Shown here one piece after another: positions 1 to 64,000 of a stretch of DNA of 64,000 bases; position 1 is the stretch's first letter; every line of letters starts with the position of its first letter. Made by a program: the position numbers and the translations under genes. The stretch covers positions 1,488,001 to 1,552,000 of the forward strand of contig NZ_CP076545.1 of NCBI RefSeq assembly GCF_018889955.1. The letters run 5' to 3'. Under the pieces are notes generated by a model. The model saw nothing but the letters and a program-made list of their open reading frames with translations. It ran no database searches and was not told the origin of the DNA. This stretch comes from Collinsella sp. zg1085. GTDB lineage: Bacteria; Actinomycetota; Coriobacteriia; Coriobacteriales; Coriobacteriaceae.

Positions 1-474
1 TTGCCAACGCTCAAGCTTATCGAGTGACGGCGGACACAGATAGGCAGGATTTTGAGCTCCTTTGTGCTTCTCGGTAAAGAAGGGTCCCTCTAAAAAGATA
101 CCCTGAATACGTGCGCCGGTATTCTTTTCAATGTTATCGCCGATTGCGCGGCAAGCATCTTCAAGCTGCTCGGTTGTAGCAGTTAATGTTGTGGGCAACC
201 ATGAGGTAACGCCATTGCGCAAAACGCCCTCGGCGATATGCGCCACGCTATCCCACGAGCAATCCATAACGTCATAATCATCGAAACCGTGGATATGCGT
301 GTCAACATAACCAGGTGCAATATGCTTGCCTGATAGGTTCACAATCTCACACTCTGGTTGTGCTTCGGCAGGAAGATAGGCACCAAACACGCCATCTTCA
401 ACCATAAGATAGCCACCGCGAGCAACGTGGGTAGGAAGATAAAAAACATCAGCTTGTATAGCGTACGTACTCAT
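1..474 (-). CDS. nagA: N-acetylglucosamine-6-phosphate deacetylase, N-terminal part (cut by window edge)
   Basis: The first 158 residues are present; the gene runs off the left edge. The reading gives an amidohydrolase N-terminal beta domain, then the metal motif THIHGFDD (His60, His62) and the NagA signature GIFLEGPFF near residue 132 followed by a KGAQNP segment. NagA removes acetate from GlcNAc-6-P (or GalNAc-6-P) in the cytoplasm. It lies behind agaS on the same strand, separated by a strong terminator, so it may have its own promoter or rely on read-through. The ATG at 474 follows a GAGAGGACC ribosome-binding site. Its product, hexosamine-6-P, would feed AgaS next door. Family assignment is secure; which amino sugar is used is inference. 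Confidence 0.93.
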   Translation of the reverse strand, partial: MSTYAIQADVFYLPTHVARGGYLMVEDGVFGAYLPAEAQPECEIVNLSGKHIAPGYVDTHIHGFDDYDVMDCSWDSVAHIAEGVLRNGVTSWLPTTLTATTEQLEDACRAIGDNIEKNTGARIQGIFLEGPFFTEKHKGAQNPAYLCPPSLDKLERWQ

Positions 475-517
475 ACATAGGTCCTCTCAACAATGATGGC
501 AGAGACGACTGTCATCG

Positions 518-553
518 AAAAACAAAAACCCGCCCGCACCATGCGAGCGGGCT
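518..553 (-). terminator. Rho-independent terminator after agaS
   Basis: A GC-rich hairpin (arms around 529-538 and 544-553, built on CCCGC/GCGGG) is followed on the minus strand by a T-rich tract corresponding to 518-528. It sits just downstream of the agaS stop codon and upstream of nagA. Confidence 0.85.
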
Positions 554-574
554 GAAAAACATCTATACCCCAGT

Positions 575-1741
575 TTATGCCTTGAAGGGGTGAATAGTCA
601 CACCCTTGACCACGCGATTGACCGCGCCCGTGGGATTAGGGGTATCAGGGGTGTTGCCTACGCGCACCGAGTTTAAGAGTGAAACCGTCTGTCCAACCAT
701 GATAAAGGGCAGAGCGAGATAGGCTTCTGGAAGCTCGGGATAATCGGTAAACGTGAAGGACTCACCAGCAAAGAGCTCACCAGCATCTTGCTGAATAGCA
801 ATTACCTTACGACAGATTCCATCAGCACGAATCTCGTTGAGAATGTCAAGGTCATACTGACGGGTGTAAGGGTCGTTGCTCACATAAACAAAAACTAGCG
901 TCCTGTCATCAACAAACGACTTAGGCCCATGTCGATAACCCATAGAGGTGTCATACGATGTGGCAACCAATCCATGTGCCAGCTCAAGAATCTTGAGCTG
1001 AGCCTCCTGCGCCAAACCGCCAAAGCCAGCAGAACCCAGATACGTTACTCGATTAAAATCGGTTAGCAAGAACTGCATAACCTCAGCCTCACGAGCAATA
1101 ACCTCGTTACCCATGTTAGCGGCAGTTTCAATCCAGCTGTGCTTTTGCTCATCAGGAGCGCAATCAAAAACAAGGGTAGAGAGCAGCGCCATGCAGGTAT
1201 AGCTGCCCGTCATGGCAAAGCCACCATCGTTAGCGCGCGGAATGAGCAAATTGAGCGCATGATTGTCCCCTATAGCCTTCTGAGCAAGAGTGCCCTCAGG
1301 AGCGCAGGTAATATTGAGGAAGCGTGCATTTTTAACGTATGAGCGTACTACCTCTACCGCAGCCAAGCTCTCAGGGCTGTTGCCGGAGCGGGCAAAGGAT
1401 ACCAAAAGGGTTGGCTCATCGGGGTTCAAAAAGCTCAAAGGCGCGCTTACCAGATCGGTTGTTGCAATTGAGGCAAAGTCATAGAGGCTTCGGTCGGAAG
1501 CATGGCGCAAATACGGAGCAACGGTATCTCCAACATAGTCTGATGTTCCTGCACCAGCAAAGATAACCTTAAGACGACCTTCACCCATATTGCGAGCCTC
1601 AGCCAAAAAACTCTCAATAGCATGTTTGTTAGTTTGATAAATCTCAAAGGTATCAAGCCAAAGCTCAGGCTGCTGCATAACCTCAGCAGTAGTTATGTCG
1701 GCTCCGAGACCTTTTAGCTCTTCTGCTGCCTTCTCAAACAT
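575..1741 (-). CDS. agaS: AgaS-type SIS sugar-phosphate deaminase/isomerase
   Basis: About 388 residues, the usual AgaS size, with two SIS domains. The first has FAGAGTSDYVGD and SFARSGNSPES; the second has GSAGFGGLAQEAQLK and SMGYRHGPKS. AgaS converts galactosamine-6-P to tagatose-6-P plus ammonia in GalNAc/galactosamine use. The neighbourhood (NagA, UTRA-type GntR regulator, mannose-class PTS) supports an amino-sugar role. I placed the start at the ATG at 1741 because an AAAGG motif lies 7 nt before it; an ATG 6 nt further upstream would sit almost on the ribosome-binding site. An operator core TGGTAGTAACCA overlaps the probable promoter. No tagatose-phosphate kinase or aldolase is in the window. 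Confidence 0.9.
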   Translation of the reverse strand: MFEKAAEELKGLGADITTAEVMQQPELWLDTFEIYQTNKHAIESFLAEARNMGEGRLKVIFAGAGTSDYVGDTVAPYLRHASDRSLYDFASIATTDLVSAPLSFLNPDEPTLLVSFARSGNSPESLAAVEVVRSYVKNARFLNITCAPEGTLAQKAIGDNHALNLLIPRANDGGFAMTGSYTCMALLSTLVFDCAPDEQKHSWIETAANMGNEVIAREAEVMQFLLTDFNRVTYLGSAGFGGLAQEAQLKILELAHGLVATSYDTSMGYRHGPKSFVDDRTLVFVYVSNDPYTRQYDLDILNEIRADGICRKVIAIQQDAGELFAGESFTFTDYPELPEAYLALPFIMVGQTVSLLNSVRVGNTPDTPNPTGAVNRVVKGVTIHPFKA

Positions 1742-1779
1742 ATGCATACCTTTCTGTATGAAGTTTAGCGCTACCTGCT

Positions 1780-1815
1780 ATTATAGGTCATAATTCATCA
1801 TCTGGTAGTAACCAG
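1780..1815 (-). promoter_or_regulatory. agaS promoter with GntR-type operator
   Basis: On the minus strand a perfect TATAAT (1780-1785) stands 17 bp from a weak CTACCA -35. The perfect inverted repeat CTGGTAGTAACCAG (1802-1815) covers the -35. The same 12-bp core occurs before the PTS operon at 6083-6096, so this is probably the site of the GntR/UTRA regulator encoded next door. The promoter is read by eye; the repeat itself is exact. Confidence 0.7.
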
Positions 1816-1938
1816 TTGAATATTTATATAAAAGCTCTTTGCTCGTATTTTCTAATAAAAGCTTTCAGTAGAAGGGGTAAACAACCGCTCATTTAAGTAA
1901 CACCTCATAAGGTATCACAAGCCCATCAGTGAACATGT

Positions 1939-2670
1939 TTATTCACTCCGACGATGATAGACCTTGTACTTAAACTGATCGGCACGAGCTACTGAAAGTG
2001 TGTATTCAATAATCTCGTTATTAACGTTGTAGGTGGTTCGTACCAAATCGAGCACAGGAGCTCCTTCGGCAATACCTAAAATATGTGCGTCTGCCGGGCG
2101 AGCAATGCTTGCAAAAAACTCCTCTTCTGCCAGCTTAATCTTCTCATGAAAATCTTGCTCCATAAGGTCATACAAAGCCTTGTGTTCAATCATAGGACGC
2201 TTAAGAAGAAGGAATTTTCTAAATGGAAGATAGGTGCGCTCCACCATGAGTGGAATGCCATCGGCAGCACGTAGACGCTTCATCTTAAACAGCTTATCGC
2301 CAATACGCACACCCATATGCTCTGCTAAATTGCGGTCTGCTTCCATTTCACAAAACTCAATTATTGTAGTCTTAGGTTCACGCCCCAGCTCACGCATTTG
2401 CTCAGTAAAGCTATAGGCGTGCATGAGATTGGTAGTTTGAGCAGAGCGGTCTGCCACAAAGGTACCCCGCCCATGCTGTCGTACTACCATACCCAATCGT
2501 TCAAGTTCTTGAAGTGCAAGACGAACAGTAGTACGAGAAAGACCGTAGCGTTCTGAGAGTTCACGCTCAGATGGCATAAGGTCACCTGGCCGAAATTCGT
2601 GATCAATCTTCTCTGTCAAAATATCAACAAGCTGATCATAAAGCGGTTGCCGACGTGCCCCCATTGCCAT
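1939..2670 (-). CDS. GntR-family (UTRA domain) transcriptional regulator of the amino-sugar locus
   Basis: 243 residues: a winged-helix GntR domain (residues about 10-75, with LSERYGLSRTTVRLALQELE and GRGTFVAD) followed by a UTRA effector domain (about 95-235). This is the HutC/NagR/AgaR2 architecture that binds sugar phosphates and releases DNA. The ATG at 2670 follows AAGGAGG at 7 nt. The gene is flanked by agaS and the PTS genes, and both units carry the core TGGTAGTAACCA, so it is most likely their local repressor. The effector (GalN-6-P, GlcN-6-P or an N-acetyl form) cannot be read from sequence. Confidence 0.9.
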   Translation of the reverse strand: MAMGARRQPLYDQLVDILTEKIDHEFRPGDLMPSERELSERYGLSRTTVRLALQELERLGMVVRQHGRGTFVADRSAQTTNLMHAYSFTEQMRELGREPKTTIIEFCEMEADRNLAEHMGVRIGDKLFKMKRLRAADGIPLMVERTYLPFRKFLLLKRPMIEHKALYDLMEQDFHEKIKLAEEEFFASIARPADAHILGIAEGAPVLDLVRTTYNVNNEIIEYTLSVARADQFKYKVYHRRSE

Positions 2671-2714
2671 TGGCTATCCTCCTTTTTGCCTGTTCATCTA
2701 ATACTATATCGATT

Positions 2715-2755
2715 AAAAAATGGGCTGTGGTCAACGAATGTGACTCACAGCCCAT
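2715..2755 (-). terminator. Terminator of the PTS operon
   Basis: A perfect 10-bp stem (ATGGGCTGTG at 2720-2729 with its complement at 2746-2755) is followed on the minus strand by a run of six T. It lies between the end of the EIID gene and the start of gntR, separating the two transcripts. Confidence 0.88.
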
Positions 2756-2813
2756 GTACAACACTCAGTGTAATACGAAAGCTAAATGCTATCGATTACC
2801 TGCGTATAAGCTC

Positions 2814-3890
2814 TTACCAGATGCTTGACCACAGACCCAGGCCAGAACCCAGGATGCCGAGAACCAGCAGCACAGCGATACCCTTGATTGGGGTGAAGTT
2901 ATGCTTAGCAAAGAGCCAGTACAGAACGAGCACCAAGCACAGCGGAACGAGCTTAGGAAGCACGGTGTTCAGCGTGTCAGCCACCGAGAAGGTAACCGGA
3001 GACTCGGTAACCTCACCATAGGTAACGGAGCTCATGCCATTACCAAGTGAAGTAACGCCAGTCTCAACAGCTGCGCCGTCAGCAACAGCCATGAGCGGAT
3101 TACCTTCCATGTCGGTCATAGCAAGGGTGCCAGCCTCAGCGGTCTTAGTATCAATGCTTGCAAGATCTGTAAAGTTCTTAGCATCAGCATCAGATACAAC
3201 AACTGTGTGAGCAACAATGGAGCGGCTCGTACCGTTGGGGATGGTAAGGTTAATCTGAGTGCCACCCATGGTGACGGTCAGGCAACCAACAATGAAGACA
3301 CCCATGATGGATGCAGCACGGGTAAAGGCCTGCATATTGGTGGTCAATGCATCAATAGCAGAGGTACCCAGCTTGTAAGACCAGCTCATCAGGCCAAGGC
3401 GCAGAGCAAACTGGCAGACATTAAAGACAATCAGGAAGGCCAACGGAGCGAAGGCATTGCCCTGAATTGCCATGTTGGACGTAATACCAGCAGTAATAGG
3501 TACCAAGGTCAGCCAGAAGAGAGCGTCACCAATACCTCCGAGCGGGGAAGCTGCGGAAATACGGACGGCACGAATGGTCTGGATGTCCATCTTGTTCTGC
3601 TCGAGTGAGAGAACAATACCCATAACGAAGGTTACCAAGAACGGGTGGGTGTTGATGAAGTCCAAGTTGTGGTACATCGATGCCGCGAGGTCGTTCTTGT
3701 TGGTGTGAACCTTCTCAAGACCAGGAAGCATGGAGAAGAGCCAGCCACCTGACTGCATGGTCTCAAAGTTAAATGAGGACTGCAGGAAGCATGAACGAAG
3801 TGCCATGCGATTAAGGGTTGCCTGATCTACCTGAGCGGCAGGCGTCATATCCTCATAGTGCTCAGGAACAATGAACTCATTAGATGCCAT
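2814..3890 (-). CDS. PTS mannose/fructose/sorbose-class EIID component
   Basis: 358 residues. The EIID signature is clear (FLQSSFNFETMQSGGW near residues 34-49, then AASPLGGIGDALFWLTLVPI and several hydrophobic helices, ending in two C-terminal helices). EIID pairs with EIIC to form the membrane translocator. The protein is longer than the usual roughly 270-300 residues because of an expanded polar region between about residues 205 and 300, rich in D, T and G with no membrane segment, where relatives have a short loop. Its start overlaps the EIIC end by 11 bp (translational coupling, GGAGG 11 nt upstream). Substrate by context: an amino sugar. Confidence 0.92.
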   Translation of the reverse strand: MASNEFIVPEHYEDMTPAAQVDQATLNRMALRSCFLQSSFNFETMQSGGWLFSMLPGLEKVHTNKNDLAASMYHNLDFINTHPFLVTFVMGIVLSLEQNKMDIQTIRAVRISAASPLGGIGDALFWLTLVPITAGITSNMAIQGNAFAPLAFLIVFNVCQFALRLGLMSWSYKLGTSAIDALTTNMQAFTRAASIMGVFIVGCLTVTMGGTQINLTIPNGTSRSIVAHTVVVSDADAKNFTDLASIDTKTAEAGTLAMTDMEGNPLMAVADGAAVETGVTSLGNGMSSVTYGEVTESPVTFSVADTLNTVLPKLVPLCLVLVLYWLFAKHNFTPIKGIAVLLVLGILGSGLGLWSSIW

Positions 3891-4677
3891 CTGTCATGTC
3901 ACCTCCATCAACAACAGCGCCCTTGAGGCCAGTCTGCTGCTGGAAATCCCAGAAGGCAAGGCCAAAGCCAACAAAGGCAAGAATGAGCAGGCCAGGTGTT
4001 GCAAGAGAGTCGATAGCAGCAACGATGCAAGCAAGGCCAAAGCCCATGAAGAAGAAGGCCCACATATCGCGGCTCATCATAATCTTCAGAAGAATAGCAA
4101 AGCCAACAAAGCGCATCATGCCACCAGCGGCCTTAAGGCCTGTGTTGAGCCACTCAGGAATAGCGTCAACAACCTGCTGACCAAATGCCTGACCGCCAAC
4201 AAAGAACAGTGTAACGATAACAGCAAAGATGAGACCAAGAATAACCTCATTGATAACTGTCCAAACGGTTACGCCCTTGGGGTCAGCCTTCACAGCAGCT
4301 GCGCGGAAGTTCTCAAGGAGAGGTGCGCGAACGGTGAAGAACAGAGTTACGCCATACTGGCCGAGCAGAGCAAACGGGATAGCTGCAGCTACAGCAACGT
4401 TGGGCTCCATGTTGAGTGAGCAGGCAAAGATTGTTGCCATAATGCCACCGATTACCGCGTTGGGGGGCTGAGCTCCACCAATGGGCATGTTACCAATCGT
4501 CATGAGCTGATAGGTACCACCAACAACGAGACCAACTTCGAGGTTACCCAAAATAAGGCCAACCACGGCGCCGGTAACGATGGGCTGATACAGCGACTCG
4601 AGGAAGTCGAACTGATCGATAGCGGCTACAAAGGTAACCAAGAAGATCAGAACGATTTGAAGAATCGAGGCTTCCAT
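3880..4677 (-). CDS. PTS mannose/fructose/sorbose-class EIIC component
   Basis: 265 residues, the normal EIIC size, nearly all hydrophobic helices with the family segments LESLYQPIVTGAVVGLILG and GGTYQLMTIGNMPIGGAQPP. It forms the sugar channel with EIID. The ATG at 4677 follows AAGGAGGAG. It lies third in the cistron order EIIA-YajC-EIIB-EIIC-EIID, and a stable hairpin occupies the gap to EIIB. The assignment is secure; the sugar is inferred from AgaS and NagA. Confidence 0.93.
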   Translation of the reverse strand: MEASILQIVLIFLVTFVAAIDQFDFLESLYQPIVTGAVVGLILGNLEVGLVVGGTYQLMTIGNMPIGGAQPPNAVIGGIMATIFACSLNMEPNVAVAAAIPFALLGQYGVTLFFTVRAPLLENFRAAAVKADPKGVTVWTVINEVILGLIFAVIVTLFFVGGQAFGQQVVDAIPEWLNTGLKAAGGMMRFVGFAILLKIMMSRDMWAFFFMGFGLACIVAAIDSLATPGLLILAFVGFGLAFWDFQQQTGLKGAVVDGGDMTDGI

Positions 4678-4728
4678 CTTGCTCCTCCTTTCAAAGTGGT
4701 TTAAAGAGACGAAGCGAATCGTACAGGT

Positions 4729-4752
4729 GCAAATCGGGTTTTTCCGATTTGC
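4729..4752 (-). promoter_or_regulatory. Intercistronic hairpin between EIIB and EIIC genes
   Basis: GCAAATCGG (4729-4737) and its exact complement (4744-4752) form a 9-bp stem with a 6-nt loop in the EIIB-EIIC gap. No T-run follows on the minus strand, so it looks like an mRNA-processing or stabilising hairpin rather than a terminator. Confidence 0.5.
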
Positions 4753-4765
4753 GAGGACACAAACT

Positions 4766-5248
4766 TTAGGCGAAGAGCTTGCCCGTATCCTCTACCGGCG
4801 TGCTCGGAACACGCCTAATCTCTAACTCCACCCCCAATTCCTGCAGCTCACGGAAGGCGGCAACATCTGCGTCATCGACTGCTACCGAGGTAGCAACCTG
4901 CCGCTTTCCTTCCGACATATGCATATTGCCGATGTTTACCTTACGTATAGGTACCCCACCCTTAACGAGCTTCAGCACGTCTTGTGGAGATTCGGCCACG
5001 ATAAAAATCTTCTGCTGCGGCGATGCCTTACCAATCACATCGATGGTCTTTTGCAGCGAGAAGAAGCGCGTTTGGACGCCCGTGGGAGCGGCCATTTTCA
5101 TAAGATTCTGACGCATGGTGTTGCCAGAAACCTCATCGTTTGCAACGAGGATGAGATTTGAACCAATGGTGGAATTCCACTGGGTGGCAACTTGGCCATG
5201 AATCAGGCGGTTGTCGATTCGGGTTAACAAAATGTTAGGTTCTGCCAT
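4766..5248 (-). CDS. PTS mannose/fructose/sorbose-class EIIB component
   Basis: 160 residues. The phosphorylation motif RIDNRLIHGQVATQW places the active histidine at residue 17. EIIB takes phosphate from EIIA and gives it to sugar entering through EIIC-EIID. It is a free-standing subunit, not fused to EIIA. It lies between yajC and the EIIC gene on the minus strand. The ATG at 5248 is preceded by AAAGGAACC. Family call is secure. Confidence 0.93.
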   Translation of the reverse strand: MAEPNILLTRIDNRLIHGQVATQWNSTIGSNLILVANDEVSGNTMRQNLMKMAAPTGVQTRFFSLQKTIDVIGKASPQQKIFIVAESPQDVLKLVKGGVPIRKVNIGNMHMSEGKRQVATSVAVDDADVAAFRELQELGVELEIRRVPSTPVEDTGKLFA

Positions 5249-5314
5249 TGCGATCCGGTTCCTTTCGTGTTCGCGTATGACTACAACAAGCGGGAATTTC
5301 CCGATTATTGATAC

Positions 5315-5599
5315 TTACCGGTCAATCTGCTGAATAGCGTAGCGAGAAACATCAAGCACAGCGCCTGAACGCACCTTGACGGCTACTCGGTCACCATCAA
5401 TCTCTTTGACAGTGCCAAAAATGCCACCGCCAAACATAACTTCTTGACCAAGCTTAAGATCGGCGTGCAACTCCTTAAAGTAGGCACGCTTTTTTTTCAT
5501 GTTAAGCTGCGACCAAATGGTATATGCCACGCCCAGCAAGACCAACATGCCAAGCATGACCAAAGAGGACGCAAGGATATAAGGTCCCAGCGCCTCCAT
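5315..5599 (-). CDS. yajC: YajC-like membrane protein inside the PTS operon
   Basis: 94 residues: one N-terminal membrane helix (about residues 7-29), then the YajC core with RAYFKELHADLKLGQEVMFGG, IFGTVKEIDGDRVAVKV and a short C-terminal tail. YajC normally associates with SecDF. Here it sits between the EIIA and EIIB genes and its start overlaps the EIIA stop by one base, so it is co-translated with the PTS. I recall the same yajC-PTS linkage in streptococcal hyaluronan/amino-sugar loci, which suggests a PTS-dedicated paralogue; that is inference. Confidence 0.85.
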   Translation of the reverse strand: MEALGPYILASSLVMLGMLVLLGVAYTIWSQLNMKKKRAYFKELHADLKLGQEVMFGGGIFGTVKEIDGDRVAVKVRSGAVLDVSRYAIQQIDR

Positions 5600-6042
5600 T
5601 AGATGCCGTCCTCATCTGAGAAGTCATCATCTTGAGAAGGCTCCAAGGAAGCCAAGCTATTGCGTGTAACGCCCATCTGTCCGACAGCTACAGCCTGCTC
5701 TGCTAAATCGGCAAGGCTTGATGCGCCAGAACGGGTAAGCAACAATTCAATAAGCATGGGCAGGTTAGTACCGGTAATAATTTCTACCTCATCAATTGAC
5801 CCTGCAGCCATCATGGCTTGATTAAAGGGAGTACCGCCTAGCAAATCAACAAAAACAAGAACAGCTTCGCACTCGGCACGCATTGCCTCAATAGCTGCAC
5901 GTAAATCATCACCATAGCTTGCAGCCTGTGAACCTTCAAAAGGAACAATCTCAAAAGCGGGTTGATCGCCAGCTACCATATCGATAGCGCTCTTAAGACC
6001 ATTTGCAAACTGACCGTGGCCGGTGAGAATAAAACCAATCAC
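5599..6042 (-). CDS. PTS mannose/fructose/sorbose-class EIIA component
   Basis: 147 residues. It begins with GFILTGHGQFANGLKSA, where His9 is the phospho-acceptor, followed by the EIIA fold with VLVFVDLLGGTPFNQAMM and ITGTNLPMLIELL. It receives phosphate from HPr and passes it to EIIB. It is the first gene of the PTS operon, preceded by an operator shared with agaS. The acidic tail (residues about 135-147) is slightly longer than minimal family members. Confidence 0.93.
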   Translation of the reverse strand: MIGFILTGHGQFANGLKSAIDMVAGDQPAFEIVPFEGSQAASYGDDLRAAIEAMRAECEAVLVFVDLLGGTPFNQAMMAAGSIDEVEIITGTNLPMLIELLLTRSGASSLADLAEQAVAVGQMGVTRNSLASLEPSQDDDFSDEDGI

Positions 6043-6060
6043 TGTCTAAACCTTCTTTCT

Positions 6061-6096
6061 TTGACACGCTCTTTGGTGTCAAGTGGTAGTAACCAC
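6061..6096 (-). promoter_or_regulatory. Operator region of the PTS operon
   Basis: Two adjacent inverted repeats: TTGACAC...GTGTCAA (6061-6081, 8-nt spacer) and the perfect GTGGTAGTAACCAC (6083-6096). The second shares the core TGGTAGTAACCA with the agaS operator. It is the likely GntR-regulator site; the first repeat may bind a second regulator or form a 5' leader hairpin. Confidence 0.65.
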
Positions 6097-6364
6097 GTGA
6101 TAAGTTAATCCCATAGTAGCAGATACAAGCCATGCGTCAATTAAGAAGGCCGAGAAATGTTTACGCTACCATTCACCGGCAAATTTATACCGTTTACCCG
6201 ATTGACTTGACTTCTACCTGCGGTTTCTTTCTGCGAAATTTGGCGCGTTGCAAATCTTGATTTTAAGGGCAAAAACGGCGCGAAACTGGTATGAATAACG
6301 TAAGACCGTTGATAAATTATGAAGTGGACTTTTTAGACCTATGCTCAGGTAAGAGACTTATTTA

Positions 6365-6402
6365 TAAAAAACCTGAATCAAAATATAATCACTTTTATTC
6401 AG
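6365..6402 (-). terminator. Probable dacA terminator
   Basis: CTGAATCAAAA (6373-6383) pairs with TTTTATTCAG (6393-6402) with one bulge. The minus strand continues into a run of T. The stem is AT-rich, so strength is uncertain. Confidence 0.5.
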
Positions 6403-6435
6403 TTTTGGCACACCCAAAGCTTCGCTTAATATCAG

Positions 6436-7776
6436 TTAAACTTGGTCAAGCTCAAGCGGAGAGGGTACTTCAAAAAGTTGCTCTTTCATTGCCGTTGTTT
6501 GTTTTCCTGTTATAAAACGAAGCGCGCGATCAAACTGAACAAGCAGCCACTCAAACAGGTTAGGACCGTCTTGGTTCTCTGCCGCCACAACCTCCACCTC
6601 AGCAAGCTCACGTTGACCCTGGCGAAGCTTTAGTGTGCCCAAGCTATCACCCGTATGAACTGCTCCTGTTACCTCTTGCACTTGGAGCTCTTCTTCAACC
6701 GGATCCGCTAAGCTAAAAATAGGTACTGCCTGTGTTGGGTTTTCAATGGTGGCGCCCACCGTCTTGTCAGACCAACCAGCATGCGCCACACGCGCAACCA
6801 GCGGTGTGCCATCGGCTGCTGTAGCGCGTGAGGTTAACAGGGGATAGAGCACCATGTGCTGGTAATACCACGCAGCAAGAGCACGCGTGTCATCCCAACG
6901 CTCATCCTCGGTAGGACTACCCAGAACAACCGTATAGATTTCGCCGCCAAGCTCTTGTGTAAATGCACCCACAAAACAGTCAAGAGCAATGTAGGTACCG
7001 CCCGTTTTACCACCGATATTTCCCTCTTGACCTCGTATTTTATTACGGTCGATGAGGCTAATATCGCGCATAGCTCCATCTGCACCTTCAACCGTGATGA
7101 CGGTATTTGAGTCTTCTTCAAGCGCGCGAAAATCATCACGCTGCATTGCATAGGCAAACATAGTAGCTACATCGCGGGCAGAGGAGTGCATATTGCCCTC
7201 CCAACCATCAAAGTCAAGGCCATGGGGGTTTTCAAAAAGCGTATGCACCATCCCCAGCTCTTGCGCCTTGGCATTCATGGCATCAATAAAACTTGCATAG
7301 GGATTATTACTTGTGGGGTCTATCTTTTTTCCCACGCTTGTTGCAATTGCCATAGCGGCATCGTTTCCTGATGCCATGAGTAAGGCTTTGAGTGCCGTCT
7401 GCAAACTGAGCTTATCACCTATTCTAAGCTCAGCCGAGGACTGACCAACCTTTGCTGCAGGCTCGTCTACCACCACCGTATCATCAAGCGCGGCGTGTTC
7501 AAGTGCCACAATCGCTGTCATAACCTTGGTAATTGAAGCAATCTTGACCTCGGTGTCAGCCGCACGCTCAAAATAAACGGTGCCATCTTTTCCCACCACA
7601 ATCGCCTCAGGGCAGGTCAAACTTGGCGTGTCTGCCTCGGTAAAGCCACCTTCTACAACGCTGCGCCCAACAATTACGTCACTTTGCAGGCGCTCTGCAA
7701 AACTGAGGTTCGGAAGCAGCATGCAGCTGGTAAGAAACGATGCGATAACGAGCATATAAGTAGCAAAACGACGCAT
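6436..7776 (-). CDS. dacA: D-alanyl-D-alanine carboxypeptidase (penicillin-binding protein, S11 family)
   Basis: 446 residues from the chosen start. Catalytic motifs are in order: SITK (Ser81, Lys84), SGN at about 136 and KTGGT at about 257. An N-terminal hydrophobic signal segment ends near LSFAE. The enzyme trims the terminal D-Ala of peptidoglycan stem peptides outside the membrane. I chose the ATG at 7776 because GAGGAG lies 8 nt before it; a longer frame starts at 7809 without such a site. The C-terminal region after about residue 340 is a beta-rich domain and then an amphipathic stretch, as in PBP5-type enzymes. A lipobox-like LTSC at 15-18 leaves open that it is a lipoprotein. Confidence 0.92.
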   Translation of the reverse strand: MRRFATYMLVIASFLTSCMLLPNLSFAERLQSDVIVGRSVVEGGFTEADTPSLTCPEAIVVGKDGTVYFERAADTEVKIASITKVMTAIVALEHAALDDTVVVDEPAAKVGQSSAELRIGDKLSLQTALKALLMASGNDAAMAIATSVGKKIDPTSNNPYASFIDAMNAKAQELGMVHTLFENPHGLDFDGWEGNMHSSARDVATMFAYAMQRDDFRALEEDSNTVITVEGADGAMRDISLIDRNKIRGQEGNIGGKTGGTYIALDCFVGAFTQELGGEIYTVVLGSPTEDERWDDTRALAAWYYQHMVLYPLLTSRATAADGTPLVARVAHAGWSDKTVGATIENPTQAVPIFSLADPVEEELQVQEVTGAVHTGDSLGTLKLRQGQRELAEVEVVAAENQDGPNLFEWLLVQFDRALRFITGKQTTAMKEQLFEVPSPLELDQV

Positions 7777-7840
7777 ACGGTAGAACTCCTCACTGCATGA
7801 CTTGGGCATACCTCACAACGTGGCAGCACGCCCTCCTATT

Positions 7841-8899
7841 CTAGTGCAAGCTCAAAAGATGACGGGCATTTTCATAAGCTGCTAAAAGAATAGCCTGGGG
7901 GTCTTCATCACGTTTCTCAGCACGATAGCGGCTCAGGGTATCTGCGGTAAAACCAATACATGCCGGCTCACACTCTATTCCGCGCACCGGCATGGGAGCC
8001 ATGTACGGGCAGTCGGTTTCAAACAGTATGCGGTCAAGCGAACATGCTACAAAGGCTGCCCGCAGCTCATCATTGACCGAAAACGTTGCAGCGCCACCAA
8101 AAGCAATATGACAGCCCAAATCAACCGCTTCTTGCATGGTGGCGGTGTCTTCGCAAAAACAGTGTAAGATACAACCAGCCTTGGGGACACCTACGCTTCT
8201 GAGCAGGTCAAAAGCATCACGATGTGCTTGACGCTTAGAGTCTAAGGCATCGTTTCTAAGGTGAAGCTCTACCGGAACATGTTGGGCGAGTGCCACCTCA
8301 AGCTGCGCTTGCATAACGCTTATCTGCAACTCACGCGGGGCGGGTGCGATGTTGTCGTCATGGTCTATGTGATAATCAAGCCCAATTTCACCTACACCAA
8401 CACAGTATGGGTCGCACAGAGCCTGAGCTAGCAATGCCGTATGTTTAGAGGTATAGCGCGAGGCACCGTAGGGGTGTACGCCCACCAAGTAGCCAATGTT
8501 GTCAAAAAGCGTAAGCGGACTACTATTAGCAACCGAGCTGTTAGCAAGCGTAGAGGTGTCGCCTGGCGGCAAGGTATCTTCTTTTGCACAATCAAAGAGC
8601 AGTGCATTTTCTTTAAGATATGTCTCTGTCATCTCGTGAGCCGCAGCTATCCAACTACGCAGCTGCTCTTGAAAATGCTCCAAGCTTAAAGTATCTCCGA
8701 GAGGGTCAAACAGTGTGGTAAGCTGGCGCACGCCCGCAAGCTCCGCACGAGCAAGACATACCGCCGGGTCCTTCTCCCAAAAACAGGTAAGGTGCGCATG
8801 CGTATCGGCCAGAGCAACTGGAAGTTGCGGTGCCTCATATTGTTTTAGCTTCTTTTTAACTCGCTTCTCAAAACAAATTGGCAGCTCAAGTTTAGTCAC
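7841..8899 (-). CDS. tatD: TatD-family metal-dependent hydrolase
   Basis: 352 residues with all TatD metal motifs: DTHAHL, GEIGLDYH, ELHLRN, CILHCFCED and FETDCPYM. TatD proteins are 3'-5' exonucleases/DNases of uncertain physiological role. It is about 90 residues longer than typical members, owing to a basic N-terminal extension and a serine/threonine-rich insertion around residues 105-135. It starts with GTG at 8899, preceded by AAGGGG, overlapping rsmA by 8 bp. The metG-tatD-rsmA order is common in Gram-positive genomes. Confidence 0.9.
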   Translation of the reverse strand: MTKLELPICFEKRVKKKLKQYEAPQLPVALADTHAHLTCFWEKDPAVCLARAELAGVRQLTTLFDPLGDTLSLEHFQEQLRSWIAAAHEMTETYLKENALLFDCAKEDTLPPGDTSTLANSSVANSSPLTLFDNIGYLVGVHPYGASRYTSKHTALLAQALCDPYCVGVGEIGLDYHIDHDDNIAPAPRELQISVMQAQLEVALAQHVPVELHLRNDALDSKRQAHRDAFDLLRSVGVPKAGCILHCFCEDTATMQEAVDLGCHIAFGGAATFSVNDELRAAFVACSLDRILFETDCPYMAPMPVRGIECEPACIGFTADTLSRYRAEKRDEDPQAILLAAYENARHLLSLH

Positions 8900-9791
8900 A
8901 GCGTTTCCCCTTATGCACTACACCAAGTGCCACAAGTGCTGTAGCAAGGCGAATAAAATCAGGCAGCGCCAAAGTCTCACCCCGCGAGGTGGCAGCTATG
9001 CCACTTTGCTCAAAGGCTGCATCGAGCAGGGTCTTATCAAATCCTGCAGCCGTCATAGAATTTCGCACGGTTTTACGACGCTGAACAAAACACGCATCGA
9101 TAACCCGCTCAAGCGCGGCCAGCTCAAGCTCAGCCGGAATCTCAAACCCATCATATGTTGTTCGCCTGTCAAGACGTATTACTGCCGAGTCAACATGAGG
9201 TGCAGGCATAAAACAGCGCGGAGGTACCTCAAACCGACCAGTTACCTGTACGTATAAGCCCAGCTTTGCGGTGTATGCGCCATATGCCTTAGTACCTGGA
9301 TGCGCGGCAATGCGATCCGCTACTTCTTTTTGTACCATGACCACGCAACGCTTAAGGGTTGGAAACTTAGCTATATAGTCCAGAATAAGTGTGGCTGCTA
9401 CGTTATAAGGAAGATTAGCTACAAAAAGTTCTGGCTCGCCGCCGGCATGGGCAACAATCTCTTCTGCCGAAATCTGCAGTGCATCTCCCAACATATAGGT
9501 AAAATGCGGGTTGGCGGCGGCGTGATTTGCCAGTACAGGCTCTAAATCGGTATCCATTTCAAGAGAGATAAGCTGGGCTGCCTCCTGCAAAAGAGCCAAA
9601 CTCAGAGTTCCAATACCAGGACCTACCTCAAGCACCCGCTCAGTGCCGGTTAACTCTGAGAGCGCCATAATCTTCTCGATAACGTGATTGTCTACCAAAA
9701 AGTTCTGACCAAAACGATACTTTGTTGTGAGGCCATAGGCATCAAGCAGCGCACGTGTTGCCGTGGGGCTCGCGAGCAAAGAGGTAGTCAT
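8892..9791 (-). CDS. rsmA: 16S rRNA dimethyladenosine transferase RsmA/KsgA
   Basis: 299 residues. The SAM-binding motif VLEVGPGIGTLSLAL and catalytic NLPYNVA identify the KsgA/Dim1 family, which dimethylates the two adjacent adenosines of helix 45 during 30S maturation. The N-terminal KYRFGQNFLVD segment is typical. The stop region overlaps the tatD start, indicating coupled translation. It lies 55 bp downstream of metG and is probably in the same operon. Confidence 0.96.
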   Translation of the reverse strand: MTTSLLASPTATRALLDAYGLTTKYRFGQNFLVDNHVIEKIMALSELTGTERVLEVGPGIGTLSLALLQEAAQLISLEMDTDLEPVLANHAAANPHFTYMLGDALQISAEEIVAHAGGEPELFVANLPYNVAATLILDYIAKFPTLKRCVVMVQKEVADRIAAHPGTKAYGAYTAKLGLYVQVTGRFEVPPRCFMPAPHVDSAVIRLDRRTTYDGFEIPAELELAALERVIDACFVQRRKTVRNSMTAAGFDKTLLDAAFEQSGIAATSRGETLALPDFIRLATALVALGVVHKGKRCD

Positions 9792-9846
9792 GGATACCGG
9801 TTCTTTCTCATAAAACAGCTACGATGCAGCAAAAGAATGCACCGAG

Positions 9847-11454
9847 CTATACACGTGGCTCATCGTCTAAGCGCGGGAAAAGCGCCTCACCCTTCTCAAC
9901 GGGCATACCTCCCGCAAAACCACCCCATAGCACCAGCTCATTAAGGGTTTTGCTTCCCACTTCTGCCTCGCATGACATACGGCGCAGTGCCTCAAGCGAC
10001 GTAGACGGCATAAAAGGACTTAAGAGGTGAGCCGAGATACGAATAGCTTCGAGCAGGTTATAAATAACTGCTTGAAGTTCATCAGCGCGGGCAGCATCCT
10101 TGGCAAGCGTCCATGGCTCACTGTCTTCAATGTAGTGATTTGCTGCATGGATAAGCTCCATAACCTCAGCCGCTGCATCACCATAGGCAAAGTTTGCCAT
10201 CTTGCTGGCATAGCGCTCATACAATCCAGCCGCAAGCTCAGCCAGCGGATTAGCGCTGCTATGCTCTGGGCGCACCGGAGACGTGCCACCAAAATACTTA
10301 GCACTCATGTTAAGCGAGCGTGAAATAAGATTTCCCCAGCTATTAGCAAGGTCGGCGTTATACACCTGACGCATACGTGCAAATGAAATAGCACCATCGG
10401 TACCTGGCACCACGTCGGTCATAAAGTAATAGCGATAGCCCTCAACACCCAGCATCTCAATAACTTCACGTGGGGCAATAGCATTACCCCGGCTCTTAGA
10501 CATTTTTTCGCCCTTGCCGGTTTCTTCATTGCGCACCATCAAAAAGCCGTGGGCAAACACCTGCTCAGGCAGCTTTGCACCAATTGCCATTAACATGGCC
10601 GGCCAAATAACGCAATGAAAGCGAATGATGTCTTTGCCCACCAGATGAACTTGCGCTGGCCAGCGGTGAGCAAGAACAGCATCATCTTCGGCGTTTGTTC
10701 CTCCATAACCTACGGCAGTCATATAGTTGAGCAGTGCATCAAACCACACATAGGTCACGTGCTCAGGGTCAAAAGGAACCGGGATACCCCAGTCAAAGGT
10801 GTTGCGCGAAACCGATAAGTCGTTCAGGCCGCCTGCAACAAAACTTTTTACCTCATTCATGCGAAAACTTGGTTGCACAAACTCAGGATGCTGCTCATAG
10901 AGTTCAAGCAGGCGATCTTGAAAAGCTGAGAGCTTAAAGAACCAACTCTCTTCTTGAACACGTGTTAGCTCGCGGCCGCAATCAGGGCAAAGATGAGCAC
11001 CCACTTGTCCGCTTGCTTCGGCTGCTTTAGCAACCTGCGTCTCGGTAAAAAATGTTTCATCGGGTACGCAATACCACCCATCGTAGCTGCCCTTATAGAG
11101 GTAGCCCGATTCACGCATCTGCTCCCAGAGGTGTTGTACCGCCTGTGTTTGGCGTGGCTCAGTGGTACGAATAAAATCGTCATACGAAATTTCGAGCTCT
11201 TCCCACAAATCTTTGAAGTGCGGAACTTGACTGTCACACCACGCTTGCGGGCTTAAACCATGTGCATCAGCAGCCTCAGCAACCTTTTGACCATGCTCGT
11301 CCATGCCGGTCAAAAACTTAACATCAAAACCCGCCAACCGACGAAAACGCGCCTGTACATCAGCCATGATAGTTGTATAGGCTGTGCCTAAATGCGGGGC
11401 AGCATTCACGTAATAAATAGGTGTCGATAAAAAGTAAGATGGTGCTTCTGGCAT
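9847..11454 (-). CDS. metG: Methionyl-tRNA synthetase
   Basis: 535 residues. The HIGH-type motif is PHLGTAYTT near residue 20 and the second signature is KMSKSRGNAI. A zinc-binding CPDCGREL segment lies within the connective domain, followed by EESWFFKLS. The protein ends after the anticodon-binding helical domain; the C-terminal EMAP/tRNA-binding domain found in longer MetRS is absent. It charges initiator and elongator tRNA-Met. It heads the metG-rsmA-tatD group. Confidence 0.96.
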   Translation of the reverse strand: MPEAPSYFLSTPIYYVNAAPHLGTAYTTIMADVQARFRRLAGFDVKFLTGMDEHGQKVAEAADAHGLSPQAWCDSQVPHFKDLWEELEISYDDFIRTTEPRQTQAVQHLWEQMRESGYLYKGSYDGWYCVPDETFFTETQVAKAAEASGQVGAHLCPDCGRELTRVQEESWFFKLSAFQDRLLELYEQHPEFVQPSFRMNEVKSFVAGGLNDLSVSRNTFDWGIPVPFDPEHVTYVWFDALLNYMTAVGYGGTNAEDDAVLAHRWPAQVHLVGKDIIRFHCVIWPAMLMAIGAKLPEQVFAHGFLMVRNEETGKGEKMSKSRGNAIAPREVIEMLGVEGYRYYFMTDVVPGTDGAISFARMRQVYNADLANSWGNLISRSLNMSAKYFGGTSPVRPEHSSANPLAELAAGLYERYASKMANFAYGDAAAEVMELIHAANHYIEDSEPWTLAKDAARADELQAVIYNLLEAIRISAHLLSPFMPSTSLEALRRMSCEAEVGSKTLNELVLWGGFAGGMPVEKGEALFPRLDDEPRV

Positions 11455-11574
11455 AACCGAGACCTCTCTCTGGGGTCAAATCTTCAAAACTCTAGCTATG
11501 GTACCTCAAAGCAAGCTTTTACAACCAGTTTGTAAGAGGAAGATATACAGAAGAGCAACGATATGCGAAGCGAT

Positions 11575-12495
11575 TTAGTTGCCAAGCTTTTCCTGCCGCG
11601 CAAGCAACTGCTCATAAACCTCACGCTTGCGCACAGAATATTGCTGGGCAAGACGTTTAGCTGCATGCGTTGGCGACTCCCCTGCAGCAAGCGCCGCATC
11701 AATGTCTGCCTCTAAACGCTCTGTATGCGCGGCAGCAAGATTGCTCCCTTTGATTTCTGTTTCTCCTGCGGCGGGTGGTGCTATCACCAGCACTATCTCG
11801 CCTTTAAGCTCTGGGCGCGCTAAAAACTGCTCCGCAAGCTCAGCAGCACTACCACGCACAATCTCCTCGTGGAGCTTGGTAAGCTCCCGACATACGGCGC
11901 ACATGCGCGTAGGTAGAACCTCGGCAAGCGTCTTAAGACTTGTTGCTATGCGATGCGGCGACTCATAAAACAAAAGCGTTGCTGGTACACCCGCCAGCTC
12001 GTGCAAACGCTTGAGCTGATCACCGTGTTTGCGCGGGAAAAAACCAGCAAACAAAAAAGCATCAGTGGCTAAGCCGCTTGCTACCAGTGCGGTAATACAT
12101 GCAGACGGTCCAGGAATTACATCAACAAGCACGCCTGCCTCGCGAGCGGCATTGATAAGCAGCTGCCCTGGGTCTGAAATGCTTGGCATACCAGCATCTG
12201 AGGCATAGACCACCTGTTGACCAGCTGCAATACGCTCCAAAATGCGTGGTAGACGTGCAGCAATAGTATGCTCGTCAGCCCGCATGAGCTCAGGCGTTGC
12301 GCCAACATGAGCTAACAATTTGGCAGTTACCCGCGTATCTTCGCAGCACACCACATCAGCTGCACAAAATGCCTCAGCAACGCGAGGGCTCAAATCGCCG
12401 AGATTGCCAATGGGTGTTCCTACAACCATCAAACGACCCATCTGTGCAACTGGCTTGCCCGTACCCTGCTCTACCTCGTTGTTTAGTAATGCCAT
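11575..12495 (-). CDS. rsmI: 16S rRNA (cytidine-1402 2'-O) methyltransferase
   Basis: 306 residues of the tetrapyrrole-methylase fold. Signatures are VVGTPIGNLGDLSPR, CCEDTRVTAKLL, ASDAGMPSISDPG and FLFAGFFPRK. RsmI methylates C1402 of 16S rRNA together with RsmH. The C-terminal helical tail (HAAKRLAQQYSVRKREVYEQLL) is a standard RsmI feature. It stands between the GH5 gene and metG on the minus strand, with a 120-bp gap to metG. Confidence 0.95.
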   Translation of the reverse strand: MALLNNEVEQGTGKPVAQMGRLMVVGTPIGNLGDLSPRVAEAFCAADVVCCEDTRVTAKLLAHVGATPELMRADEHTIAARLPRILERIAAGQQVVYASDAGMPSISDPGQLLINAAREAGVLVDVIPGPSACITALVASGLATDAFLFAGFFPRKHGDQLKRLHELAGVPATLLFYESPHRIATSLKTLAEVLPTRMCAVCRELTKLHEEIVRGSAAELAEQFLARPELKGEIVLVIAPPAAGETEIKGSNLAAAHTERLEADIDAALAAGESPTHAAKRLAQQYSVRKREVYEQLLARQEKLGN

Positions 12496-12510
12496 AACAA
12501 TCCTTGCTCG

Positions 12511-13683
12511 CTATTCCAGCATGGCGCGCTCAAGGGTACCGAGTGCAACCCGCGCGTCCCATGCAGGAATCCGTTTTTCTGTTTTCCACGTTTGAAAAAA
12601 CCAGCCAGCACACTGCTTAAATGCACTCAACTGATTAGCTATAAACACCCGCTCATAAGCAGCACGACCCTCGGGTGTTACCCGCGAGCTTGACAGCACT
12701 GCCGCGCCTGACCACTCACCAACAAGCACGGGAAAGCCCGTCTGTTGTGCCAGCTCAATACTTGCTTTTGTGCGCACAATTGCCTGTACAATGCCTTTCG
12801 GCGAGGTTATATCTTGTGCAAACTGGTCGCGATAATGATATACATGCACGTCAATCATGATATTTTCGTAGGTAGACCCACGCATAAAACCACGCCACCG
12901 CTCGGGATGACCCGAGTCAGAAAAGATAATAGCCTTGCTTGCTGGCATATGAGCACGAATACGTGCATAGGCGTCGCGATAGTAATTTCTTAAGTAGTGA
13001 ATAGGAATACCATCACTCATGGCAAAAAGCCCCTGGCGTACCCGCATCACAGGCGCGTCCAAGAGCTCAATTCCTGCTAAGGCATCATCCTCTCCATAGC
13101 GTATAGCCAGCTTTTCGAGCACTTCAAGCGCAGCGTAACGACCATTATGCGAGGCATGCCACTCGGCAATATAGTTTGGTGCCGTAGTAGGTTCATGGGC
13201 ATCGCCCTGACCACCGGGAACCGTCGCGAGTGTTAGTATCACAGCAATCTCATACTGATTTGCCCATTCAAAGGCTCTATCAATATAGTCAATAAGCGGA
13301 ATATAGGTCTTCCCTTCTGACTGCACGCCAAAGGCATACCACGGCACAGGAATACGCACTGCATTAAGGCCGATAAGCGCCATACGGCGAAAGTCCGCCT
13401 CGGTGATAAAGCTTTCCAAATGCTGGCGGAGACGCTCATTATACTCAGTTGTGCCCAAGGCCTGCTGTAGCTCCTGCTCGGTTGAGGCACCCGTTCCCTC
13501 AAACAGCGTTGGACAAACCCACGGCTCAGGAATAAGCCAGCCCGACAGATTAGCGCCTCGAAGCTGACCATAGGCAGGGAGCTTTTGCTTGCGGCGACGC
13601 AAACGCACGCGATTTATGGCAGCTTGTCTCAGCGTTTGAGAATCCATCACATGCCCCATTTCCAAACAGACATAGTTGAGCAT
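12511..13683 (-). CDS. GH5-family protein with altered acid/base motif
   Basis: 390 residues, resembling exo-beta-1,3-glucanase-like GH5 proteins: LRGANLSGWLIPEPW near residues 41-55, RIPVPWYAF, DVHVYHYRDQF and the nucleophile motif VGEWSGA with Glu323. Where active GH5 enzymes have Asn-Glu-Pro, this one reads IELLDAPV (Asp209-Ala210-Pro211), so the acid/base glutamate is missing. There is no signal peptide; it appears cytoplasmic. It may be a binding or regulatory pseudo-enzyme, or use another residue. The start is uncertain: ATG at 13683 lacks a clear ribosome-binding site, and an internal ATG at 13647 follows GGAAATGGGG. It sits 15 bp behind rsmI. Confidence 0.82.
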   Translation of the reverse strand: MLNYVCLEMGHVMDSQTLRQAAINRVRLRRRKQKLPAYGQLRGANLSGWLIPEPWVCPTLFEGTGASTEQELQQALGTTEYNERLRQHLESFITEADFRRMALIGLNAVRIPVPWYAFGVQSEGKTYIPLIDYIDRAFEWANQYEIAVILTLATVPGGQGDAHEPTTAPNYIAEWHASHNGRYAALEVLEKLAIRYGEDDALAGIELLDAPVMRVRQGLFAMSDGIPIHYLRNYYRDAYARIRAHMPASKAIIFSDSGHPERWRGFMRGSTYENIMIDVHVYHYRDQFAQDITSPKGIVQAIVRTKASIELAQQTGFPVLVGEWSGAAVLSSSRVTPEGRAAYERVFIANQLSAFKQCAGWFFQTWKTEKRIPAWDARVALGTLERAMLE

Positions 13684-13849
13684 TTTCTAACTATGGTATG
13701 ACATATGTGCACACAAAAGAGCCGAGGAAAACACCCTCATACAGGCTTCACGCACCCACGATAGCACTCACCCAGTTCCTGTGTTCGTTTCATGTATTGT
13801 TTGCTTTAGTTAACTTTAGCTGTATCGCACTGCAACAATGCAGATAACA

Positions 13850-13873
13850 AAAAGTTAGATAGTTGTAACTTTT
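13850..13873. promoter_or_regulatory. Inverted repeat upstream of the zinc-uptake operon
   Basis: AAAAGTTA (13850-13857) and its exact complement TAACTTTT (13866-13873) lie about 100 bp before the zinT-like start. It does not match a Zur box that I know, but its place suggests a metalloregulator operator or promoter-associated element. Confidence 0.35.
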
Positions 13874-13973
13874 ACATCACTTCTTCTTTTTGTTGGTGTG
13901 CAAGCTCTGTACACCTTATGCCGGCGCTTTATCTATCCGTGTTCACGATTCACTACTCAGGATTGGAGTCCCC

Positions 13974-14630
13974 GTGAAAACACACCGCGTACTTGCCGCA
14001 ACAACTATGCTCGCCTTGAGTCTTACGCTTGTCGCCTGTAACAACAAGCCAGCACCTGCAGGCAGTAGTTCAAAACCCGCTGCCGAGACATCGCAAGGTT
14101 CTGCGCCTATGCAAAAAGCCCCTGCTAAAACCAAGGTTTCTCTTGCTGACTGGGAGGGAACTTGGAATGGTTTTCATGGCTACCTAGACAACCCCGAGCT
14201 TGATAGCACCTATGAAGAGGTTGCCGGGCGTGACAGCAAAAAGGCTGACGAGGTAAAAGCTGAAATTAAGAAAAAAGTTGCCGCAGATTTTACGGGCATC
14301 ACCATCAAGGGTGACAAGATTTCTTTCCTTGATGGGTTTGAGAAAGATGGCGGCAAGGAGCTAAGCTCTGCAACATATAGCTTTGTTGAGTCTCGCAAGG
14401 TTACCCACGGTGGTGCCGAACTTGAATGGGATATTTTCAAGGCAAACGAAGCTGATGCCCCCTACCCCTACATGGTACTTATGCCAGTACACGGCGAAGA
14501 AGAGCTCGTGCACTTCCACCTGCGCTACGGCAATAGCATTGATGACATCATGGCACGCGACGATTGGTATCCCACTTTTGTAGCCCCCTCCTCAACTATG
14601 GGCCAAATTAAGGAAGAAATCAAAGAGTAG
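13974..14630 (+). CDS. zinT: ZinT-like zinc-binding lipoprotein
   Basis: 218 residues starting at GTG 13974, chosen because GGAG lies 5 nt upstream and the product then opens with a lipoprotein signal (lipobox LVAC, Cys22). After an Ala/Pro/Ser-rich linker comes a ZinT/YodA domain: LADWEGTWNGFHGYLDNPEL, TGITIKGDKISF and the metal-binding HFHLRYG near the C terminus. ZinT captures zinc outside the membrane and passes it to ZnuA. In streptococci these two are fused as AdcA; here they are separate neighbouring genes. It is the first gene of zinT-znuA-znuC-znuB. Confidence 0.9.
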   Translation: MKTHRVLAATTMLALSLTLVACNNKPAPAGSSSKPAAETSQGSAPMQKAPAKTKVSLADWEGTWNGFHGYLDNPELDSTYEEVAGRDSKKADEVKAEIKKKVAADFTGITIKGDKISFLDGFEKDGGKELSSATYSFVESRKVTHGGAELEWDIFKANEADAPYPYMVLMPVHGEEELVHFHLRYGNSIDDIMARDDWYPTFVAPSSTMGQIKEEIKE

Positions 14631-14724
14631 CTGCCGTTTTTCTGTAGGCGAAGTCCCCCTTCGCACCGATGAACTCGTCTCCTTTACCGCCCCAGTAAAG
14701 GAGACGAGTCTTGTAAGGAAACCT

Positions 14725-16077
14725 ATGTACGATTATGCATATACCCGACGCGCTGCCCTCAAGCTTGGCTTTGCCGCAAGCACGCTTGGTCTCGGAGCCC
14801 TGCTTGCGGGCTGCACGACACCGCGAAACACCGACGGTCGTCCCCTTATATTTGCTTCGTTTTATCCGGTTGTTAACCTTGTACAAGCAATAGTTGGTGA
14901 AACCGCCGATGTACGAGCCTTTATGCCCACCAACAAAGACCCACATGCTTGGGAGCCAACACCTCGACGCATGGCTGAGCTCGCAGAATCTGACGCCTTG
15001 ATTCTCAATGGTGCCAATATGGAGCGCTGGGCTCCTCAGGTGCGCAATGCCCTACCTCAACTCCCTATACTCACCTTATCGGATAGCATCGACCTCATCA
15101 CTTATAAAGGCGCTGCAGCCATGGGCGAATTTCAATATATGGCTCGGCTTGAGCTTGAGAGCGGTACCTACGGCTTTGAGTTTGGGCACACCCACGAAGA
15201 CATTATGCGCGTTGCCTTTTTTAAGCCATCCAGAACTAGCTCACTTGAAGAACTGGTTGCTGCAGGCCGCGAAATCATGCGCGAACAAGGGCAGGTAGTA
15301 GCGCAACACAAGACCTTTACGGTTAAAGAAAAACAGGTGTATGCGCTCGAAATGGGGCATGAGTCGGGCTACATTGGCTTCACGCTACCCAGCAAAGGTC
15401 CTTGGGTTTTGATTGCTGACCGTGCATCTGAGTCGTTACTCTCCTACCGCTTGGTTAATAACGAAACCGATGCTGTGGATATTCCTGCAAAGTCGCTCCT
15501 TGAGGGTTCGTCATCTGGGCATGACACGATTACTTTTGATCCACATTCTTGGCTGAGTCTACTCAATGCCAAACGCGCATGCAACGCGCTCTACGATTAT
15601 CTGGTTGAACGCTACCCGCAGCATGCGGACATCTATCGCAAAAATAAACGCAAGATTGTGTCTCGCCTTACCGAGCTTTCGGCTGAATATGATCAAAAGT
15701 TTGCAGAGCTTGAACGGCGAGAATTTGTAGTTACGCATAACGCGTATGCCTACCTTTGTCGTGACTTTAATATTAAACAATACCCCTTACAGGGACTCAC
15801 CTCTACCGAAGCGCCCGCACTTAAAACCATGCGCAAGGCCATCAGTTTTTGCAAGGAGCGCCATATTCGCACAATATTTTATGAGCAAGGGCAAAGCTCA
15901 AAAGGTGCCGATACGCTCGCCGCAGAGATTGGTGGTGCAACTTGTCCGTTGTGTTCGATGGAATATGTTGCTGACCACGATGGTGCTGATGCTGGTGGCT
16001 ACGTTGAAATTATGAGGTCCAATATCGAGGCAATTTATCAATCTTTGTATGAGGAGGGTACCCATGCACATTCTTGA
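14725..16077 (+). CDS. znuA: Zinc ABC transporter substrate-binding lipoprotein ZnuA with large insertion
   Basis: 450 residues. The N terminus has a twin-arginine (YTRRAALKLG) and a lipobox (LLAGC, Cys30), so it is probably a Tat-exported lipoprotein. Cluster A-I metal ligands are visible: His74 (DPHAWEP), His274 (DPHSWLS), His338 (VVTHNAYAY) and Glu388 (FYEQGQ). In usual ZnuA proteins His74 and the second ligand are separated by a short His-rich loop; here about 140 residues (126-268) intervene, with their own GHTHED and GHESGY motifs. RBS GTAAGG precedes the ATG. Downstream znuC overlaps by 14 bp. Confidence 0.93.
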   Translation: MYDYAYTRRAALKLGFAASTLGLGALLAGCTTPRNTDGRPLIFASFYPVVNLVQAIVGETADVRAFMPTNKDPHAWEPTPRRMAELAESDALILNGANMERWAPQVRNALPQLPILTLSDSIDLITYKGAAAMGEFQYMARLELESGTYGFEFGHTHEDIMRVAFFKPSRTSSLEELVAAGREIMREQGQVVAQHKTFTVKEKQVYALEMGHESGYIGFTLPSKGPWVLIADRASESLLSYRLVNNETDAVDIPAKSLLEGSSSGHDTITFDPHSWLSLLNAKRACNALYDYLVERYPQHADIYRKNKRKIVSRLTELSAEYDQKFAELERREFVVTHNAYAYLCRDFNIKQYPLQGLTSTEAPALKTMRKAISFCKERHIRTIFYEQGQSSKGADTLAAEIGGATCPLCSMEYVADHDGADAGGYVEIMRSNIEAIYQSLYEEGTHAHS

Positions 16078-16735
16078 GATACAAGATTTACGCTTTGGTT
16101 ATACCGCAGAGCCTGTGCTCCAAGGGGTATCTCTGAGTATTGCAGCTGGCCAGATGGTCTGCATCACAGGCGAAAATGGGTCAGGTAAATCAACCTTATT
16201 AAAGCTTTTACTCGGCGAGCTCACGGGATATAGTGGCGAGATTAAACTTTTTGGCAAAGCACAAGGACACGCAAGCAACTACGCCCATATAGGCTATGTG
16301 CCGCAAGCAAGTGTTATGGACAAAGTTGCCTTTCCCACCACCTGCCGTGAGCTGGTAGTGCTTCAGTTGCAACGTCAATTTGGTTGGCCGCATACTCCTC
16401 GTAAGGCTCAGCTATGCAAAGCCGATGCCATGCTTGAGCGCATGGGGCTTAAACCCTATGCACGCACACCGTTCAATGAGCTATCAGGTGGGCTGCAACA
16501 ACGCGTTATGATTGCACGAGCGCTCATGAGCAAGCCAAAGCTCCTTGTGCTTGATGAACCTACTGCCGGGGTTGATGTTGAAAGCAAGGCTCAGTTTTTG
16601 CAGCTACTCACGGAGATTCATGAGCGCGATGGCCTCACCATGCTCTTTGTTTCGCATGAACTTGATTTTGTGACGCGTTATATCGACTTTGACGCGATTC
16701 ACCGTATTGAGAACGGAAGGATTGTCCATGCTTGA
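16064..16735 (+). CDS. znuC: Zinc ABC transporter ATP-binding protein
   Basis: 223 residues. Walker A GENGSGKST, signature LSGGLQQRV, Walker B LLVLDEP and the switch histidine in LFVSHELDF are all present. The ATG at 16064 follows GAGGAGGG and overlaps the end of znuA; a longer frame from 16049 would start within the ribosome-binding site. It powers uptake through ZnuB. The end overlaps znuB by 8 bp. Confidence 0.93.
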   Translation: MHILEIQDLRFGYTAEPVLQGVSLSIAAGQMVCITGENGSGKSTLLKLLLGELTGYSGEIKLFGKAQGHASNYAHIGYVPQASVMDKVAFPTTCRELVVLQLQRQFGWPHTPRKAQLCKADAMLERMGLKPYARTPFNELSGGLQQRVMIARALMSKPKLLVLDEPTAGVDVESKAQFLQLLTEIHERDGLTMLFVSHELDFVTRYIDFDAIHRIENGRIVHA

Positions 16736-17540
16736 GTTTGAGTTTATGCAACGCACGCTTATTGTGGGGTGCATGCTGGCAATTGCCTTACCGCTGCTCG
16801 GTATTGTTATGATTAACCGCAAAACATCAATGGTTAGTGATGCGCTCTCGCATATTTCGCTCACTGGTGTGGGCTTGGGTCTTATTTTTGGCTTTGATCC
16901 TGTTATTGGAGCTGTGATAAGTTGTGTGGTAGGCGCACTCTATATTGAGCGTATCCGCGAGAAAATGCCACAATTTGGCGATATGGCTGTTGCAGTCACG
17001 CTTTCTGCCGGACTTGGTTTGGCCGTTATTTTGGCCGATTTAGCGCCTGGCGGAAATACCTTTGAGTCGTATCTCTTTGGCTCAATATCTTCTGTAACAG
17101 CGAGTGATGTCATGAGTTGCGCCGTGATTTTTCTTTTAGTTGTTGGCATAAGCATATTCTTGTATGCCGACTTACAAGACGCTGCAATTAACGCAACTTT
17201 AGCGCGACTTGCAGGTGTTAAAGTGCGCGTGGTTAACACCATCTTTACCGTTTTAAGTGCACTTTTAATTGGACTTGCCTGCAAGGTTGTGGGCGCATTA
17301 CTCGTCGTATCTATTGTGACACTTCCGGTTGCTTGCGCACTTATCATTAGCAGGAGTTATATACAAACCTGTCTTATTTCGGTTGCGGTGGGTTTAACGG
17401 CAACACTGAGCGGTTTAAGCTTCTCATATTACGTTGATGTTCGCCCCGGCGGCTCGATTGTAGTTGCCTGTGTCATCTTGATTTTGGCGTTTTTAGGCTT
17501 GGAAAAACTGTTGCGACGCCGACGCTGCCGACAGCTGTAG
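16728..17540 (+). CDS. znuB: Zinc ABC transporter permease
   Basis: 270 residues of the ABC-3 permease family with about eight hydrophobic helices. Family segments include FMQRTLIVGCMLAIALPLLG, SDALSHISLTGVGLG and YLFGSIS. The ATG at 16728 follows GGAAGG, which is better than an upstream ATG at 16689 lying inside znuC. It ends the zinc operon, before a bidirectional terminator. Confidence 0.92.
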   Translation: MLEFEFMQRTLIVGCMLAIALPLLGIVMINRKTSMVSDALSHISLTGVGLGLIFGFDPVIGAVISCVVGALYIERIREKMPQFGDMAVAVTLSAGLGLAVILADLAPGGNTFESYLFGSISSVTASDVMSCAVIFLLVVGISIFLYADLQDAAINATLARLAGVKVRVVNTIFTVLSALLIGLACKVVGALLVVSIVTLPVACALIISRSYIQTCLISVAVGLTATLSGLSFSYYVDVRPGGSIVVACVILILAFLGLEKLLRRRRCRQL

Positions 17541-17602
17541 TAAAGCAATGGCTTTCTGCCTAGTCACAGAGATACAACTGTCCACACTTTGTATCTTGCT
17601 AG

Positions 17603-17654
17603 CAAAAACCCTGCCCTCGTACCTTATAAACTCTAGGAGCGAGAACAGGGTTTT
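17603..17654. terminator. Bidirectional terminator between znuB and the LPXTG gene
   Basis: AAAACCCTG and its complement CAGGGTTTT flank an inner CTCG/CGAG pair, with A/T runs on both sides. It lies between two convergent genes. A second small hairpin (AGATACAA 17570-17577 with TTGTATCT 17589-17596) precedes it on the plus-strand side. Confidence 0.75.
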
Positions 17655-17698
17655 GTAATTCACGAACAAATCAATGTACCGTGATGCCAAAATAACGC

Positions 17699-19339
17699 TT
17701 ACTTGCGCTTCTTATTAATTAAAGCAGCCACTGCGGTAGCGCCAAGACCACTAAAACCAGCAAGTAAGGCCTGCGCAAAACTTGCATCACCAGTTTGAGG
17801 CAATGCTTTTTTCTTAACAGTTTTCTTTTTCTTCTGAGATATTGTTTTGTCTTTTGCTGCCGGCTCCTTCTGATTACCAGGCATCTGAGAGCCGTCGGTG
17901 TTGTCGCCGTTGTTGGCGCTTTGGTTTATTCCAGAGCCATTAGCACTATCACCAGCGTTATTACCAGAACCGTTATTGCCGGTATTGCTAGTATCGTCAT
18001 TGTTATTGCCAGAGTTGTTATCGGTGTTGTTGCCGGTATTCCCTCCGGTACCACCATTGATATCATCACCAGTGTTGGCATTACCGCCAGCATTGTTTTC
18101 TGTGTTACCACCGGTAGAATTGTTATCGGTGTTGTTGCCGGTATTCCCTCCGGTACCACCATTGATATCATCACCAGTGTTGGCATTACCGCCAGCATTG
18201 TTTTCTGTGTTACCACCGGTAGAATTGTTATCGGTGTTGTCGCCGGCATTCTCTCCGGTACCACCATTGGTATCATCGTCAGCGTTATCAGGCGCGACTG
18301 CTTTCAAAAGCACATAGAACTGCTGCCACACGTATTTATTATCACTTATCTCAAGGGTATCACCTGAAAGTTTATAAGCGCCAAAACTCACCGTTTCGCC
18401 ACTCGCGCTCTCATAGCCCTCAGGTACTACAAAGCGAATTTTATAGGTACCTGTAGGGATATTCAGGAAACTAGCTCTAAACCCTTCTTTAATTTCAGCC
18501 ACTGTATAGACGTGTCCTTCAGCATCTACCAACTCAATGCTCATGGCACGCGTTATATCCTCGGTTGGATAGCCTTGATTAGCGCCCTCAACACCAGTTC
18601 TAATATGAACATTGACCTGAGCTTTATTGGTACCCACAGGAACAGTATCGTTATCATTTGCTGGTGGCAGTTCAGTTAGACGAATATAAAAGGGCTGAAA
18701 CACACCAGTATCACGCACCTCAACACGGGCATTGGGCAATGTATAAGAGCCCAAACTGCCAGTGCCAACTTTACCAGATTTCGCCATATAGCCTTCGGGC
18801 ACCGCGTATTCAACCGTATAGATACCCGCAGGAAGATCTGAGAATGTTGCTGAGAAGCCCTCAACCTCTGTGGAAGTATACGTCCTACCCTGACCATCGA
18901 CCAACCTGATATTCATTGCCCTCGTCAAATCTACTGTAGGGAAACGATTTGGAAATGTGCTCTCATCCGTATTTTTAATATGGACATGAATACCAACTCT
19001 GTTGGTGCCTGTCGGATTTGAGGGTTCTACCGAATCATTTGTAGTAGTGGAAGCACTAGGTGCGGGGGGTACAGTTTCAGTGGATGTAGCATCATCTGAC
19101 ACTTCACCAAGACTGTGAGTAACTGCAGTAGTGCCAGCAGTAGGAGCAACAGCTGTACCGCTGCCATCTGTAGGCGAGCTGTCCGTAGCTCCTGCCTCCT
19201 CGGACGTAGTTGCTGCATTGTCTGAAGCAACAAGCGGGGTTACGTCAGGTTCATCTGCAAAACTTGGGAGAGCGGCAATGGGAGTACCCAGAAGCACAAC
19301 CGTAGCAGCTACAACCATCATTGTACGATTTGATTTCAT
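17699..19339 (-). CDS. LPXTG-anchored surface protein with Cna-B-like domains and Gly/Asn repeats
   Basis: 546 residues from ATG 19339 (preceded by GAAAGAAGG). Order: signal peptide ending near LPSFADEP; a Ser/Thr/Ala-rich stalk; two related domains of about 110 residues (each with VHI, TRAMNI/TRAMSI, and GIYTVEYAVPEGY or GTYKIRFVVPEGY, resembling Cna-B folds); a Gly/Asn/Thr region containing two perfect 35-residue repeats plus a partial third; a lysine-rich stretch; and a sorting signal LPQTGD, hydrophobic helix and KKRK tail. Sortase would link it to the cell wall. It is probably an adhesin or pilus-like protein; no sortase is in the window. Confidence 0.9.
   Translation of the reverse strand: MKSNRTMMVVAATVVLLGTPIAALPSFADEPDVTPLVASDNAATTSEEAGATDSSPTDGSGTAVAPTAGTTAVTHSLGEVSDDATSTETVPPAPSASTTTNDSVEPSNPTGTNRVGIHVHIKNTDESTFPNRFPTVDLTRAMNIRLVDGQGRTYTSTEVEGFSATFSDLPAGIYTVEYAVPEGYMAKSGKVGTGSLGSYTLPNARVEVRDTGVFQPFYIRLTELPPANDNDTVPVGTNKAQVNVHIRTGVEGANQGYPTEDITRAMSIELVDAEGHVYTVAEIKEGFRASFLNIPTGTYKIRFVVPEGYESASGETVSFGAYKLSGDTLEISDNKYVWQQFYVLLKAVAPDNADDDTNGGTGENAGDNTDNNSTGGNTENNAGGNANTGDDINGGTGGNTGNNTDNNSTGGNTENNAGGNANTGDDINGGTGGNTGNNTDNNSGNNNDDTSNTGNNGSGNNAGDSANGSGINQSANNGDNTDGSQMPGNQKEPAAKDKTISQKKKKTVKKKALPQTGDASFAQALLAGFSGLGATAVAALINKKRK
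18015..18282 (-). repeat. 105-bp in-frame tandem repeat in the LPXTG gene
   Basis: Two copies with no difference (18015-18119 and 18120-18224) and a diverged partial third (18225 to about 18282). Each encodes 35 residues of Gly/Asn/Thr-rich spacer. Identity at DNA level implies recent duplication and probable length variation between strains. Confidence 0.93.
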
Positions 19340-20103
19340 ACTAACCTTCTTTCCAGAATAGGAAACAAATGCGAGGCTCATAGTAGCATTTCAAAACAAT
19401 TAGTAAAGCAGACACAAAGTACAGGTGATAATTTAATTAAGATGCCATAGTATTTTGTAACTACTTCATAGGGTGTTACATATGTTAAATACATGAGTTG
19501 TCAATTATATGGCAAAGAGCGAGGGGGGGGGTGAACATTTTAGACTATATAGATTTAATCCCTTCTTGTTATGTTTTTTATGTGACACCTTATCGTGCCG
19601 CACCCAGAGCATGTCTACACACTTGGCATGTGCGATGCACCGTGCGCAATGCTATCAAAACAAAGAGCGGTACTGCCAAGTATCTTTATGTTACCAACAA
19701 ACAGCTCATACACTCGCTATTGCGACTGACTAAAGAGTACATGCTTCTAATTTTGACAGCTCGATAATCGATTTCTAGTGCAAAAATACAGCTTCTTTCT
19801 ATTAGATAATAATAAAGTAGCGACTTACAAAACCCGTGCGAATCCCACCATCTTTAAGAGGATTCTACTCGGAGTTAAAATAACCGCACTGAGCCATAGG
19901 CTTTTCGTAATGCACCGCCAAAGTTCCTCGACACCGCCATAGAGTTCCACTTCTCAGCGGCTCGACACGCATCTCAAGATCCTGCACAAAGACAAAAATC
20001 TATCCTTCTCAGGTTGTCCTTTAATCTTGCTATCAAGATATAAAAAGAAGGGTTATATAGACACACATTTTAAAACATAGTCCTAGTATACAACCTAGAA
20101 GAC
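19340..20103. other. Gene-free region with G9 tract and possible degraded coding remnant
   Basis: About 760 bp upstream of the LPXTG gene. It contains a run of nine G at 19523-19531 and several short frames without ribosome-binding sites. On the minus strand around 19850-20050 two frames (one ending FNSE-stop near 19857) look like pieces of an interrupted gene, but I cannot name the family. No complete gene, RNA or terminal inverted repeats seen. Confidence 0.5.
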
Positions 20104-20136
20104 AAATAAAATAGGGAGCCAACTGGCTCCCTATTT
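20104..20136 (-). terminator. Terminator of tRNA-Phe
   Basis: A perfect 12-bp stem (AAATAGGGAGCC at 20109-20120 with its complement at 20125-20136, 4-nt loop) followed on the minus strand by T-rich sequence, immediately after the tRNA. Confidence 0.9.
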
Positions 20137-20146
20137 GCAGTTTAGC

Positions 20147-20222
<76 letters not shown>

Positions 20223-20334
20223 AGTGATGCTACCAAAATGACAGCTCGATAACTATATCAAACTGCACAATATGGTCAAGCATAAATTTAGCCGACTTCT
20301 CTGCAAGAACACACTCAGGGCACGGTGTACTACG

Positions 20335-20658
20335 TTAACCCACATGAAAACGCTCTAAAATAAGCTCTGCCCTCTTGTCTCCCACCATACAACCAGGCCC
20401 AACATTTTCGTGCAGAGCAATTACCTTGCCACAACCATCTATGAGCACAATATCCAAATGCTGCTTCATGCCAAAGGTATGTACCGACGAGCAGTGTGGA
20501 AGTGCTAATACAGTTGGCACTCCTGCTTCGTTGTAGCCTGGCAAAATAAACATCCCAAATAGACGCTCAAGATACTTATCTGCCATCACAACATAACTTG
20601 GCGCCCAGTCAAGCGCTTGAATAACCTGACAACTCGTTTCCCAAAACCAGTTTTTCAT
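20335..20658 (-). CDS. DUF192 family protein at the end of the Tad operon
   Basis: 107 residues. The DUF192 hallmark SVHTFGMKQHLDIVLID followed by GCGKVIAL is visible in the second half. The ATG at 20658 overlaps the preceding TadE-like stop as ATGA, so translation is coupled; an in-frame TTG at 20679 is an alternative. DUF192 proteins are small beta-rich proteins of unknown role, often exported, but this one has no signal peptide. Its coupling to a pilin-like gene points to a role in Tad pilus assembly. Confidence 0.8.
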   Translation of the reverse strand: MKNWFWETSCQVIQALDWAPSYVVMADKYLERLFGMFILPGYNEAGVPTVLALPHCSSVHTFGMKQHLDIVLIDGCGKVIALHENVGPGCMVGDKRAELILERFHVG

Positions 20659-21119
20659 ACCAATGCCCCCGGTCTCCAAGGGTCTACAACTACCTCTCTG
20701 GTATGAACAAGCCAGTCAGGTGCACCCAAACGAATTCCGGCAAGTACTAAACCCTGAGGCCATGGCCTATATTTGAGCCGGCAGGTATATGCGCACAAAC
20801 TCCCCACCAGCGACAACAGCGATGTACCTTGAGGACCTGCCCCTATATCTCTAGCTGAAACTTCAATTTCAACCTCATAAGGCTCAAGCGCCTGAATGAG
20901 CTCATGCTGAATAGTTGATGTTGCCCCTGCAAATGCTCGGTGCTCATCTCCTCTTGGTGAGCTACCATGTGCCAGCACAATATCGGGAACCACTCTATCA
21001 AAGCGTGCAACTGCCGCATTAAACGTCATAAGGTTATACACAATCAGCCCCACAACTATGAGTACCGGAAGAACCAGTGCAAGCTCGAGTGTTGCCTGAG
21101 CTTGTTCTTCACGCCACAT
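20655..21119 (-). CDS. tadE: TadE-like pseudopilin
   Basis: About 154 residues from ATG 21119. The N terminus MWREEQAQATLELALVLP plus a single membrane helix is the TadE/G pattern: short charged leader, A-Q-A-T-x-E processing-like motif, helix, then an extracellular domain (about residues 40-154). The frame extends to an ATG at 21149, but that adds an unusual hydrophobic leader. It overlaps DUF192 by 4 bp and the small ORF upstream by 11 bp, placing it in the Tad operon. Confidence 0.78.
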   Translation of the reverse strand: MWREEQAQATLELALVLPVLIVVGLIVYNLMTFNAAVARFDRVVPDIVLAHGSSPRGDEHRAFAGATSTIQHELIQALEPYEVEIEVSARDIGAGPQGTSLLSLVGSLCAYTCRLKYRPWPQGLVLAGIRLGAPDWLVHTREVVVDPWRPGALV

Positions 21120-21240
21120 GAATACCAACACCCATAGCAATAAAATCATATGCGGCTTTAGCTTGCTTCAAGCACCATATAAACGCAGGCTCTACGCTCT
21201 TAACCTCGCCCTTTGCCCTAAGTTGTTTTGAGTCCCACAT
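21109..21240 (-). CDS. Possible 43-residue coupling ORF between tadG and tadE-like genes
   Basis: An ATG at 21240 overlaps the TadG stop as TAATG, and a 43-codon frame ends at 21109, overlapping the start of the next pilin-like gene. The product is basic, without a membrane helix, and matches nothing I recognise. Both overlaps are typical of real translationally coupled genes; short length keeps confidence low. Confidence 0.35.
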   Translation of the reverse strand: MWDSKQLRAKGEVKSVEPAFIWCLKQAKAAYDFIAMGVGIHVA

Positions 21241-23312
21241 TAGCTACCAGCTCCCACTAAATCCTTTAATCGAATAGTCAACGGAATACTCTTACCTCCA
21301 GGAACAGGAATTTCTGCTACCGTAAACTCTGTTGACGCAAGAACATCAACAGCTGATATACCAACTGCTTGTAACATTGCATGAGGGTTGTTGGAACTTA
21401 ATGGAAGCGACCGAATAAAAGACTGTACATTTGAAAGCGCCGGAATATCTGATTTATCAATAACGTGCTTGCTATCAGTAAGCACGGGTTTTCGATAACT
21501 CAAATCAACTGGTTCAAGACCAAAACTGTCAAAAATAGCACGTGCGCGGTCTCCGAGCCAGCGAGCAATCGAACCTACCCCAAGCGCATCAAATCCACTT
21601 AGCAGCTTTTCAACTGCACTGTTAAGTTCAGCATGCATGTCTCCGTATCCCATAAGTAAACGACCCCACAAGCCCATAACATCACCCACCAGCGTGAGCA
21701 CTGATGAACCGGTTTTTTCTTTAATACGACTTACAAATGAGGCTAACGCATTATGAGAAGAGCTTGCAGGGTCTTTAGCGAGAACTGCCGCAGCAAGTGC
21801 CAGACGCGGCTCAGGAGCAACCGCATGATTAAACGATTGTTCGAGCGCTGCAGGACTAGTGACACTTTGCTGCAACACACCTGCGATACAACCAAATCGA
21901 CCAGGCGGCGCAATCTTTGGTCGCTTGCTAACAAGCGCCGCTAGAGCCTCCTCAAATACATTGCTACTCGATTTTGCCTGCTCTTTGGTTGAACGCTCTA
22001 ATTCAAGCTCAGTATTACGAGCTGCAGCGTATATCCGCAGCGCCTCAAAACACTTATGCAAGTGATATTCAAACCCATTTGAAATATGTGAAGAAGCAAG
22101 TGGTGTTTTCCCTAAATCACCCACACCAAAGTGGCAGTATGGACATTCACAAACACTCCCCGACTCAAGCATAGCTAGTGAAGCAAGTGGCCCAGCACTA
22201 CCTTTTGCTCCAGGGCAACGGGCAGAAAAATGAAGCGTTAATCCTGCTGGCTCTTGAGTAGTTGGCCACACAGCATCGGTATACAGACGTGTCGCACGCA
22301 CATCAGAGGTATTTTTGGGCAGATTAGGTAACTCACAAATAACCCCCTCATCAGTCTCTTCAAACCGAGCTTGCTCAAGCTCTGATAGTGCAAACTCATA
22401 AAATGCGTGACGTGCAACAGCATCAACCTGTGCTTCAAGACCACCCTGCCCTGCCGTATCGTTTAGTTTTCGCCAAGCATAATATGCACGAGCGCGCGTT
22501 AATGCCACCACAGGTGGCCAAGTAATACTCGAGGCATAATCTGGATTATCTGCATCAGATAATCCAGAGAGCTTTCCTGCGCGCTCCTGTAGATTCATGC
22601 CGTCTTGGCCGCAATCAGCTAGCCATGCAACTCGTTTAGCATCTTCACTTTTTTCTTGCGCCTCCCGTAGCTCATCAGCCGCATCATCAAGTTTTTGCGT
22701 TGTTGCTTCAAGCTCATTAGTTGGAACTTGATTATCTCCAAGACCCAGAAACTTTGAGGCAGATATTAGCGGAACCGGGATTGCTACCCCTACGTGCCTA
22801 ACAGCCGACGAGTTTTCTGCAGCAGCTACACGCATGCCATTCATCACAACAAGATAAGGCAGCACGCGCTCTATGGTTTGTAATCCCTTTGAAGCTGACT
22901 GAGTAAATTTATTTCTCATCTTAAGAGTTTTAATGCCGAGCTCTATTGCTTTACCAGCTGCAGTGTTAACACCTGGAATAAGCAGGCCAACCATTCCTGC
23001 TGCAATTACACAAAAGCCTGTAAGACCAAGACTTAAAACACAGGCGTCAACAACCGTAGCAGCACTGTGATAAGAAGAAATAACATTAGCTCCTGCTAGC
23101 GCTGTGGCATCAGCATGTGCCTGAACATCTCCGGCACGCGACAAGCTCCAGCTTGCCAAACTAATTGAAAACACAAGCGCAAGTACTACCAACAGCGCCA
23201 CTGCTGCTGTTACGGTTGTATACGCCGCCTCTTCAACAAAAAGCTCAATCCCCCACCATCGCCTTGGGCTTGGGTGTAAACAGCTAGTTCCATACCGATA
23301 CCCACGTATCAT
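21240..23312 (-). CDS. tadG: TadG-like pilus assembly protein
   Basis: 690 residues. A short charged N terminus and one membrane helix (about residues 31-55, TTVTAAVALLVVLALVFSIS) precede QAHADATALAGAN, the DAAALAGA-like element of TadG/putative Flp-assembly proteins. A second hydrophobic stretch (about 85-115) follows. The rest is a large extracytoplasmic region with a coiled-coil-like, Glu/Ala-rich part near 205-235. A CECPYCHFG cluster lies about two-fifths of the way through the remaining domain. ATG 23312 follows GGAGGGAA and overlaps the upstream TadE-like gene by 29 bp. Confidence 0.8.
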   Translation of the reverse strand: MIRGYRYGTSCLHPSPRRWWGIELFVEEAAYTTVTAAVALLVVLALVFSISLASWSLSRAGDVQAHADATALAGANVISSYHSAATVVDACVLSLGLTGFCVIAAGMVGLLIPGVNTAAGKAIELGIKTLKMRNKFTQSASKGLQTIERVLPYLVVMNGMRVAAAENSSAVRHVGVAIPVPLISASKFLGLGDNQVPTNELEATTQKLDDAADELREAQEKSEDAKRVAWLADCGQDGMNLQERAGKLSGLSDADNPDYASSITWPPVVALTRARAYYAWRKLNDTAGQGGLEAQVDAVARHAFYEFALSELEQARFEETDEGVICELPNLPKNTSDVRATRLYTDAVWPTTQEPAGLTLHFSARCPGAKGSAGPLASLAMLESGSVCECPYCHFGVGDLGKTPLASSHISNGFEYHLHKCFEALRIYAAARNTELELERSTKEQAKSSSNVFEEALAALVSKRPKIAPPGRFGCIAGVLQQSVTSPAALEQSFNHAVAPEPRLALAAAVLAKDPASSSHNALASFVSRIKEKTGSSVLTLVGDVMGLWGRLLMGYGDMHAELNSAVEKLLSGFDALGVGSIARWLGDRARAIFDSFGLEPVDLSYRKPVLTDSKHVIDKSDIPALSNVQSFIRSLPLSSNNPHAMLQAVGISAVDVLASTEFTVAEIPVPGGKSIPLTIRLKDLVGAGS

Positions 23313-23850
23313 ACGTTCCCTCCAACCATGATGGTCTGCCTGTATACTTCACGCTCACCCGTATAGGAATAAGGCCATTCTCGTGCGTTTTGCCTGCCAA
23401 AAACATAAGCGAACCTAACAACGGTAAAGGGCGAGCCTGACCTTGAATATTCACCTGCACCGCCCCAGCCGTACCACCGCGCTCAAAGCTCACATCCCAA
23501 TCCTGTTTTGTGCCCTCATGAAAGATAGAAAGGTTAGGAACTGCCTCAAGCCGTCGAAGTGCAAAGTTGGTATATGCAGCATCATCTTCATACGCTGCGG
23601 TAATCATGAGACGTGCAAGTTCTCCAGCTGCTGATTCCATAATGGCGCGTGTATAAAACACGCATGCCGGTTGCAATAAAATAATCAGGCACAGCATAAA
23701 GACCGGAATAGTTATTGCAGCTTCAACACTTGCTTGAGCGGCTGTTTCTCCACATACCTGCTGCGAAACACGCCCTATCTGTTGCTGAGCACAATCCAGC
23801 AGCTGTTCAATGCAGCTCATGCGCCGCACAACATAAGGCTTCTTCCACAT
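23284..23850 (-). CDS. tadE: TadE-like pseudopilin
   Basis: 188 residues. The motif TAAQASVEAAITIPVFMLCL (about residues 36-55) shows the TadE processing-like site and membrane helix; the C-terminal domain of about 120 residues would be outside the membrane. The N-terminal leader is about 38 residues and Cys/Gln-rich, longer than usual. It precedes tadG with a 29-bp overlap. TadE, F and G are minor pilin-like parts of the Flp pilus machine. Start codon is likely but its ribosome-binding site is weak. Confidence 0.8.
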   Translation of the reverse strand: MWKKPYVVRRMSCIEQLLDCAQQQIGRVSQQVCGETAAQASVEAAITIPVFMLCLIILLQPACVFYTRAIMESAAGELARLMITAAYEDDAAYTNFALRRLEAVPNLSIFHEGTKQDWDVSFERGGTAGAVQVNIQGQARPLPLLGSLMFLAGKTHENGLIPIRVSVKYTGRPSWLEGTYDTWVSVWN

Positions 23851-23920
23851 AACATAACCAACTCACTTCACGATACAAGCTATCATTAGCACCCTATACC
23901 AAGCTTGTTTAATGGTGTTC

Positions 23921-24214
23921 TTAATACAAAACAAGGTCTGGTACTCCCCGTGCATGAGCTGCATGCGATGCAGCTTGCTCAACTAGGGCAGAGAGCCCAC
24001 CGTGCGCACTCGCACGCCAAAGCACCGCAAGACCCAAAATAATCACCAACATCATGCTGCATACAACGGCATACTCAAACGTGCCTTGAGCGCTCGTTTC
24101 TCGTCCTAATACACACAGGGCTCGAGCGCTCCTTTCTTGCCCTAATGCAAATTGGCCCCAAATGCTTGCTTTTCGACCGTGCACAAACTCACACCCTTTT
24201 AAGCTTTGCCCCAT
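23921..24214 (-). CDS. Second Flp/TadF-like pilin
   Basis: About 97 residues if it starts at ATG 24214 (preceded by GGAAGGGGCGGG); the frame itself extends to 24265, overlapping the upstream gene. It carries SAQGTFEYAVVCSMMLVIIL, almost the same as the Flp pilin motif AQGTTEYA, then a membrane helix and a 30-residue tail ending in VPDLVLY. It therefore looks like a second, minor pilin with a long basic leader. Function beyond that is unknown. Confidence 0.65.
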   Translation of the reverse strand: MGQSLKGCEFVHGRKASIWGQFALGQERSARALCVLGRETSAQGTFEYAVVCSMMLVIILGLAVLWRASAHGGLSALVEQAASHAAHARGVPDLVLY

Positions 24215-24230
24215 ATACCCGCCCCTTCCC

Positions 24231-24737
24231 TCATGACGTGCCCCATAGACGCAGCACCCGGACACTCGTCAGAACTGTTTGCTCATGAGACGCATCGGAG
24301 ACCATCACTACGTCAACCCACGCATCGTCACCCTGGATAAGTGCTCCCCAAACGTTTCCTGACAAGTCAAGGTAGCCCGCTGTGATAAGCCGCGAACTTT
24401 TTTGCTCTTGATATGCCTGCAATACCGTCCTAGCTTGACTAATAAACGCTTGCGAACTTGTCCAAGTACATGCATGCATATGATGCTTGCCGTGCGCCTC
24501 ATTAAGCTCTTGCAAAAAGTTTTGTGACGATGAGGCTTCTGCTTCAATGCTCTGCATCTGCTCTGCCCAACTAGTTAGCGTCTCACGCGTCTGTTCATCT
24601 AAAGAATCATCAAGCAGCTGCTGAGACGAAGCTTTCGTTTGTGCACTCTGCTTAGCCCACCAAAGGGCGCAGGCTGTAAGCATGCAGCAACAGACAAGCA
24701 CTATCCCAAGCCGCAACCGACCAGTTCTGTTCACCAC
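24231..24737 (-). CDS. Putative lipoprotein of the Tad locus
   Basis: 168 residues, starting with GTG at 24737, 7 bp after the Flp pilin stop. The N terminus has a hydrophobic signal and a lipobox-like LTAC (Cys23), then a helical region (about 30-85) and a small C-terminal beta-rich part (YLDLSGNVWGALIQGDDAWV). No family recognised. Its place between two pilin genes suggests a pilus accessory lipoprotein. Start and lipid attachment are uncertain. Confidence 0.6.
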   Translation of the reverse strand: MVNRTGRLRLGIVLVCCCMLTACALWWAKQSAQTKASSQQLLDDSLDEQTRETLTSWAEQMQSIEAEASSSQNFLQELNEAHGKHHMHACTWTSSQAFISQARTVLQAYQEQKSSRLITAGYLDLSGNVWGALIQGDDAWVDVVMVSDASHEQTVLTSVRVLRLWGTS

Positions 24738-24743
24738 ATGCCA

Positions 24744-24968
24744 TCACAAACTATTGATACCTGAGCTTATAGCGTCCCAGAGCTCGGTAATTTTTCCACG
24801 AAATGCAATAATGGCAATGATTGCAATAACCACCAAAACACCTACCAGAATTGCATATTCAGTTGTTCCTTGTGCTCTCTCTTCGCGCATAAGCAAACGG
24901 ATAATACGCCGCATATCACAGCAAGCTGTCTTATATAAACAAAGAAGCGTATTGTTAGTATCTTGCAT
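24744..24968 (-). CDS. flp: Flp-type major pilin candidate
   Basis: 74 residues, the size of Flp prepilins. ATG 24968 follows GGAGGG. A leader of about 33 residues ends at RAQGTTEYAILVGV, with the conserved Glu-Tyr pair, then a hydrophobic helix and the short tail ELWDAISSGINSL. Prepilin peptidase would cleave near the AQG site; no such peptidase gene is in this window. It directly follows tadC, as in many tad loci. Confidence 0.88.
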   Translation of the reverse strand: MQDTNNTLLCLYKTACCDMRRIIRLLMREERAQGTTEYAILVGVLVVIAIIAIIAFRGKITELWDAISSGINSL

Positions 24969-24979
24969 AGTTTTCCCTC

Positions 24980-25624
24980 CTAAATCATCTTGCCTGCTGC
25001 AAGAAAAGGACCCAAAATTGATAATAAAAGTGCAGGTAAAATGAGCGTTGCCGTAGGAATTAGCAACTTAACCGGCGCCCGCTCAATCTGGCGCTCAACC
25101 TCTGCTCTATGCGCCAGCCGACACACTCGGCTTTGATGCGACAGCGTATCTGCAAGCGGCGCACCCAATATCAAGGCTTGACTTGTTGCTGCCGCAAAGG
25201 GCTCAAGTGCTTGAATCTCAAGCTTTCGTGCCACCATATGCAAAGCCTCTGTTCGGCTCTCAATTCCCAAACTCCATCGCACCCAAGCCTCTTCCATAGT
25301 CTGACAAAGCAAACTTGAACCATGATCGATATATAGGCGAAGAGCCGCATCAAAGGACATGCCCGCGCTTAGTCCTAACCGAATAATGTCAATCATGTCT
25401 GAGACATCACCTAGACCAGGACCTACTGCTGCACCAAACAGCAAGGCCTGCATATACTCAAAAACTGCTTGCATAGTACGCAGCATACGACGCAAGAACT
25501 CTACGCACTCATGCATAACAAGGTGTCGTTCCGCGACCAGAACCCCCAACCATCCCCATGTGCTCAATCCATATAACATGCTTGCGCACAAAGACACCGC
25601 AACGCTTGACATAAAGACATTCAT
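24980..25624 (-). CDS. tadC: TadC-like type II secretion F-domain protein
   Basis: 214 residues from ATG 25624, which overlaps the TadB stop as ATGA. A T2SSF domain is recognisable (LGDVSDMIDIIRLGLSAGMS followed by helices and a C-terminal membrane segment LLIPTATLILPALLLSIL). TadC with TadB forms the inner-membrane platform for the pilus. The longer frame upstream to 25699 lies inside tadB and is unlikely to be used. Confidence 0.85.
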   Translation of the reverse strand: MNVFMSSVAVSLCASMLYGLSTWGWLGVLVAERHLVMHECVEFLRRMLRTMQAVFEYMQALLFGAAVGPGLGDVSDMIDIIRLGLSAGMSFDAALRLYIDHGSSLLCQTMEEAWVRWSLGIESRTEALHMVARKLEIQALEPFAAATSQALILGAPLADTLSHQSRVCRLAHRAEVERQIERAPVKLLIPTATLILPALLLSILGPFLAAGKMI

Positions 25625-26550
25625 TCGAGCCCCACTCTCATGATGCGCGATATGATTATCCATGCGAGTGCATTCAAGATGAGGGCGACTATTATGCAAA
25701 GCATTCCTGCTGGCAACAATATTCCTTCTCTAAAATCGGGAGAAAGCAGCGAGAGCAACGTCATTAAAGCAACTGGCATAGCAGCAACCATCCGAGCAGA
25801 TAATCGTGCTTGAGCCGTTTTAACCTCAAGCAAGCGTTTAAGCTCTATACGTGTACCAACAGTATTTGCCGCCTGCGACAACAAGTCTTGAAGTGGGGCG
25901 CCTGTTTTTTGTGAAACCTTAAGTGCTATAGCTACCAGCCCTAATCCAGGTGCGCGGAGCCGCTGCAATAAATTATCGAGCGCCTCTGTGGCAGGCACCC
26001 CACATTCAATTGAAAATCCCACCCGCATAAATTCTGATTGCAATGGTTCTTTGGCGTGTGAGCCAACAAAACGCATTGCTTGAGCCAGTGAACAGCCTGA
26101 GCCTAAAGCAGTTGATAGAGAGCGAAAAGCCTCAGGCATAGCAGCTTCAATTTGTTCACGTTGCTGACGCTTATATTTCATGTGTTTTGAAGCTGCATAT
26201 ATGCTTGGCGCAGTAAGCCCTACACACGCTCCCAAAAAACTCCCTGATAGCACAGCACCTATAGCAGCGCTCACCAAGCTCAGCACGAGATGGACAAAAA
26301 GAGCATCAGCGATACTGTGAACATACTTAGTCTCCAACAAAGGCAGCTCGGCTCGCAAATAAAGAGAGAGCATTTCTTGCACCAGTGTATTTCTCATAAG
26401 AGGAAGTTGTTCTAAATGAGCACGTATACGAGTAAAACAAATTAAAGATTTTTGTTTAGGTAGTGTTTCATTTTCTTGTATAGGTGCTAGCAAAACTAAG
26501 ACACTTATCCCAAACATCGAACCTATCAAGATGGACATGATGCTCTCCAT
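25621..26550 (-). CDS. tadB: TadB-like type II secretion F-domain protein
   Basis: About 309 residues from ATG 26550, 7 nt after AGGAGGAGG; a GTG at 26556 is an alternative. Hydrophobic N-terminal helix, two further helices near residues 90-130, a cytoplasmic T2SSF domain (MPEAFRSLSTALGSGCSLAQA) and two C-terminal helices. It overlaps tadA by 25 bp and tadC by 4 bp. Confidence 0.87.
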   Translation of the reverse strand: MESIMSILIGSMFGISVLVLLAPIQENETLPKQKSLICFTRIRAHLEQLPLMRNTLVQEMLSLYLRAELPLLETKYVHSIADALFVHLVLSLVSAAIGAVLSGSFLGACVGLTAPSIYAASKHMKYKRQQREQIEAAMPEAFRSLSTALGSGCSLAQAMRFVGSHAKEPLQSEFMRVGFSIECGVPATEALDNLLQRLRAPGLGLVAIALKVSQKTGAPLQDLLSQAANTVGTRIELKRLLEVKTAQARLSARMVAAMPVALMTLLSLLSPDFREGILLPAGMLCIIVALILNALAWIIISRIMRVGLE

Positions 26551-27845
26551 GCGCACACCTCCTCCTCAGAAAGCGTTCCTGCACGCAGGGCACGCTCAAT
26601 AAACGGAGGTTCCCCAATAAGCTCCCACGTCGGCCCCACCGCGTCAAAAGAAACAAATGTATGCAGCTCAACACCACCTGATGCTGCACGAGACACCCCA
26701 ACAAATGCCGAAACATAGCGCTTGCCCTGTGCCGTTCGCTCACTCATAACAATGCCATCAAGTGCCATTGCAATCTGCTCTTCGATTAACGAACCAGGTA
26801 AATCAATGCCGTAACGTGCTAAAAGCGTAAGACGCACAATTGCCTCGTCAGCACTTCCTGCATGCAGTGTAGTGAGCGAACCATCGTGCCCAGTATTCAT
26901 GGCCTGCAGCATATCAATACACTCTGAGCCACGAACCTCGCCAACAACTATCCGGTCAGGGCGCATACGCAAAGCATTTGCAACTAAATCTCGAATTGAA
27001 ACTGCTCCTTCACCCTCAATTGAAGCTTCACGAGCCTCAAGACGCACAACATGAGGATGTCGCTCAAACTTCAACTCTGCCGAATCTTCAATAGTAATAA
27101 TTCGCTCCCCTTCGGGAATCTCACAAGACAAGGCATTAAGAAGCGTTGTTTTTCCAGATCCTGTACCACCTGCGACAGCAATATCCATTCGCACGCGCAC
27201 CGCAAATGATAAAAGTTGTGCATACCACTGTGGCAGGGCTCCAAGCTCTACGAGCTCGCCTAAGCTGCCAATTCGGTCAGAAAACTTTCTAATAGTGATG
27301 AGAGGACCATCGAGCGCAATGGGTGGAATTACCGCATTTACACGATAGCCACAAGCGAGACGCGCATGTACGAGTGGGCTTCGTTCATCAATTCGACGAC
27401 CAAGAGGTGAAATAATACGGTCGATAATAATCCGAATTTGCTCTTCTGATTCAAAGCTGCTCTCAAACGGATAGAGCTTTCCGGCACGCTCAAAAAATGC
27501 CTGGTTATCACCATTAACCATAATTTCAGTTACAGAATCGTCTTCAAGCAAAGGCTGAAGCGGTCCCAATCCTACAATATCGTCAAGAATCTCCTGAACA
27601 ATCTGCTCACGTTCTTCTTGTGACAGACTTTGATGTATATCGGCATTGAGTACCGCTTCTACCGCTGGATACAGCTCTTGGCGGGCAGCTAAAGGGTCGT
27701 TATGTGTTGCAATATGCGCCACCTCAGCAAATCCAACGCGCTCAAGAATTCCCTGCTTAGCATTTGTTTTTATTTCTTGATAGCGCGTTGCTGTATCACT
27801 GGCATCATCTGTCTGAACCGATTGCAAACGTTTCTGCAAGCTCAT
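26526..27845 (-). CDS. tadA: Tad pilus assembly ATPase TadA/CpaF
   Basis: 439 residues from ATG 27845, 16 bp after the TadZ stop and preceded by AAAGGGA. CpaF family features: VTEIMVNGDNQAFFERAGK, Walker A GGTGSGKTTLLNAL, the Asp box ITIEDSAELKF, and the Walker B/His region VVGEVRGSECIDMLQAMNTG followed by TLHAGSADEAI. It is a hexameric cytoplasmic ATPase driving Flp pilus assembly. A frame reaching 27941 overlaps tadZ and lacks a start signal. Confidence 0.95.
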   Translation of the reverse strand: MSLQKRLQSVQTDDASDTATRYQEIKTNAKQGILERVGFAEVAHIATHNDPLAARQELYPAVEAVLNADIHQSLSQEEREQIVQEILDDIVGLGPLQPLLEDDSVTEIMVNGDNQAFFERAGKLYPFESSFESEEQIRIIIDRIISPLGRRIDERSPLVHARLACGYRVNAVIPPIALDGPLITIRKFSDRIGSLGELVELGALPQWYAQLLSFAVRVRMDIAVAGGTGSGKTTLLNALSCEIPEGERIITIEDSAELKFERHPHVVRLEAREASIEGEGAVSIRDLVANALRMRPDRIVVGEVRGSECIDMLQAMNTGHDGSLTTLHAGSADEAIVRLTLLARYGIDLPGSLIEEQIAMALDGIVMSERTAQGKRYVSAFVGVSRAASGGVELHTFVSFDAVGPTWELIGEPPFIERALRAGTLSEEEVCAWRASCPS

Positions 27846-27861
27846 AGCGCAGTCCCTTTCT

Positions 27862-29694
27862 CTATTTCTTCCAAGGCAGACGCATCTTTGGTCGTGGACG
27901 TTCCATATATGTGCGGAGCGCCTCGGGAATCTGCACCTCAAGACCCAATTCCTTGAGCATCTGACTCAATAAGCGCTGAACGTCGAGCGAAAAATTACTC
28001 TTTTCTGCAATAACTGACTCCAACTTGCCACGTGCAATAAGCTCTACAGCTTCCTGCCCAGCATCGGCAACACGAGCTTTGCTTTTCAGCGACGTTGCCA
28101 TTTCAAAACGCAAAGCAAACTCTTCAGTACAGGTAGGAGCCCCCATTTTTGTAACAACACTTATCATGCGTGTTCGCGGAACCCCCAACCGCGCTGCTAA
28201 CGTGATAACGCGTGCGCCAGAACTTGCCCCCGAAGCTGCAGCAGTGCCCACTACCAGCACACGATTACTTGCCGCCACAGCAGCTGCAACCGCATCTCCC
28301 CAAAACGTTGATGTATCTACCAATATGATGTCTGCCAAACCGCGCAGCAGCTCGATAAGGTGCTCAATCGGCTCTCCCATACGCTCAGCAAGCTCAGGCT
28401 GTGTAAGCGGCCCCCACAACGTTAATCCTGGTGCTACCTGCATGGCAGTTATCTCTATGTCTTCATCTTCAAGATGCAATGATTGGGAACGACATAGCTT
28501 TGAAAGGTCTTTTGCCTCATCAAGACCAAAAAGCCGATACATATTTCCAAACATAAGGTCTATATCAAGCACGGCAGTACGCAAACCCTGTCGTGCTGCT
28601 GCCCATGCCATAGCGCAGACTAGCGTTGATTTTCCAACACCACCTCGACCTGAGATGACAGAAATTACAGGCGCAGCATGCACATCTGTAGCTTTCGATT
28701 TGTGCGCAACAGCTTTTGGTTGCTCTGATTGCTTGTGTGCTAGATGAACACCATCTGCTTCGTCTAAATCAAAATGCTTTGCTAGGTTCTCCACATAGCT
28801 TGTTGTCTGCATTCCCTCGTGCATTACAGGTGCAGCATGCACATCTGTAGCTTTCGATTTGTGCGCAACAGCTTTTGGTTGCTCTGATTGCTTGTGTGCT
28901 AGATGAACACCATCTGCTTCGTCTAAATCAAAATGCTTTGCTAGGTTCTCCACATAGCTTGTTGTCTGCATTCCCTCGTGCATTACAGGTGCAGATAGCT
29001 TTGAATTGAGTTCGGCAGCAGTCTCATTATTTGTACTAGTCACTGCCGCCGACGAGGGCATATCAACAATTGATACAGACGCCGCACGGGCTGTTGGTGA
29101 GACGTGGCTCTCGTCTGCTTGTATGCTCGCAACTTCTGAAGATAGAGTTTTATCCACGTGATTAAAACACCGAGTCGCTGATGCTTTGCCTGCACGGGTG
29201 TCTCTATTCATCTCACCTGCATGTTTGTCATACGTAAGCAGACCTTGAGAGCCAAGTTCTTCCTGCACCCCACCTGATGTTGTCTCATGCAAAGCTGCCT
29301 GAGCCGAAACCCCTTTCGCGCCCACTTCACCAGATAGCGGCTCAGCATGATAGACAACATCTTCTGCAGCAATTACCTCACCTGCACCCGCTTGAAAAAC
29401 ACGTGCTATAAGAGCTGGGTCAAGGCGGTCAATAACAACTAAAATCTGCTCAACTCGACCCGACTCATGCAAGCGGCTCACCATAGAAAGCAAGGTCTCA
29501 TCTCGTAGACCACGGCTAGAAAACAGCACACCAGCTGCCCTATCAGGAAGAAGCTGTACCAAGAGAGCAACATCAAGTGGAGCGCATGAACGCAACAATC
29601 GACAATCAGGTGCACGCAGCTGTACTTCACGCGTCATCTGAGGACCATCTAACACGTTATGTACGATAAGCCAAATATCACTCATGAGTCTCAC
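27862..29694 (-). CDS. tadZ: TadZ/CpaE-like localisation ATPase with duplicated linker
   Basis: 610 residues. Residues 1-110 resemble a receiver-like domain (CpaE type); a long Ala/Ser/Thr/His-rich linker follows; from about residue 343 comes a MinD/ParA domain with deviant Walker A SGRGGVGKSTLV and LDIDLMFGN. TadZ positions the Tad machine. The linker contains two exact 53-residue copies (about 236-288 and 289-341). It overlaps cpaB by 17 bp and ends 16 bp before tadA. Confidence 0.88.
   Translation of the reverse strand: MRLMSDIWLIVHNVLDGPQMTREVQLRAPDCRLLRSCAPLDVALLVQLLPDRAAGVLFSSRGLRDETLLSMVSRLHESGRVEQILVVIDRLDPALIARVFQAGAGEVIAAEDVVYHAEPLSGEVGAKGVSAQAALHETTSGGVQEELGSQGLLTYDKHAGEMNRDTRAGKASATRCFNHVDKTLSSEVASIQADESHVSPTARAASVSIVDMPSSAAVTSTNNETAAELNSKLSAPVMHEGMQTTSYVENLAKHFDLDEADGVHLAHKQSEQPKAVAHKSKATDVHAAPVMHEGMQTTSYVENLAKHFDLDEADGVHLAHKQSEQPKAVAHKSKATDVHAAPVISVISGRGGVGKSTLVCAMAWAAARQGLRTAVLDIDLMFGNMYRLFGLDEAKDLSKLCRSQSLHLEDEDIEITAMQVAPGLTLWGPLTQPELAERMGEPIEHLIELLRGLADIILVDTSTFWGDAVAAAVAASNRVLVVGTAAASGASSGARVITLAARLGVPRTRMISVVTKMGAPTCTEEFALRFEMATSLKSKARVADAGQEAVELIARGKLESVIAEKSNFSLDVQRLLSQMLKELGLEVQIPEALRTYMERPRPKMRLPWKK
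28673..28990 (-). repeat. 159-bp perfect tandem duplication inside tadZ
   Basis: Copies 28673-28831 and 28832-28990 are identical base for base, in frame (53 codons each). The junction lies in the motif ACAGG-GCAG, which also occurs at the outer ends, consistent with unequal recombination or slippage. Confidence 0.95.
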
Positions 29695-30460
29695 TCCCCT
29701 CTTGATTCAATGCACTATGCTGTGCAGTATCTTGTTGAATCGCCTCTTGCTCCACACGAGCATGCTCTGATTCCACAGGTTCTATCGCTACAGCTCCTGT
29801 GCGCTCATGCGCAGCAACACTCTGGTCTGCTGGGCCTTCACGAGGGCGAACCAGTGAGATAGTTCCTTGAGTATTTGCAATTAAAAGCTCTTGCACGTGC
29901 TCCGGCAGAACTCCCAAAGTGACCCATGACAAACCGTCTACTGCACCTGTTGCCAAGCAGCTTGAATCTGCTACGCAGGCGCTACAAATCTTGTCGGCGG
30001 CGCCATTGCGCGACACATACACATCAACCGCATCACCGCGCGCAAGGGTTCCACCAAGTGCATGCTCATCGTCAGTTGAAATAGACACAGCACTCATACC
30101 GCGTGGCACATCAATCGTGGCTGTAGACACCTTAAAATATGTGGGGCAAAGCACCGCACGTTTAGGTATAGGTTCGGTTGCCGTCTTACCAAGCACTTGA
30201 TGCAGATTTTGCTCAGCAGCAGGCGGCAGCATGCTCGCCAGCCACGATTCCATCGCGACATTGCCCTCATCTATAGGCTCCCCAGCATCTATATCTCGCG
30301 ATGCAACCACGACGCTCACATACTCACCGCCAAATGCAGCAAGCGCCTCCTCACGCTCCCGCGCCGCCTCAGACCGAATAAACTCAGCATGCATAATCGT
30401 CAAAAGAGCAGCCGCGACTCCAGCACACAGGCTGAGTATGATGCGCGTTCGTTTGACCAT
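29678..30460 (-). CDS. cpaB: Flp pilus assembly protein CpaB/RcpC
   Basis: About 260 residues from ATG 30460, which follows GGAGG closely. Membrane helix at residues 5-25, then a SAF domain (VVASRDIDAGEPIDEGNVAM) and a CpaB C-terminal domain (MSAVSISTDDEHALGGTLARGDAVDVYVS); the tail after about 215 is Glu/Gln/His-rich and disordered. It is the first gene of the Tad operon. CpaB elsewhere works with the secretin; here no secretin is seen, as in other monoderm Tad systems. Confidence 0.88.
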   Translation of the reverse strand: MVKRTRIILSLCAGVAAALLTIMHAEFIRSEAAREREEALAAFGGEYVSVVVASRDIDAGEPIDEGNVAMESWLASMLPPAAEQNLHQVLGKTATEPIPKRAVLCPTYFKVSTATIDVPRGMSAVSISTDDEHALGGTLARGDAVDVYVSRNGAADKICSACVADSSCLATGAVDGLSWVTLGVLPEHVQELLIANTQGTISLVRPREGPADQSVAAHERTGAVAIEPVESEHARVEQEAIQQDTAQHSALNQEGSETHE

Positions 30461-30631
30461 TTCGCCTCCGTCTCTTCGGTCGGTAGACTCATTTTTAGCC
30501 AACAACGCTTGCAACAATTTAGGAACGCTCGTCAAAATCAAAGCGTCTTCCTATTCCGACGCATGCATCTGCCACGTGTGTAAGATTTTGGGAAGCTACA
30601 AATTAGATTTTGGATAGAACTAAGCTATATA

Positions 30632-30659
30632 AAAACGCCCCATCTTTCAGAGACAGGGC
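30632..30659 (-). terminator. Terminator after rsgA
   Basis: GCCC...GGGC stem (30637-30640 with 30656-30659, extended by T-A, C-G and wobble pairs) followed on the minus strand by TTTTT. It separates rsgA from the Tad operon. Confidence 0.75.
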
Positions 30660-30686
30660 ACCGAGCTCTGTATTTGCTTATTGCGA

Positions 30687-31868
30687 TTATGAAAGTTTAA
30701 TATCGGGGTCGAGACTTTGGGCGCTCACGCGCATCTCTTCTGCCAATAAAGAAAATGCTTCAAAACGTTCAGGATGAAGCTCTCCACATGAAATAGCCGC
30801 AAGAACTTCACAGCCCGGCTCATGACGATGCGTACAATCTCTAAAGCGGCACGATTGAGCTAGACGGGCAATATCGGCAAAGCTCTGCGCAAGCCCTCGC
30901 TCGTGTCCCACAAGCGGTAAACTTCTAAGTCCCGGTGCATCTACCAAAACACCAGCGTTACCAGGAATTTTGCACATCATGCGCGCAACGGTTGTATGCC
31001 TGCCCATATCATCGCGCTCGCGAACATCACTTGTTTTGAGCGTCTCGTGTCCCAACAACGCGTTAATAAGTGTTGACTTACCCGCTCCGCTTTCGCCCAA
31101 AATCATAGATAGCTGACCCGGCTTAATACAGGCACGCAGCTCTTCAAGCCCTTCTTGTTGCTTTGATGAGGTCATAACAATGCGCACATCATCGCCCGCA
31201 ATAATGCGCGCTTCAGAACACGCTTGCTCACGTTCTGCATCGCACGCGCGGTCACCTTTGGTAAATACAATGACCGGTTTAGCTCCACAATCCCTGCTTA
31301 ACACAAGCGCTCGGGCAATGCGGTTATATCGAAAACCGGCCGAATCGCGCGAACCGCCGAGAGGAATAACCACCAAGATAGTATGTACATTTGCAGCAAG
31401 AACCTGACGCTCGCCGCGATTTTTTCCACGCCAGCGCTCAAATGAAGTTGTTCGAGGAAGCACCGCTTCGATTACGCCTTTATCATGCTTTGGGTCTACC
31501 CTAACAGCAACCCAATCGCCAATAGTTGGCAACAGGTGCTGTTCTTGCTTTTTTGCAAAATGAACGGCATGTTCTGCGCGTAGCATTGCCGTATCACTAA
31601 CTACCAGAGGAAATCCTCGGTCAAGACGTGCTACATAACCAAGCCGGATATAACTCGCTTGCACCGCATCAATTAAAGCAGCTGTTTCAACAACGCGCTG
31701 AAACGCAGCATGTTGTTCATCAGAACAGCTTAAATCTGCGAACACTGGTACATCAATAAATGAGTCGATTGCAGGTAGAGCATCATGAGACACAGACAAA
31801 TCTGTGGGCACAGCCTGAAGCGCGTGGCCATGCTTATTCTTACGCTGTTCGCGACGCTGTTTTCCCAC
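30687..31868 (-). CDS. rsgA: Ribosome small-subunit-dependent GTPase RsgA
   Basis: About 393 residues from GTG 31868, chosen because AAGGAG lies 5 nt before it; the frame extends to 31913. Circularly permuted GTPase: TKGD (G4) occurs before the P-loop GESGAGKSTLINALLG, then DAPGLRSL. The zinc cluster CRFRDCTHRHEPGCEV is at the C terminus. A long N-terminal region (about 100 residues, basic at first) precedes the OB fold, more than usual. RsgA checks late 30S maturation. Confidence 0.94.
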   Translation of the reverse strand: MGKQRREQRKNKHGHALQAVPTDLSVSHDALPAIDSFIDVPVFADLSCSDEQHAAFQRVVETAALIDAVQASYIRLGYVARLDRGFPLVVSDTAMLRAEHAVHFAKKQEQHLLPTIGDWVAVRVDPKHDKGVIEAVLPRTTSFERWRGKNRGERQVLAANVHTILVVIPLGGSRDSAGFRYNRIARALVLSRDCGAKPVIVFTKGDRACDAEREQACSEARIIAGDDVRIVMTSSKQQEGLEELRACIKPGQLSMILGESGAGKSTLINALLGHETLKTSDVRERDDMGRHTTVARMMCKIPGNAGVLVDAPGLRSLPLVGHERGLAQSFADIARLAQSCRFRDCTHRHEPGCEVLAAISCGELHPERFEAFSLLAEEMRVSAQSLDPDIKLS

Positions 31869-32008
31869 ATACGCTCCTTGTTTGTCCTGTTGCACGGTCA
31901 GTATACCGCGCATTGAGTGTTAACCCAAACGCTCATACCATGACCGGCAAGACTTTGTACATACCAGGACAAAAACAAACGTTGACAGAGCGTGATTGAG
32001 CATCGAGT

Positions 32009-32123
32009 ACAAAAGGCAACCGATAGAACCGAGGGGAACAGCTATAACAAAAGGCAACCGGGTGAACCGAGGGGGAACATCGGGCACAAAAAACAACCAG
32101 CTGAACCCAAAACGGGACAATTA
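32009..32123 (+). repeat. Three imperfect 38-39-bp direct repeats
   Basis: Units start near 32009, 32047 and 32086 and share ACAAAAGGCAACC and GAACCGAGGGGAACA, with the third more diverged. They end about 8 bp before the hairpin element at 32131. Confidence 0.7.
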
Positions 32124-32130
32124 CAGCAAA

Positions 32131-32196
32131 AGGCGAAATGCCATTTCTTTAGAAACTTTTGCAAAGCTCAGTTCCCATGAAACGGGCATTTCGCCT
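32131..32196. repeat. Hairpin element A (conserved loop, private stem)
   Basis: AGGCGAAATGCC (32131-32142) and its exact complement (32185-32196) enclose a 42-nt interior containing CTTTTGCAAAGCTCAGTTCC. The interior is 31/39 identical to that of the element at 55070-55137, but the stems are unrelated. Confidence 0.8.
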
Positions 32197-32309
32197 ACTG
32201 TGCGCTCAATTAAGTTCAATTCAAATAGCGAACTTTTTCTCCTGACTCAGACACACCAGCTTATACTGGCAAAAAGACAGCTTATATACTGTCTACCAGT
32301 AACAAAAGC

Positions 32310-34985
32310 CTACTCACGCTCCAATCGACGCATAATAGCCTTATATAGCTCCATGAGCGGAATAATCAAAAACGCAAGGAACACTGCGCAAGCAAGCGCC
32401 TCCATGGGCAGAGGCATAAAGCCAAACATCTCAGCAAGCACATCAATCTCGACAACAGCAATGGTTAAGACCAAAGCAAAAGCGGCAGCAGCCCAGAGCC
32501 ACATATTCTGCTTTTTCATGCTCAAAATTGACGCACGACGACTGCGCATATTAAAGCAGTGGAAAATCTCAACGAGTGACAGCGTAATAAAGGCCATAGT
32601 AACGCCCTCTTTATCAGCTCCACCTGCAATCATGTCGGCAATATGGATATATCCCATATCAAAGTAGACACCAACAAAGAACGACAGCAACACAAGCGCG
32701 GTAATAACAAGACCTTGTACCACGCAGTCCAAGCCCATACCATCGGCAAACACGCCGTCAGAGGCATTGCGCGGTTTGCGTTTCATGACATCGCCCTCGG
32801 CATCTTCGAGTCCAAGCGCCAGAGCTGGGAAGCAGTCCGTAATGAGGTTAATCCAAAGCAGTTGCACGGGCTGGAAAATCGTAAAGCCAATCAGCGTTGC
32901 AATAAAGACGGAAAAGACCTCAGCAAGGTTAGCCGACAAGAGGAACTGAATAACCTTGCGGATATTGTCATAGATGCGACGACCCTCTTCAACTGCGTGA
33001 ATAATGGTTGCAAAGTTGTCGTCGGCAAGCACCATATCGGCAACGTTTTTGGTAACGTCTGTGCCAGTAATGCCCATGCCCACACCAATATCCGCGCGTT
33101 TAATAGATGGAGCGTCGTTAACACCATCGCCTGTCATAGCAACAATATTGCCGCGACTCTTCCATGCATCAACAATACGCGACTTATGCTCAGGCTGCAC
33201 GCGCGCATATACGCTATAGCGTGTAACCGCTTCCTTAAAATCCTCGTCGCTAATATGGTCAAGCTCAGCGCCCGTAATTGCCTGACTTGCATCAGCAACA
33301 ATGCCTAAATCTTTAGCTATGGCAACTGCGGTATCAATGTGATCTCCCGTAATCATAACGGGACGAATACCCGCCTCACGTGCCTCAACAATTGCTGTTG
33401 TTACCTCTGGGCGAACCGGGTCAATCATACCTGACAAACCGCAGAACACAAGACTGTGCTCAAGCGCCTCAGGCGCATAGTCGCTTGGCTCGTCATCCAA
33501 ACTCCGACATGCAAGCGCCAACACGCGAAGCGCCTCGTCTGCCATTGCTTTATTTTCACGCAATAGCTCAGCGCGACGCTCATCACTCAGCGCGACTACC
33601 TCGCCATGTTCATAGATATGTGTACAAAGACCAATAATCACATCAGGTGCACCTTTTGTGAATTGGGTCAGCGTGCCAGCCATATCGCGCACCACAACAC
33701 TCATCATCTTTCGACCTGAATCAAATGGTGCCTCACCAATACGTGCATACTGTGCGTCAAGCTGCGTTAGCCCTGCTGTTGCGGCATCATTTACCAGCGC
33801 ACATTCGGTTGGTTCACCTACTGCGCTTTGCTCATCTGCGTCCCAGTGTGCATCGGAAGCAAGTGCCATACCTGTTAAGAACTGATTTTCAGGAGCAGCC
33901 AAAACGTGCTTAACCACTGTCATTTTGTTCTGTGTTAAGGTGCCCGTTTTATCGGAGCAAATTATTTGCGTACAACCAAGTGTTTCAACCGCCGTAAGCT
34001 TGCGAATAATTGCGTGCCGTTTGGACATCTTGGTTACACCCATAGACAGCACGATGGTCACCACTGCAACCAAGCCCTCAGGAATAGCGGCAACAGCTAG
34101 AGATACCGCAACCATAAAGGTATCTAAAATCATGTCAGGGTGCGCAAACAGCTCACTCCCATGACGCAGCAAATCAACTGCAAAAATAACAACACAAATT
34201 GCAATAACCATCAGGGTTAAGGTGCGAGAGAGCTGCGCAAGTTTAATTTGGAGTGGTGTAAGCTCCTTTTTAGCAGACGAAAGAGCGCTGGCAATTTTGC
34301 CCATCTCGGTTTTCATGCCAGTACCCGTAACCACCGCGCGACCACGACCATATACCACAACCGAGCCCATGTATACCATGTTTTTACGGTCGCCTAGAGG
34401 TACGTCATCGGTATCCATCGCAAGAGTAATTGCATCGGCATGCTTTTCGACAGGAACGGATTCGCCCGTTAGTGCTGCCTCTTCAATCTTCATACTCGCC
34501 GACTCAAGAACGCGCCCGTCTGCTGGCACCGAGTCACCAGCCTCAAGCAAAATAATATCGCCGGGTACCAGCTCTGCGCTTGGAAGCGACAAGAGCTTGC
34601 CGTCGCGTATCACCTTTGACTGCGCGGCACTCATTTCTTGCAGAGCGGCAAGCGCCTCTTCACTTTTTGCCTCTTGCACAACACCCAACACCGCATTGAT
34701 AACAACCACGGTCAGAATAATAACCACATCAGCAATCTCGGCCTCACCCTGAATAAGACCCGAGATATACGAAATAGCAGCTGCAACCAGCAGCATGATG
34801 ACCATAGGGTCGGCCATCTGCTCAAAGAAGCGCTTCCACAACGGGTCGCTTTCTTCTTCGTCAAGCTTATTTGGACCTACGCTTGCAAGACGACTTGCGG
34901 CAACATCGGCAGTCAATCCTGCGTCGGTACTTGTAGTTTGAGCTGCAAGTACATCCTCAGCCGAAGCTAAGTATTCTTTTTGCAT
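32310..34985 (-). CDS. Calcium-type cation-transporting P-type ATPase
   Basis: 891 residues from ATG 34985 (AGGAGGGG just upstream). P-type landmarks in order: ALTGESVPVEK, IPEGL in the fourth helix, DKTGTLTQNKM phosphorylation site, KGAPDV, MITGDH, TGDGVNDAPSIK, and LLWINLITDCFPALALG in the sixth helix. The N-terminal cation ATPase domain and six C-terminal helices place it in the P2A/PMCA-like group, which exports Ca2+ (some relatives move Mn2+). It stands alone. Metal specificity is inferred from the TM4 and TM6 residues. Confidence 0.92.
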   Translation of the reverse strand: MQKEYLASAEDVLAAQTTSTDAGLTADVAASRLASVGPNKLDEEESDPLWKRFFEQMADPMVIMLLVAAAISYISGLIQGEAEIADVVIILTVVVINAVLGVVQEAKSEEALAALQEMSAAQSKVIRDGKLLSLPSAELVPGDIILLEAGDSVPADGRVLESASMKIEEAALTGESVPVEKHADAITLAMDTDDVPLGDRKNMVYMGSVVVYGRGRAVVTGTGMKTEMGKIASALSSAKKELTPLQIKLAQLSRTLTLMVIAICVVIFAVDLLRHGSELFAHPDMILDTFMVAVSLAVAAIPEGLVAVVTIVLSMGVTKMSKRHAIIRKLTAVETLGCTQIICSDKTGTLTQNKMTVVKHVLAAPENQFLTGMALASDAHWDADEQSAVGEPTECALVNDAATAGLTQLDAQYARIGEAPFDSGRKMMSVVVRDMAGTLTQFTKGAPDVIIGLCTHIYEHGEVVALSDERRAELLRENKAMADEALRVLALACRSLDDEPSDYAPEALEHSLVFCGLSGMIDPVRPEVTTAIVEAREAGIRPVMITGDHIDTAVAIAKDLGIVADASQAITGAELDHISDEDFKEAVTRYSVYARVQPEHKSRIVDAWKSRGNIVAMTGDGVNDAPSIKRADIGVGMGITGTDVTKNVADMVLADDNFATIIHAVEEGRRIYDNIRKVIQFLLSANLAEVFSVFIATLIGFTIFQPVQLLWINLITDCFPALALGLEDAEGDVMKRKPRNASDGVFADGMGLDCVVQGLVITALVLLSFFVGVYFDMGYIHIADMIAGGADKEGVTMAFITLSLVEIFHCFNMRSRRASILSMKKQNMWLWAAAAFALVLTIAVVEIDVLAEMFGFMPLPMEALACAVFLAFLIIPLMELYKAIMRRLERE

Positions 34986-35186
34986 ATGTTCCCCTCCTGG
35001 GATGTTCAAAGCCACTCAGCAGATTGATGCCCGATTATAATTCCCCAGGAGAGGGGCAAGGGCCCATCAAGGCTGCCGTGCCGAGTGGCAGCTGAATGAC
35101 AGAGTAATCATACCCGATACCGCACGGCGTAACCGAAGATTCAAGATTGTTCTGCGCATGCGTCTATTATCTTTCGCGCGCAAACC

Positions 35187-36431
35187 TTATTTAGGCCGCT
35201 CATCACGGGTATCGAGCAACCAATCTATCATGTTAACAATACGGACACCTCGTTTCGTTACTCCGGTTTGATAACGATCAAGCGTGAGTACGTAGCAGGG
35301 AAAAGAATCCTCAAGCCCTTCAAATGGAGCAAGTTCACGTTTATATGTCTCTTGTCCTGAAAACTCATCGCACACTTGGATATACATACGTTCTTCTGCG
35401 CGGTGAGCCACATAATCAATCTCGCCTCGTTTCAATGCTCCCACCTCAACACGATACCCACGGCGAATCAGTTCATTAAAGACAACACACTCAAGTTGCG
35501 CTCCAAAATCATCAGGTGTGAAATCACTCATAAGATTGCGAAGACCTGTATCTGCTGGATAGAATTTGCGTTGTGGACGAAGCATCTGTTTTCCAGCCAA
35601 GCCAAACTGTCTACATTCCCGCATGATATAGGCATCTTTTAACGCACGAATATAATTGTCTATCGTCTCTACACTCGTACGCCGCCCCGAACTTGCAAGC
35701 GCGTTAACAATATTTCGGCTTGAAAAAAGATTGCCCGAGGTTGAAAACGTATATCTCACCAGCTTTGCCAACAAATCAAAGTCACTGATATGCGTGTGCG
35801 TTGCCACATCATTGAGAATAATTGTTTCATACACGGTGGTCAGCATCTCAATCATGCGCTCAGGTGTTCGCCTGTCCATTTCAAATTGTGCAGGCATGCC
35901 ACCATAGCGTATAAAGGATGCAAACAAATCATCACGAGTCTCACCCTCAGAGTTTGTAGTCTTTGCAAACAGAACATACTCATCAAACGAAAGCGGATGA
36001 ACATTGATGGTTACGTAACGACCGCCTAACAATGTTGCCAAATCTGAAGAAAGTACATGCGCATTTGACCCCGTGAGATATACATCTACGCGCTCCTCGG
36101 TATGTAGCCGACGAACAACCTTCTCCCAAGAACTCACCTCCTGAATCTCATCAAGCAATACATAAAAGTTCTGTGATTGATGAGACTGTTCTAAAGCCGT
36201 GTGAACCAGCTGTTGAAGCCACTCCGCTGTTGGATTGATAGGAAGACCAAGCTGGTCTAAACGCAGATAAATGACATTGTCCTTGCCCACCTCTGATGCT
36301 AGGCGATTGGCATAAGCCGATATGAGAGATGATTTTCCGCAACGCCGCATACCAGTTATAACTTTAATAACACTGCTATTGCGATAGCGCTCAATTTGCT
36401 TCTCATACTGTGGGCGGCTGATATATGCCAT
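35187..36431 (-). CDS. AAA ATPase with DUF4143 C-terminal domain
   Basis: 414 residues. P-loop GMRRCGKSSLIS at about 27-38, Walker B VLLDEIQEV, sensor region YLTGSNAHVLSSDL and NVHPLSFDEYVLF are typical of the AAA_14 family; DUF4143 (nuclease-like fold, FNELIRRGYRVEVGALKRGEIDYVAHR) is at the C terminus. These proteins are widespread in anaerobes, often as single mobile genes, with unknown function. ATG 36431 is immediately preceded by an array of three palindromes overlapping its promoter, suggesting tight control. No partner gene is adjacent. Confidence 0.9.
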   Translation of the reverse strand: MAYISRPQYEKQIERYRNSSVIKVITGMRRCGKSSLISAYANRLASEVGKDNVIYLRLDQLGLPINPTAEWLQQLVHTALEQSHQSQNFYVLLDEIQEVSSWEKVVRRLHTEERVDVYLTGSNAHVLSSDLATLLGGRYVTINVHPLSFDEYVLFAKTTNSEGETRDDLFASFIRYGGMPAQFEMDRRTPERMIEMLTTVYETIILNDVATHTHISDFDLLAKLVRYTFSTSGNLFSSRNIVNALASSGRRTSVETIDNYIRALKDAYIMRECRQFGLAGKQMLRPQRKFYPADTGLRNLMSDFTPDDFGAQLECVVFNELIRRGYRVEVGALKRGEIDYVAHRAEERMYIQVCDEFSGQETYKRELAPFEGLEDSFPCYVLTLDRYQTGVTKRGVRIVNMIDWLLDTRDERPK

Positions 36432-36448
36432 TACGTTGCTCCCTCAAT

Positions 36449-36550
36449 ATTGTCAGGTGAACTCGACAACTATATTAACTGGAGCAAAGTTGTCGAGTCA
36501 ACTCGACAACTTTATCTTTTTTATCCATGTTGTCAGATTCACTCGACAAC
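36449..36550 (-). promoter_or_regulatory. Promoter of the AAA ATPase with three palindromic operators at 40-bp spacing
   Basis: Three 22-bp sites at 36449-36470, 36489-36510 and 36529-36550 all end in ACTCGACAAC; the middle one is a perfect 10-bp inverted repeat, the outer two degenerate in the first half. Start-to-start distance is exactly 40 bp both times. On the minus strand a -35 TTGACT (36496-36501) inside the middle site and a -10 TAATAT (36472-36477), 18 bp apart, make a good promoter, so bound protein would block RNA polymerase. Confidence 0.75.
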
Positions 36551-36614
36551 TTTATATCTCGCCGTCTCAGGGAGCACACTAACAACCTATCAAAGACCGC
36601 CGGTAAACCTGCTG

Positions 36615-37103
36615 CTATATCTCGTCCCAAAAAGCGTCGGCAAGAACCTTAAAGCAAACTTTTTTAAGCGGCGCTGGTTCTTCTCCAGCTGGTGCAAGAT
36701 TGGGCATGTGCGGTTCATTTACCATAAAGATGGCAAAATGACCCTGCGCCAAGCTACCCTCAAGTACATCGGTGTTATCAGCAGCAGCATCGCAGTAACC
36801 TTTGTCAGCAAGCTCATCAAAAGGACCCGTGGGCACAACTGCGCTTGGCGTTGTACGAACGCGCTCAACCCCATCGAGGTCAACCTGCACATCGAGATAC
36901 CGATGATGAATCTCAAAATGAGCATCTTCCAGCAGTTTTGTGCTTGTTTGCATAACGTTTGCAAAGACTCGGTTACCATCAATATCTGTTCTTCCCAAAG
37001 GCAACTCAGAAAGATTGTGCTCTTCGAGCCAGTCAATCAACACATCAAGACCCCGCGTAAGACCTCGATACAAGCCAAGGGCACTGAGTCCGTCATAAAC
37101 CAT
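36615..37103 (-). CDS. YhcH/YjgK/YiaL (NanQ-like) family protein
   Basis: 162 residues of the DUF386 cupin-like family: DIHFEIHHRYLDVQVDLDG-type segment (here AHFEIHHRYLDVQVDL), EEHNLSELPLG near the start and FAIFMVNEPHMPNLA with metal-binding His near the end. Family members act on sialic acid anomers (NanQ) or related sugar acids. It is the last gene of the sugar-acid operon, after the sialidase-like gene. RBS AAAGG precedes ATG 37103. Confidence 0.88.
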   Translation of the reverse strand: MVYDGLSALGLYRGLTRGLDVLIDWLEEHNLSELPLGRTDIDGNRVFANVMQTSTKLLEDAHFEIHHRYLDVQVDLDGVERVRTTPSAVVPTGPFDELADKGYCDAAADNTDVLEGSLAQGHFAIFMVNEPHMPNLAPAGEEPAPLKKVCFKVLADAFWDEI

Positions 37104-37219
37104 ATCTATATCCTTTCATATCTCTTGCCAATCTCTCACGCACGCCTTACGCGCCACCCGGCTGCGAAGCACACCTCACGTGCCTCACACATACACAGCC
37201 CATGTCTCTCCGTCTCTAC

Positions 37220-38380
37220 CTAGCGGCTCACCTCACCTGACGTGGGGTTATACACACCTTCACCGCGCACAGTACCTATCACATCCTCCTCAGAAAGCTT
37301 GACCCACTTCACTCCGCGACGTGTCTGGTAGGCGTATGCGATATGCAACATGCCATCTGATGCCTGCATTAAGCAGGGATACTCGTACTGCCGATTGCTA
37401 AAACGGTTTTCTGAACCAACATAGCCCTCACCACGCTCAACAAAGCGAATAAGCGGGAAAGTCTTGCCACCGTCTTCAGAAAGTGCAATAGCAACGGGAT
37501 TGCGCAGCGCTGGCCATGCTCCTTTAACGCCATAGGTGGCAGGCGCGGAGTTATGGTTATAAGCAAGGGCTACGCGCCCGCTGGCAAGCTTAACGGCAGC
37601 AATACCTGAGTTGTTGTTTGGCAAGGGTGTTGCCACCGGAGCACTCCAGCTATCGCCAAAATCAAACGATTCACTTCGGTATATAAAATCTGCCTCACGG
37701 CTGCGCATAAATGCAAGCAAATGTCCGCTTTTAAGCTCAACAATGCTTGGGTGTACACGACCAGCAGACCTTGGCATATCAACTCGACGCCAAGTAGCAC
37801 CCTTATCATCAGAGATAGCAAAGGTGCTAGGGTCACCCGCAAGACCAGTTTCACTATCACGGCAAAGCCACAAGCCATAAATCCAGCGACCATTAGAGAG
37901 CACCTGAATAGCTTGGCGTGCAAAGGTACCCTCATCAGATAATACAAGCTCAGGCTCGGACCACGTTAGGCCATCATCGACGCTCACTTGACGCTTAATG
38001 ACGCTGGTAAACTGCATGTTATCCTTGCCGTCCTCACGCCCCCGTTGTGAGGTATACAAGCACCAAATCTGGCCAGTGGGCGCCACAAAAAGAGACGGAT
38101 TTTGATTTGAAAAATCATTATCACAGGAAATGTAGGCAGGCTCACTCCACTGGTCGCTTCCCTTTTCAAGGCGCGATACCACAATATTGACATCGGTGTC
38201 ACCCTCGTACGTGCCGGCAAACCAGCAGCATAACAGTGTGCCTGCTGGCGTCTCAACAAGCCCTGGACCATGTGCGGTCTTCCATGGACCTGGCGGCAAC
38301 ATAGCCCCAACGTAGTTCATTTCTTCGTCGAAATACAGCTGCCCGTCAGGGGTATAGCCCAGAAGCGCTTTAATTGCCAT
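37220..38380 (-). CDS. Sialidase-like BNR-repeat protein
   Basis: 386 residues, six-bladed propeller type with four visible Asp-box motifs: SVDDGLTWSEP, SDDKGATWRRV, FDFGDSWSAP and SEDGGKTFPLI. The FRIP-like N-terminal arginine is not obvious, and there is no signal peptide, so it is unlike secreted sialidases. It resembles BNR_2 proteins found with DapA-like aldolases and may act on a short sugar-acid substrate inside the cell. It lies between the permease and YhcH genes. Substrate unknown. Confidence 0.8.
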   Translation of the reverse strand: MAIKALLGYTPDGQLYFDEEMNYVGAMLPPGPWKTAHGPGLVETPAGTLLCCWFAGTYEGDTDVNIVVSRLEKGSDQWSEPAYISCDNDFSNQNPSLFVAPTGQIWCLYTSQRGREDGKDNMQFTSVIKRQVSVDDGLTWSEPELVLSDEGTFARQAIQVLSNGRWIYGLWLCRDSETGLAGDPSTFAISDDKGATWRRVDMPRSAGRVHPSIVELKSGHLLAFMRSREADFIYRSESFDFGDSWSAPVATPLPNNNSGIAAVKLASGRVALAYNHNSAPATYGVKGAWPALRNPVAIALSEDGGKTFPLIRFVERGEGYVGSENRFSNRQYEYPCLMQASDGMLHIAYAYQTRRGVKWVKLSEEDVIGTVRGEGVYNPTSGEVSR

Positions 38381-38457
38381 GATAATCTCGCAATCTTTGT
38401 TTGCATAACGGTTCAGCTCAACAAAGCGCTTGCCAAGCTGAACCCGATACTAAACCA

Positions 38458-39744
38458 CTAAGCAGGGAACACAATCAGTGCGCCGGCAGTTAAGAAAAGC
38501 AGGCGAATAACATATTGCGGAATGGTGTATTTCCAAAATTCAACCATGGTGTACTGACCCATGCCAAACGCCATCGCAGGCAAGCCATCAATGGGCATAT
38601 AGTGACCACTCCAACCCGAAAGAGTGACCGCAACAGCTGCTGCCATAGGGCTAATACCCATACCTTGACATACCGCAATAGCAAGCGGAGCAAAAATCAT
38701 GACCGTGCCCACCTGAGAACCGGTAAAACATGCAAAGGTTGAGCAAAGCACCGCAAATACCAACACCACCACAAAGGCTGGAACACTGGTACCAATCGCG
38801 CCGGCAACTGTATTGCCCACAAGCGTTGACAAACCGGTATCAGCTAGGCAATTAGCAACAGGAATAACGCCAGCGGTCATAAGAATGATGGGAGAAAATA
38901 GGTTGTCGCGATATTCATTAAAGTCAATAACCTTGATGAGCACCATAACCATAGCTGCAACACCGGGAATCATATAGGCGAGTGCACCAATTGAATCTAC
39001 CATCATCATGGCAACAATAGAAACAGCAAAGGCAATCATAACGGTCCACTCACGCCAAGACTCCATGCGCGGCTCATCAGAAGAAGCGAGTGCATTTTTA
39101 TTCTCAACGGTTGGCTCGGCCACAGGATGGCTGGGCAAGAAACGGTATCCAATCACCGCCCACAGCAAAAAGCCTGCAGATAAAAACAACGAGACCAGTG
39201 CAAACTGCATCATAGTGAGATTAGATGAATCCAGACCCGAAGCGGATAGCACCGAGATAGCAACGCCATATTGCAGTGCCACATTAATAGGAATGAGCGG
39301 ATGGTTTGATGCAATACCTAAGGGCAAAATAAGCTTGGAGCCCGGTAGTTTCTCGTTATAGGGCATAGTTACTACCAGCGAGAAGGTGAGCACATAAAAC
39401 GCCGTTGAGCCCATACCTACAATGGAAGCGCCCAGCATCACCACAATCACCAAAGCAACGTAACTCTTAAAGCCACCAATCTCAACAAGGCGCGTCATTG
39501 CGTCTTTAACCTTAAGAATGAGCGAGGTTTTTTGAATAGCAGCAAGAATTACCATGAAAAAAGCCAGCATCCAAACGGTCGAATTAGTAAAGCCGGCAAA
39601 CGCATAGCTCACATCGCCCAAACCAAATAACACGATGAGGACGCACGCCGCAATAGGCGGCAAGCCAAACGGCAATACGTCAAACATAATCATCGCAATC
39701 ATGGCGAGAAGAACGACGAGCGAAAGAATCATCGCGGTAGTCAT
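38458..39744 (-). CDS. SLC13/anion-permease-family transporter
   Basis: 428 residues from ATG 39744 (AAGGAG 6 nt upstream). About 11-12 hydrophobic helices; characteristic re-entrant motifs are SNHPLIPINVALQYGVA in the middle and FTGSQVGTVMIFAPLAIAV plus SGWSGHYMPIDGLPAM near the end, fitting the divalent-anion/ion-transporter superfamily. It probably imports the sugar acid consumed by the neighbouring enzymes. Gap to the next gene is 77 bp; co-transcription is likely. Confidence 0.82.
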   Translation of the reverse strand: MTTAMILSLVVLLAMIAMIMFDVLPFGLPPIAACVLIVLFGLGDVSYAFAGFTNSTVWMLAFFMVILAAIQKTSLILKVKDAMTRLVEIGGFKSYVALVIVVMLGASIVGMGSTAFYVLTFSLVVTMPYNEKLPGSKLILPLGIASNHPLIPINVALQYGVAISVLSASGLDSSNLTMMQFALVSLFLSAGFLLWAVIGYRFLPSHPVAEPTVENKNALASSDEPRMESWREWTVMIAFAVSIVAMMMVDSIGALAYMIPGVAAMVMVLIKVIDFNEYRDNLFSPIILMTAGVIPVANCLADTGLSTLVGNTVAGAIGTSVPAFVVVLVFAVLCSTFACFTGSQVGTVMIFAPLAIAVCQGMGISPMAAAVAVTLSGWSGHYMPIDGLPAMAFGMGQYTMVEFWKYTIPQYVIRLLFLTAGALIVFPA

Positions 39745-39880
39745 CCTAATCTCCTTTCTGTGACTTGCTGCACAGCGGTGCAGCAACCTGAGGTAGCCGC
39801 TTTGGCACCTACCTATATGCCTACGCTCTTGTCTTTTGCTAAAACCTACTAAGAGCGTTCTACAACTTGTCTAGGAAGCC

Positions 39881-40936
39881 CTACCGTGAACGAGCGAGAC
39901 GCAACGCAAAATCAATGGCGTTGACCAGCGAAGACTCACTTGAGCTTCCCTTGCCTGCTAGAGCAAAACCCGTGCCGTGGTCAACCGAGGTGCGAATAAT
40001 TGGCAAACCAAGCGTTACGTTGACACCTTCAACTGCGTCCCATGCCTGCTGTGCACGGTCATATACAAAACCGATTGTCTTTGTTGGAATATGTCCTTGG
40101 TCGTGATACATACAAACGGTTAGGTCATACCAGCCACCACGCATCTCAGGAAACACCGTATCGGGCGGACAAGGGCCAACCGCGTCTATCCCTTGAGCTC
40201 GCGCATCGTTAATAGCCGGAATAATCTCTTCGATTTCTTCGCGTCCAAATAAACCGTGCTCACCGGCGTGAGGGTTTAAGCCTGCAACTGCGATTTTGGG
40301 GTTCTCAATACCAAGACCACGGCATGCCTGCCACCCAAGCTCAATAACCTCCAGCACACGTGCGCGCTTTACTCGCTCGCACGCTTCGCGCAGCGAACAG
40401 TGGGTTGATACATGAGCCACACGAAAGTCATGATGAGCAAGCATCATTGTGTACTTTTTTGTCTTGGTATAGGTGGCATAAATCTCAGTGTGACCGTCAA
40501 AGTGCTTACCCTGCGGCTCAAGTGCTAAATTCATCGCCTCTTTATTCAAAGCATTAGTTACCGTTGCATCAACCTTGCCTTCCATAGCAAGCTCAATAAG
40601 CGTTCGCACTGATTCAAACGCTGCCCAGCCACCCTCAACTGAAACCTCGCCCAAGCGAAAAGACCGAACGTCCTTTACTAAATCGAGATGGTAAACATCG
40701 ATGATACCGGCTTCAAAGCGTGCATCTTCAAGAGCGCTTATAGCGTTAATTTCAATCTCAGGGTGGTTTACAAAGGTACGCGCCTGAGCAAGCATTTTTG
40801 CATCTCCCACGACAAGTGGGCAGCAACGCTCATATAGCGAGGCATCGGCCAGCGCCTTAACCGTAATCTCAGGACCGTTTCCCGCAGGATCGCCCATCGA
40901 TATTCCCACGATGGGTCGTGAAACAGCGGCGCTCAT
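39881..40936 (-). CDS. PdxA-family dehydrogenase (PdxA2-like)
   Basis: 351 residues: MGDPAGNGPEITVKAL, TNALNKEAMNLA, GHTEIYA, HVSTHCSLREA (metal His), AGLNPHAGEHGLFG and CMYHDQGHIPTK. In vitamin B6 synthesis PdxA oxidises 4-phosphohydroxythreonine; the PdxA2 branch, genetically linked to DUF1537 kinases, oxidises 4-phospho-threonate or -erythronate to dihydroxyacetone phosphate and CO2. The linked kinase at 43.1-44.4 kb supports that branch. It begins directly after the DapA-like stop (TAA-ATG). Confidence 0.9.
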   Translation of the reverse strand: MSAAVSRPIVGISMGDPAGNGPEITVKALADASLYERCCPLVVGDAKMLAQARTFVNHPEIEINAISALEDARFEAGIIDVYHLDLVKDVRSFRLGEVSVEGGWAAFESVRTLIELAMEGKVDATVTNALNKEAMNLALEPQGKHFDGHTEIYATYTKTKKYTMMLAHHDFRVAHVSTHCSLREACERVKRARVLEVIELGWQACRGLGIENPKIAVAGLNPHAGEHGLFGREEIEEIIPAINDARAQGIDAVGPCPPDTVFPEMRGGWYDLTVCMYHDQGHIPTKTIGFVYDRAQQAWDAVEGVNVTLGLPIIRTSVDHGTGFALAGKGSSSESSLVNAIDFALRLARSR

Positions 40937-41833
40937 TTAACGCATTCCCTTCGCGGTATCAGCTGCAAGAACACGTTTCAGCTCTTCAACGCCCTCGTCA
41001 CAAAGATAGTTAAACGGAGCACGACAGGCTCCTACGGGATGCCCCAACAGCTTAACCGCCGTCTTTACCACCGTGTTGGGATTGCCATATTTGAAGCAAG
41101 CTCGCAGTGCTGCAACATTTGCCTGACACGCCTCCGCTTCCTCAAGCTTGCCAGCAGCCCAATTCTCATAAATTCCCACCATGTTTTTGGGATATACGTT
41201 AGCACAGCCCGCAATCGCACCCGTCGCACCAGCCTGTAAGGCACGCAAAATGAGTGCATCATTGCCCGAAAGCACGTCAAAATCTAAATCGCGCGTCTGC
41301 TCAATATAGGCAGACAGATTATCCCAATCACCTGACGAATCCTTTGCCCCTACAATGTTATCGATAGCCGCCAGCTCAACAACAGTCTCTGGCTCAAGGG
41401 CGTTGCCTGTACGTGCTGGAATGTTATACAGCACAATAGGCATCTGAGGCACTGCAGCAGCCACACGTCGATAATGCTCAGCAAGCTCATGTTGGCTTGC
41501 CTTAGCAAAGCTTGGCGTAATAACCGATAAAACATCAGCGCCTGCAGCCTCAGCCATTTTGCACTGTTCAATGGTCTCGCGTGTTGAAATACAACCGGTG
41601 CCTGCATACACCGGAACACGACCAGCCACCTGCTCAATTACTGTCTCAAGCACAAGCTTTTTTTCTGCACACGAAAGAATATAACCCTCTCCGTTTGTTC
41701 CAAAAGGAAATATGCCATGGATACCCGCCTCAATTTGGCGGTCAACCTGCCGACGAAGCTCCTCAAGGTTGACGCTCTCGTCCTCATGCATGGGCGTCAC
41801 AATAGGGACAACGATGCCCTTCAATGTGATCAT
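40937..41833 (-). CDS. DapA/NAL-family aldolase
   Basis: 298 residues from ATG 41833 (AAGGAG upstream). Family residues: PFGTNGEGYIL, YAGTGCIST, the tyrosine of VLYNIPARTG and the Schiff-base lysine of GAKDSSGDW. Members include dihydrodipicolinate synthase, N-acetylneuraminate lyase and 2-keto-3-deoxy sugar-acid aldolases. Its place among sugar-acid genes, next to a sialidase-like protein and YhcH, favours a keto-acid aldolase over a lysine-synthesis role. Specificity cannot be read from sequence. Confidence 0.88.
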   Translation of the reverse strand: MITLKGIVVPIVTPMHEDESVNLEELRRQVDRQIEAGIHGIFPFGTNGEGYILSCAEKKLVLETVIEQVAGRVPVYAGTGCISTRETIEQCKMAEAAGADVLSVITPSFAKASQHELAEHYRRVAAAVPQMPIVLYNIPARTGNALEPETVVELAAIDNIVGAKDSSGDWDNLSAYIEQTRDLDFDVLSGNDALILRALQAGATGAIAGCANVYPKNMVGIYENWAAGKLEEAEACQANVAALRACFKYGNPNTVVKTAVKLLGHPVGACRAPFNYLCDEGVEELKRVLAADTAKGMR

Positions 41834-41905
41834 TGCCACTCCTTTCACTCGACAACACAGCCGCTCTTCTTTTCAGCCACTAACTGGTATGGCTGCCTTC
41901 AAGCC

Positions 41906-43060
41906 TTAGATAATCTGCTGGTAGATAGCGCGCGCTGCCTCGGGGCTTACTTCGCGCCGGTTATTAACCAGCAAGCGCGTGACCTCCATACCAGAGGCAA
42001 CAAGCGAATCTAAATCAACGTTGTCCACACCCAAGGCTCCCAAATTTGCAGGCATATCTAGGTGCTTTACAATCTCGTCCATACGCGCCAGCAGAGCCGC
42101 ACTTTTTTCTTCGTTTGTTTTAGCATCGCCTGCTATACAGCGGTCATAAGCTTTTGCAAATAGCTCAACACAGGCAGGCTCGTTGTAGTGCATAACAGGC
42201 ATTAACAAAATGGCATTAGAAACACCATGTGCGACATGAAAGCGCCCGCCTAAGGGGTATGAAAGCGCATGAACCGCCGTTGTGCCGCTTGCCGAAATTG
42301 CAAAGCCAGCATAAAAACTAGCCAGCTGCATATTCTTTTTAGCTTCAAGTGCCTCCACGTCATCACAGGCAGCTTCAATGTTTTTGAGAATCAAATCAAG
42401 TGCTTCAAGAGCAAATATATCGCTCAAGGGATTTGCTTTTTTACTCGTAAAGCACTCAATAGCATGGCATAGTGCATCAAGCCCAGTGGCTGCAGCAATG
42501 GAGCGCGGCAGCCCCTTGATAAACACCACATCAAGAATAACCGCATCGGCCATCATGGCATCAGATACTATACCTATCTTGAGCTCACGCTCCGGCACCG
42601 CAACAATTGCATTAGGTGTAACCTCAGCTCCTGTACCTGCGGTAGTTGGCATCATTACTGTTGGAACCCGCTTCTTGGCAAGGTTTGGCTGGTCGAGTAA
42701 ATCTACAATGCTGTACTCGTCGGTTGCCAATACCGAAACCAGCTTGGCAGCATCCATAGCCGAGCCACCACCAATGGCAAGAATCAAATCAGCGCCAGTT
42801 GCACAGAACCAGTCAACATTTTTCTGCACATCGTGATAACTCGGCTCAGGCACTAAATCGGTAGTCATCTCAACGCTGGCTCCCGCTTGCTCAATGATGG
42901 CAATGGCAGCATCGGCAAGACCCAATTTCGCAATTGACGCATCGCAAAACAGCGCAACCTTCGTAGCGCCTGTACTCTCAAGCACCAGCGCAAGGTTTTC
43001 GGTAGCCTGCTCACCAGCGTATACTGCATGAGGGAGCCCTAAACTGTACGAATTGAGCAT
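41906..43060 (-). CDS. Iron-containing alcohol dehydrogenase
   Basis: 384 residues. Coenzyme motif LILAIGGGSAMDAAK, metal ligands in LDALCHAIECF and AVHALSYPLGGRFHVAHG, and PTTAGTGAEVTPNAIV are all standard for the family. It would interconvert an aldehyde or keto sugar intermediate and an alcohol in the sugar-acid pathway (for example hydroxy-acid oxidation). AAGGAG precedes ATG 43060. The 45-bp gap to the kinase gene indicates an operon. Confidence 0.92.
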   Translation of the reverse strand: MLNSYSLGLPHAVYAGEQATENLALVLESTGATKVALFCDASIAKLGLADAAIAIIEQAGASVEMTTDLVPEPSYHDVQKNVDWFCATGADLILAIGGGSAMDAAKLVSVLATDEYSIVDLLDQPNLAKKRVPTVMMPTTAGTGAEVTPNAIVAVPERELKIGIVSDAMMADAVILDVVFIKGLPRSIAAATGLDALCHAIECFTSKKANPLSDIFALEALDLILKNIEAACDDVEALEAKKNMQLASFYAGFAISASGTTAVHALSYPLGGRFHVAHGVSNAILLMPVMHYNEPACVELFAKAYDRCIAGDAKTNEEKSAALLARMDEIVKHLDMPANLGALGVDNVDLDSLVASGMEVTRLLVNNRREVSPEAARAIYQQII

Positions 43061-43105
43061 GGTGTTTCTCCTTCTCTTGTGAGTGAATCCGTAAACAACA
43101 AATGG

Positions 43106-44377
43106 CTATGCAGCCGATGTATAAAGCTGTTGCGATATACGAAAAAATAAGTCAGGCTCGCCAAAGCCACCCGATTTAGACACGATGCGTACCGTACGCC
43201 CTTCAAGCTCAAGCTCAGAGACCACCACTCCAGGCGCAAACTCAAACAGCATGCGCAAACGCGAAATATGCAAATATTCAAGCAAGGCAAGCAGCACATC
43301 GCCACCCATAACGAGGATGTTTTCTATAGAACCCTGACGAAGCAGCTCACCAGCGATAGCACCAAGATTAGCCGCCGTGTAGTCACGAAGGTCAGAGATA
43401 CCTACAAGACCTGCCTGTTCAACGTCATCTTGATTAACGCGCGTACTCGCATCAATAACCACCAGCGCATTTGTGCTCAACTCCTGAGAAACATGCTGCG
43501 CAAGTTGAGTAAGCTCTGACGTATGATGCCACGAGCTCTGTAATATCTGTGCAGCTGTCAGGCTATGCAGCGGAGCACCCGCTGCATGTGCCACTGCACA
43601 TTGCTTAACCGAAACAGCATTCACACTGCCACAAAAAGCAACTATTGAGCCGCTCATATCCATATGCTGTGGCAGAGCTGACCCATGCTCTGGTAGCGCT
43701 TGCTCTGGCTTTGCAGCAAAAAACACACGGGCAAGCGCGGACACTAAGCCCATGCATCCGGCAAGCAACAGCGGACGAGTGTTCTTGAGCTCTGCTACAC
43801 GCCTATCAAGTTCTTCATTGGTAATTGCGTCGTATACCGCAATGCCTGGGCTATGCGAGAGGGCTTTGCTTATAGCAACTTCGCTCACTGCTTGCATGCT
43901 TTGCTGAGCAATAATATCTGCCACACGTGAAGTTGTAACCGGTTCAAACGGGTCAGACCCAAGAGCAGTTTCTGCCACCGGTATATCTGTAATATAGTGA
44001 ACGCCGCCGCACGTCACGCGATTCATTGCGGGAAGCGACGGCATAAAATGCAAGGTTGTTGCACTATGCGCCATCAACGCACCTTCAAGCTCAGCACCAA
44101 TATTGCCACGGAGTATCGAATCGGTCTTTTTTACAATCAGCGGCACACCCGCTTGTACTGCTTCCCCAACCAGTTGCGCTATGCGTTTGCGCGCTTCTTC
44201 GGCAGGCAAATGACGAGTTGCAGCATTAACTGAAAGCACCTGAACTTGTTCATCGAGGCACTCAAGCGACAATATGGATAACGGAGTAGTGCATACTTCG
44301 ACACCACAGTGAATAAGTGGAGCAGCGGCGTCGAGTGCTCCAGTTAAATCGTCAGCAATAACGAGTAGCTTAAGCAC
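43106..44377 (-). CDS. DUF1537 four-carbon acid sugar kinase
   Basis: 423 residues starting with GTG 44377, preceded by GGAGGAGG. N-terminal VIADDLTGALDAA and KKTDSILRGNIGAEL and C-terminal VMGGDVLLALLEYL identify the OtnK/DtnK kinase family, which phosphorylates D-threonate, D-erythronate, 3-oxo-tetronates or similar at C4. It is the first gene of the minus-strand operon and divergent from the PrpR-like regulator. Its partner PdxA-like dehydrogenase is three genes downstream. Confidence 0.92.
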   Translation of the reverse strand: MLKLLVIADDLTGALDAAAPLIHCGVEVCTTPLSILSLECLDEQVQVLSVNAATRHLPAEEARKRIAQLVGEAVQAGVPLIVKKTDSILRGNIGAELEGALMAHSATTLHFMPSLPAMNRVTCGGVHYITDIPVAETALGSDPFEPVTTSRVADIIAQQSMQAVSEVAISKALSHSPGIAVYDAITNEELDRRVAELKNTRPLLLAGCMGLVSALARVFFAAKPEQALPEHGSALPQHMDMSGSIVAFCGSVNAVSVKQCAVAHAAGAPLHSLTAAQILQSSWHHTSELTQLAQHVSQELSTNALVVIDASTRVNQDDVEQAGLVGISDLRDYTAANLGAIAGELLRQGSIENILVMGGDVLLALLEYLHISRLRMLFEFAPGVVVSELELEGRTVRIVSKSGGFGEPDLFFRISQQLYTSAA

Positions 44378-44400
44378 CTTTGCCTCCTCCCCTTTGTACC

Positions 44401-44553
44401 AGCTTTGGTGTTTGTTCTAGCTTTGGTATTTCCATAGTAGGGAGCTCGTACAAACTCCGAAACGTACGAATCACCTATTTTTGTCTAAAAATTGAACGTT
44501 TTATAAAACTGAGTGTTGAGTATTTGAACAATCAATAAGCCAGGCTCTATACT
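44401..44553. promoter_or_regulatory. Divergent control region of kinase operon and PrpR-like gene
   Basis: A direct repeat AGCTTTGGTGTTT / AGCTTTGGTATTT (44401 and 44419, 18-bp period) lies before the kinase. On the plus strand TTGAAC (44524-44529) and TATACT (44548-44553), 18 bp apart, form a good promoter for the regulator at 44634. Confidence 0.55.
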
Positions 44554-44633
44554 ACCGATGAGCATTTACGCACGTCAGAGCTAGCATTCAGGCTGCGTAA
44601 CACACGCCACGAATACATCAGCAAGGAGTATAT

Positions 44634-46418
44634 ATGCAGGTCTTAGCCCTTGCCCCTTATCCAGCGCTGCTTCCCATCATCGAAGAAGTTGCCCATGACT
44701 ATCCCGACCTTGAGGTCACCCCTGCAAGCGGCAACCTTGATGAGGCTTTTATCTCTGCCTTATCGGTCTTTCATAAAGACTTTGACGCAGTTATTTCGCG
44801 CGGTGGCACGGCAGAATCGCTTGAAGAGGAATTTTCGCTCCCTATCATTGCAATTAAGGTTTCGCCCTTTGATATTGTGCGCTGTGTACAGCAAACAGGG
44901 GCTCAAACAGGGCATATTGCAGCTGTTGGCTTTCGCAGTATTCTTGCCGATATTCCGCAAACTGCTGAGCTTCTTGGGTTTCATATTGATTGCTTTCCCA
45001 TCGATTTTGAGGATGAGCTTGATGAGGTTCTTAACCACATTGAACACATCGGTTATGACGCGGTCATAGGAGATGCTATTGCAAGCTCTCAAGCACAAAA
45101 ACGTGGTCTTAATGCAGCACTTATAGCGTCTGGGCATGAAAGCGTGCGCGAAGCATTTGAGCGTGCCCAGCTGGTGCTTTCAAATGCGCGAAAAATCAAT
45201 GCGCGAGAGCAATTGTTGCGCGACATTGTGCGACTACAAGGTATTCGATTAGCAGTTTTTTCTGGAGATGGAGAACTTTCCTACACTACCTTGGCATCTG
45301 ATGAGCATGGGCTGCTTGATGAGCTCACGCGCCACGCACGAAAAGGACTTCCGCCTAAGCGTTTTCTCTTTCGTCGCGATGGAGCCCTCTATTCTGTACG
45401 TTCACTAGTGCATGAACGCGAAGGCAAACGACAGCTCGCCTTTACCATTAGTTCTGAGCTTATTCCCGGTAAAAACCGACAAACAGGCATAAGCTATCTC
45501 ACACAACTTGATATTGAAGCCAGCTACCACACCAGTACCTTTGCAATTTTGGAAGCCGACGCTGAGCTAAAAACTGCACTACAGCGTATGGGCAGCTCTA
45601 GCCGCCCGGTCTTTATTGCTGGCGAGACAGGGAGCGGTAAACCGCGCGTTGTGCAGTTACTCTATCTGCTAAGCCCTTATACCAGCCAGCCGTATATTGA
45701 AATTAACTGCGATATTATTGATGACGCTGCTTGGGATTTTCTCATTTCTGATCACCGCTCACCGCTTTTTGAAGCGGGTTTTTTTATTGCCTTTAGAAGC
45801 CTTCATATGCTGAGTGCACTACGTTGGCGAAGCTTACTTGGAGTTATTCAGCGCACACGGCTCGCCGATCGAAGTAAGCTTGTCTTTTCTTATAACCTGC
45901 TCAAAACGGGTGAAGAGCCCGAGGTTGCTCGTCACTTTGCCGATGTCCTTGACGGATTTCGCATCAACGTGCCGCCACTTCGTCGTATAAAAATAAGCGC
46001 GTATGCCTGTGAGCGCTATCTCAAGGCTTTAGCACAGCGCGACGGGCAAGACGCCCCCGTGCTCAGTGACGAAGCTATTGAAATTATTAACTCATATCAT
46101 TGGCCGCGCAATATTCTCCAATTTAAGCAGGTTATGAACTGGGCTTATGCCACAGCGCAAGAACATGTCATCACAGCTGCCACCCTCCGCGATGCTCTGC
46201 ATCACGAGTCTACGGTGCGCTTTTCGTCTGTCTCAACCCCTGATGCCGCCTCTATGATTGACGTGCTCAAACCACTGTCCGAAACCACAGCAGAAATTGC
46301 CCGCATGGTTGTTGAAAGCTATGGAGGCAATCGTAGCGTAGCAGCGAAGACACTCGGCATCAGTCGAACCACACTCTGGAGTATGCTTAAGCGGAGCGAC
46401 GAACGCACGCATAGATAG
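44634..46418 (+). CDS. PrpR-like regulator with degenerate AAA+ domain
   Basis: 594 residues; AAGGAG precedes the ATG. Residues about 1-185 are a PrpR_N sensor (VISRGGTAESLEEEFSLPII); about 195-295 is a PAS-like linker region; 310-510 an AAA+ domain with Walker A GETGSGKPRV (about 328-337); and the C terminus a Fis-type helix-turn-helix (GGNRSVAAKTLGISRTTLW). Sigma-54 activators need GAFTGA and a Walker B Asp-Glu; here those places read ISDHRSPLF and GFFIAFRSL. It therefore probably acts as a conventional activator or repressor of the divergent sugar-acid operon. Confidence 0.88.
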   Translation: MQVLALAPYPALLPIIEEVAHDYPDLEVTPASGNLDEAFISALSVFHKDFDAVISRGGTAESLEEEFSLPIIAIKVSPFDIVRCVQQTGAQTGHIAAVGFRSILADIPQTAELLGFHIDCFPIDFEDELDEVLNHIEHIGYDAVIGDAIASSQAQKRGLNAALIASGHESVREAFERAQLVLSNARKINAREQLLRDIVRLQGIRLAVFSGDGELSYTTLASDEHGLLDELTRHARKGLPPKRFLFRRDGALYSVRSLVHEREGKRQLAFTISSELIPGKNRQTGISYLTQLDIEASYHTSTFAILEADAELKTALQRMGSSSRPVFIAGETGSGKPRVVQLLYLLSPYTSQPYIEINCDIIDDAAWDFLISDHRSPLFEAGFFIAFRSLHMLSALRWRSLLGVIQRTRLADRSKLVFSYNLLKTGEEPEVARHFADVLDGFRINVPPLRRIKISAYACERYLKALAQRDGQDAPVLSDEAIEIINSYHWPRNILQFKQVMNWAYATAQEHVITAATLRDALHHESTVRFSSVSTPDAASMIDVLKPLSETTAEIARMVVESYGGNRSVAAKTLGISRTTLWSMLKRSDERTHR

Positions 46419-46501
46419 CGCCGTAGTTTGGCATGGCGGCGGCATCGCAGCGGACACGAAGCCCAAACACAGCGTTGTAGCAAAGCGCTTGGCAGGGTCT
46501 T

Positions 46502-47008
46502 CTACAGGCTTATATCGCTTTCGTCTTTTAAGAGAGGTACATGCTCAGACACAGCAAGGTCACCTAGAGCCTCATCAGCCACAATCTCTTCAGGCTCCAT
46601 TGGCTCGGCTCCGTGAACAACCAACGCATCAGGGTCAAGCGGAATACCCTTGCGATGCATATCGCGCACACTCCAATAATAGATACTATCAAGTATAGGA
46701 ATGAGCTCTTGTCCCGACTCAGTTAGACCATAGCTTACAGCCGGAGGATACATGCTCGAATCAACACAGCGCACAACAACCCCCGCTTTGATAAGGTCGC
46801 TGATTTGCTTGCTTAACACCTTTTCAGATACTTTAAGAACGCGGCAGGTCTGATTAAAACGTATAGAGCCAAAATGTGCCATCTCCCGCAGAATTGTCAT
46901 TTTCCACTTACCGCCAAACACCGACAGCACATGCTGGTACGGATTCTCTGCCCGCACTCGAGACGTTCGACTTGCTACACGTGGGTCATTTGAGTTGATT
47001 CTGCTCAT
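46502..47008 (-). CDS. HxlR-family transcriptional regulator
   Basis: 168 residues. The HxlR winged helix is clear: VFGGKWKMTILREM, RFNQTCRVLKVSEKVLSKQI, and YPPAVSYGLTESGQELIPIL. N-terminal 25 residues and an acidic C-terminal tail of about 45 residues are extra. It lies 185 bp downstream of the cyclase gene on the same strand and is the best candidate regulator for the 47-52 kb cassette. HxlR proteins often sense aldehydes or redox signals. Confidence 0.9.
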   Translation of the reverse strand: MSRINSNDPRVASRTSRVRAENPYQHVLSVFGGKWKMTILREMAHFGSIRFNQTCRVLKVSEKVLSKQISDLIKAGVVVRCVDSSMYPPAVSYGLTESGQELIPILDSIYYWSVRDMHRKGIPLDPDALVVHGAEPMEPEEIVADEALGDLAVSEHVPLLKDESDISL

Positions 47009-47128
47009 ATGGCATCACTTACCAACAATTCTCATGCTCAATATTTTTGAACAGTAGTTTTATAACTATATATTTACAACCTGTCCTGAAAGAAACTTAT
47101 TCGGTAAACGGTAGTATTGCATTGAATG

Positions 47129-47172
47129 CAAAAGCTAAGCTCACCTCTGCAAAAGGTATACAGAGGCGAGCT
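47129..47172 (-). terminator. Hairpin after the cyclase-MmsA cassette
   Basis: AGCTCACCTCTG (47138-47149) pairs with CAGAGGCGAGCT (47161-47172) with one mismatch. On the minus strand a short TTTT follows. Likely a terminator of moderate strength. Confidence 0.55.
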
Positions 47173-47192
47173 AAGGCGCGGCTTCTTAAGCC

Positions 47193-48203
47193 TTACTTGT
47201 TACGTGCAAAAAGACGCTGGACATATTCAAGACCGCTGGCGCCATTGCCCTCAGGGTCACCATAGCCGGTTCCACCATACTTATAGGTGCGGTCTACAAC
47301 ACCAGCAACAACGTCGTCCTCATCAATCATTGCTACACAGCGTGCCATAGCGCCATCGCCCAAATACCAGCGCAGCGGGAAGCAGAAGAACTGGAAGCGT
47401 TTGCCACATACCTTATCAAGGTCGCCTCCCAAGTTCTCAACGCCCACGATGCCATGACCAAGCATCATCTTATGGCAGGGCTCCCAAGTTCCCCAGCAGC
47501 CAATTGCTTCGAGGTCACCAAACTTTTGGTCATATGCTTCCTGACCATGAAGGCGAATATATGTCTCTTTATCAAACTCTGCGTATGCTTCTTCGCCAAA
47601 GAGCTCCTGGTACTCTTCGGTGATGGGACGGCCCGTTGCGCCCAAAAGATTCATACGGGTCATACCGTTGTTGCCCATAGCCGTGTGTAGCGGGTGGTCA
47701 AGCGCTTGAGAGTCCATAGCCACGCATTTAAGCTTATGTTCAACAAACCACTTACCAGCTTCAACACCTGTACCAATCGCATAGTGATAATAAACTTTTG
47801 AATCGTCAAATAAACGATGCATGCCGGTATTCAGGCATAGCACCATACCTTCAAGCTCAGAAGGGTCAATACCTGCCTTTTTGCAGCCTGCTTCCAGATG
47901 CTCACCGGTAATGAGGCCCCATGGCTCAATGTCGATAGGGATACATACAGCATCACCCGTATACGCATCAATGGGCATTTCGTCGATATACCGCGCACGA
48001 CGACCGTCAAACTCATACTCCATAACATGGCGCGGAGCATCGCAGTGTGTACCGGTATGCATGGTGCAGCTGATATTTTGGGTTAGCACGCCACCCTTAG
48101 CCATAGTATGCTTGCTGTTAATAGCCGGTTTATCAAAATATGGCCAGCGCGGAATCTCAGCGCTAAACGGATGCGTCAGGTCAATAAATACGTTCTTTCC
48201 CAT
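47193..48203 (-). CDS. Cyclase-family (kynurenine formamidase-like) metal hydrolase
   Basis: 336 residues. The family motif HTGTHCDAPRH (residues about 49-59) binds metal; DLTHPFSAEIPRWPYF precedes it. Known members hydrolyse N-formylkynurenine, isatin or act as lactonase-like cyclases. It is longer than the usual 210-260 residues because of an insertion around 205-280. AAGGAG precedes ATG 48203. It is the last gene of the five-gene cassette. The substrate is unknown. Confidence 0.85.
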   Translation of the reverse strand: MGKNVFIDLTHPFSAEIPRWPYFDKPAINSKHTMAKGGVLTQNISCTMHTGTHCDAPRHVMEYEFDGRRARYIDEMPIDAYTGDAVCIPIDIEPWGLITGEHLEAGCKKAGIDPSELEGMVLCLNTGMHRLFDDSKVYYHYAIGTGVEAGKWFVEHKLKCVAMDSQALDHPLHTAMGNNGMTRMNLLGATGRPITEEYQELFGEEAYAEFDKETYIRLHGQEAYDQKFGDLEAIGCWGTWEPCHKMMLGHGIVGVENLGGDLDKVCGKRFQFFCFPLRWYLGDGAMARCVAMIDEDDVVAGVVDRTYKYGGTGYGDPEGNGASGLEYVQRLFARNK

Positions 48204-48279
48204 GATAGTCTCCTTTAATATATAAACATCTCAACGCATGAAGCTGTAAAAGCAGTGCAGTTTGCCGATAAAAGCCCTC

Positions 48280-49089
48280 TTAGCAAGCCCAGTATCCGCC
48301 CGTTGCATCATAGTTGCCGCCTGTTAAGAAATCAGCAGCAGGTGAGGCAAGCAGCACAGCTAAACCTAAGAAATCGGATGGCTCGCCTAAGCGGCCAATG
48401 GGCAGGCGCTTTAGGAAATTTTGATACACAGCAGAGTCTGGATCAAACATCCACTCGGTTAAATCTGAGCGAAAAACCGTTGGATTAATTGTATTAACGT
48501 TGATGCCATATTGAGCAGAAAGGTCGCAGGCCATAGATTGAATCATAAGGTCGCAAGCACCCTTTGACGCGCAGTAGCCGGTATAGCCAGCCATGCCCAT
48601 CTTTGAGCGTGCCGAAGAAACTACGACCATCTTGCCGCCTTTTCCTGCTTGAGCCATCTCCTCTGCAACCATCTTGCATACAATGTAGACGCTTTTCAGG
48701 TCTGCGTCCATGATGTAGGACCAATCCTCAACACTTTGCGTAAGAATGTTCTCAGGTTTGTTATAGCCATGAGCAACTGCAAGAATATCAACACCGCCAA
48801 ACTCGCGCTTTGCAGCTTCAATCACCTGTGCAAATGAATCTGTGTCTGATGGGTCGGCTGCCACCGTGGTGCAAACTCCTCCCTCACCCTCGATTTGTAC
48901 ACGCAGAGCATCGAGTTTTTGAGCATTTCGAGCGGTCGCAACAACCTTTACCCCCTTGAGCGCATATGCAACTGCAATAGCCCCGCCCAAAGCACCGGTT
49001 GCACCGGTAACAATGGCAACACGGCCCTCTATATCAAAGAGATGGTCAACGGTGTCGCGGCTCACGTTTACAGGCTTGTTCTCAGACAT
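48280..49089 (-). CDS. Short-chain dehydrogenase/reductase
   Basis: 269 residues. NAD(P) motif [16 protein letters not shown] (about 29-44), VAHGYN in place of NNAG, catalytic Ser ([11 protein letters not shown]) and YxxxK in [12 protein letters not shown]. The N-terminal 20 residues precede a normal Rossmann fold. It ends [15 protein letters not shown], typical of gluconate 5-dehydrogenase-like SDRs. It probably oxidises a hydroxyl of the cassette's sugar-like substrate. AAGGAG precedes the ATG. Confidence 0.92.
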
Positions 49090-49100
49090 GGCACGGCTCC

Positions 49101-49451
49101 TTATGCTTCGGGGTAATTGATAATGACCAGCATGGTTGCCGGAGCGTTAGACTTGTTAACGAGCCCGCGCCCCTCATTAGGCAAAAATGAAATAGACTCG
49201 TCCTTGTGAATCACGTACTCTGTGCCGTCTTTATCCGTCACGGTCATTTCGCCATCAAGAACGTAGTAAACCTTCTCAAGCGGATTGTCCTCATATGCCC
49301 ACTCTGCTCCGCCACCGGGCAAAAACACTGAGCGACCAATCCAGAACTTCTGGGCACCCGTTTCGTCTTTGCCGTGCACGCGCATCGCCGTCATATCAAA
49401 ATGTCCGGGTGCGCTATACGCTTCCAGCTGTGCAATCGTACGCTTAATCAT
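49101..49451 (-). CDS. Small cupin-domain protein
   Basis: 116 residues forming one cupin barrel: [28 protein letters not shown]-type first motif (residues about 48-75, only partly His-bearing) and [20 protein letters not shown] second motif. Several canonical cupin His residues are replaced, so metal binding is uncertain. It lies between SDR (11-bp gap) and DeoC-like genes. Such proteins act as sugar isomerases or stabilise labile intermediates. Confidence 0.85.
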
Positions 49452-49475
49452 GTTCTATTCCTTTCTCTATAGAAC

Positions 49476-50180
49476 TTACTGCTGATGTTGTCCACGAGCC
49501 TCGCACCAAGCAAGATAGGCGCGATACTCATCAATGCAATCGGCGGCATACATAGTTCCAAACAGGCCTACACCCTCATCTATCAGGTGTAAAATGGTTG
49601 ACATCATAAACGTATCGGGAAGCGCCGAAACCTTTACACGCGTGTTGCCAGAAACGTTATCAAGCATGACGCGCACCCGGTGATCAACCGATTTTCCCTG
49701 AGCATTCGTACCGCTCTTTGCATAGTCAATGCCTTCGGCTGAACAAATCTGAACTACGCGCGCTAGCTCGTCATCGGTTAAAAAGCAAGTCTCGATAATG
49801 AGCTTTGCCAAATTATTACCAGCTTTTTGGCGCAACGCCTTTACCTCACGCTCAACCAATTGCCAATCGCCGCCTTTAATGGCTCCCACGTTGGCAACTA
49901 AATCGATTGAGGTCGCACCCTGCGCCACCACTTCTTCCATCTCTTGGATTTTCATGTTGAGTGTTGTGGCACCATGCGGAAATGAGCAGGCAGCGCCAAC
50001 GTGTACCCCTGAGCCAGCAAGCTCACGCGCTACCACCGACGTCCACACCGGCATGGTATAAAAACTTGCCACCTGATACTCACGTGCAATACGCGCTTGC
50101 TGAACAATTTCTTTTTCGGTAAGCGCTGGACTTAAAAATGCGGTGTCCAGGTGCTTAGCAAATGCTTCAACAGAAAGCAT
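49476..50180 (-). CDS. deoC: DeoC-family aldolase
   Basis: 234 residues from ATG 50180 (AGGGAG upstream); the frame extends to 50240. DeoC/LacD class I aldolase features: the fold strand SIDLVANVGAIKGGDW, Schiff-base lysine region LIIETCFLTDDEL and YAKSGTNAQGKSVDHRV with the second lysine. True DeoC cleaves deoxyribose-5-P to acetaldehyde and glyceraldehyde-3-P. In this cassette, next to an MmsA-like dehydrogenase, it probably cleaves another hydroxy-keto substrate. I use the family symbol only. Confidence 0.85.
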   Translation of the reverse strand: MLSVEAFAKHLDTAFLSPALTEKEIVQQARIAREYQVASFYTMPVWTSVVARELAGSGVHVGAACSFPHGATTLNMKIQEMEEVVAQGATSIDLVANVGAIKGGDWQLVEREVKALRQKAGNNLAKLIIETCFLTDDELARVVQICSAEGIDYAKSGTNAQGKSVDHRVRVMLDNVSGNTRVKVSALPDTFMMSTILHLIDEGVGLFGTMYAADCIDEYRAYLAWCEARGQHQQ

Positions 50181-50270
50181 AGTTTCTCCCTTGCTTTTTA
50201 TTGCTGATGATGCAGCAAATATGCAGCTATCTATAGGCATACAAGTATTTGCCTGCAGTCATGTTGCTTA

Positions 50271-51791
50271 TTAGATGCGCTCGACAGTTCCTTCCCAGGA
50301 GTCAAGCTGACCCCGGCGCGCTATGTCGTCAAACCAATGTGTGGTAACTGTCTTTGCCCTCGTATAGAAGCGATAACCGTCTTGCCCTAATACGTGTTGA
50401 TCGCCAAAGAAGGAATCTTTATTGCCCGAGAAGGGGTAGTAGGCTGAGGGCACCGGAATACCAACGTTTACTCCAACCATGCCGCCGTCGGTCTCACGCA
50501 CAAATCGACGTGCAAAATAACCGTCCTGCGTAAAAATTGAGCTACCATTTGCAAAGGGATTTGCGTTCATAATGCGAATACCCTCGTCAAAATCGCGCAC
50601 GCGCTTTATGGCAAGCACTGGACCAAATATTTCATCGCGTCCAATTGCCATGTCTTCTGTTACGTGATCAAAGATGGTCGCGCCCACAAAGAAGCCACCC
50701 TCACAACCAGCAGGAACCTCAGGATTGCGACCGTCCAAGACAAGAGTTGCGCCCTCATTGATGCCACGCTCAATCCATGAGAGCACGTGGTCGCGATGAG
50801 CAGCCGAGACCACCGGACCCAAACCCGTTGTAGGGTCATAGGCACGTCCAAGTTTGAGCGCTGCCGCCTTTTCTTTAACAAGTGCGACAAATTGATCGGC
50901 AATAGATTCTTCAACACATACCGCCGGAAGCGCCATGCAACGCTCGCCAGCGCAACCAAAGGCGGAATTCACCACCGCAGCTGCCGTTGCATCTAGGTCG
51001 CAATCGGCAAGCACCAAGGCATGATTTTTTGCCTCAGTTTGTGCCTGAACGCGCTTTCCATGCTCACCTGCACGGGCATAAACTTCGCGCCCAACACGCG
51101 TAGTGCCAACAAAGGTTACTGCCTTCACACGCGGGTCGGTAAGCAACAAATCAGCCTCATGATGGGTGCATGTCACCAAATTAACAACACCCGCTGGAAA
51201 ACCTGCTTCGTCATAAAACAGCTCCAGCATACGCATAGCAGTAAGCGGGGTTGGAGTTGCAGCTTTTAACACAACCGTATTTCCGCAGGCAACAGCAAGC
51301 GGCACCATCCATCCCCATGGAATCATGGCAGGAAAGTTAAACGGAACAATACCTGCTACAACACCTAAAGGCTCACGATAGGTCGAGCAATCAAAGCCCG
51401 TGGTAACCTGCATGGCACCGGTGCCTTGCGATGCCAAAGGCAAAGCGCAGGCAAGCTCGGTTGGCTCAAGCGCCTTAAGCACGTCACCGCGCGCTTCATT
51501 CAAGTTTTTACCGTGCTCACGAGCACAAAGCTCGGTCAGTTCGTCTAAATAGCTATGAATAACTTCACGCCAGCGAAATAAATATTGAACGCGCTTAGAG
51601 AGTGAAACCTTGCTCCAAGACTCAAATGCCTCTTGAGCAGATGTAATAGCTGCCTCAACTTCAGCACTTGTACAACGAGGCACCTCAGCGATGGTATCGC
51701 CGGTAGAAGGGTCAAGCACCGGAATGTAGGTATCAGTTTTGCTTTCGCACCATTCGCCCCCAACATGGTATCCTTTTCGCTCAATTGACAT
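50271..51791 (-). CDS. mmsA: CoA-acylating methylmalonate-semialdehyde dehydrogenase-like protein
   Basis: 506 residues from ATG 51791 (AGAGGGAAA upstream). MmsA/IolA-type aldehyde dehydrogenase: GIVPFNFPAMIPWGW, VGTTRVGREVY, KNHALVLADCD, catalytic Cys in FGCAGERCMALPAV and EIFGPVLAI. Such enzymes turn malonic or methylmalonic semialdehyde into acetyl- or propionyl-CoA. It is first in the cassette and would capture the aldehyde released by the DeoC-like aldolase. Confidence 0.92.
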   Translation of the reverse strand: MSIERKGYHVGGEWCESKTDTYIPVLDPSTGDTIAEVPRCTSAEVEAAITSAQEAFESWSKVSLSKRVQYLFRWREVIHSYLDELTELCAREHGKNLNEARGDVLKALEPTELACALPLASQGTGAMQVTTGFDCSTYREPLGVVAGIVPFNFPAMIPWGWMVPLAVACGNTVVLKAATPTPLTAMRMLELFYDEAGFPAGVVNLVTCTHHEADLLLTDPRVKAVTFVGTTRVGREVYARAGEHGKRVQAQTEAKNHALVLADCDLDATAAAVVNSAFGCAGERCMALPAVCVEESIADQFVALVKEKAAALKLGRAYDPTTGLGPVVSAAHRDHVLSWIERGINEGATLVLDGRNPEVPAGCEGGFFVGATIFDHVTEDMAIGRDEIFGPVLAIKRVRDFDEGIRIMNANPFANGSSIFTQDGYFARRFVRETDGGMVGVNVGIPVPSAYYPFSGNKDSFFGDQHVLGQDGYRFYTRAKTVTTHWFDDIARRGQLDSWEGTVERI

Positions 51792-52296
51792 AGTTTCCCT
51801 CTTTCTCTTACTTGTGTATGAATCCACGGATAAACCCCCAAATGGACTCACCTATCCTTGATGTACATGCTATGATTCGCACAAAAGTGCCAACAAGTAC
51901 GCACTTTTATGGAAGCTCATTACCCCGCGGTAAGGACTTACTCAAAGGTAAGGGGATTCACCTTGCCGTTTTGCTGAATTTGCCTCTCTGTAAGAGCAAA
52001 AAGGTATTGAGCGCTCGTAAACCGGGATTTCAAGCACCAACCGTTCACGGGTCAAAAACGACCGTTCGCCGCAGCGTGTTAAGCCTGAGCCACGCCAAAC
52101 TTCGGCATCTTGCATGCGCGTACAAAAAGCGGAGGGCACAGCGCGCAAAGCTCAGGCTGGATTCTATCCCGCACGCACACACAGCTTTTCTATAAAAAGC
52201 TCTTGAGTTGTAAAGTGTTTTACAGCATCTCAGCTTATTGCTTATATATAATGATTCAGGCAGCAAAACGGTAAACACAACACGTTGGAGGCTTGC
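51792..52296. other. Divergent intergenic region between mmsA and pyk
   Basis: No gene supported. It contains a palindrome AAAAGTGC (51883-51890) / GCACTTTT (51901-51908) about 95 bp from mmsA, a plausible operator of that cassette, and the pyk promoter near 52208-52247. Frames of 120 or so codons on both strands are antisense-like and lack ribosome-binding sites. Confidence 0.55.
52208..52247 (+). promoter_or_regulatory. pyk promoter with Rex-like inverted repeat
   Basis: TTGTAAAGTGTTTTACAG (52208-52225) is an inverted repeat resembling redox-sensor Rex sites (TTGTnAA-n4-TTnACAA). It overlaps a -35 TTTACA (52219-52224), which is 17 bp from TTATAT (52242-52247). A TATAAT also lies at 52247-52252. 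Confidence 0.5.
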
Positions 52297-53757
52297 ATGT
52301 ATAAACGCACCAAGATTGTCTGCACGATGGGTCCCGCCTGTGATGATGAAAACATCCTGCGCGAAATGATGAAAGCGGGCATGAATGTTGCACGCTTCAA
52401 TTTCTCGCATGGTTCATACGAGGAGCATCAGGGACGCATTGAGCGTGTCCGCCGTATCGCTCAAGAACTCAATCGTCCTATTGGCATTTTGCTTGACACC
52501 AAAGGTCCCGAGGTTCGCACCGGTCTGTTAAAGGACCACAAAAAAGTTGAGGTGCATACGGGAGATAAAATTATCGTTACCGCCCAGCCTACCACCGAAG
52601 ATTTTGCCGGTACCGCAGAGCATATCTCGCTTGATTATCTTGCTCTTCCCACAGAGGTTGTCGCTGGTTCGCGCATTCTGATTGATGACGGCTTGGTAGG
52701 ACTTGAGGTTGAGTCGGTCGATGGCAACGATATTCACTGCGTCGTACTCAACAACGGCCTCATTGGCGAGCGCAAGGGCGTTAATATGCCCAACGTTAAT
52801 ATCTCGCTGCCTGCCATCACCGAGCGCGACCGCCAAGACATTCTTTTTGGTCTTACGCAAAACATTGACTACATTGCTGCATCATTTATCCGTGACGGCG
52901 CTGGTGTCGAAGAAATTCGCACCCTCTGCCGCGAAAACGACGGTGAGCATGTCACTATCTTCCCCAAGATTGAGTGCGCACTGGGCGTAGAAAACTTTGA
53001 CGACATTCTTGAGCACTCTGACGGCATTATGGTCGCACGCGGCGACCTTGGTATTGAGATTGCTCCAGAGCTCGTGCCTCATATTCAAAAGAAGATTATC
53101 AAGAAGTGCAACGACGCATATAAGCCGGTAATCACCGCTACGCAGATGCTCGATTCTATGCAGCACAATCCACGCCCCACACGCGCTGAGGTTGCCGACG
53201 TTGCAAATGCTATTTATGACGGCACCGATGCGGTCATGCTCTCTGGCGAATCTGCTGCCGGTCAGTATCCTGTAGAGGCTGTTCGTATGCAAGCACATAT
53301 TGCTGCCGAAACCGAAAAGCACTTGCCTGCGCATGGCAAGCTTGAAGTTCCTGCAGGCGCACACGGTACGCGCGTTGTTAACAACGTTGTAGGACTTTCC
53401 GCAGTTAACATGGCAACTACTGTTGGGGCAAAGTGCATTACTGTTCCAACAACTACCGGACGTAGCGCGCGCTTAGTTTCGCACTTCCGGCCTAATATGC
53501 CAGTTGTTGCGTTCTCCCGTCATGAGTGGGCAGTACAGCAAATGATTATGTACTGGGGCGTTGAACCGCATCTTGCTGCTATTACTCAAGGCACTGTCAA
53601 CGGCACCATCGTGAAGGCAATTGAAACTGCCAAAGAGCTGGGCTATGTTGAAAAGGGAGACATTACCGTAGCCACTGCTGGTGACCCACGTATGTCTGTT
53701 CAGCTTGAGGATAAGATTTCTTCAACCAACGTTGCCTACGTAGCACAGGTTCGTTAA
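52297..53757 (+). CDS. pyk: Pyruvate kinase
   Basis: 486 residues from ATG 52297 (GGAGG 5 nt upstream; an in-frame ATG at 52285 is too near the site). Signatures: RTKIVCTMGPA, NFSHGSYEEH, LLDTKGPEVRTG, KIECALGVENF, MVARGDLGIE and TATQMLDSM. The C-terminal domain is complete and there is no extra PEP-utiliser domain. It makes ATP and pyruvate in glycolysis. It is transcribed alone, ending at a strong terminator. Confidence 0.97.
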   Translation: MYKRTKIVCTMGPACDDENILREMMKAGMNVARFNFSHGSYEEHQGRIERVRRIAQELNRPIGILLDTKGPEVRTGLLKDHKKVEVHTGDKIIVTAQPTTEDFAGTAEHISLDYLALPTEVVAGSRILIDDGLVGLEVESVDGNDIHCVVLNNGLIGERKGVNMPNVNISLPAITERDRQDILFGLTQNIDYIAASFIRDGAGVEEIRTLCRENDGEHVTIFPKIECALGVENFDDILEHSDGIMVARGDLGIEIAPELVPHIQKKIIKKCNDAYKPVITATQMLDSMQHNPRPTRAEVADVANAIYDGTDAVMLSGESAAGQYPVEAVRMQAHIAAETEKHLPAHGKLEVPAGAHGTRVVNNVVGLSAVNMATTVGAKCITVPTTTGRSARLVSHFRPNMPVVAFSRHEWAVQQMIMYWGVEPHLAAITQGTVNGTIVKAIETAKELGYVEKGDITVATAGDPRMSVQLEDKISSTNVAYVAQVR

Positions 53758-53813
53758 GGCGCAAACCTTTGTAATCAGTGGCGGCTCTGCTACTGTTTTA
53801 GGGCTCGATTTTG

Positions 53814-53851
53814 AAAACTCCGATGTGTTTTAGGCACATCGGAGTTTTTTT
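53814..53851 (+). terminator. pyk terminator
   Basis: A 12-bp perfect stem (AACTCCGATGTG at 53816-53827 with its complement at 53835-53846) runs into seven T. Confidence 0.93.
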
Positions 53852-53864
53852 CAAGAGCAAATCC

Positions 53865-54000
53865 ATCTAGTGTACGAAAAAATTGCTTAGACTAAAGTAC
53901 ACTCCACTACAGTAAAGCATCTTTCCTGCGGAAATGCCGATAATCTCGCTTGTACAGACCCTCTATACTCAAGGTGCTCACAAAAAACCGTACACTAGAT
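53865..54000. repeat. 136-bp segment flanked by 12-bp perfect inverted repeats
   Basis: ATCTAGTGTACG (53865-53876) and its exact complement (53989-54000) bound the segment; a variant GCTAGTGTATCG recurs at 54083-54094. The size and ends resemble a small non-autonomous (MITE-like) element; no target duplication was confirmed. Confidence 0.5.
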
Positions 54001-54193
54001 TGATTTACTTACTAGAAACCCTGAGTTTTATAATTTCGTAGGAACACTGTTTACTCAAAGAATCCCTGTGGCTTCCCATTAAGCTAGTGTATCGCCACAG
54101 CAAGTCATCACTGCATCGTTATGCACCTGAGAAACGCTATTGCACTGCTCTGAGGACTATTGCTCTTACCGCATCGATAAGTTACACCTGTCA

Positions 54194-54358
54194 CTTTGGC
54201 AAAAATGACGAAAAAGTACTCTCTATAACCCAGCGGGTTAGTATTTGTTTTGCAAAACCGCAGGTAGATGAGTTGAGAGTAAGTTGACAACTGTCGCTTT
54301 ACGTCAAATTCGTCAAAAATGACAGATTTTTGCGTCAAATTAGTCATTTTTGCCAAAG
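54194..54358. repeat. Inverted-repeat element 1 (shared centre, private arms)
   Basis: CTTTGGCAAAAATGAC (54194-54209) is exactly complementary to 54343-54358. The centre holds AACCCAGCGGGTTA at 54227 and GCAGGTAGATGAGTTG at 54260-54275, both shared with the next element. Extra copies of the arm motif (GTCAAAAATGAC) lie inside. Confidence 0.65.
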
Positions 54359-54400
54359 AGCAGGTCAGCGGTATTGCACGGGCGATTCTAGTCCAACCCT

Positions 54401-54566
54401 TTTTGACAGAAATGGGCAATTTGGCAGTGTAGAACCCCCGTGGGTTATTCGCTATTTTATAAACCTGCAGGTAGATGAGTTGCAGTTTTTCATACTACAG
54501 GGGGTTTATTGCCAGATTGCCCCTTTTTGTCAGTTTTTACTACCAAATTGCCCGTTTCTGTCAAAA
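54401..54566. repeat. Inverted-repeat element 2 (shared centre, private arms)
   Basis: 24-bp arms (54401-54424 and 54543-54566) are complementary at 23 positions; a third arm-like copy lies near 54511-54532. The centre repeats AACCC...GGGTTA (54433) and the exact 16-mer GCAGGTAGATGAGTTG (54467-54482), at almost the same spacing as in element 1, although the arms differ. Confidence 0.65.
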
Positions 54567-54695
54567 CAGCTTATACAATTTAGCGGTGTTTTGAAATCTG
54601 TTCACGCAGGAGATAAACGAGCTACTTTTTTAGAAGTGTTCACGAACTATTCTCCTTGATTTGAGATTTTGCTCCAAATACGGAAAACAGGCGAA

Positions 54696-54759
54696 AGACC
54701 AAGGTATTGCGTTCGGAGAATTCTGCGAAGCACATTCGGAGAATGCAATACCTTGGTCT
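54696..54759. repeat. Hairpin element C (conserved loop, private stem)
   Basis: AGACCAAGGTATTGC (54696-54710) and its exact 15-bp complement (54745-54759) enclose a 34-nt loop containing GAATTCTGCGAAGCACATTC. The loop is nearly the same as that of element D. Confidence 0.85.
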
Positions 54760-54797
54760 CATCTGAATTGAGTAACTAGCAGTTTTGCAGAGTGCAC

Positions 54798-54827
54798 GCT
54801 TCTAGGGAAACTTTCGAGTAGAAAAGC
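54798..54827. repeat. Degenerate copy E of the hairpin core
   Basis: TTCTAGGGAAACTTTCGAG resembles the left half of the element B core, followed by TAGAAAAG. The outer stem is not recognisable, so it looks like a decayed copy. Confidence 0.4.
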
Positions 54828-54957
54828 CTTTGAAGCGGGATTTCTTTCTAGTTGCGTTAGAGCTTGCAACCCCAACCCTTTCATCTCATACGCGCTGCTT
54901 GTGAATGACGGGGTGTGGGGCGAGCTGAGCGCTGTATGTGCACTTACTCTAAGAGAA

Positions 54958-55019
54958 GGACGAATGATTGCGTTCGGAGAATTTTGCGAAGCACATTCGG
55001 AAAGCACAAGCATTCGTTC
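54958..55019. repeat. Hairpin element D (conserved loop, private stem)
   Basis: The left arm GGACGAATGATTG pairs with CAAGCATTCGTTC (55007-55019) with few mismatches. The loop contains GAATTTTGCGAAGCACATTC, one base different from element C over that stretch; the stem is unrelated to C. Confidence 0.75.
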
Positions 55020-55069
55020 AGTTGAGATGGAGCTACTGTACAAAGCAGGTGAGATAGAGCTTCCACTTA

Positions 55070-55137
55070 GGGGTGGCATAGCTTTTCTAAGGGAACTTTC
55101 GCGAAGCGCAGTTCCCGTGAAAAGACTATGCCACCCC
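55070..55137. repeat. Hairpin element B (conserved loop, private stem)
   Basis: GGGGTGGCATAG (55070-55081) pairs exactly with CTATGCCACCCC (55126-55137). Inside, CTTTTC/GAAAAG and GGGAAC/GTTCCC extend the hairpin around TTTCGCGAAGCGCA. The interior is 31/39 identical to that of element A at 32.1 kb. Confidence 0.85.
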
Positions 55138-55166
55138 ATACGTTTACAACTCATTCATCCAACTTA

Positions 55167-55191
55167 GGCGACGTGAAAAGCCTACGTCGCC
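55167..55191. repeat. Short palindrome F, possibly a deleted hairpin element
   Basis: GGCGACGT (55167-55174) and its complement (55184-55191) surround GAAAAGCCT. GTGAAAAG also ends the core of element B just before the right arm, so F may be an element that lost most of its loop. Confidence 0.45.
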
Positions 55192-55287
55192 CAGCAAGCT
55201 TGCGAATCAGTAGTTCAGTTAGCAAAGTGAAACCAGTGCACCAACCACACCCCACACCCCGCCTTCGGGAAACAAGCAGCAACGTAA

Positions 55288-56370
55288 CTACAAATATGCA
55301 CCAACATTCAAGTCCGGTTTTGCACCATGCTTTTGCATCGCACCCGTGCTTTCGCGCGGCAACAAAAACGGGCGTACAATAGCCTGATGCACATCAACAA
55401 CCCGCGGTGCTGGCTCACCAGTTAACTCCCCTAGCTTTGCAAGGTCAAACTGCTCCATGATTTGTTGCACCGCACGTCGGCCGACCTCATACCCTGATGG
55501 AACAACCGTCGTCAACGGTACACCACCAGTCCATGCAAGCGGATTTCCATCGCAACCGGCGACGAGCATATCATCTGGCACCTGAAGTCCTGCTGCCTGC
55601 ACTCCTGCAATTGCACCTACCGCAAGCACATCGGAAAGCGCAAGTAATGCATCGGGACGCTCTGACTTTTGCCGTGCTGCAAGACGCTCACCCAGCTCAT
55701 AGCCATCACTTGCCGAGCACCAATCACCCTCTTCGATAAACTCAAAATGTACCTCAAGAGACTGCTGCGCAACACTAGCAATTCCTTGGGCACGATCTTG
55801 GTGTGCGCGATGTTTTGAAATTCCCAATACCGCAATATGTCGCGCACCCGCTGCAATAAGGTGCTCAGCAACAAGCGTTCCTTCAGCCTGGCTATCGGCC
55901 ACCGCAAAATAACCCGGTTCACTCCCCTGCACATCCATGCAGCTCAGCGCAGTTCGAGAAGGAACAGCCATATTACGCAGAGGATGGCCATCAAAACTCT
56001 GTATCACAAGCCCAGCAACTTGAGCGCTCAAAAACTGCTGTATGCACACAGCCATAGCTGCCACATCATCGGCAGCGTTTGCAATCCAGACGTGATGCCC
56101 ATAACGCTCTGCCTCACGTTGCACACCACTCACAATCTGCAAAGAATAGCCGTGCGTTAGGCGCGGCACCACAAGACCCAGCATGGTGCTTTCACCACCT
56201 GCCAGCAGACGAGCGCTCTGATTAGGGGTAAAGCCCAAGGTCTCCATAGCGTTTTGTACACGCTTTTTTGTAGAAGAACGCACGCGATTAGGATGATTGA
56301 GCACGTTTGAAACCGTACCCAAGGCAACACCCGCTTCGCGTGCGACATCTTGAATGGTTGGACGAGCCAT
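55288..56370 (-). CDS. LacI-family transcriptional regulator
   Basis: 360 residues from ATG 56370 (AAGGAG 8 nt upstream). N-terminal LacI helix-turn-helix TIQDVAREAGVALGTVSNVL with the hinge NQSARLLAGG, then a periplasmic-binding-protein-like sensor domain. A C-terminal extension of about 20 residues follows PFLLPRES. It lies 87 bp behind a ROK sugar kinase, so it probably controls sugar use. Ligand unknown. Confidence 0.93.
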   Translation of the reverse strand: MARPTIQDVAREAGVALGTVSNVLNHPNRVRSSTKKRVQNAMETLGFTPNQSARLLAGGESTMLGLVVPRLTHGYSLQIVSGVQREAERYGHHVWIANAADDVAAMAVCIQQFLSAQVAGLVIQSFDGHPLRNMAVPSRTALSCMDVQGSEPGYFAVADSQAEGTLVAEHLIAAGARHIAVLGISKHRAHQDRAQGIASVAQQSLEVHFEFIEEGDWCSASDGYELGERLAARQKSERPDALLALSDVLAVGAIAGVQAAGLQVPDDMLVAGCDGNPLAWTGGVPLTTVVPSGYEVGRRAVQQIMEQFDLAKLGELTGEPAPRVVDVHQAIVRPFLLPRESTGAMQKHGAKPDLNVGAYL

Positions 56371-56457
56371 GCGACAAGCTCCTTTTTTGATGCGCTTCAA
56401 GGAGCATCTATTGTAGCATGAGCTTGTGGCTCAATCCTATATTTAGGCTGGTAATCC

Positions 56458-57390
56458 TTATGATATGAGACGAATTGCCTGATATGCTGCGCCCAAAATA
56501 CCCGCGTTGTTTCCAAGTACCGCGCGACGCAAAACGTAACGGTCGCGCACAGCCGGGAACACGTAATCGCGCAGACGGTCAGCCAGAGGTCCAAGCAACA
56601 AATCACCAGCGTGCGACAATCCACCGCCCACAATCACTTCCTGCGGATCTACCGTATTAACCACCGCAGCCAAGCTTGACGCTAAATACTCAACTGTAAT
56701 ATCGCGCGCCTCAATAGCGAGCGGCTCTCCAGCAGCAATCTCATCGAAAACCTCTTTTCCCGAGGTAAAGATATGCGCCGAACCCGCCTTGGCAAACAGC
56801 TGATTAGCCGTCTTTACAAACCCTGTTGCCGACGCATAGCACTCAAGACAGTTGGTTTTGCCGCACCCGCATACACGGACATCATGAGCATCAACGGGAT
56901 TATGGCCAAGCTCTCCTGCGCAACCGTGCTCACCGTTGATAACCTGCCCCTGAATGACAATGCCGCCACCAACACCGGTGCCAAGGGTAACAAACACAGC
57001 GGTGCCAGTTGCGTTATTGGGGTCTCCGCCCATCCAAACCTCGCCAAGAGCGGCGGCGTTTGCATCGTTGAGCAGCGCCACGGGCATATCCATCTCGGTT
57101 TTAAGTACACGACCGAGCGGCATGTTGCTCCAGCCTAAATTAACTGCACGCTCAACCATGTCGCCCACAATGGGTCCCGGCACACCAACGCCAATTGCCA
57201 CAGGAACATCATCGCCTGTAAGACCGGCCATTTTCTCTTTCATGCTTGCGACCATATCGCTTGCAATATTGATGCCGTTTTCTTCAACGTTTGTTGGAAT
57301 AGCCCACTGATCAAGGACTTGCCCAGCCTCATCGACAATAGAAAACTTAACGGTGGTGCCGCCGAGGTCAATACCAAACACCCGCTTCAT
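56458..57390 (-). CDS. ROK-family sugar kinase (glucokinase-like)
   Basis: 310 residues from ATG 57390 (GGGAGG upstream); the frame runs on to 57519 without a start signal. ATP motif GIDLGGTTVKF, GVGVPGP, ALLNDANAAALGE and TLGTGVGGGIV. The ROK zinc cluster is visible as HDVRVCGCGKTNCLECYAS. It is most like Gram-positive ROK glucokinases; N-acetylmannosamine or other hexose kinases are alternatives. Probably co-transcribed with the LacI gene. Confidence 0.92.
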   Translation of the reverse strand: MKRVFGIDLGGTTVKFSIVDEAGQVLDQWAIPTNVEENGINIASDMVASMKEKMAGLTGDDVPVAIGVGVPGPIVGDMVERAVNLGWSNMPLGRVLKTEMDMPVALLNDANAAALGEVWMGGDPNNATGTAVFVTLGTGVGGGIVIQGQVINGEHGCAGELGHNPVDAHDVRVCGCGKTNCLECYASATGFVKTANQLFAKAGSAHIFTSGKEVFDEIAAGEPLAIEARDITVEYLASSLAAVVNTVDPQEVIVGGGLSHAGDLLLGPLADRLRDYVFPAVRDRYVLRRAVLGNNAGILGAAYQAIRLIS

Positions 57391-57610
57391 AAAGCCTCCC
57401 TGAGACGTGTTGTTAGCGTAGATACATTGTACGAGTAAGCAAGACGAAACGGTATAGGGGTGGCGCATTTTTCGGTAGACGGGCGAAGATTTGAGGCGAT
57501 TGGTAAAAGCAGGTAGCAAGTTAGCCCCTCCACTGTACGTGGCCTACACGCTTGGTGCAATAATCGTATTGAAGCAATATGAATTTCTTTATGTCATACC
57601 TGCTGTAGGC

Positions 57611-57652
57611 TTTACATCAAAATTAGATTGTGTACAATTTAATAGTATACAA
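57611..57652 (+). promoter_or_regulatory. Glutathione peroxidase promoter with OhrR-like operator
   Basis: TTTACA (57611-57616) and TACAAT (57633-57638), 16 bp apart, form the promoter. TTGTGTAC (57628-57635) and GTATACAA (57645-57652) make an inverted repeat with one mismatch, close to known OhrR/MarR boxes rich in TACAATT. It overlaps the -10, and the next operon encodes an OhrR-like protein. Confidence 0.65.
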
Positions 57653-57690
57653 TATTTATAGCTTTATATAAAAGCTGCTAGGAGGCCAAT

Positions 57691-58236
57691 ATGAGCGTTT
57701 ATGAATTCAGCGCAACCAAACCTGACGGCACCGAGGTGTCTCTCAAGGACTACGAGGGCAAGGTGCTCCTCATTGTAAACACCGCAACAGGCTGTGGCTT
57801 TACTCCGCAATACGAAGACCTTGAAAATATCTATCGTGAATATCGTGAGCAGGGTTTTGAGATTTTGGACTTCCCTTGCAACCAGTTTAAGAACCAAGCT
57901 CCTGGCAGCGACGAAGAGATTCATGAGTTCTGCACCCTGCACTATGCGGTCGATTTCCCACAGTTCAAGAAGGGTGACGTTAACGGCGAGAGCGCTCAGC
58001 CCCTCTTTGCGCATCTTGCTACTGAGAAGCCGTTTGAGGGCTTTGGCAAAGGAGCCAAGGCACTTGCCATGAAAGCCATTCAGCACGGTGTTGACAAAGA
58101 GTTTGGCGACAAGGCATATATCAAGTGGAACTTTACCAAGTTCTTGGTAAACCAATCCGGTGATGTTATTGCTCGTTTTGAGCCCACTGCCAGCATGGAC
58201 GAGGTTAAAGCTGCCATTGCTGAGCTTTTGCAGTAA
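57691..58236 (+). CDS. Glutathione peroxidase (Cys type)
   Basis: 181 residues; GAGG lies 8 nt before the ATG. Family motifs: VNTATGCGFTPQYEDLE with the peroxidatic Cys, ILDFPCNQFKNQAPG and IKWNFTKFLV. The usual ASKCG reads ATGCG here. Bacterial Cys enzymes of this type mostly use thioredoxin to reduce hydroperoxides. It is followed by, and overlaps by one base, an OhrR-like regulator; peroxide defence is the likely role. Confidence 0.94.
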   Translation: MSVYEFSATKPDGTEVSLKDYEGKVLLIVNTATGCGFTPQYEDLENIYREYREQGFEILDFPCNQFKNQAPGSDEEIHEFCTLHYAVDFPQFKKGDVNGESAQPLFAHLATEKPFEGFGKGAKALAMKAIQHGVDKEFGDKAYIKWNFTKFLVNQSGDVIARFEPTASMDEVKAAIAELLQ

Positions 58237-58730
58237 TGAATACGCGCAAGCCCCAACATCAACATATTGCATTGCATCATAAAGCTCAGGAACCCTATCC
58301 TGAGCTTTTACTTGATAATCAGCTCTGCTTTTTGCTTTATGCAACATCGAAAGCAGCGACGCGCCGCTATGCTCCGCTCCTTGATAAGCTTGGTTTAACC
58401 TACACGCAATATCTCACCATGCTTGTGCTGTGGGAACGCGATGGGCAAAGTGTCCGCGAGCTTGGCGAACGTTTGCACCTAGACTCTGGCACCTTAACAC
58501 CGGTGCTCAAAAAACTTGAACAAGCAGGTTTTTTAGAGCGCACTATTGATTCGCGTGATGAGCGGCATCGCTCTATTGTGCTAACAGCTGCCGGGCAAAA
58601 ACTGAGAGAAAAGGCGCGTGATATTCCTCACTGCATGGCGGCGGAGCTATCACTCAACGAAAAAGAAACACGTGCACTCATGCAAACCCTCAACCACCTG
58701 CTGAGTGACCTATCAGCAGCTAAGGAATAA
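58236..58730 (+). CDS. ohrR: MarR-family regulator of OhrR type
   Basis: 164 residues; its ATG overlaps the peroxidase stop as TAATG. After a 25-residue N-terminal extension comes LLLDNQLCFLLYATSKAATR, with the reactive cysteine of OhrR, then GLTYTQYLTMLVLWE, the wing region and ERTIDSRDERHRSIVLTAAG. OhrR is inactivated by organic peroxides through that Cys. It probably represses its own peroxidase operon at the box near 57628-57652. Confidence 0.88.
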   Translation: MNTRKPQHQHIALHHKAQEPYPELLLDNQLCFLLYATSKAATRRYAPLLDKLGLTYTQYLTMLVLWERDGQSVRELGERLHLDSGTLTPVLKKLEQAGFLERTIDSRDERHRSIVLTAAGQKLREKARDIPHCMAAELSLNEKETRALMQTLNHLLSDLSAAKE

Positions 58731-58827
58731 CACAAGGCTTGTGCGTGAGCACTCCAATAGCACAAGCGAACTGTACGCGAGCACCCCCACGGAGCATCCG
58801 ACGCTATTTTTCTAACTGAGTGCCAAC

Positions 58828-58865
58828 AAAAACGTGCCCCGCCCGTTAAGGGCAGAGCACGTTAT
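58828..58865 (-). terminator. Terminator of carbamate kinase gene
   Basis: AACGTGC and GCCC pair with GGGC and GCACGTT; on the minus strand TTTTTG follows. It lies about 85 bp past the arcC stop. Confidence 0.85.
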
Positions 58866-58951
58866 AAGAAGTTATACAGCGCGGGCAACCCACGCTCGAT
58901 TCTGAATGAGCACCAAATCGCGCTTACACCCGCGCTTACGCGCAGCTGGTA

Positions 58952-59914
58952 CTAACCCGTGATGCGGGTTCCGGAAAGACCAGCCATGGTCTCGGCAGCT
59001 TTGTCGAGTGCACCAATAATGCAGGTACGACCCTTACGAGAACGGGCAAACTTAATAGCAGCGCGAACCTTTGGCTCCATAGAACCCTTGCCAAACTGAC
59101 CCTCGTCTGCCAGACGCTCAGCCTCGTCAGCCGTAATCTCTTCAAGCTCTTCTTGGTCAGGCTTACCAAAGTTAATAGCAACATGCTCAACAGCAGTCAG
59201 CAGGAAGAGGACGTCAGCGCCACAATCCTCAGCCAACAGCTCGCCACCCATATCCTTGTCGATAACAGCGGCTACACCCTTATAGCAGCCCTTGTTGTTG
59301 TAATCGCGCACAACCGGAATACCGCCACCACCACATGCAATAACGATGAACTCGTTATCGAGCAGGTTAAGAATTGAGTCTGCCTCAACAATCTTCTTGG
59401 GCTCAGGTGATGCAACAACGCGGCGCCAACCACGGCCAGAGTCCTCAACAAAGGTCATGTCAGGATTCTCAGCCATAATCTGCTTGGCCTGCTCCTCAGT
59501 ATAGAACGGACCAATGGGCTTGGTAGGATTCTTGAACGCGGGGTCATCAGGGTCACACTCAATCTGGGTAACTACTGAAGCAGCGTGCCAACGCTTATAA
59601 CGACGATGCATCTCGCGACCAATACCCTGCTGCAGGTGATAACCAATGTAGCCCTGGCTCATAGCACCACACTCAGGCAAATCCATAGCAGGTGTGCCAA
59701 TAGCATCATGAGCGGCAGCAAACGCATTCTGGATCATGCCAACCTGTGGGCCATTTCCGTGCGTAATGATAATCTCGTTGCCCTGCTCAATCAGGCCGAG
59801 AAGAGCGTGTGCAGCGGCACCAACCTTCTCAATTTGCTCCTGCGGCGTATCGCCAAGAGCGTTACCACCAAGAGCTACAACAATGCGATCGGGCTTACCG
59901 ATGGGTTTGGACAT
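58952..59914 (-). CDS. arcC: Carbamate kinase
   Basis: 320 residues: VVALGGNALGDTPQEQ, ITHGNGPQVG, FVEDSGRGWRRVVASPEP, VIACGGGGIPVV, and GSMEPKVRAAIKFA. The enzyme makes ATP from carbamoyl phosphate, usually after arginine, agmatine or purine breakdown. No arginine deiminase or carbamoyltransferase gene is adjacent. AGAAAGG precedes ATG 59914. Confidence 0.96.
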   Translation of the reverse strand: MSKPIGKPDRIVVALGGNALGDTPQEQIEKVGAAAHALLGLIEQGNEIIITHGNGPQVGMIQNAFAAAHDAIGTPAMDLPECGAMSQGYIGYHLQQGIGREMHRRYKRWHAASVVTQIECDPDDPAFKNPTKPIGPFYTEEQAKQIMAENPDMTFVEDSGRGWRRVVASPEPKKIVEADSILNLLDNEFIVIACGGGGIPVVRDYNNKGCYKGVAAVIDKDMGGELLAEDCGADVLFLLTAVEHVAINFGKPDQEELEEITADEAERLADEGQFGKGSMEPKVRAAIKFARSRKGRTCIIGALDKAAETMAGLSGTRITG

Positions 59915-60314
59915 AAAAGGTCCTTTCTCAAGAGTCCGACTTGCGCGGGCGGTATGTCTGCGCGCGCGGTTCCTACAGAGTGAAGTATACTATTTTGAGA
60001 TAATTTTATTCAGATTTTTTGTGCAAACCGGTGAACGGTCTAAATTCGACCGTGAACGTAATCTAATTAAAACTCCAGTTAAATAAAGTTCTTTGAGATA
60101 GCATCTCCCTATAATTGAAAGTCTAGCCCCGCAGTCTTTATCCAAGTCGGTATACATTTTTGAAGATGCGTAGAAAGGTCTTAGATTTACGTTGCTACTT
60201 ATATTAGCCACCATTCATGCACGCTTTTGTGTAGACATGCGCCACGGGCAAATATGCAACAAAAACGACCGGCAAACTACTCGCAGCGGACTGCGCGCAG
60301 CGTCCGCCACGCCA
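59915..60314. other. Intergenic region upstream of arcC
   Basis: No gene supported. It has a repeat GTGAACGGTC...GACCGTGAACG (60031-60058) combining direct GTGAACG copies 21 bp apart with the palindrome ACGGTC/GACCGT, a possible arcC operator. Near 60286-60307 a GC-rich hairpin (GCGGAC/GTCCGC) stands just past the murT-like stop and may end that transcript. Confidence 0.45.
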
Positions 60315-61757
60315 CTAATGTATTGCTTCAAGACGCTCGGCCACGCGCGTCCGATAACGCTCAATTTCTTCAAGCCCGTGAATGTCATAAGCGCAAAATA
60401 CTGCGTCGATGTCATCAAGCTGTGTGAGGTCTGCAGCGTCGAGTTCGTCTTTTGCGAAGGTAATACGACTCTCATCTACACCAGCTAACAGTAGGCGCAG
60501 CTTAAGGTCGTGAACATAGCAACCTAAAATGATGATTTGCTTGATGTCCTCGCGCGCCAGATACTCAAAATCTGTTTGATAAATCCAACCTGAAAACTCA
60601 GTGCGACCAGGGTCTTTTGCGACCTCAAAGTCAGCCAACAAAAGTGCGACTACTTTATTGCCCGGTTCTTGGCGAATAGCCCCAAACGATGCCGATACCG
60701 CAGTGGAGTTCCAGCCCTTAGACGCAAGATTAACCAGTCGTTTGCCTTGCACGTTTATCTCACTATAACGTGCTTCTGGCACCTGCACCTTGCCTGTCTG
60801 CAAAATTTCTTGCAGCTGCTCAGCCGGAATGCCTAGTTCGCGCGCCGCTGTTAGAGCAGCCATTAAGTTGTACAAGTTGGTGAGCGAATATGCACCGATA
60901 TGATAGGCGTAGTGCGGGGTTTTACCGTTTGCTGCATGACAATGTTCAGCTACCGTAAAGCTATGCTCATCAGGGTTTACTTCGACAACTTCGTAGTCAG
61001 GGGCTGGATTGCTAAACCCGCAACGCTCGCAATGCGCCTTGCCTAGGTGGCGCAGATGGCAGTAATCGTATATAAGCTTGCCACCGCACTCCGGACATGA
61101 ACCTAAGTCGCTCACAATACCTTCGGCATCGTTTAAGTCGCCAGGCATGCGTGCAATAGAAAAATAGCTTCGCTGAGTCGCTTGCGACGCAATTCGACAG
61201 GTCATTAAATCATCAGCGTTAAGGATGAGGTGGGTTTTGCGCGTTATCGCAGCGTCAATAACGCCATATATAAAATCTGGGTTAGCATTGCGCATATAAC
61301 TGTCGCGATAGAGGTTGGTAATCACCAGCAACTCTGGCTCAACCGGTGGTAAAACAAGCCGACATGAGAGCTCATCGAGCTCTAAGCAAGCCAGCTGTTT
61401 GCGTGCTGCCCCCCCTAATCCCGCATTTGCCAAAAAAGAACTTCCTATACCGGTAAGCAAGTTGCTCCCCGCACGATTCATCACAGGGTCTTTACCTGCA
61501 GCAAGCAATATATCGTCCAGCAAATTAGTGGTAGTTGTTTTGCCGTTGGTACCAGTAATACACACCACCCGCTCAGGCTTACCTACCCGCGATAAAAAAT
61601 CGGGGCATATATGCTCAGCAACCACACCAGGCAACTGATTGCCCGTGCGCTTCATAAGGCGTAGCAGCATGCGAACTAACTTAGCCGCAAATAACGCGAG
61701 GTAGAAGCGCAAATTGCGCGGAAGTATGCCCGGTTGAGGCGTGGGACGATATGCCAT
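60315..61757 (-). CDS. murT: MurT-like Mur ligase (lipid II isoglutaminyl synthase subunit homologue)
   Basis: 480 residues; GAGGAG precedes ATG 61757. Mur-ligase P-loop CITGTNGKTTTTNLL (about 66-80), a four-Cys zinc ribbon CPECGG...CERCGF (about 220-250) and a C-terminal DUF1727 domain identify MurT. MurT with GatD amidates the glutamate of lipid II. In usual MurT the DUF1727 region has a conserved NDNYADGRDVSW-like stretch with the Asp that completes the glutaminase triad; here it reads KDPGRTEFSGW. The partner gene is upstream (gatD-murT order). Confidence 0.85.
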   Translation of the reverse strand: MAYRPTPQPGILPRNLRFYLALFAAKLVRMLLRLMKRTGNQLPGVVAEHICPDFLSRVGKPERVVCITGTNGKTTTTNLLDDILLAAGKDPVMNRAGSNLLTGIGSSFLANAGLGGAARKQLACLELDELSCRLVLPPVEPELLVITNLYRDSYMRNANPDFIYGVIDAAITRKTHLILNADDLMTCRIASQATQRSYFSIARMPGDLNDAEGIVSDLGSCPECGGKLIYDYCHLRHLGKAHCERCGFSNPAPDYEVVEVNPDEHSFTVAEHCHAANGKTPHYAYHIGAYSLTNLYNLMAALTAARELGIPAEQLQEILQTGKVQVPEARYSEINVQGKRLVNLASKGWNSTAVSASFGAIRQEPGNKVVALLLADFEVAKDPGRTEFSGWIYQTDFEYLAREDIKQIIILGCYVHDLKLRLLLAGVDESRITFAKDELDAADLTQLDDIDAVFCAYDIHGLEEIERYRTRVAERLEAIH

Positions 61758-61795
61758 ACTAGCTCCTCAAAACAATGCAGTAAACAGGATAATTT

Positions 61796-62533
61796 TTATA
61801 GGGAAATGCCCGGAGTGGCAAAATCTTGCACGCGCTGGCGATAACCTTCCCAGACTAGGTCGTGATATGCCAGTGGGGCTTCGGTTTCGCCCATGGTGTC
61901 AAGTAACCATCGCGTGAGTGGCGGATTTTGAGTAAGAACCGGCCCCAAAAACCACGTCCCTACAAGATTTTTGATATGCACGCCCTCATACGTGCTGCCT
62001 TCATTCAGACCAAAACCCTGGCTTAGCTCAGCTAAAGCCGGCACCTTGCCGCCCGGCTCTGCTTGAGTAAACTGCATTTTGCAGCCTACCAGTTCAAAAG
62101 GCTCAGAGGCATGATTAAGCTGACAGCTTCCCTTGCACACACTTACGTAGCGCGTAGGCATCTTGATATGAGTAACAAAATTGGCAACACCCAATGCAGG
62201 AAGTCCTCGTCCTTGCGGGGTAATAATCATTGTTCCCAACAGCTCAACGGCGTTGCCGGTAAAAAGCATAGAAACGCCCTGGTCGATAAGCTCTTTTAGA
62301 CGCTCGGCGTGGGGCAGCAGCTCGTTCAAAACGCGCTCTTGCTGCTTTTCGGTCATGCAGCCAAGCAAAATACAAGAAATATCGTTGCGGCCTACAAAAG
62401 CCGGCTCCTGTCCAAAAGACGTCTCGATAAACTGTGCATGTGGCAGGCAAGCTTTGAGGTACAACGCGTTGCCATTATCGCCTGCTTGGTTGCCAAACTC
62501 GGGGTAAAGCAGCTCAATGGTGGTCATAGACAA
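61796..62533 (-). CDS. gatD: GatD-like glutamine amidotransferase homologue lacking catalytic Cys and His
   Basis: 245 residues. It aligns with GatD: LYPEFGNQAGDNGN at the start, the nucleophile-elbow region, and GTWFLGPVLTQNP near the end. Class I enzymes have Cys in an ICGGYQ-like elbow and His in a GTYLHGP-like motif; here they are Gly93 (FTGNAVELLG) and Leu196 (GTWFLGP). It therefore should not hydrolyse glutamine. TTG 62533 has GGAG 6 nt upstream; an ATG at 62527 is the alternative. It lies 38 bp before the murT-like gene. Confidence 0.82.
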   Translation of the reverse strand: MSMTTIELLYPEFGNQAGDNGNALYLKACLPHAQFIETSFGQEPAFVGRNDISCILLGCMTEKQQERVLNELLPHAERLKELIDQGVSMLFTGNAVELLGTMIITPQGRGLPALGVANFVTHIKMPTRYVSVCKGSCQLNHASEPFELVGCKMQFTQAEPGGKVPALAELSQGFGLNEGSTYEGVHIKNLVGTWFLGPVLTQNPPLTRWLLDTMGETEAPLAYHDLVWEGYRQRVQDFATPGISL

Positions 62534-62639
62534 TCAGTGCTCCCGTGTGTGTGATGAACGGTGCCATAGTACCATGCGCGGCGCTTTGCCATCTGATTTA
62601 CGTATCAACAGCGTGATTACATGCACTCACACGACGCAA

Positions 62640-62670
62640 CAAAAACGGGCACCTGTTGGGGTACCCGTTA
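62640..62670 (-). terminator. Terminator of the XRE gene
   Basis: AACGGG pairs with CCCGTT and the inner ACC with GGT around a short loop; on the minus strand the hairpin runs into TTTTTG. Confidence 0.85.
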
Positions 62671-62717
62671 TTATGCTTGCCAACAAAGACTATTACTTAT
62701 GAGTGCTTTCTCTCCTG

Positions 62718-62954
62718 CTAGAGCTTATTTTCTTCGACCTCATCAATACGAACAAGTGATGACGGCTCAATATCAAACGACTCAGCAATACGCTCGAGAG
62801 TATCAAGCGTCACATTAGCGCGACCTGACTCAATCAAATCGAGCAAAGGGCGACTGATGCGCGTCGTTAAACAAAAATCAACCTTCGAGAGGCGTGTCCT
62901 CTTCCGAAGGTCTCGGACATTTCTGCCAAAAATCTGTCGAAGCCGTAATTTCAT
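62718..62954 (-). CDS. Small XRE-family DNA-binding protein
   Basis: About 78 residues if it starts at ATG 62954; the frame runs on to 63023. It is one helix-turn-helix domain: GRNVRDLRKRTRLSKVDFC, ISRPLLDLIESGRANVTLDT and LERIAESFDIEPSSL. The ribosome-binding site is weak for either start. It is divergent from the orphan gene at 63041, so it may regulate that gene or itself. Its own terminator follows. Confidence 0.8.
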   Translation of the reverse strand: MKLRLRQIFGRNVRDLRKRTRLSKVDFCLTTRISRPLLDLIESGRANVTLDTLERIAESFDIEPSSLVRIDEVEENKL

Positions 62955-63040
62955 ACCCAAAAGTTTGGATAGGTGTTGGCATGAAAACGTAATATATACT
63001 TTACATTTTGACATCCTACACATGGAACACAGGGTTTTGA

Positions 63041-63619
63041 ATGACTAATTATTCTTGTTCACATAATAGGTCTAAACCAACGAATTCTGACAGTATACTC
63101 TGTGTAAATCTTGATAGAATCCCTGCATCTACACATAACACATCATGTTTAATGCTGAACCAACCTCGCGAGCTTGCGCTTTCCCCATCAGAACTCCTCG
63201 CCCTATCGCATATATCCGATAAAGGCATCCGTATTTTTGTCATAACAACTTGTCAGCCGTGCGCTCAAGTCACAAACGTACGCACTCTCTTAAACAAAAT
63301 CTCAAAACTCACGCTTATACAACTTCCCGAACCAGCAGCTCGGCTCTTTTCTCGACAAGCATCACTTAAACATACACAACGAGTACTCAACGCGCTCTCG
63401 GACTATAAGGTTCATTTAAGCCAAGCGACATTTCTCGCCAGCTCTCCTATCGATCGCGAAAACCTCCTGACGGCGCGCCTTGCGTTTGCTCTTAAAGATG
63501 CAGGATACGAATGTTGTTGTGCGGCAGACCGTGTATTTGAACACCGGCACCAAGGAGGTCTTATACAAGCACTTTCTTTTTTTGAACAGGTAATTGAACC
63601 AGCATCTTCATACCTGTAA
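63041..63619 (+). CDS. Uncharacterised protein
   Basis: 192 residues with no family I can name. The N-terminal 45 residues are polar and Ser/Asn-rich; then alternating hydrophobic strands (GIRIFVITT, LTLIQLP) and helices. SSPIDRENLLTARLAFALKD and LCVNLDR are faintly reminiscent of HAD-phosphatase motifs but not convincing. Six or more cysteines (CQPC, CCC). No signal peptide or membrane helix. It starts only 17 bp from the longest form of the XRE gene on the other strand, and its ribosome-binding site is poor, so expression is uncertain. Confidence 0.5.
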   Translation: MTNYSCSHNRSKPTNSDSILCVNLDRIPASTHNTSCLMLNQPRELALSPSELLALSHISDKGIRIFVITTCQPCAQVTNVRTLLNKISKLTLIQLPEPAARLFSRQASLKHTQRVLNALSDYKVHLSQATFLASSPIDRENLLTARLAFALKDAGYECCCAADRVFEHRHQGGLIQALSFFEQVIEPASSYL

Positions 63620-63659
63620 GAAAAGGGGACTGAGCCGCACACGAAAGCATTTAACAGGC

Positions 63660-63728
63660 TTAGCTTTGCTGCACCCTCTCCCTAGGCTTTGCCGCGCCTT
63701 CTCTCTAGGCTTTACTACGTCCTCTCTC
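63660..63728. repeat. Three tandem 23-bp repeats
   Basis: Units at 63660, 63683 and 63706 share TAGGCTTTG-C-CG-CCTTCTCTC with a few differences each. They occupy the space between the orphan gene and the asparaginase stop. Confidence 0.75.
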
Positions 63729-64000
63729 AGCTCTCACGGTCAAAGTTGACGGGGCGGTAAAAGAGTTCGGCAATTTTTTTGGGGTCTCGCGTAGCGCCAA
63801 GTATCCACATGGTTTTTGCAACCAGCGCCTCAGTTGTCATGTCTCCGCCTTGCAAAATGCCCGCGTGCTCTGAATAGCTGCGCCCCACCTCATAGACGCC
63901 TAAATCCATGCCCTCCTCGGGCACCTGTGTGGTGAGCACGAGCGTACGACCGCTATCAACCCAGTCAAAAATAGCTTCTTCAAAGCTTGGTCCTTGCGCT
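63727..64000 (-). CDS. ansA: L-asparaginase (type I), C-terminal part
   Basis: The last 90 residues or so are present; the gene continues beyond the right edge. The reading IFDWVDSGRTLVLTTQVPEE... (stops and frame checked) contains the type I asparaginase end: VLTTQ, YEVGRSYSEHAGILQGGDMT and EALVAKTMWILGA. The enzyme hydrolyses asparagine to aspartate and ammonia in the cytoplasm. Confidence 0.85.
   Translation of the reverse strand, partial: AQGPSFEEAIFDWVDSGRTLVLTTQVPEEGMDLGVYEVGRSYSEHAGILQGGDMTTEALVAKTMWILGATRDPKKIAELFYRPVNFDRES

Follow-up and report, generated by a model that had tools for sequence, protein, structure and literature searches.

Collinsella hairpins with a conserved tip and self-complementary stems that change between loci and species

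The window analysed here is a stretch of 64,000 nucleotides (positions 1488001-1552000) of the 1.72-Mb single-contig genome of Collinsella sp. zg1085. Between a pyruvate kinase gene (52285-53757, forward strand) and a gene for a LacI-family regulator (55288-56400, reverse strand) it contains a non-coding composite repeat, about 1436 bp long, at approximately 53852-55287 on the forward strand, whose outer end abuts the stop codon of the regulator (55288-55290). The parts of the composite, all given on the forward strand, include a 168-bp element with terminal inverted repeats (TTTTGACAGAAAcGGGCAATTTGG ends; 54401-54568), which also occurs as solo copies, and a sub-element of about 400 bp (54887-55288) bounded by the inverted repeats TATACGCnGCTGCTTGT..GGCGGGGTGTGGGG. 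Three hairpins, C, D and B, lie within the composite; D and B fall inside the sub-element together with a tandem array of about 55-bp units (start at 55118-55200), which runs to 1 to 4 units per locus and whose first unit takes in the right arm of B. The fourth hairpin of the window, A, stands alone at 32131-32196 (forward strand).

The hairpins are built in layers that run, from outside to inside, through a long stem, an internal loop of 3x3 or 3x2 (in C, D and B), 4-7 bp of helix, an asymmetric internal loop (2x1 in C, D and B, 2x2 in other species), 2-3 G-C-rich pairs and a G-N-A triloop. Hairpin C (54696-54759) has the stem AGACCAAGGTATTGC/GCAATACCTTGGTCT, a 3x3 purine internal loop, GAAT/ATTC, a TC/C internal loop and a TGC-GAA-GCA tip. 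The tip of D (54958-55019) is that of C on a different stem, GGACGAATGATTGC, which is imperfect in the window, where it has several mismatches, and near-perfect in most sister copies of the genome. In B (55070-55137) the stem GGGGTGGCATAG is followed by CTTTTC/GAAAAG, GGGAACT/AGTTCCC, a TT/C internal loop and a CGC-GAA-GCG tip, and A is a solo relative of B with a stem of its own (AGGCGAAATGCC) and an AAA loop, matched by our covariance model R2 with an E value of 1.7e-13. Perfect arms extend over 15 bp in C and 12 bp in both B and A. The initial annotation had described these four hairpins with complementary outer arms, and they are indeed present and far beyond chance, the window having 6 inverted repeats with arms of at least 13 bp and loops of at most 40 against 0, 0 and 0 in shuffled sequence. 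Two other repeats of the window may be recorded here: a degenerate tandem repeat (ACAAAAGGCAACCG..GAACCGAGGGGAACA) at 31960-32130, immediately 5' of hairpin A, and, within 93 bp at 36461-36553, several mutually inverted copies of the GTTGTCGAGT type.

Searching the genome with the loops, with local DNA and with two covariance models gave 22+22 matches to the loop pattern (6+7 for the reversed control) and 18+20 to the core C/D pattern (0+0 in the control). The composite itself, complete or partial, occupies about 28 loci, frequently with two copies placed head to head, and C, D and B are fixed slots within it, each slot keeping the same stem at all loci, with 20 same-stem copies of C, 19 of D and 28 of B. 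Four loci (260271, 1275529, 1297466 and 1649058) carry chimeric hairpins with the left arm of C and the right arm of D, as would be expected from deletion between the cores that C and D have in common. Solo relatives with other stems are A in the window, a hairpin E at 1362097 and a pair beside a tRNA-Ser gene at 277093 and 277401. The claim of the initial annotation that each copy has a private stem must accordingly be divided: it holds between slots, between solo loci and between species, and it does not hold among the copies of one slot, so that the genome-wide copies with identical stems that the annotation itself had named as grounds for refutation do exist in the window genome. One ancestral set of C, D and B was probably caught in the 1.4-kb composite and then spread to about 28 loci in the window species, and such capture and spread would make the stems constant within each slot. 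In record L132, a tRNA-Ser gene at 1973-2062 is followed by two direct repeats of about 135 bp, both of which contain a hairpin and duplicate the 3' end of the tRNA; these repeats resemble the att sites that an integrated element leaves behind.

The composite has the terminal inverted repeats and the lack of coding capacity by which MITEs are known, most copies being without a long ORF, and it shares with MITEs both sub-elements bounded by terminal inverted repeats and a large number of non-coding copies (PMC10969869). It was absent from the 44 other genomes of the genus. No clear target-site duplication was seen in the flanks, and a phage or plasmid origin was rejected since neither a phage collection nor a plasmid collection gave a match (0 in each). 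No replication-strand bias of the composites was seen (12 versus 17, counted by eye). The region between 642 and 1115 kb of the genome, 470 kb that take in the replication terminus (placed by the GC-skew switch near 930 kb), is free of copies, for which the probability under a uniform distribution is about 0.001, judged post hoc. One could regard the hairpins as passive cargo of such ordinary MITE-type elements, with no role of their own and with a tip that is common by descent alone, and this would suit both the terminal inverted repeats of the composite that houses C, D and B and the existence of a minimal copy of the 400-bp sub-element, elsewhere in the genome, with B alone inside. We think this unlikely: it departs from the fact that, in C. 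aerofaciens and its relatives, hairpins occupy three conserved loci outside any composite, and plain descent would not give a tip that stays constant while the stems turn over.

The wider distribution of the family was followed by its tip. The tip pattern RAASTTCGCGAAGCCCASTTY is present in 22 of 45 Collinsella genomes, with 0 matches for the reversed pattern, and covariance model R2 recovers the tip in 11 of the 44 that remain when the window genome is set aside; most of the relatives sampled are represented by a single genome for each species. Among 299 genomes of the order Collinsella alone is clearly positive, the 254 genomes outside the genus giving 3 with a one-mismatch tip match against 1 for the reversed control, and when genome contigs of 84,980 species were scanned, the hosts of the tip were again Collinsella. 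That scan returned four exact matches elsewhere, single ones in Pelagicoccus, Planctomycetota, Armatimonadetes and Pseudomonas, and viral contigs returned two; all six are without complementary flanks and are chance matches. Tips without such flanks do occur, then, as a few exact matches outside Collinsella. The C/D-type pattern had no match in viral contigs and the B-type pattern none in genome contigs.

In the other Collinsella species the tips cap stems of 25-35 bp that differ in sequence. Of the three conserved loci, alpha is next to the MGLFKKK gene, beta lies on the upstream side of the gene for the large surface protein, and gamma is at the 3' end of carB. At alpha (L191, L188, L205 and L206), pairs of hairpins 191 bp apart surround changing genes (an AEC transporter, a LacI protein, an 842-aa ORF) next to a conserved small gene, and the locus is possibly a hot spot where recombination between the paired hairpins exchanges genes. 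At beta, the hairpin of several Collinsella (L158, L163, L168, L172 and L175, at 1501) has lost its right arm, which is replaced by GTATGGTCTGTGTAATACCAG at one fixed junction. A C. aerofaciens-type genome (G002; L249-L268) has 49 inverted repeats with arms of at least 13 bp across 400 kb, whereas shuffled sequence gives about 1, and the 49 include several repeated families, for example GTTGCGGTGAAATACGGACT and AACCACCACAAAGG[GGACAGGCA].

The tip is the constrained part of the family, and the stem is free in sequence provided that its arms are complementary. Of 101 copies, 98 have a GNA triloop (40 of 42 C/D copies, 28 of 29 of the B class and 30 of 30 from other Collinsella), and all four bases, A, T, C and G, occur at its middle position. 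Mean complementarity of the arms is 0.94 within a copy, chimeras included, as against 0.62 between copies, and Watson-Crick pairs make up 415 of the 416 counted over 16 non-chimeric hairpins. As a family, across slots, loci and species, the combination of a conserved tip with changing self-complementary stems is real.

How the stems change is best seen at the most variable of the three Collinsella loci, where twelve stem variants are available. Here 20 of 33 pairs have changed on both sides, and a tally over the variants gives 80 double-changed cells, 1 one-sided change (a G.U) and 0 unpaired, numbers that come from an allele series of about 20 related genomes and represent change events that are not fully independent. 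The covariation score of the twelve variants is 0.575 as compared to 0.143 after shuffling (0 of 500), all shuffles and slides being far lower, and strong covariation is found in C/D too; the two arms of these hairpins change together. While the 90-bp flanks are near-identical between strains, the tip has been inverted relative to them in one case (two records, L171/L185, against L154, L161 and L164). In the window genome, the B copy at 1598891 has had its right arm rewritten as the exact complement of the left, a change of length included, and the B copy at 1275646 is inverted within its own composite. Template switching between the arms of inverted repeats is documented to yield homogenised arms and inverted spacers (PMC8604942), and both the concerted change of arms and the inversion of the spacer between them are found here; copying from arm to arm through template switching explains the double changes, the inverted tip and the homogenised arms alike.

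An alternative to be weighed against template switching is that the hairpins are structured RNAs, either long hairpins of 3' UTRs or structures that stop transcription or stabilise RNA, with a protein-bound tip and stems kept by compensatory selection. The apex, the internal loops and the stem all make good RNA folds, the covariation in C/D and in other Collinsella is strong, and hairpins lie close downstream of carB, polA, tRNA-Ser and many other genes, the composite end moreover abutting stop codons. Stepwise compensation should, however, leave G.U intermediates, and with 80 double changes beside a single G.U and nothing unpaired the observed series would be hard to reach step by step; the rapid compensatory evolution of an RNA, one of three explanations offered in the initial annotation, is disfavoured in that form. 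Inversion of the tip at a fixed locus also speaks against it, as does the orientation of the tip strand, which at two sites is sense to the nearest gene but antisense to it at A, carB, polA (G040) and the tRNA-Ser pair, a mixture that does not support a consistent role in the transcript. Nor are the hairpins intrinsic terminators, defined by a GC-rich stem and a T run: they have no T tract, and a scan for a stem plus T run did not list C, D or B, its 5-pair match at 55063-55076 touching only the foot of B. Rfam 15 gave no match at the gathering score, returning only a tRNA elsewhere in the window and weak matches far under the cut-off. The decay of C and D copies in the window genome, with G.T on the forward strand in 45 cells and A.C in 21 (events not independent), fits RNA pairing too and does not discriminate. 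We consider an RNA role possible and, on this evidence, doubtful, bearing in mind that the explanations compared here are not all mutually exclusive.

Our preferred reading is that the hairpins are probably DNA palindromes of an intergenic repeat family specific to the genus Collinsella, whose arms are rewritten by template switching. The tip would let one strand fold back on itself during replication or cruciform extrusion, and DNA polymerase would then switch template between the arms, so that one arm is copied onto the other or the tip is inverted. In this way template switching could keep stems complementary while their sequence drifts, and a stem that drifts with its complementarity kept would lead each locus to gain a stem of its own. 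Of the other two ideas in the initial annotation, insertion that copies flanking DNA in inverted form came closest of the three, in that the copying fits the double changes, the tip inversion and the homogenised arms if it takes place from arm to arm, and stems acting as address tags find no support. The likeness to quasipalindromes subject to template switching extends to homogenised arms, an inverted spacer and multi-base changes made at once (PMC8604942, PMC7202029), but quasipalindromes are mutational hot spots in unrelated sequences, whereas the Collinsella hairpins are a dispersed family with differing arms and a conserved spacer, the tip. By analogy, then, they would work like a quasipalindrome with a constrained spacer.

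As to the tip, d(GCGNAGC) is an exceptionally stable DNA minihairpin (PMC4686876), and the Collinsella tips have the G-N-A loop, the free N and the two or more closing G-C pairs of such a minihairpin. The hairpins of the early promoters of phage N4 require the loop G, the loop A and the closing G:C pair for extrusion from supercoiled DNA; they too have a three-base loop with a conserved G and A, a G:C closing pair and variable stem bases, and one strand alone makes the ultra-stable loop (PMC4496689). Their stems, on the other hand, are short (about 7 bp) and serve the virion RNA polymerase, a context that the Collinsella hairpins do not have, and we treat the likeness of the tip to d(GCGNAGC) and to the N4 hairpins as a lead. 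With the DNA parameters of ViennaRNA the GNA strand was not preferred, and for C and D the exact tip given by the RNA parameters was not returned; the DNA energy model was uninformative and was dropped as an arbiter between the strands. The tip might be kept because a factor that binds single-stranded DNA or hairpins recognises it, and this is the step of our account that we hold least firmly.

Several known repeats share part of this design. REP, REPIN and BIME sequences are likewise intergenic palindromes, sometimes in inverted pairs, with strand-specific hairpin features, and REPs and REPINs are defined by a tetranucleotide tag, GTAG or CGTC, at the stem foot and by their association with RAYT proteins (PMC3733652, PMC8266576). 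That the Collinsella hairpins are REP/REPIN-like repeats, moved as single-stranded hairpins by a Y1 (RAYT) transposase, might be suggested by their intergenic position, their dispersed copies, the inverted pairs 191 bp apart and the presence of Y1 proteins in 39 of the 45 genomes of the genus. Yet the window genome, which has the most copies, has no Y1 protein (0 matches to PF01797); neither tag is at the feet of C, D, B and A or of the other Collinsella hairpins when these are read directly; and the variable stems of 25-35 bp are far longer than those of REPs and are not conserved, the tip being the conserved part. Membership thus fails on the tag, on stem conservation and on the transposase, and we regard this origin as very unlikely. 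The attC sites of integrons have conserved recombination boxes at the base of the stem and a tip that varies. Like the Collinsella hairpins they conserve structure over sequence, have unpaired stem bases and give each hairpin a private sequence, but membership fails here also, the Collinsella hairpins being the reverse of attC in that they vary at the stem base and are conserved at the tip. From MITEs the family differs in that the hairpins of other Collinsella species lie outside the composite. In the open-licence literature we found no description of such a hairpin family in Collinsella.

The composite of the window species is not placed at random with respect to genes. At 21 of the 28 loci its B end points toward the 3' end of a gene (P = 0.006). 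Wherever an outer end was identified and faces the 3' end of a gene, in 13 cases (55287/55288 in the window and 12 other loci), it falls between -9 and +9 bp of a stop codon; for the control, solo copies of the 168-bp element next to it, the distance is 47-540 bp. Such precision is the best reason to think that the composite, the hairpin family left aside, either acts at the 3' ends of genes or targets them, and an association with gene 3' ends would fit an RNA role too. Taken further, and held only tentatively, our reading would be of a novel type of bacterial DNA repeat whose family identity lies in the tip alone, recognised as folded single-stranded DNA by a candidate Collinsella factor, and whose stem template switching rewrites again and again into a perfect palindrome private to each locus; in one lineage the set would have become a module of gene 3' ends, landing exactly behind the stop codon.

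Repeat families are usually recognised by conserved ends or stems, and a family conserved at the tip only, as in Collinsella, would thus be missed or split by standard searches for repeats and RNAs. The alleles of these hairpins are a natural series of arm-homogenisation and spacer-inversion events through which template switching may be quantified in bacteria from nature. The window species, a gut bacterium, and its relatives in Collinsella apparently hold a natural record of a mutation process that has been studied mostly in the laboratory, and with this family one can test cleanly whether genomes select for a tip motif that is known to be ultra-stable in DNA.
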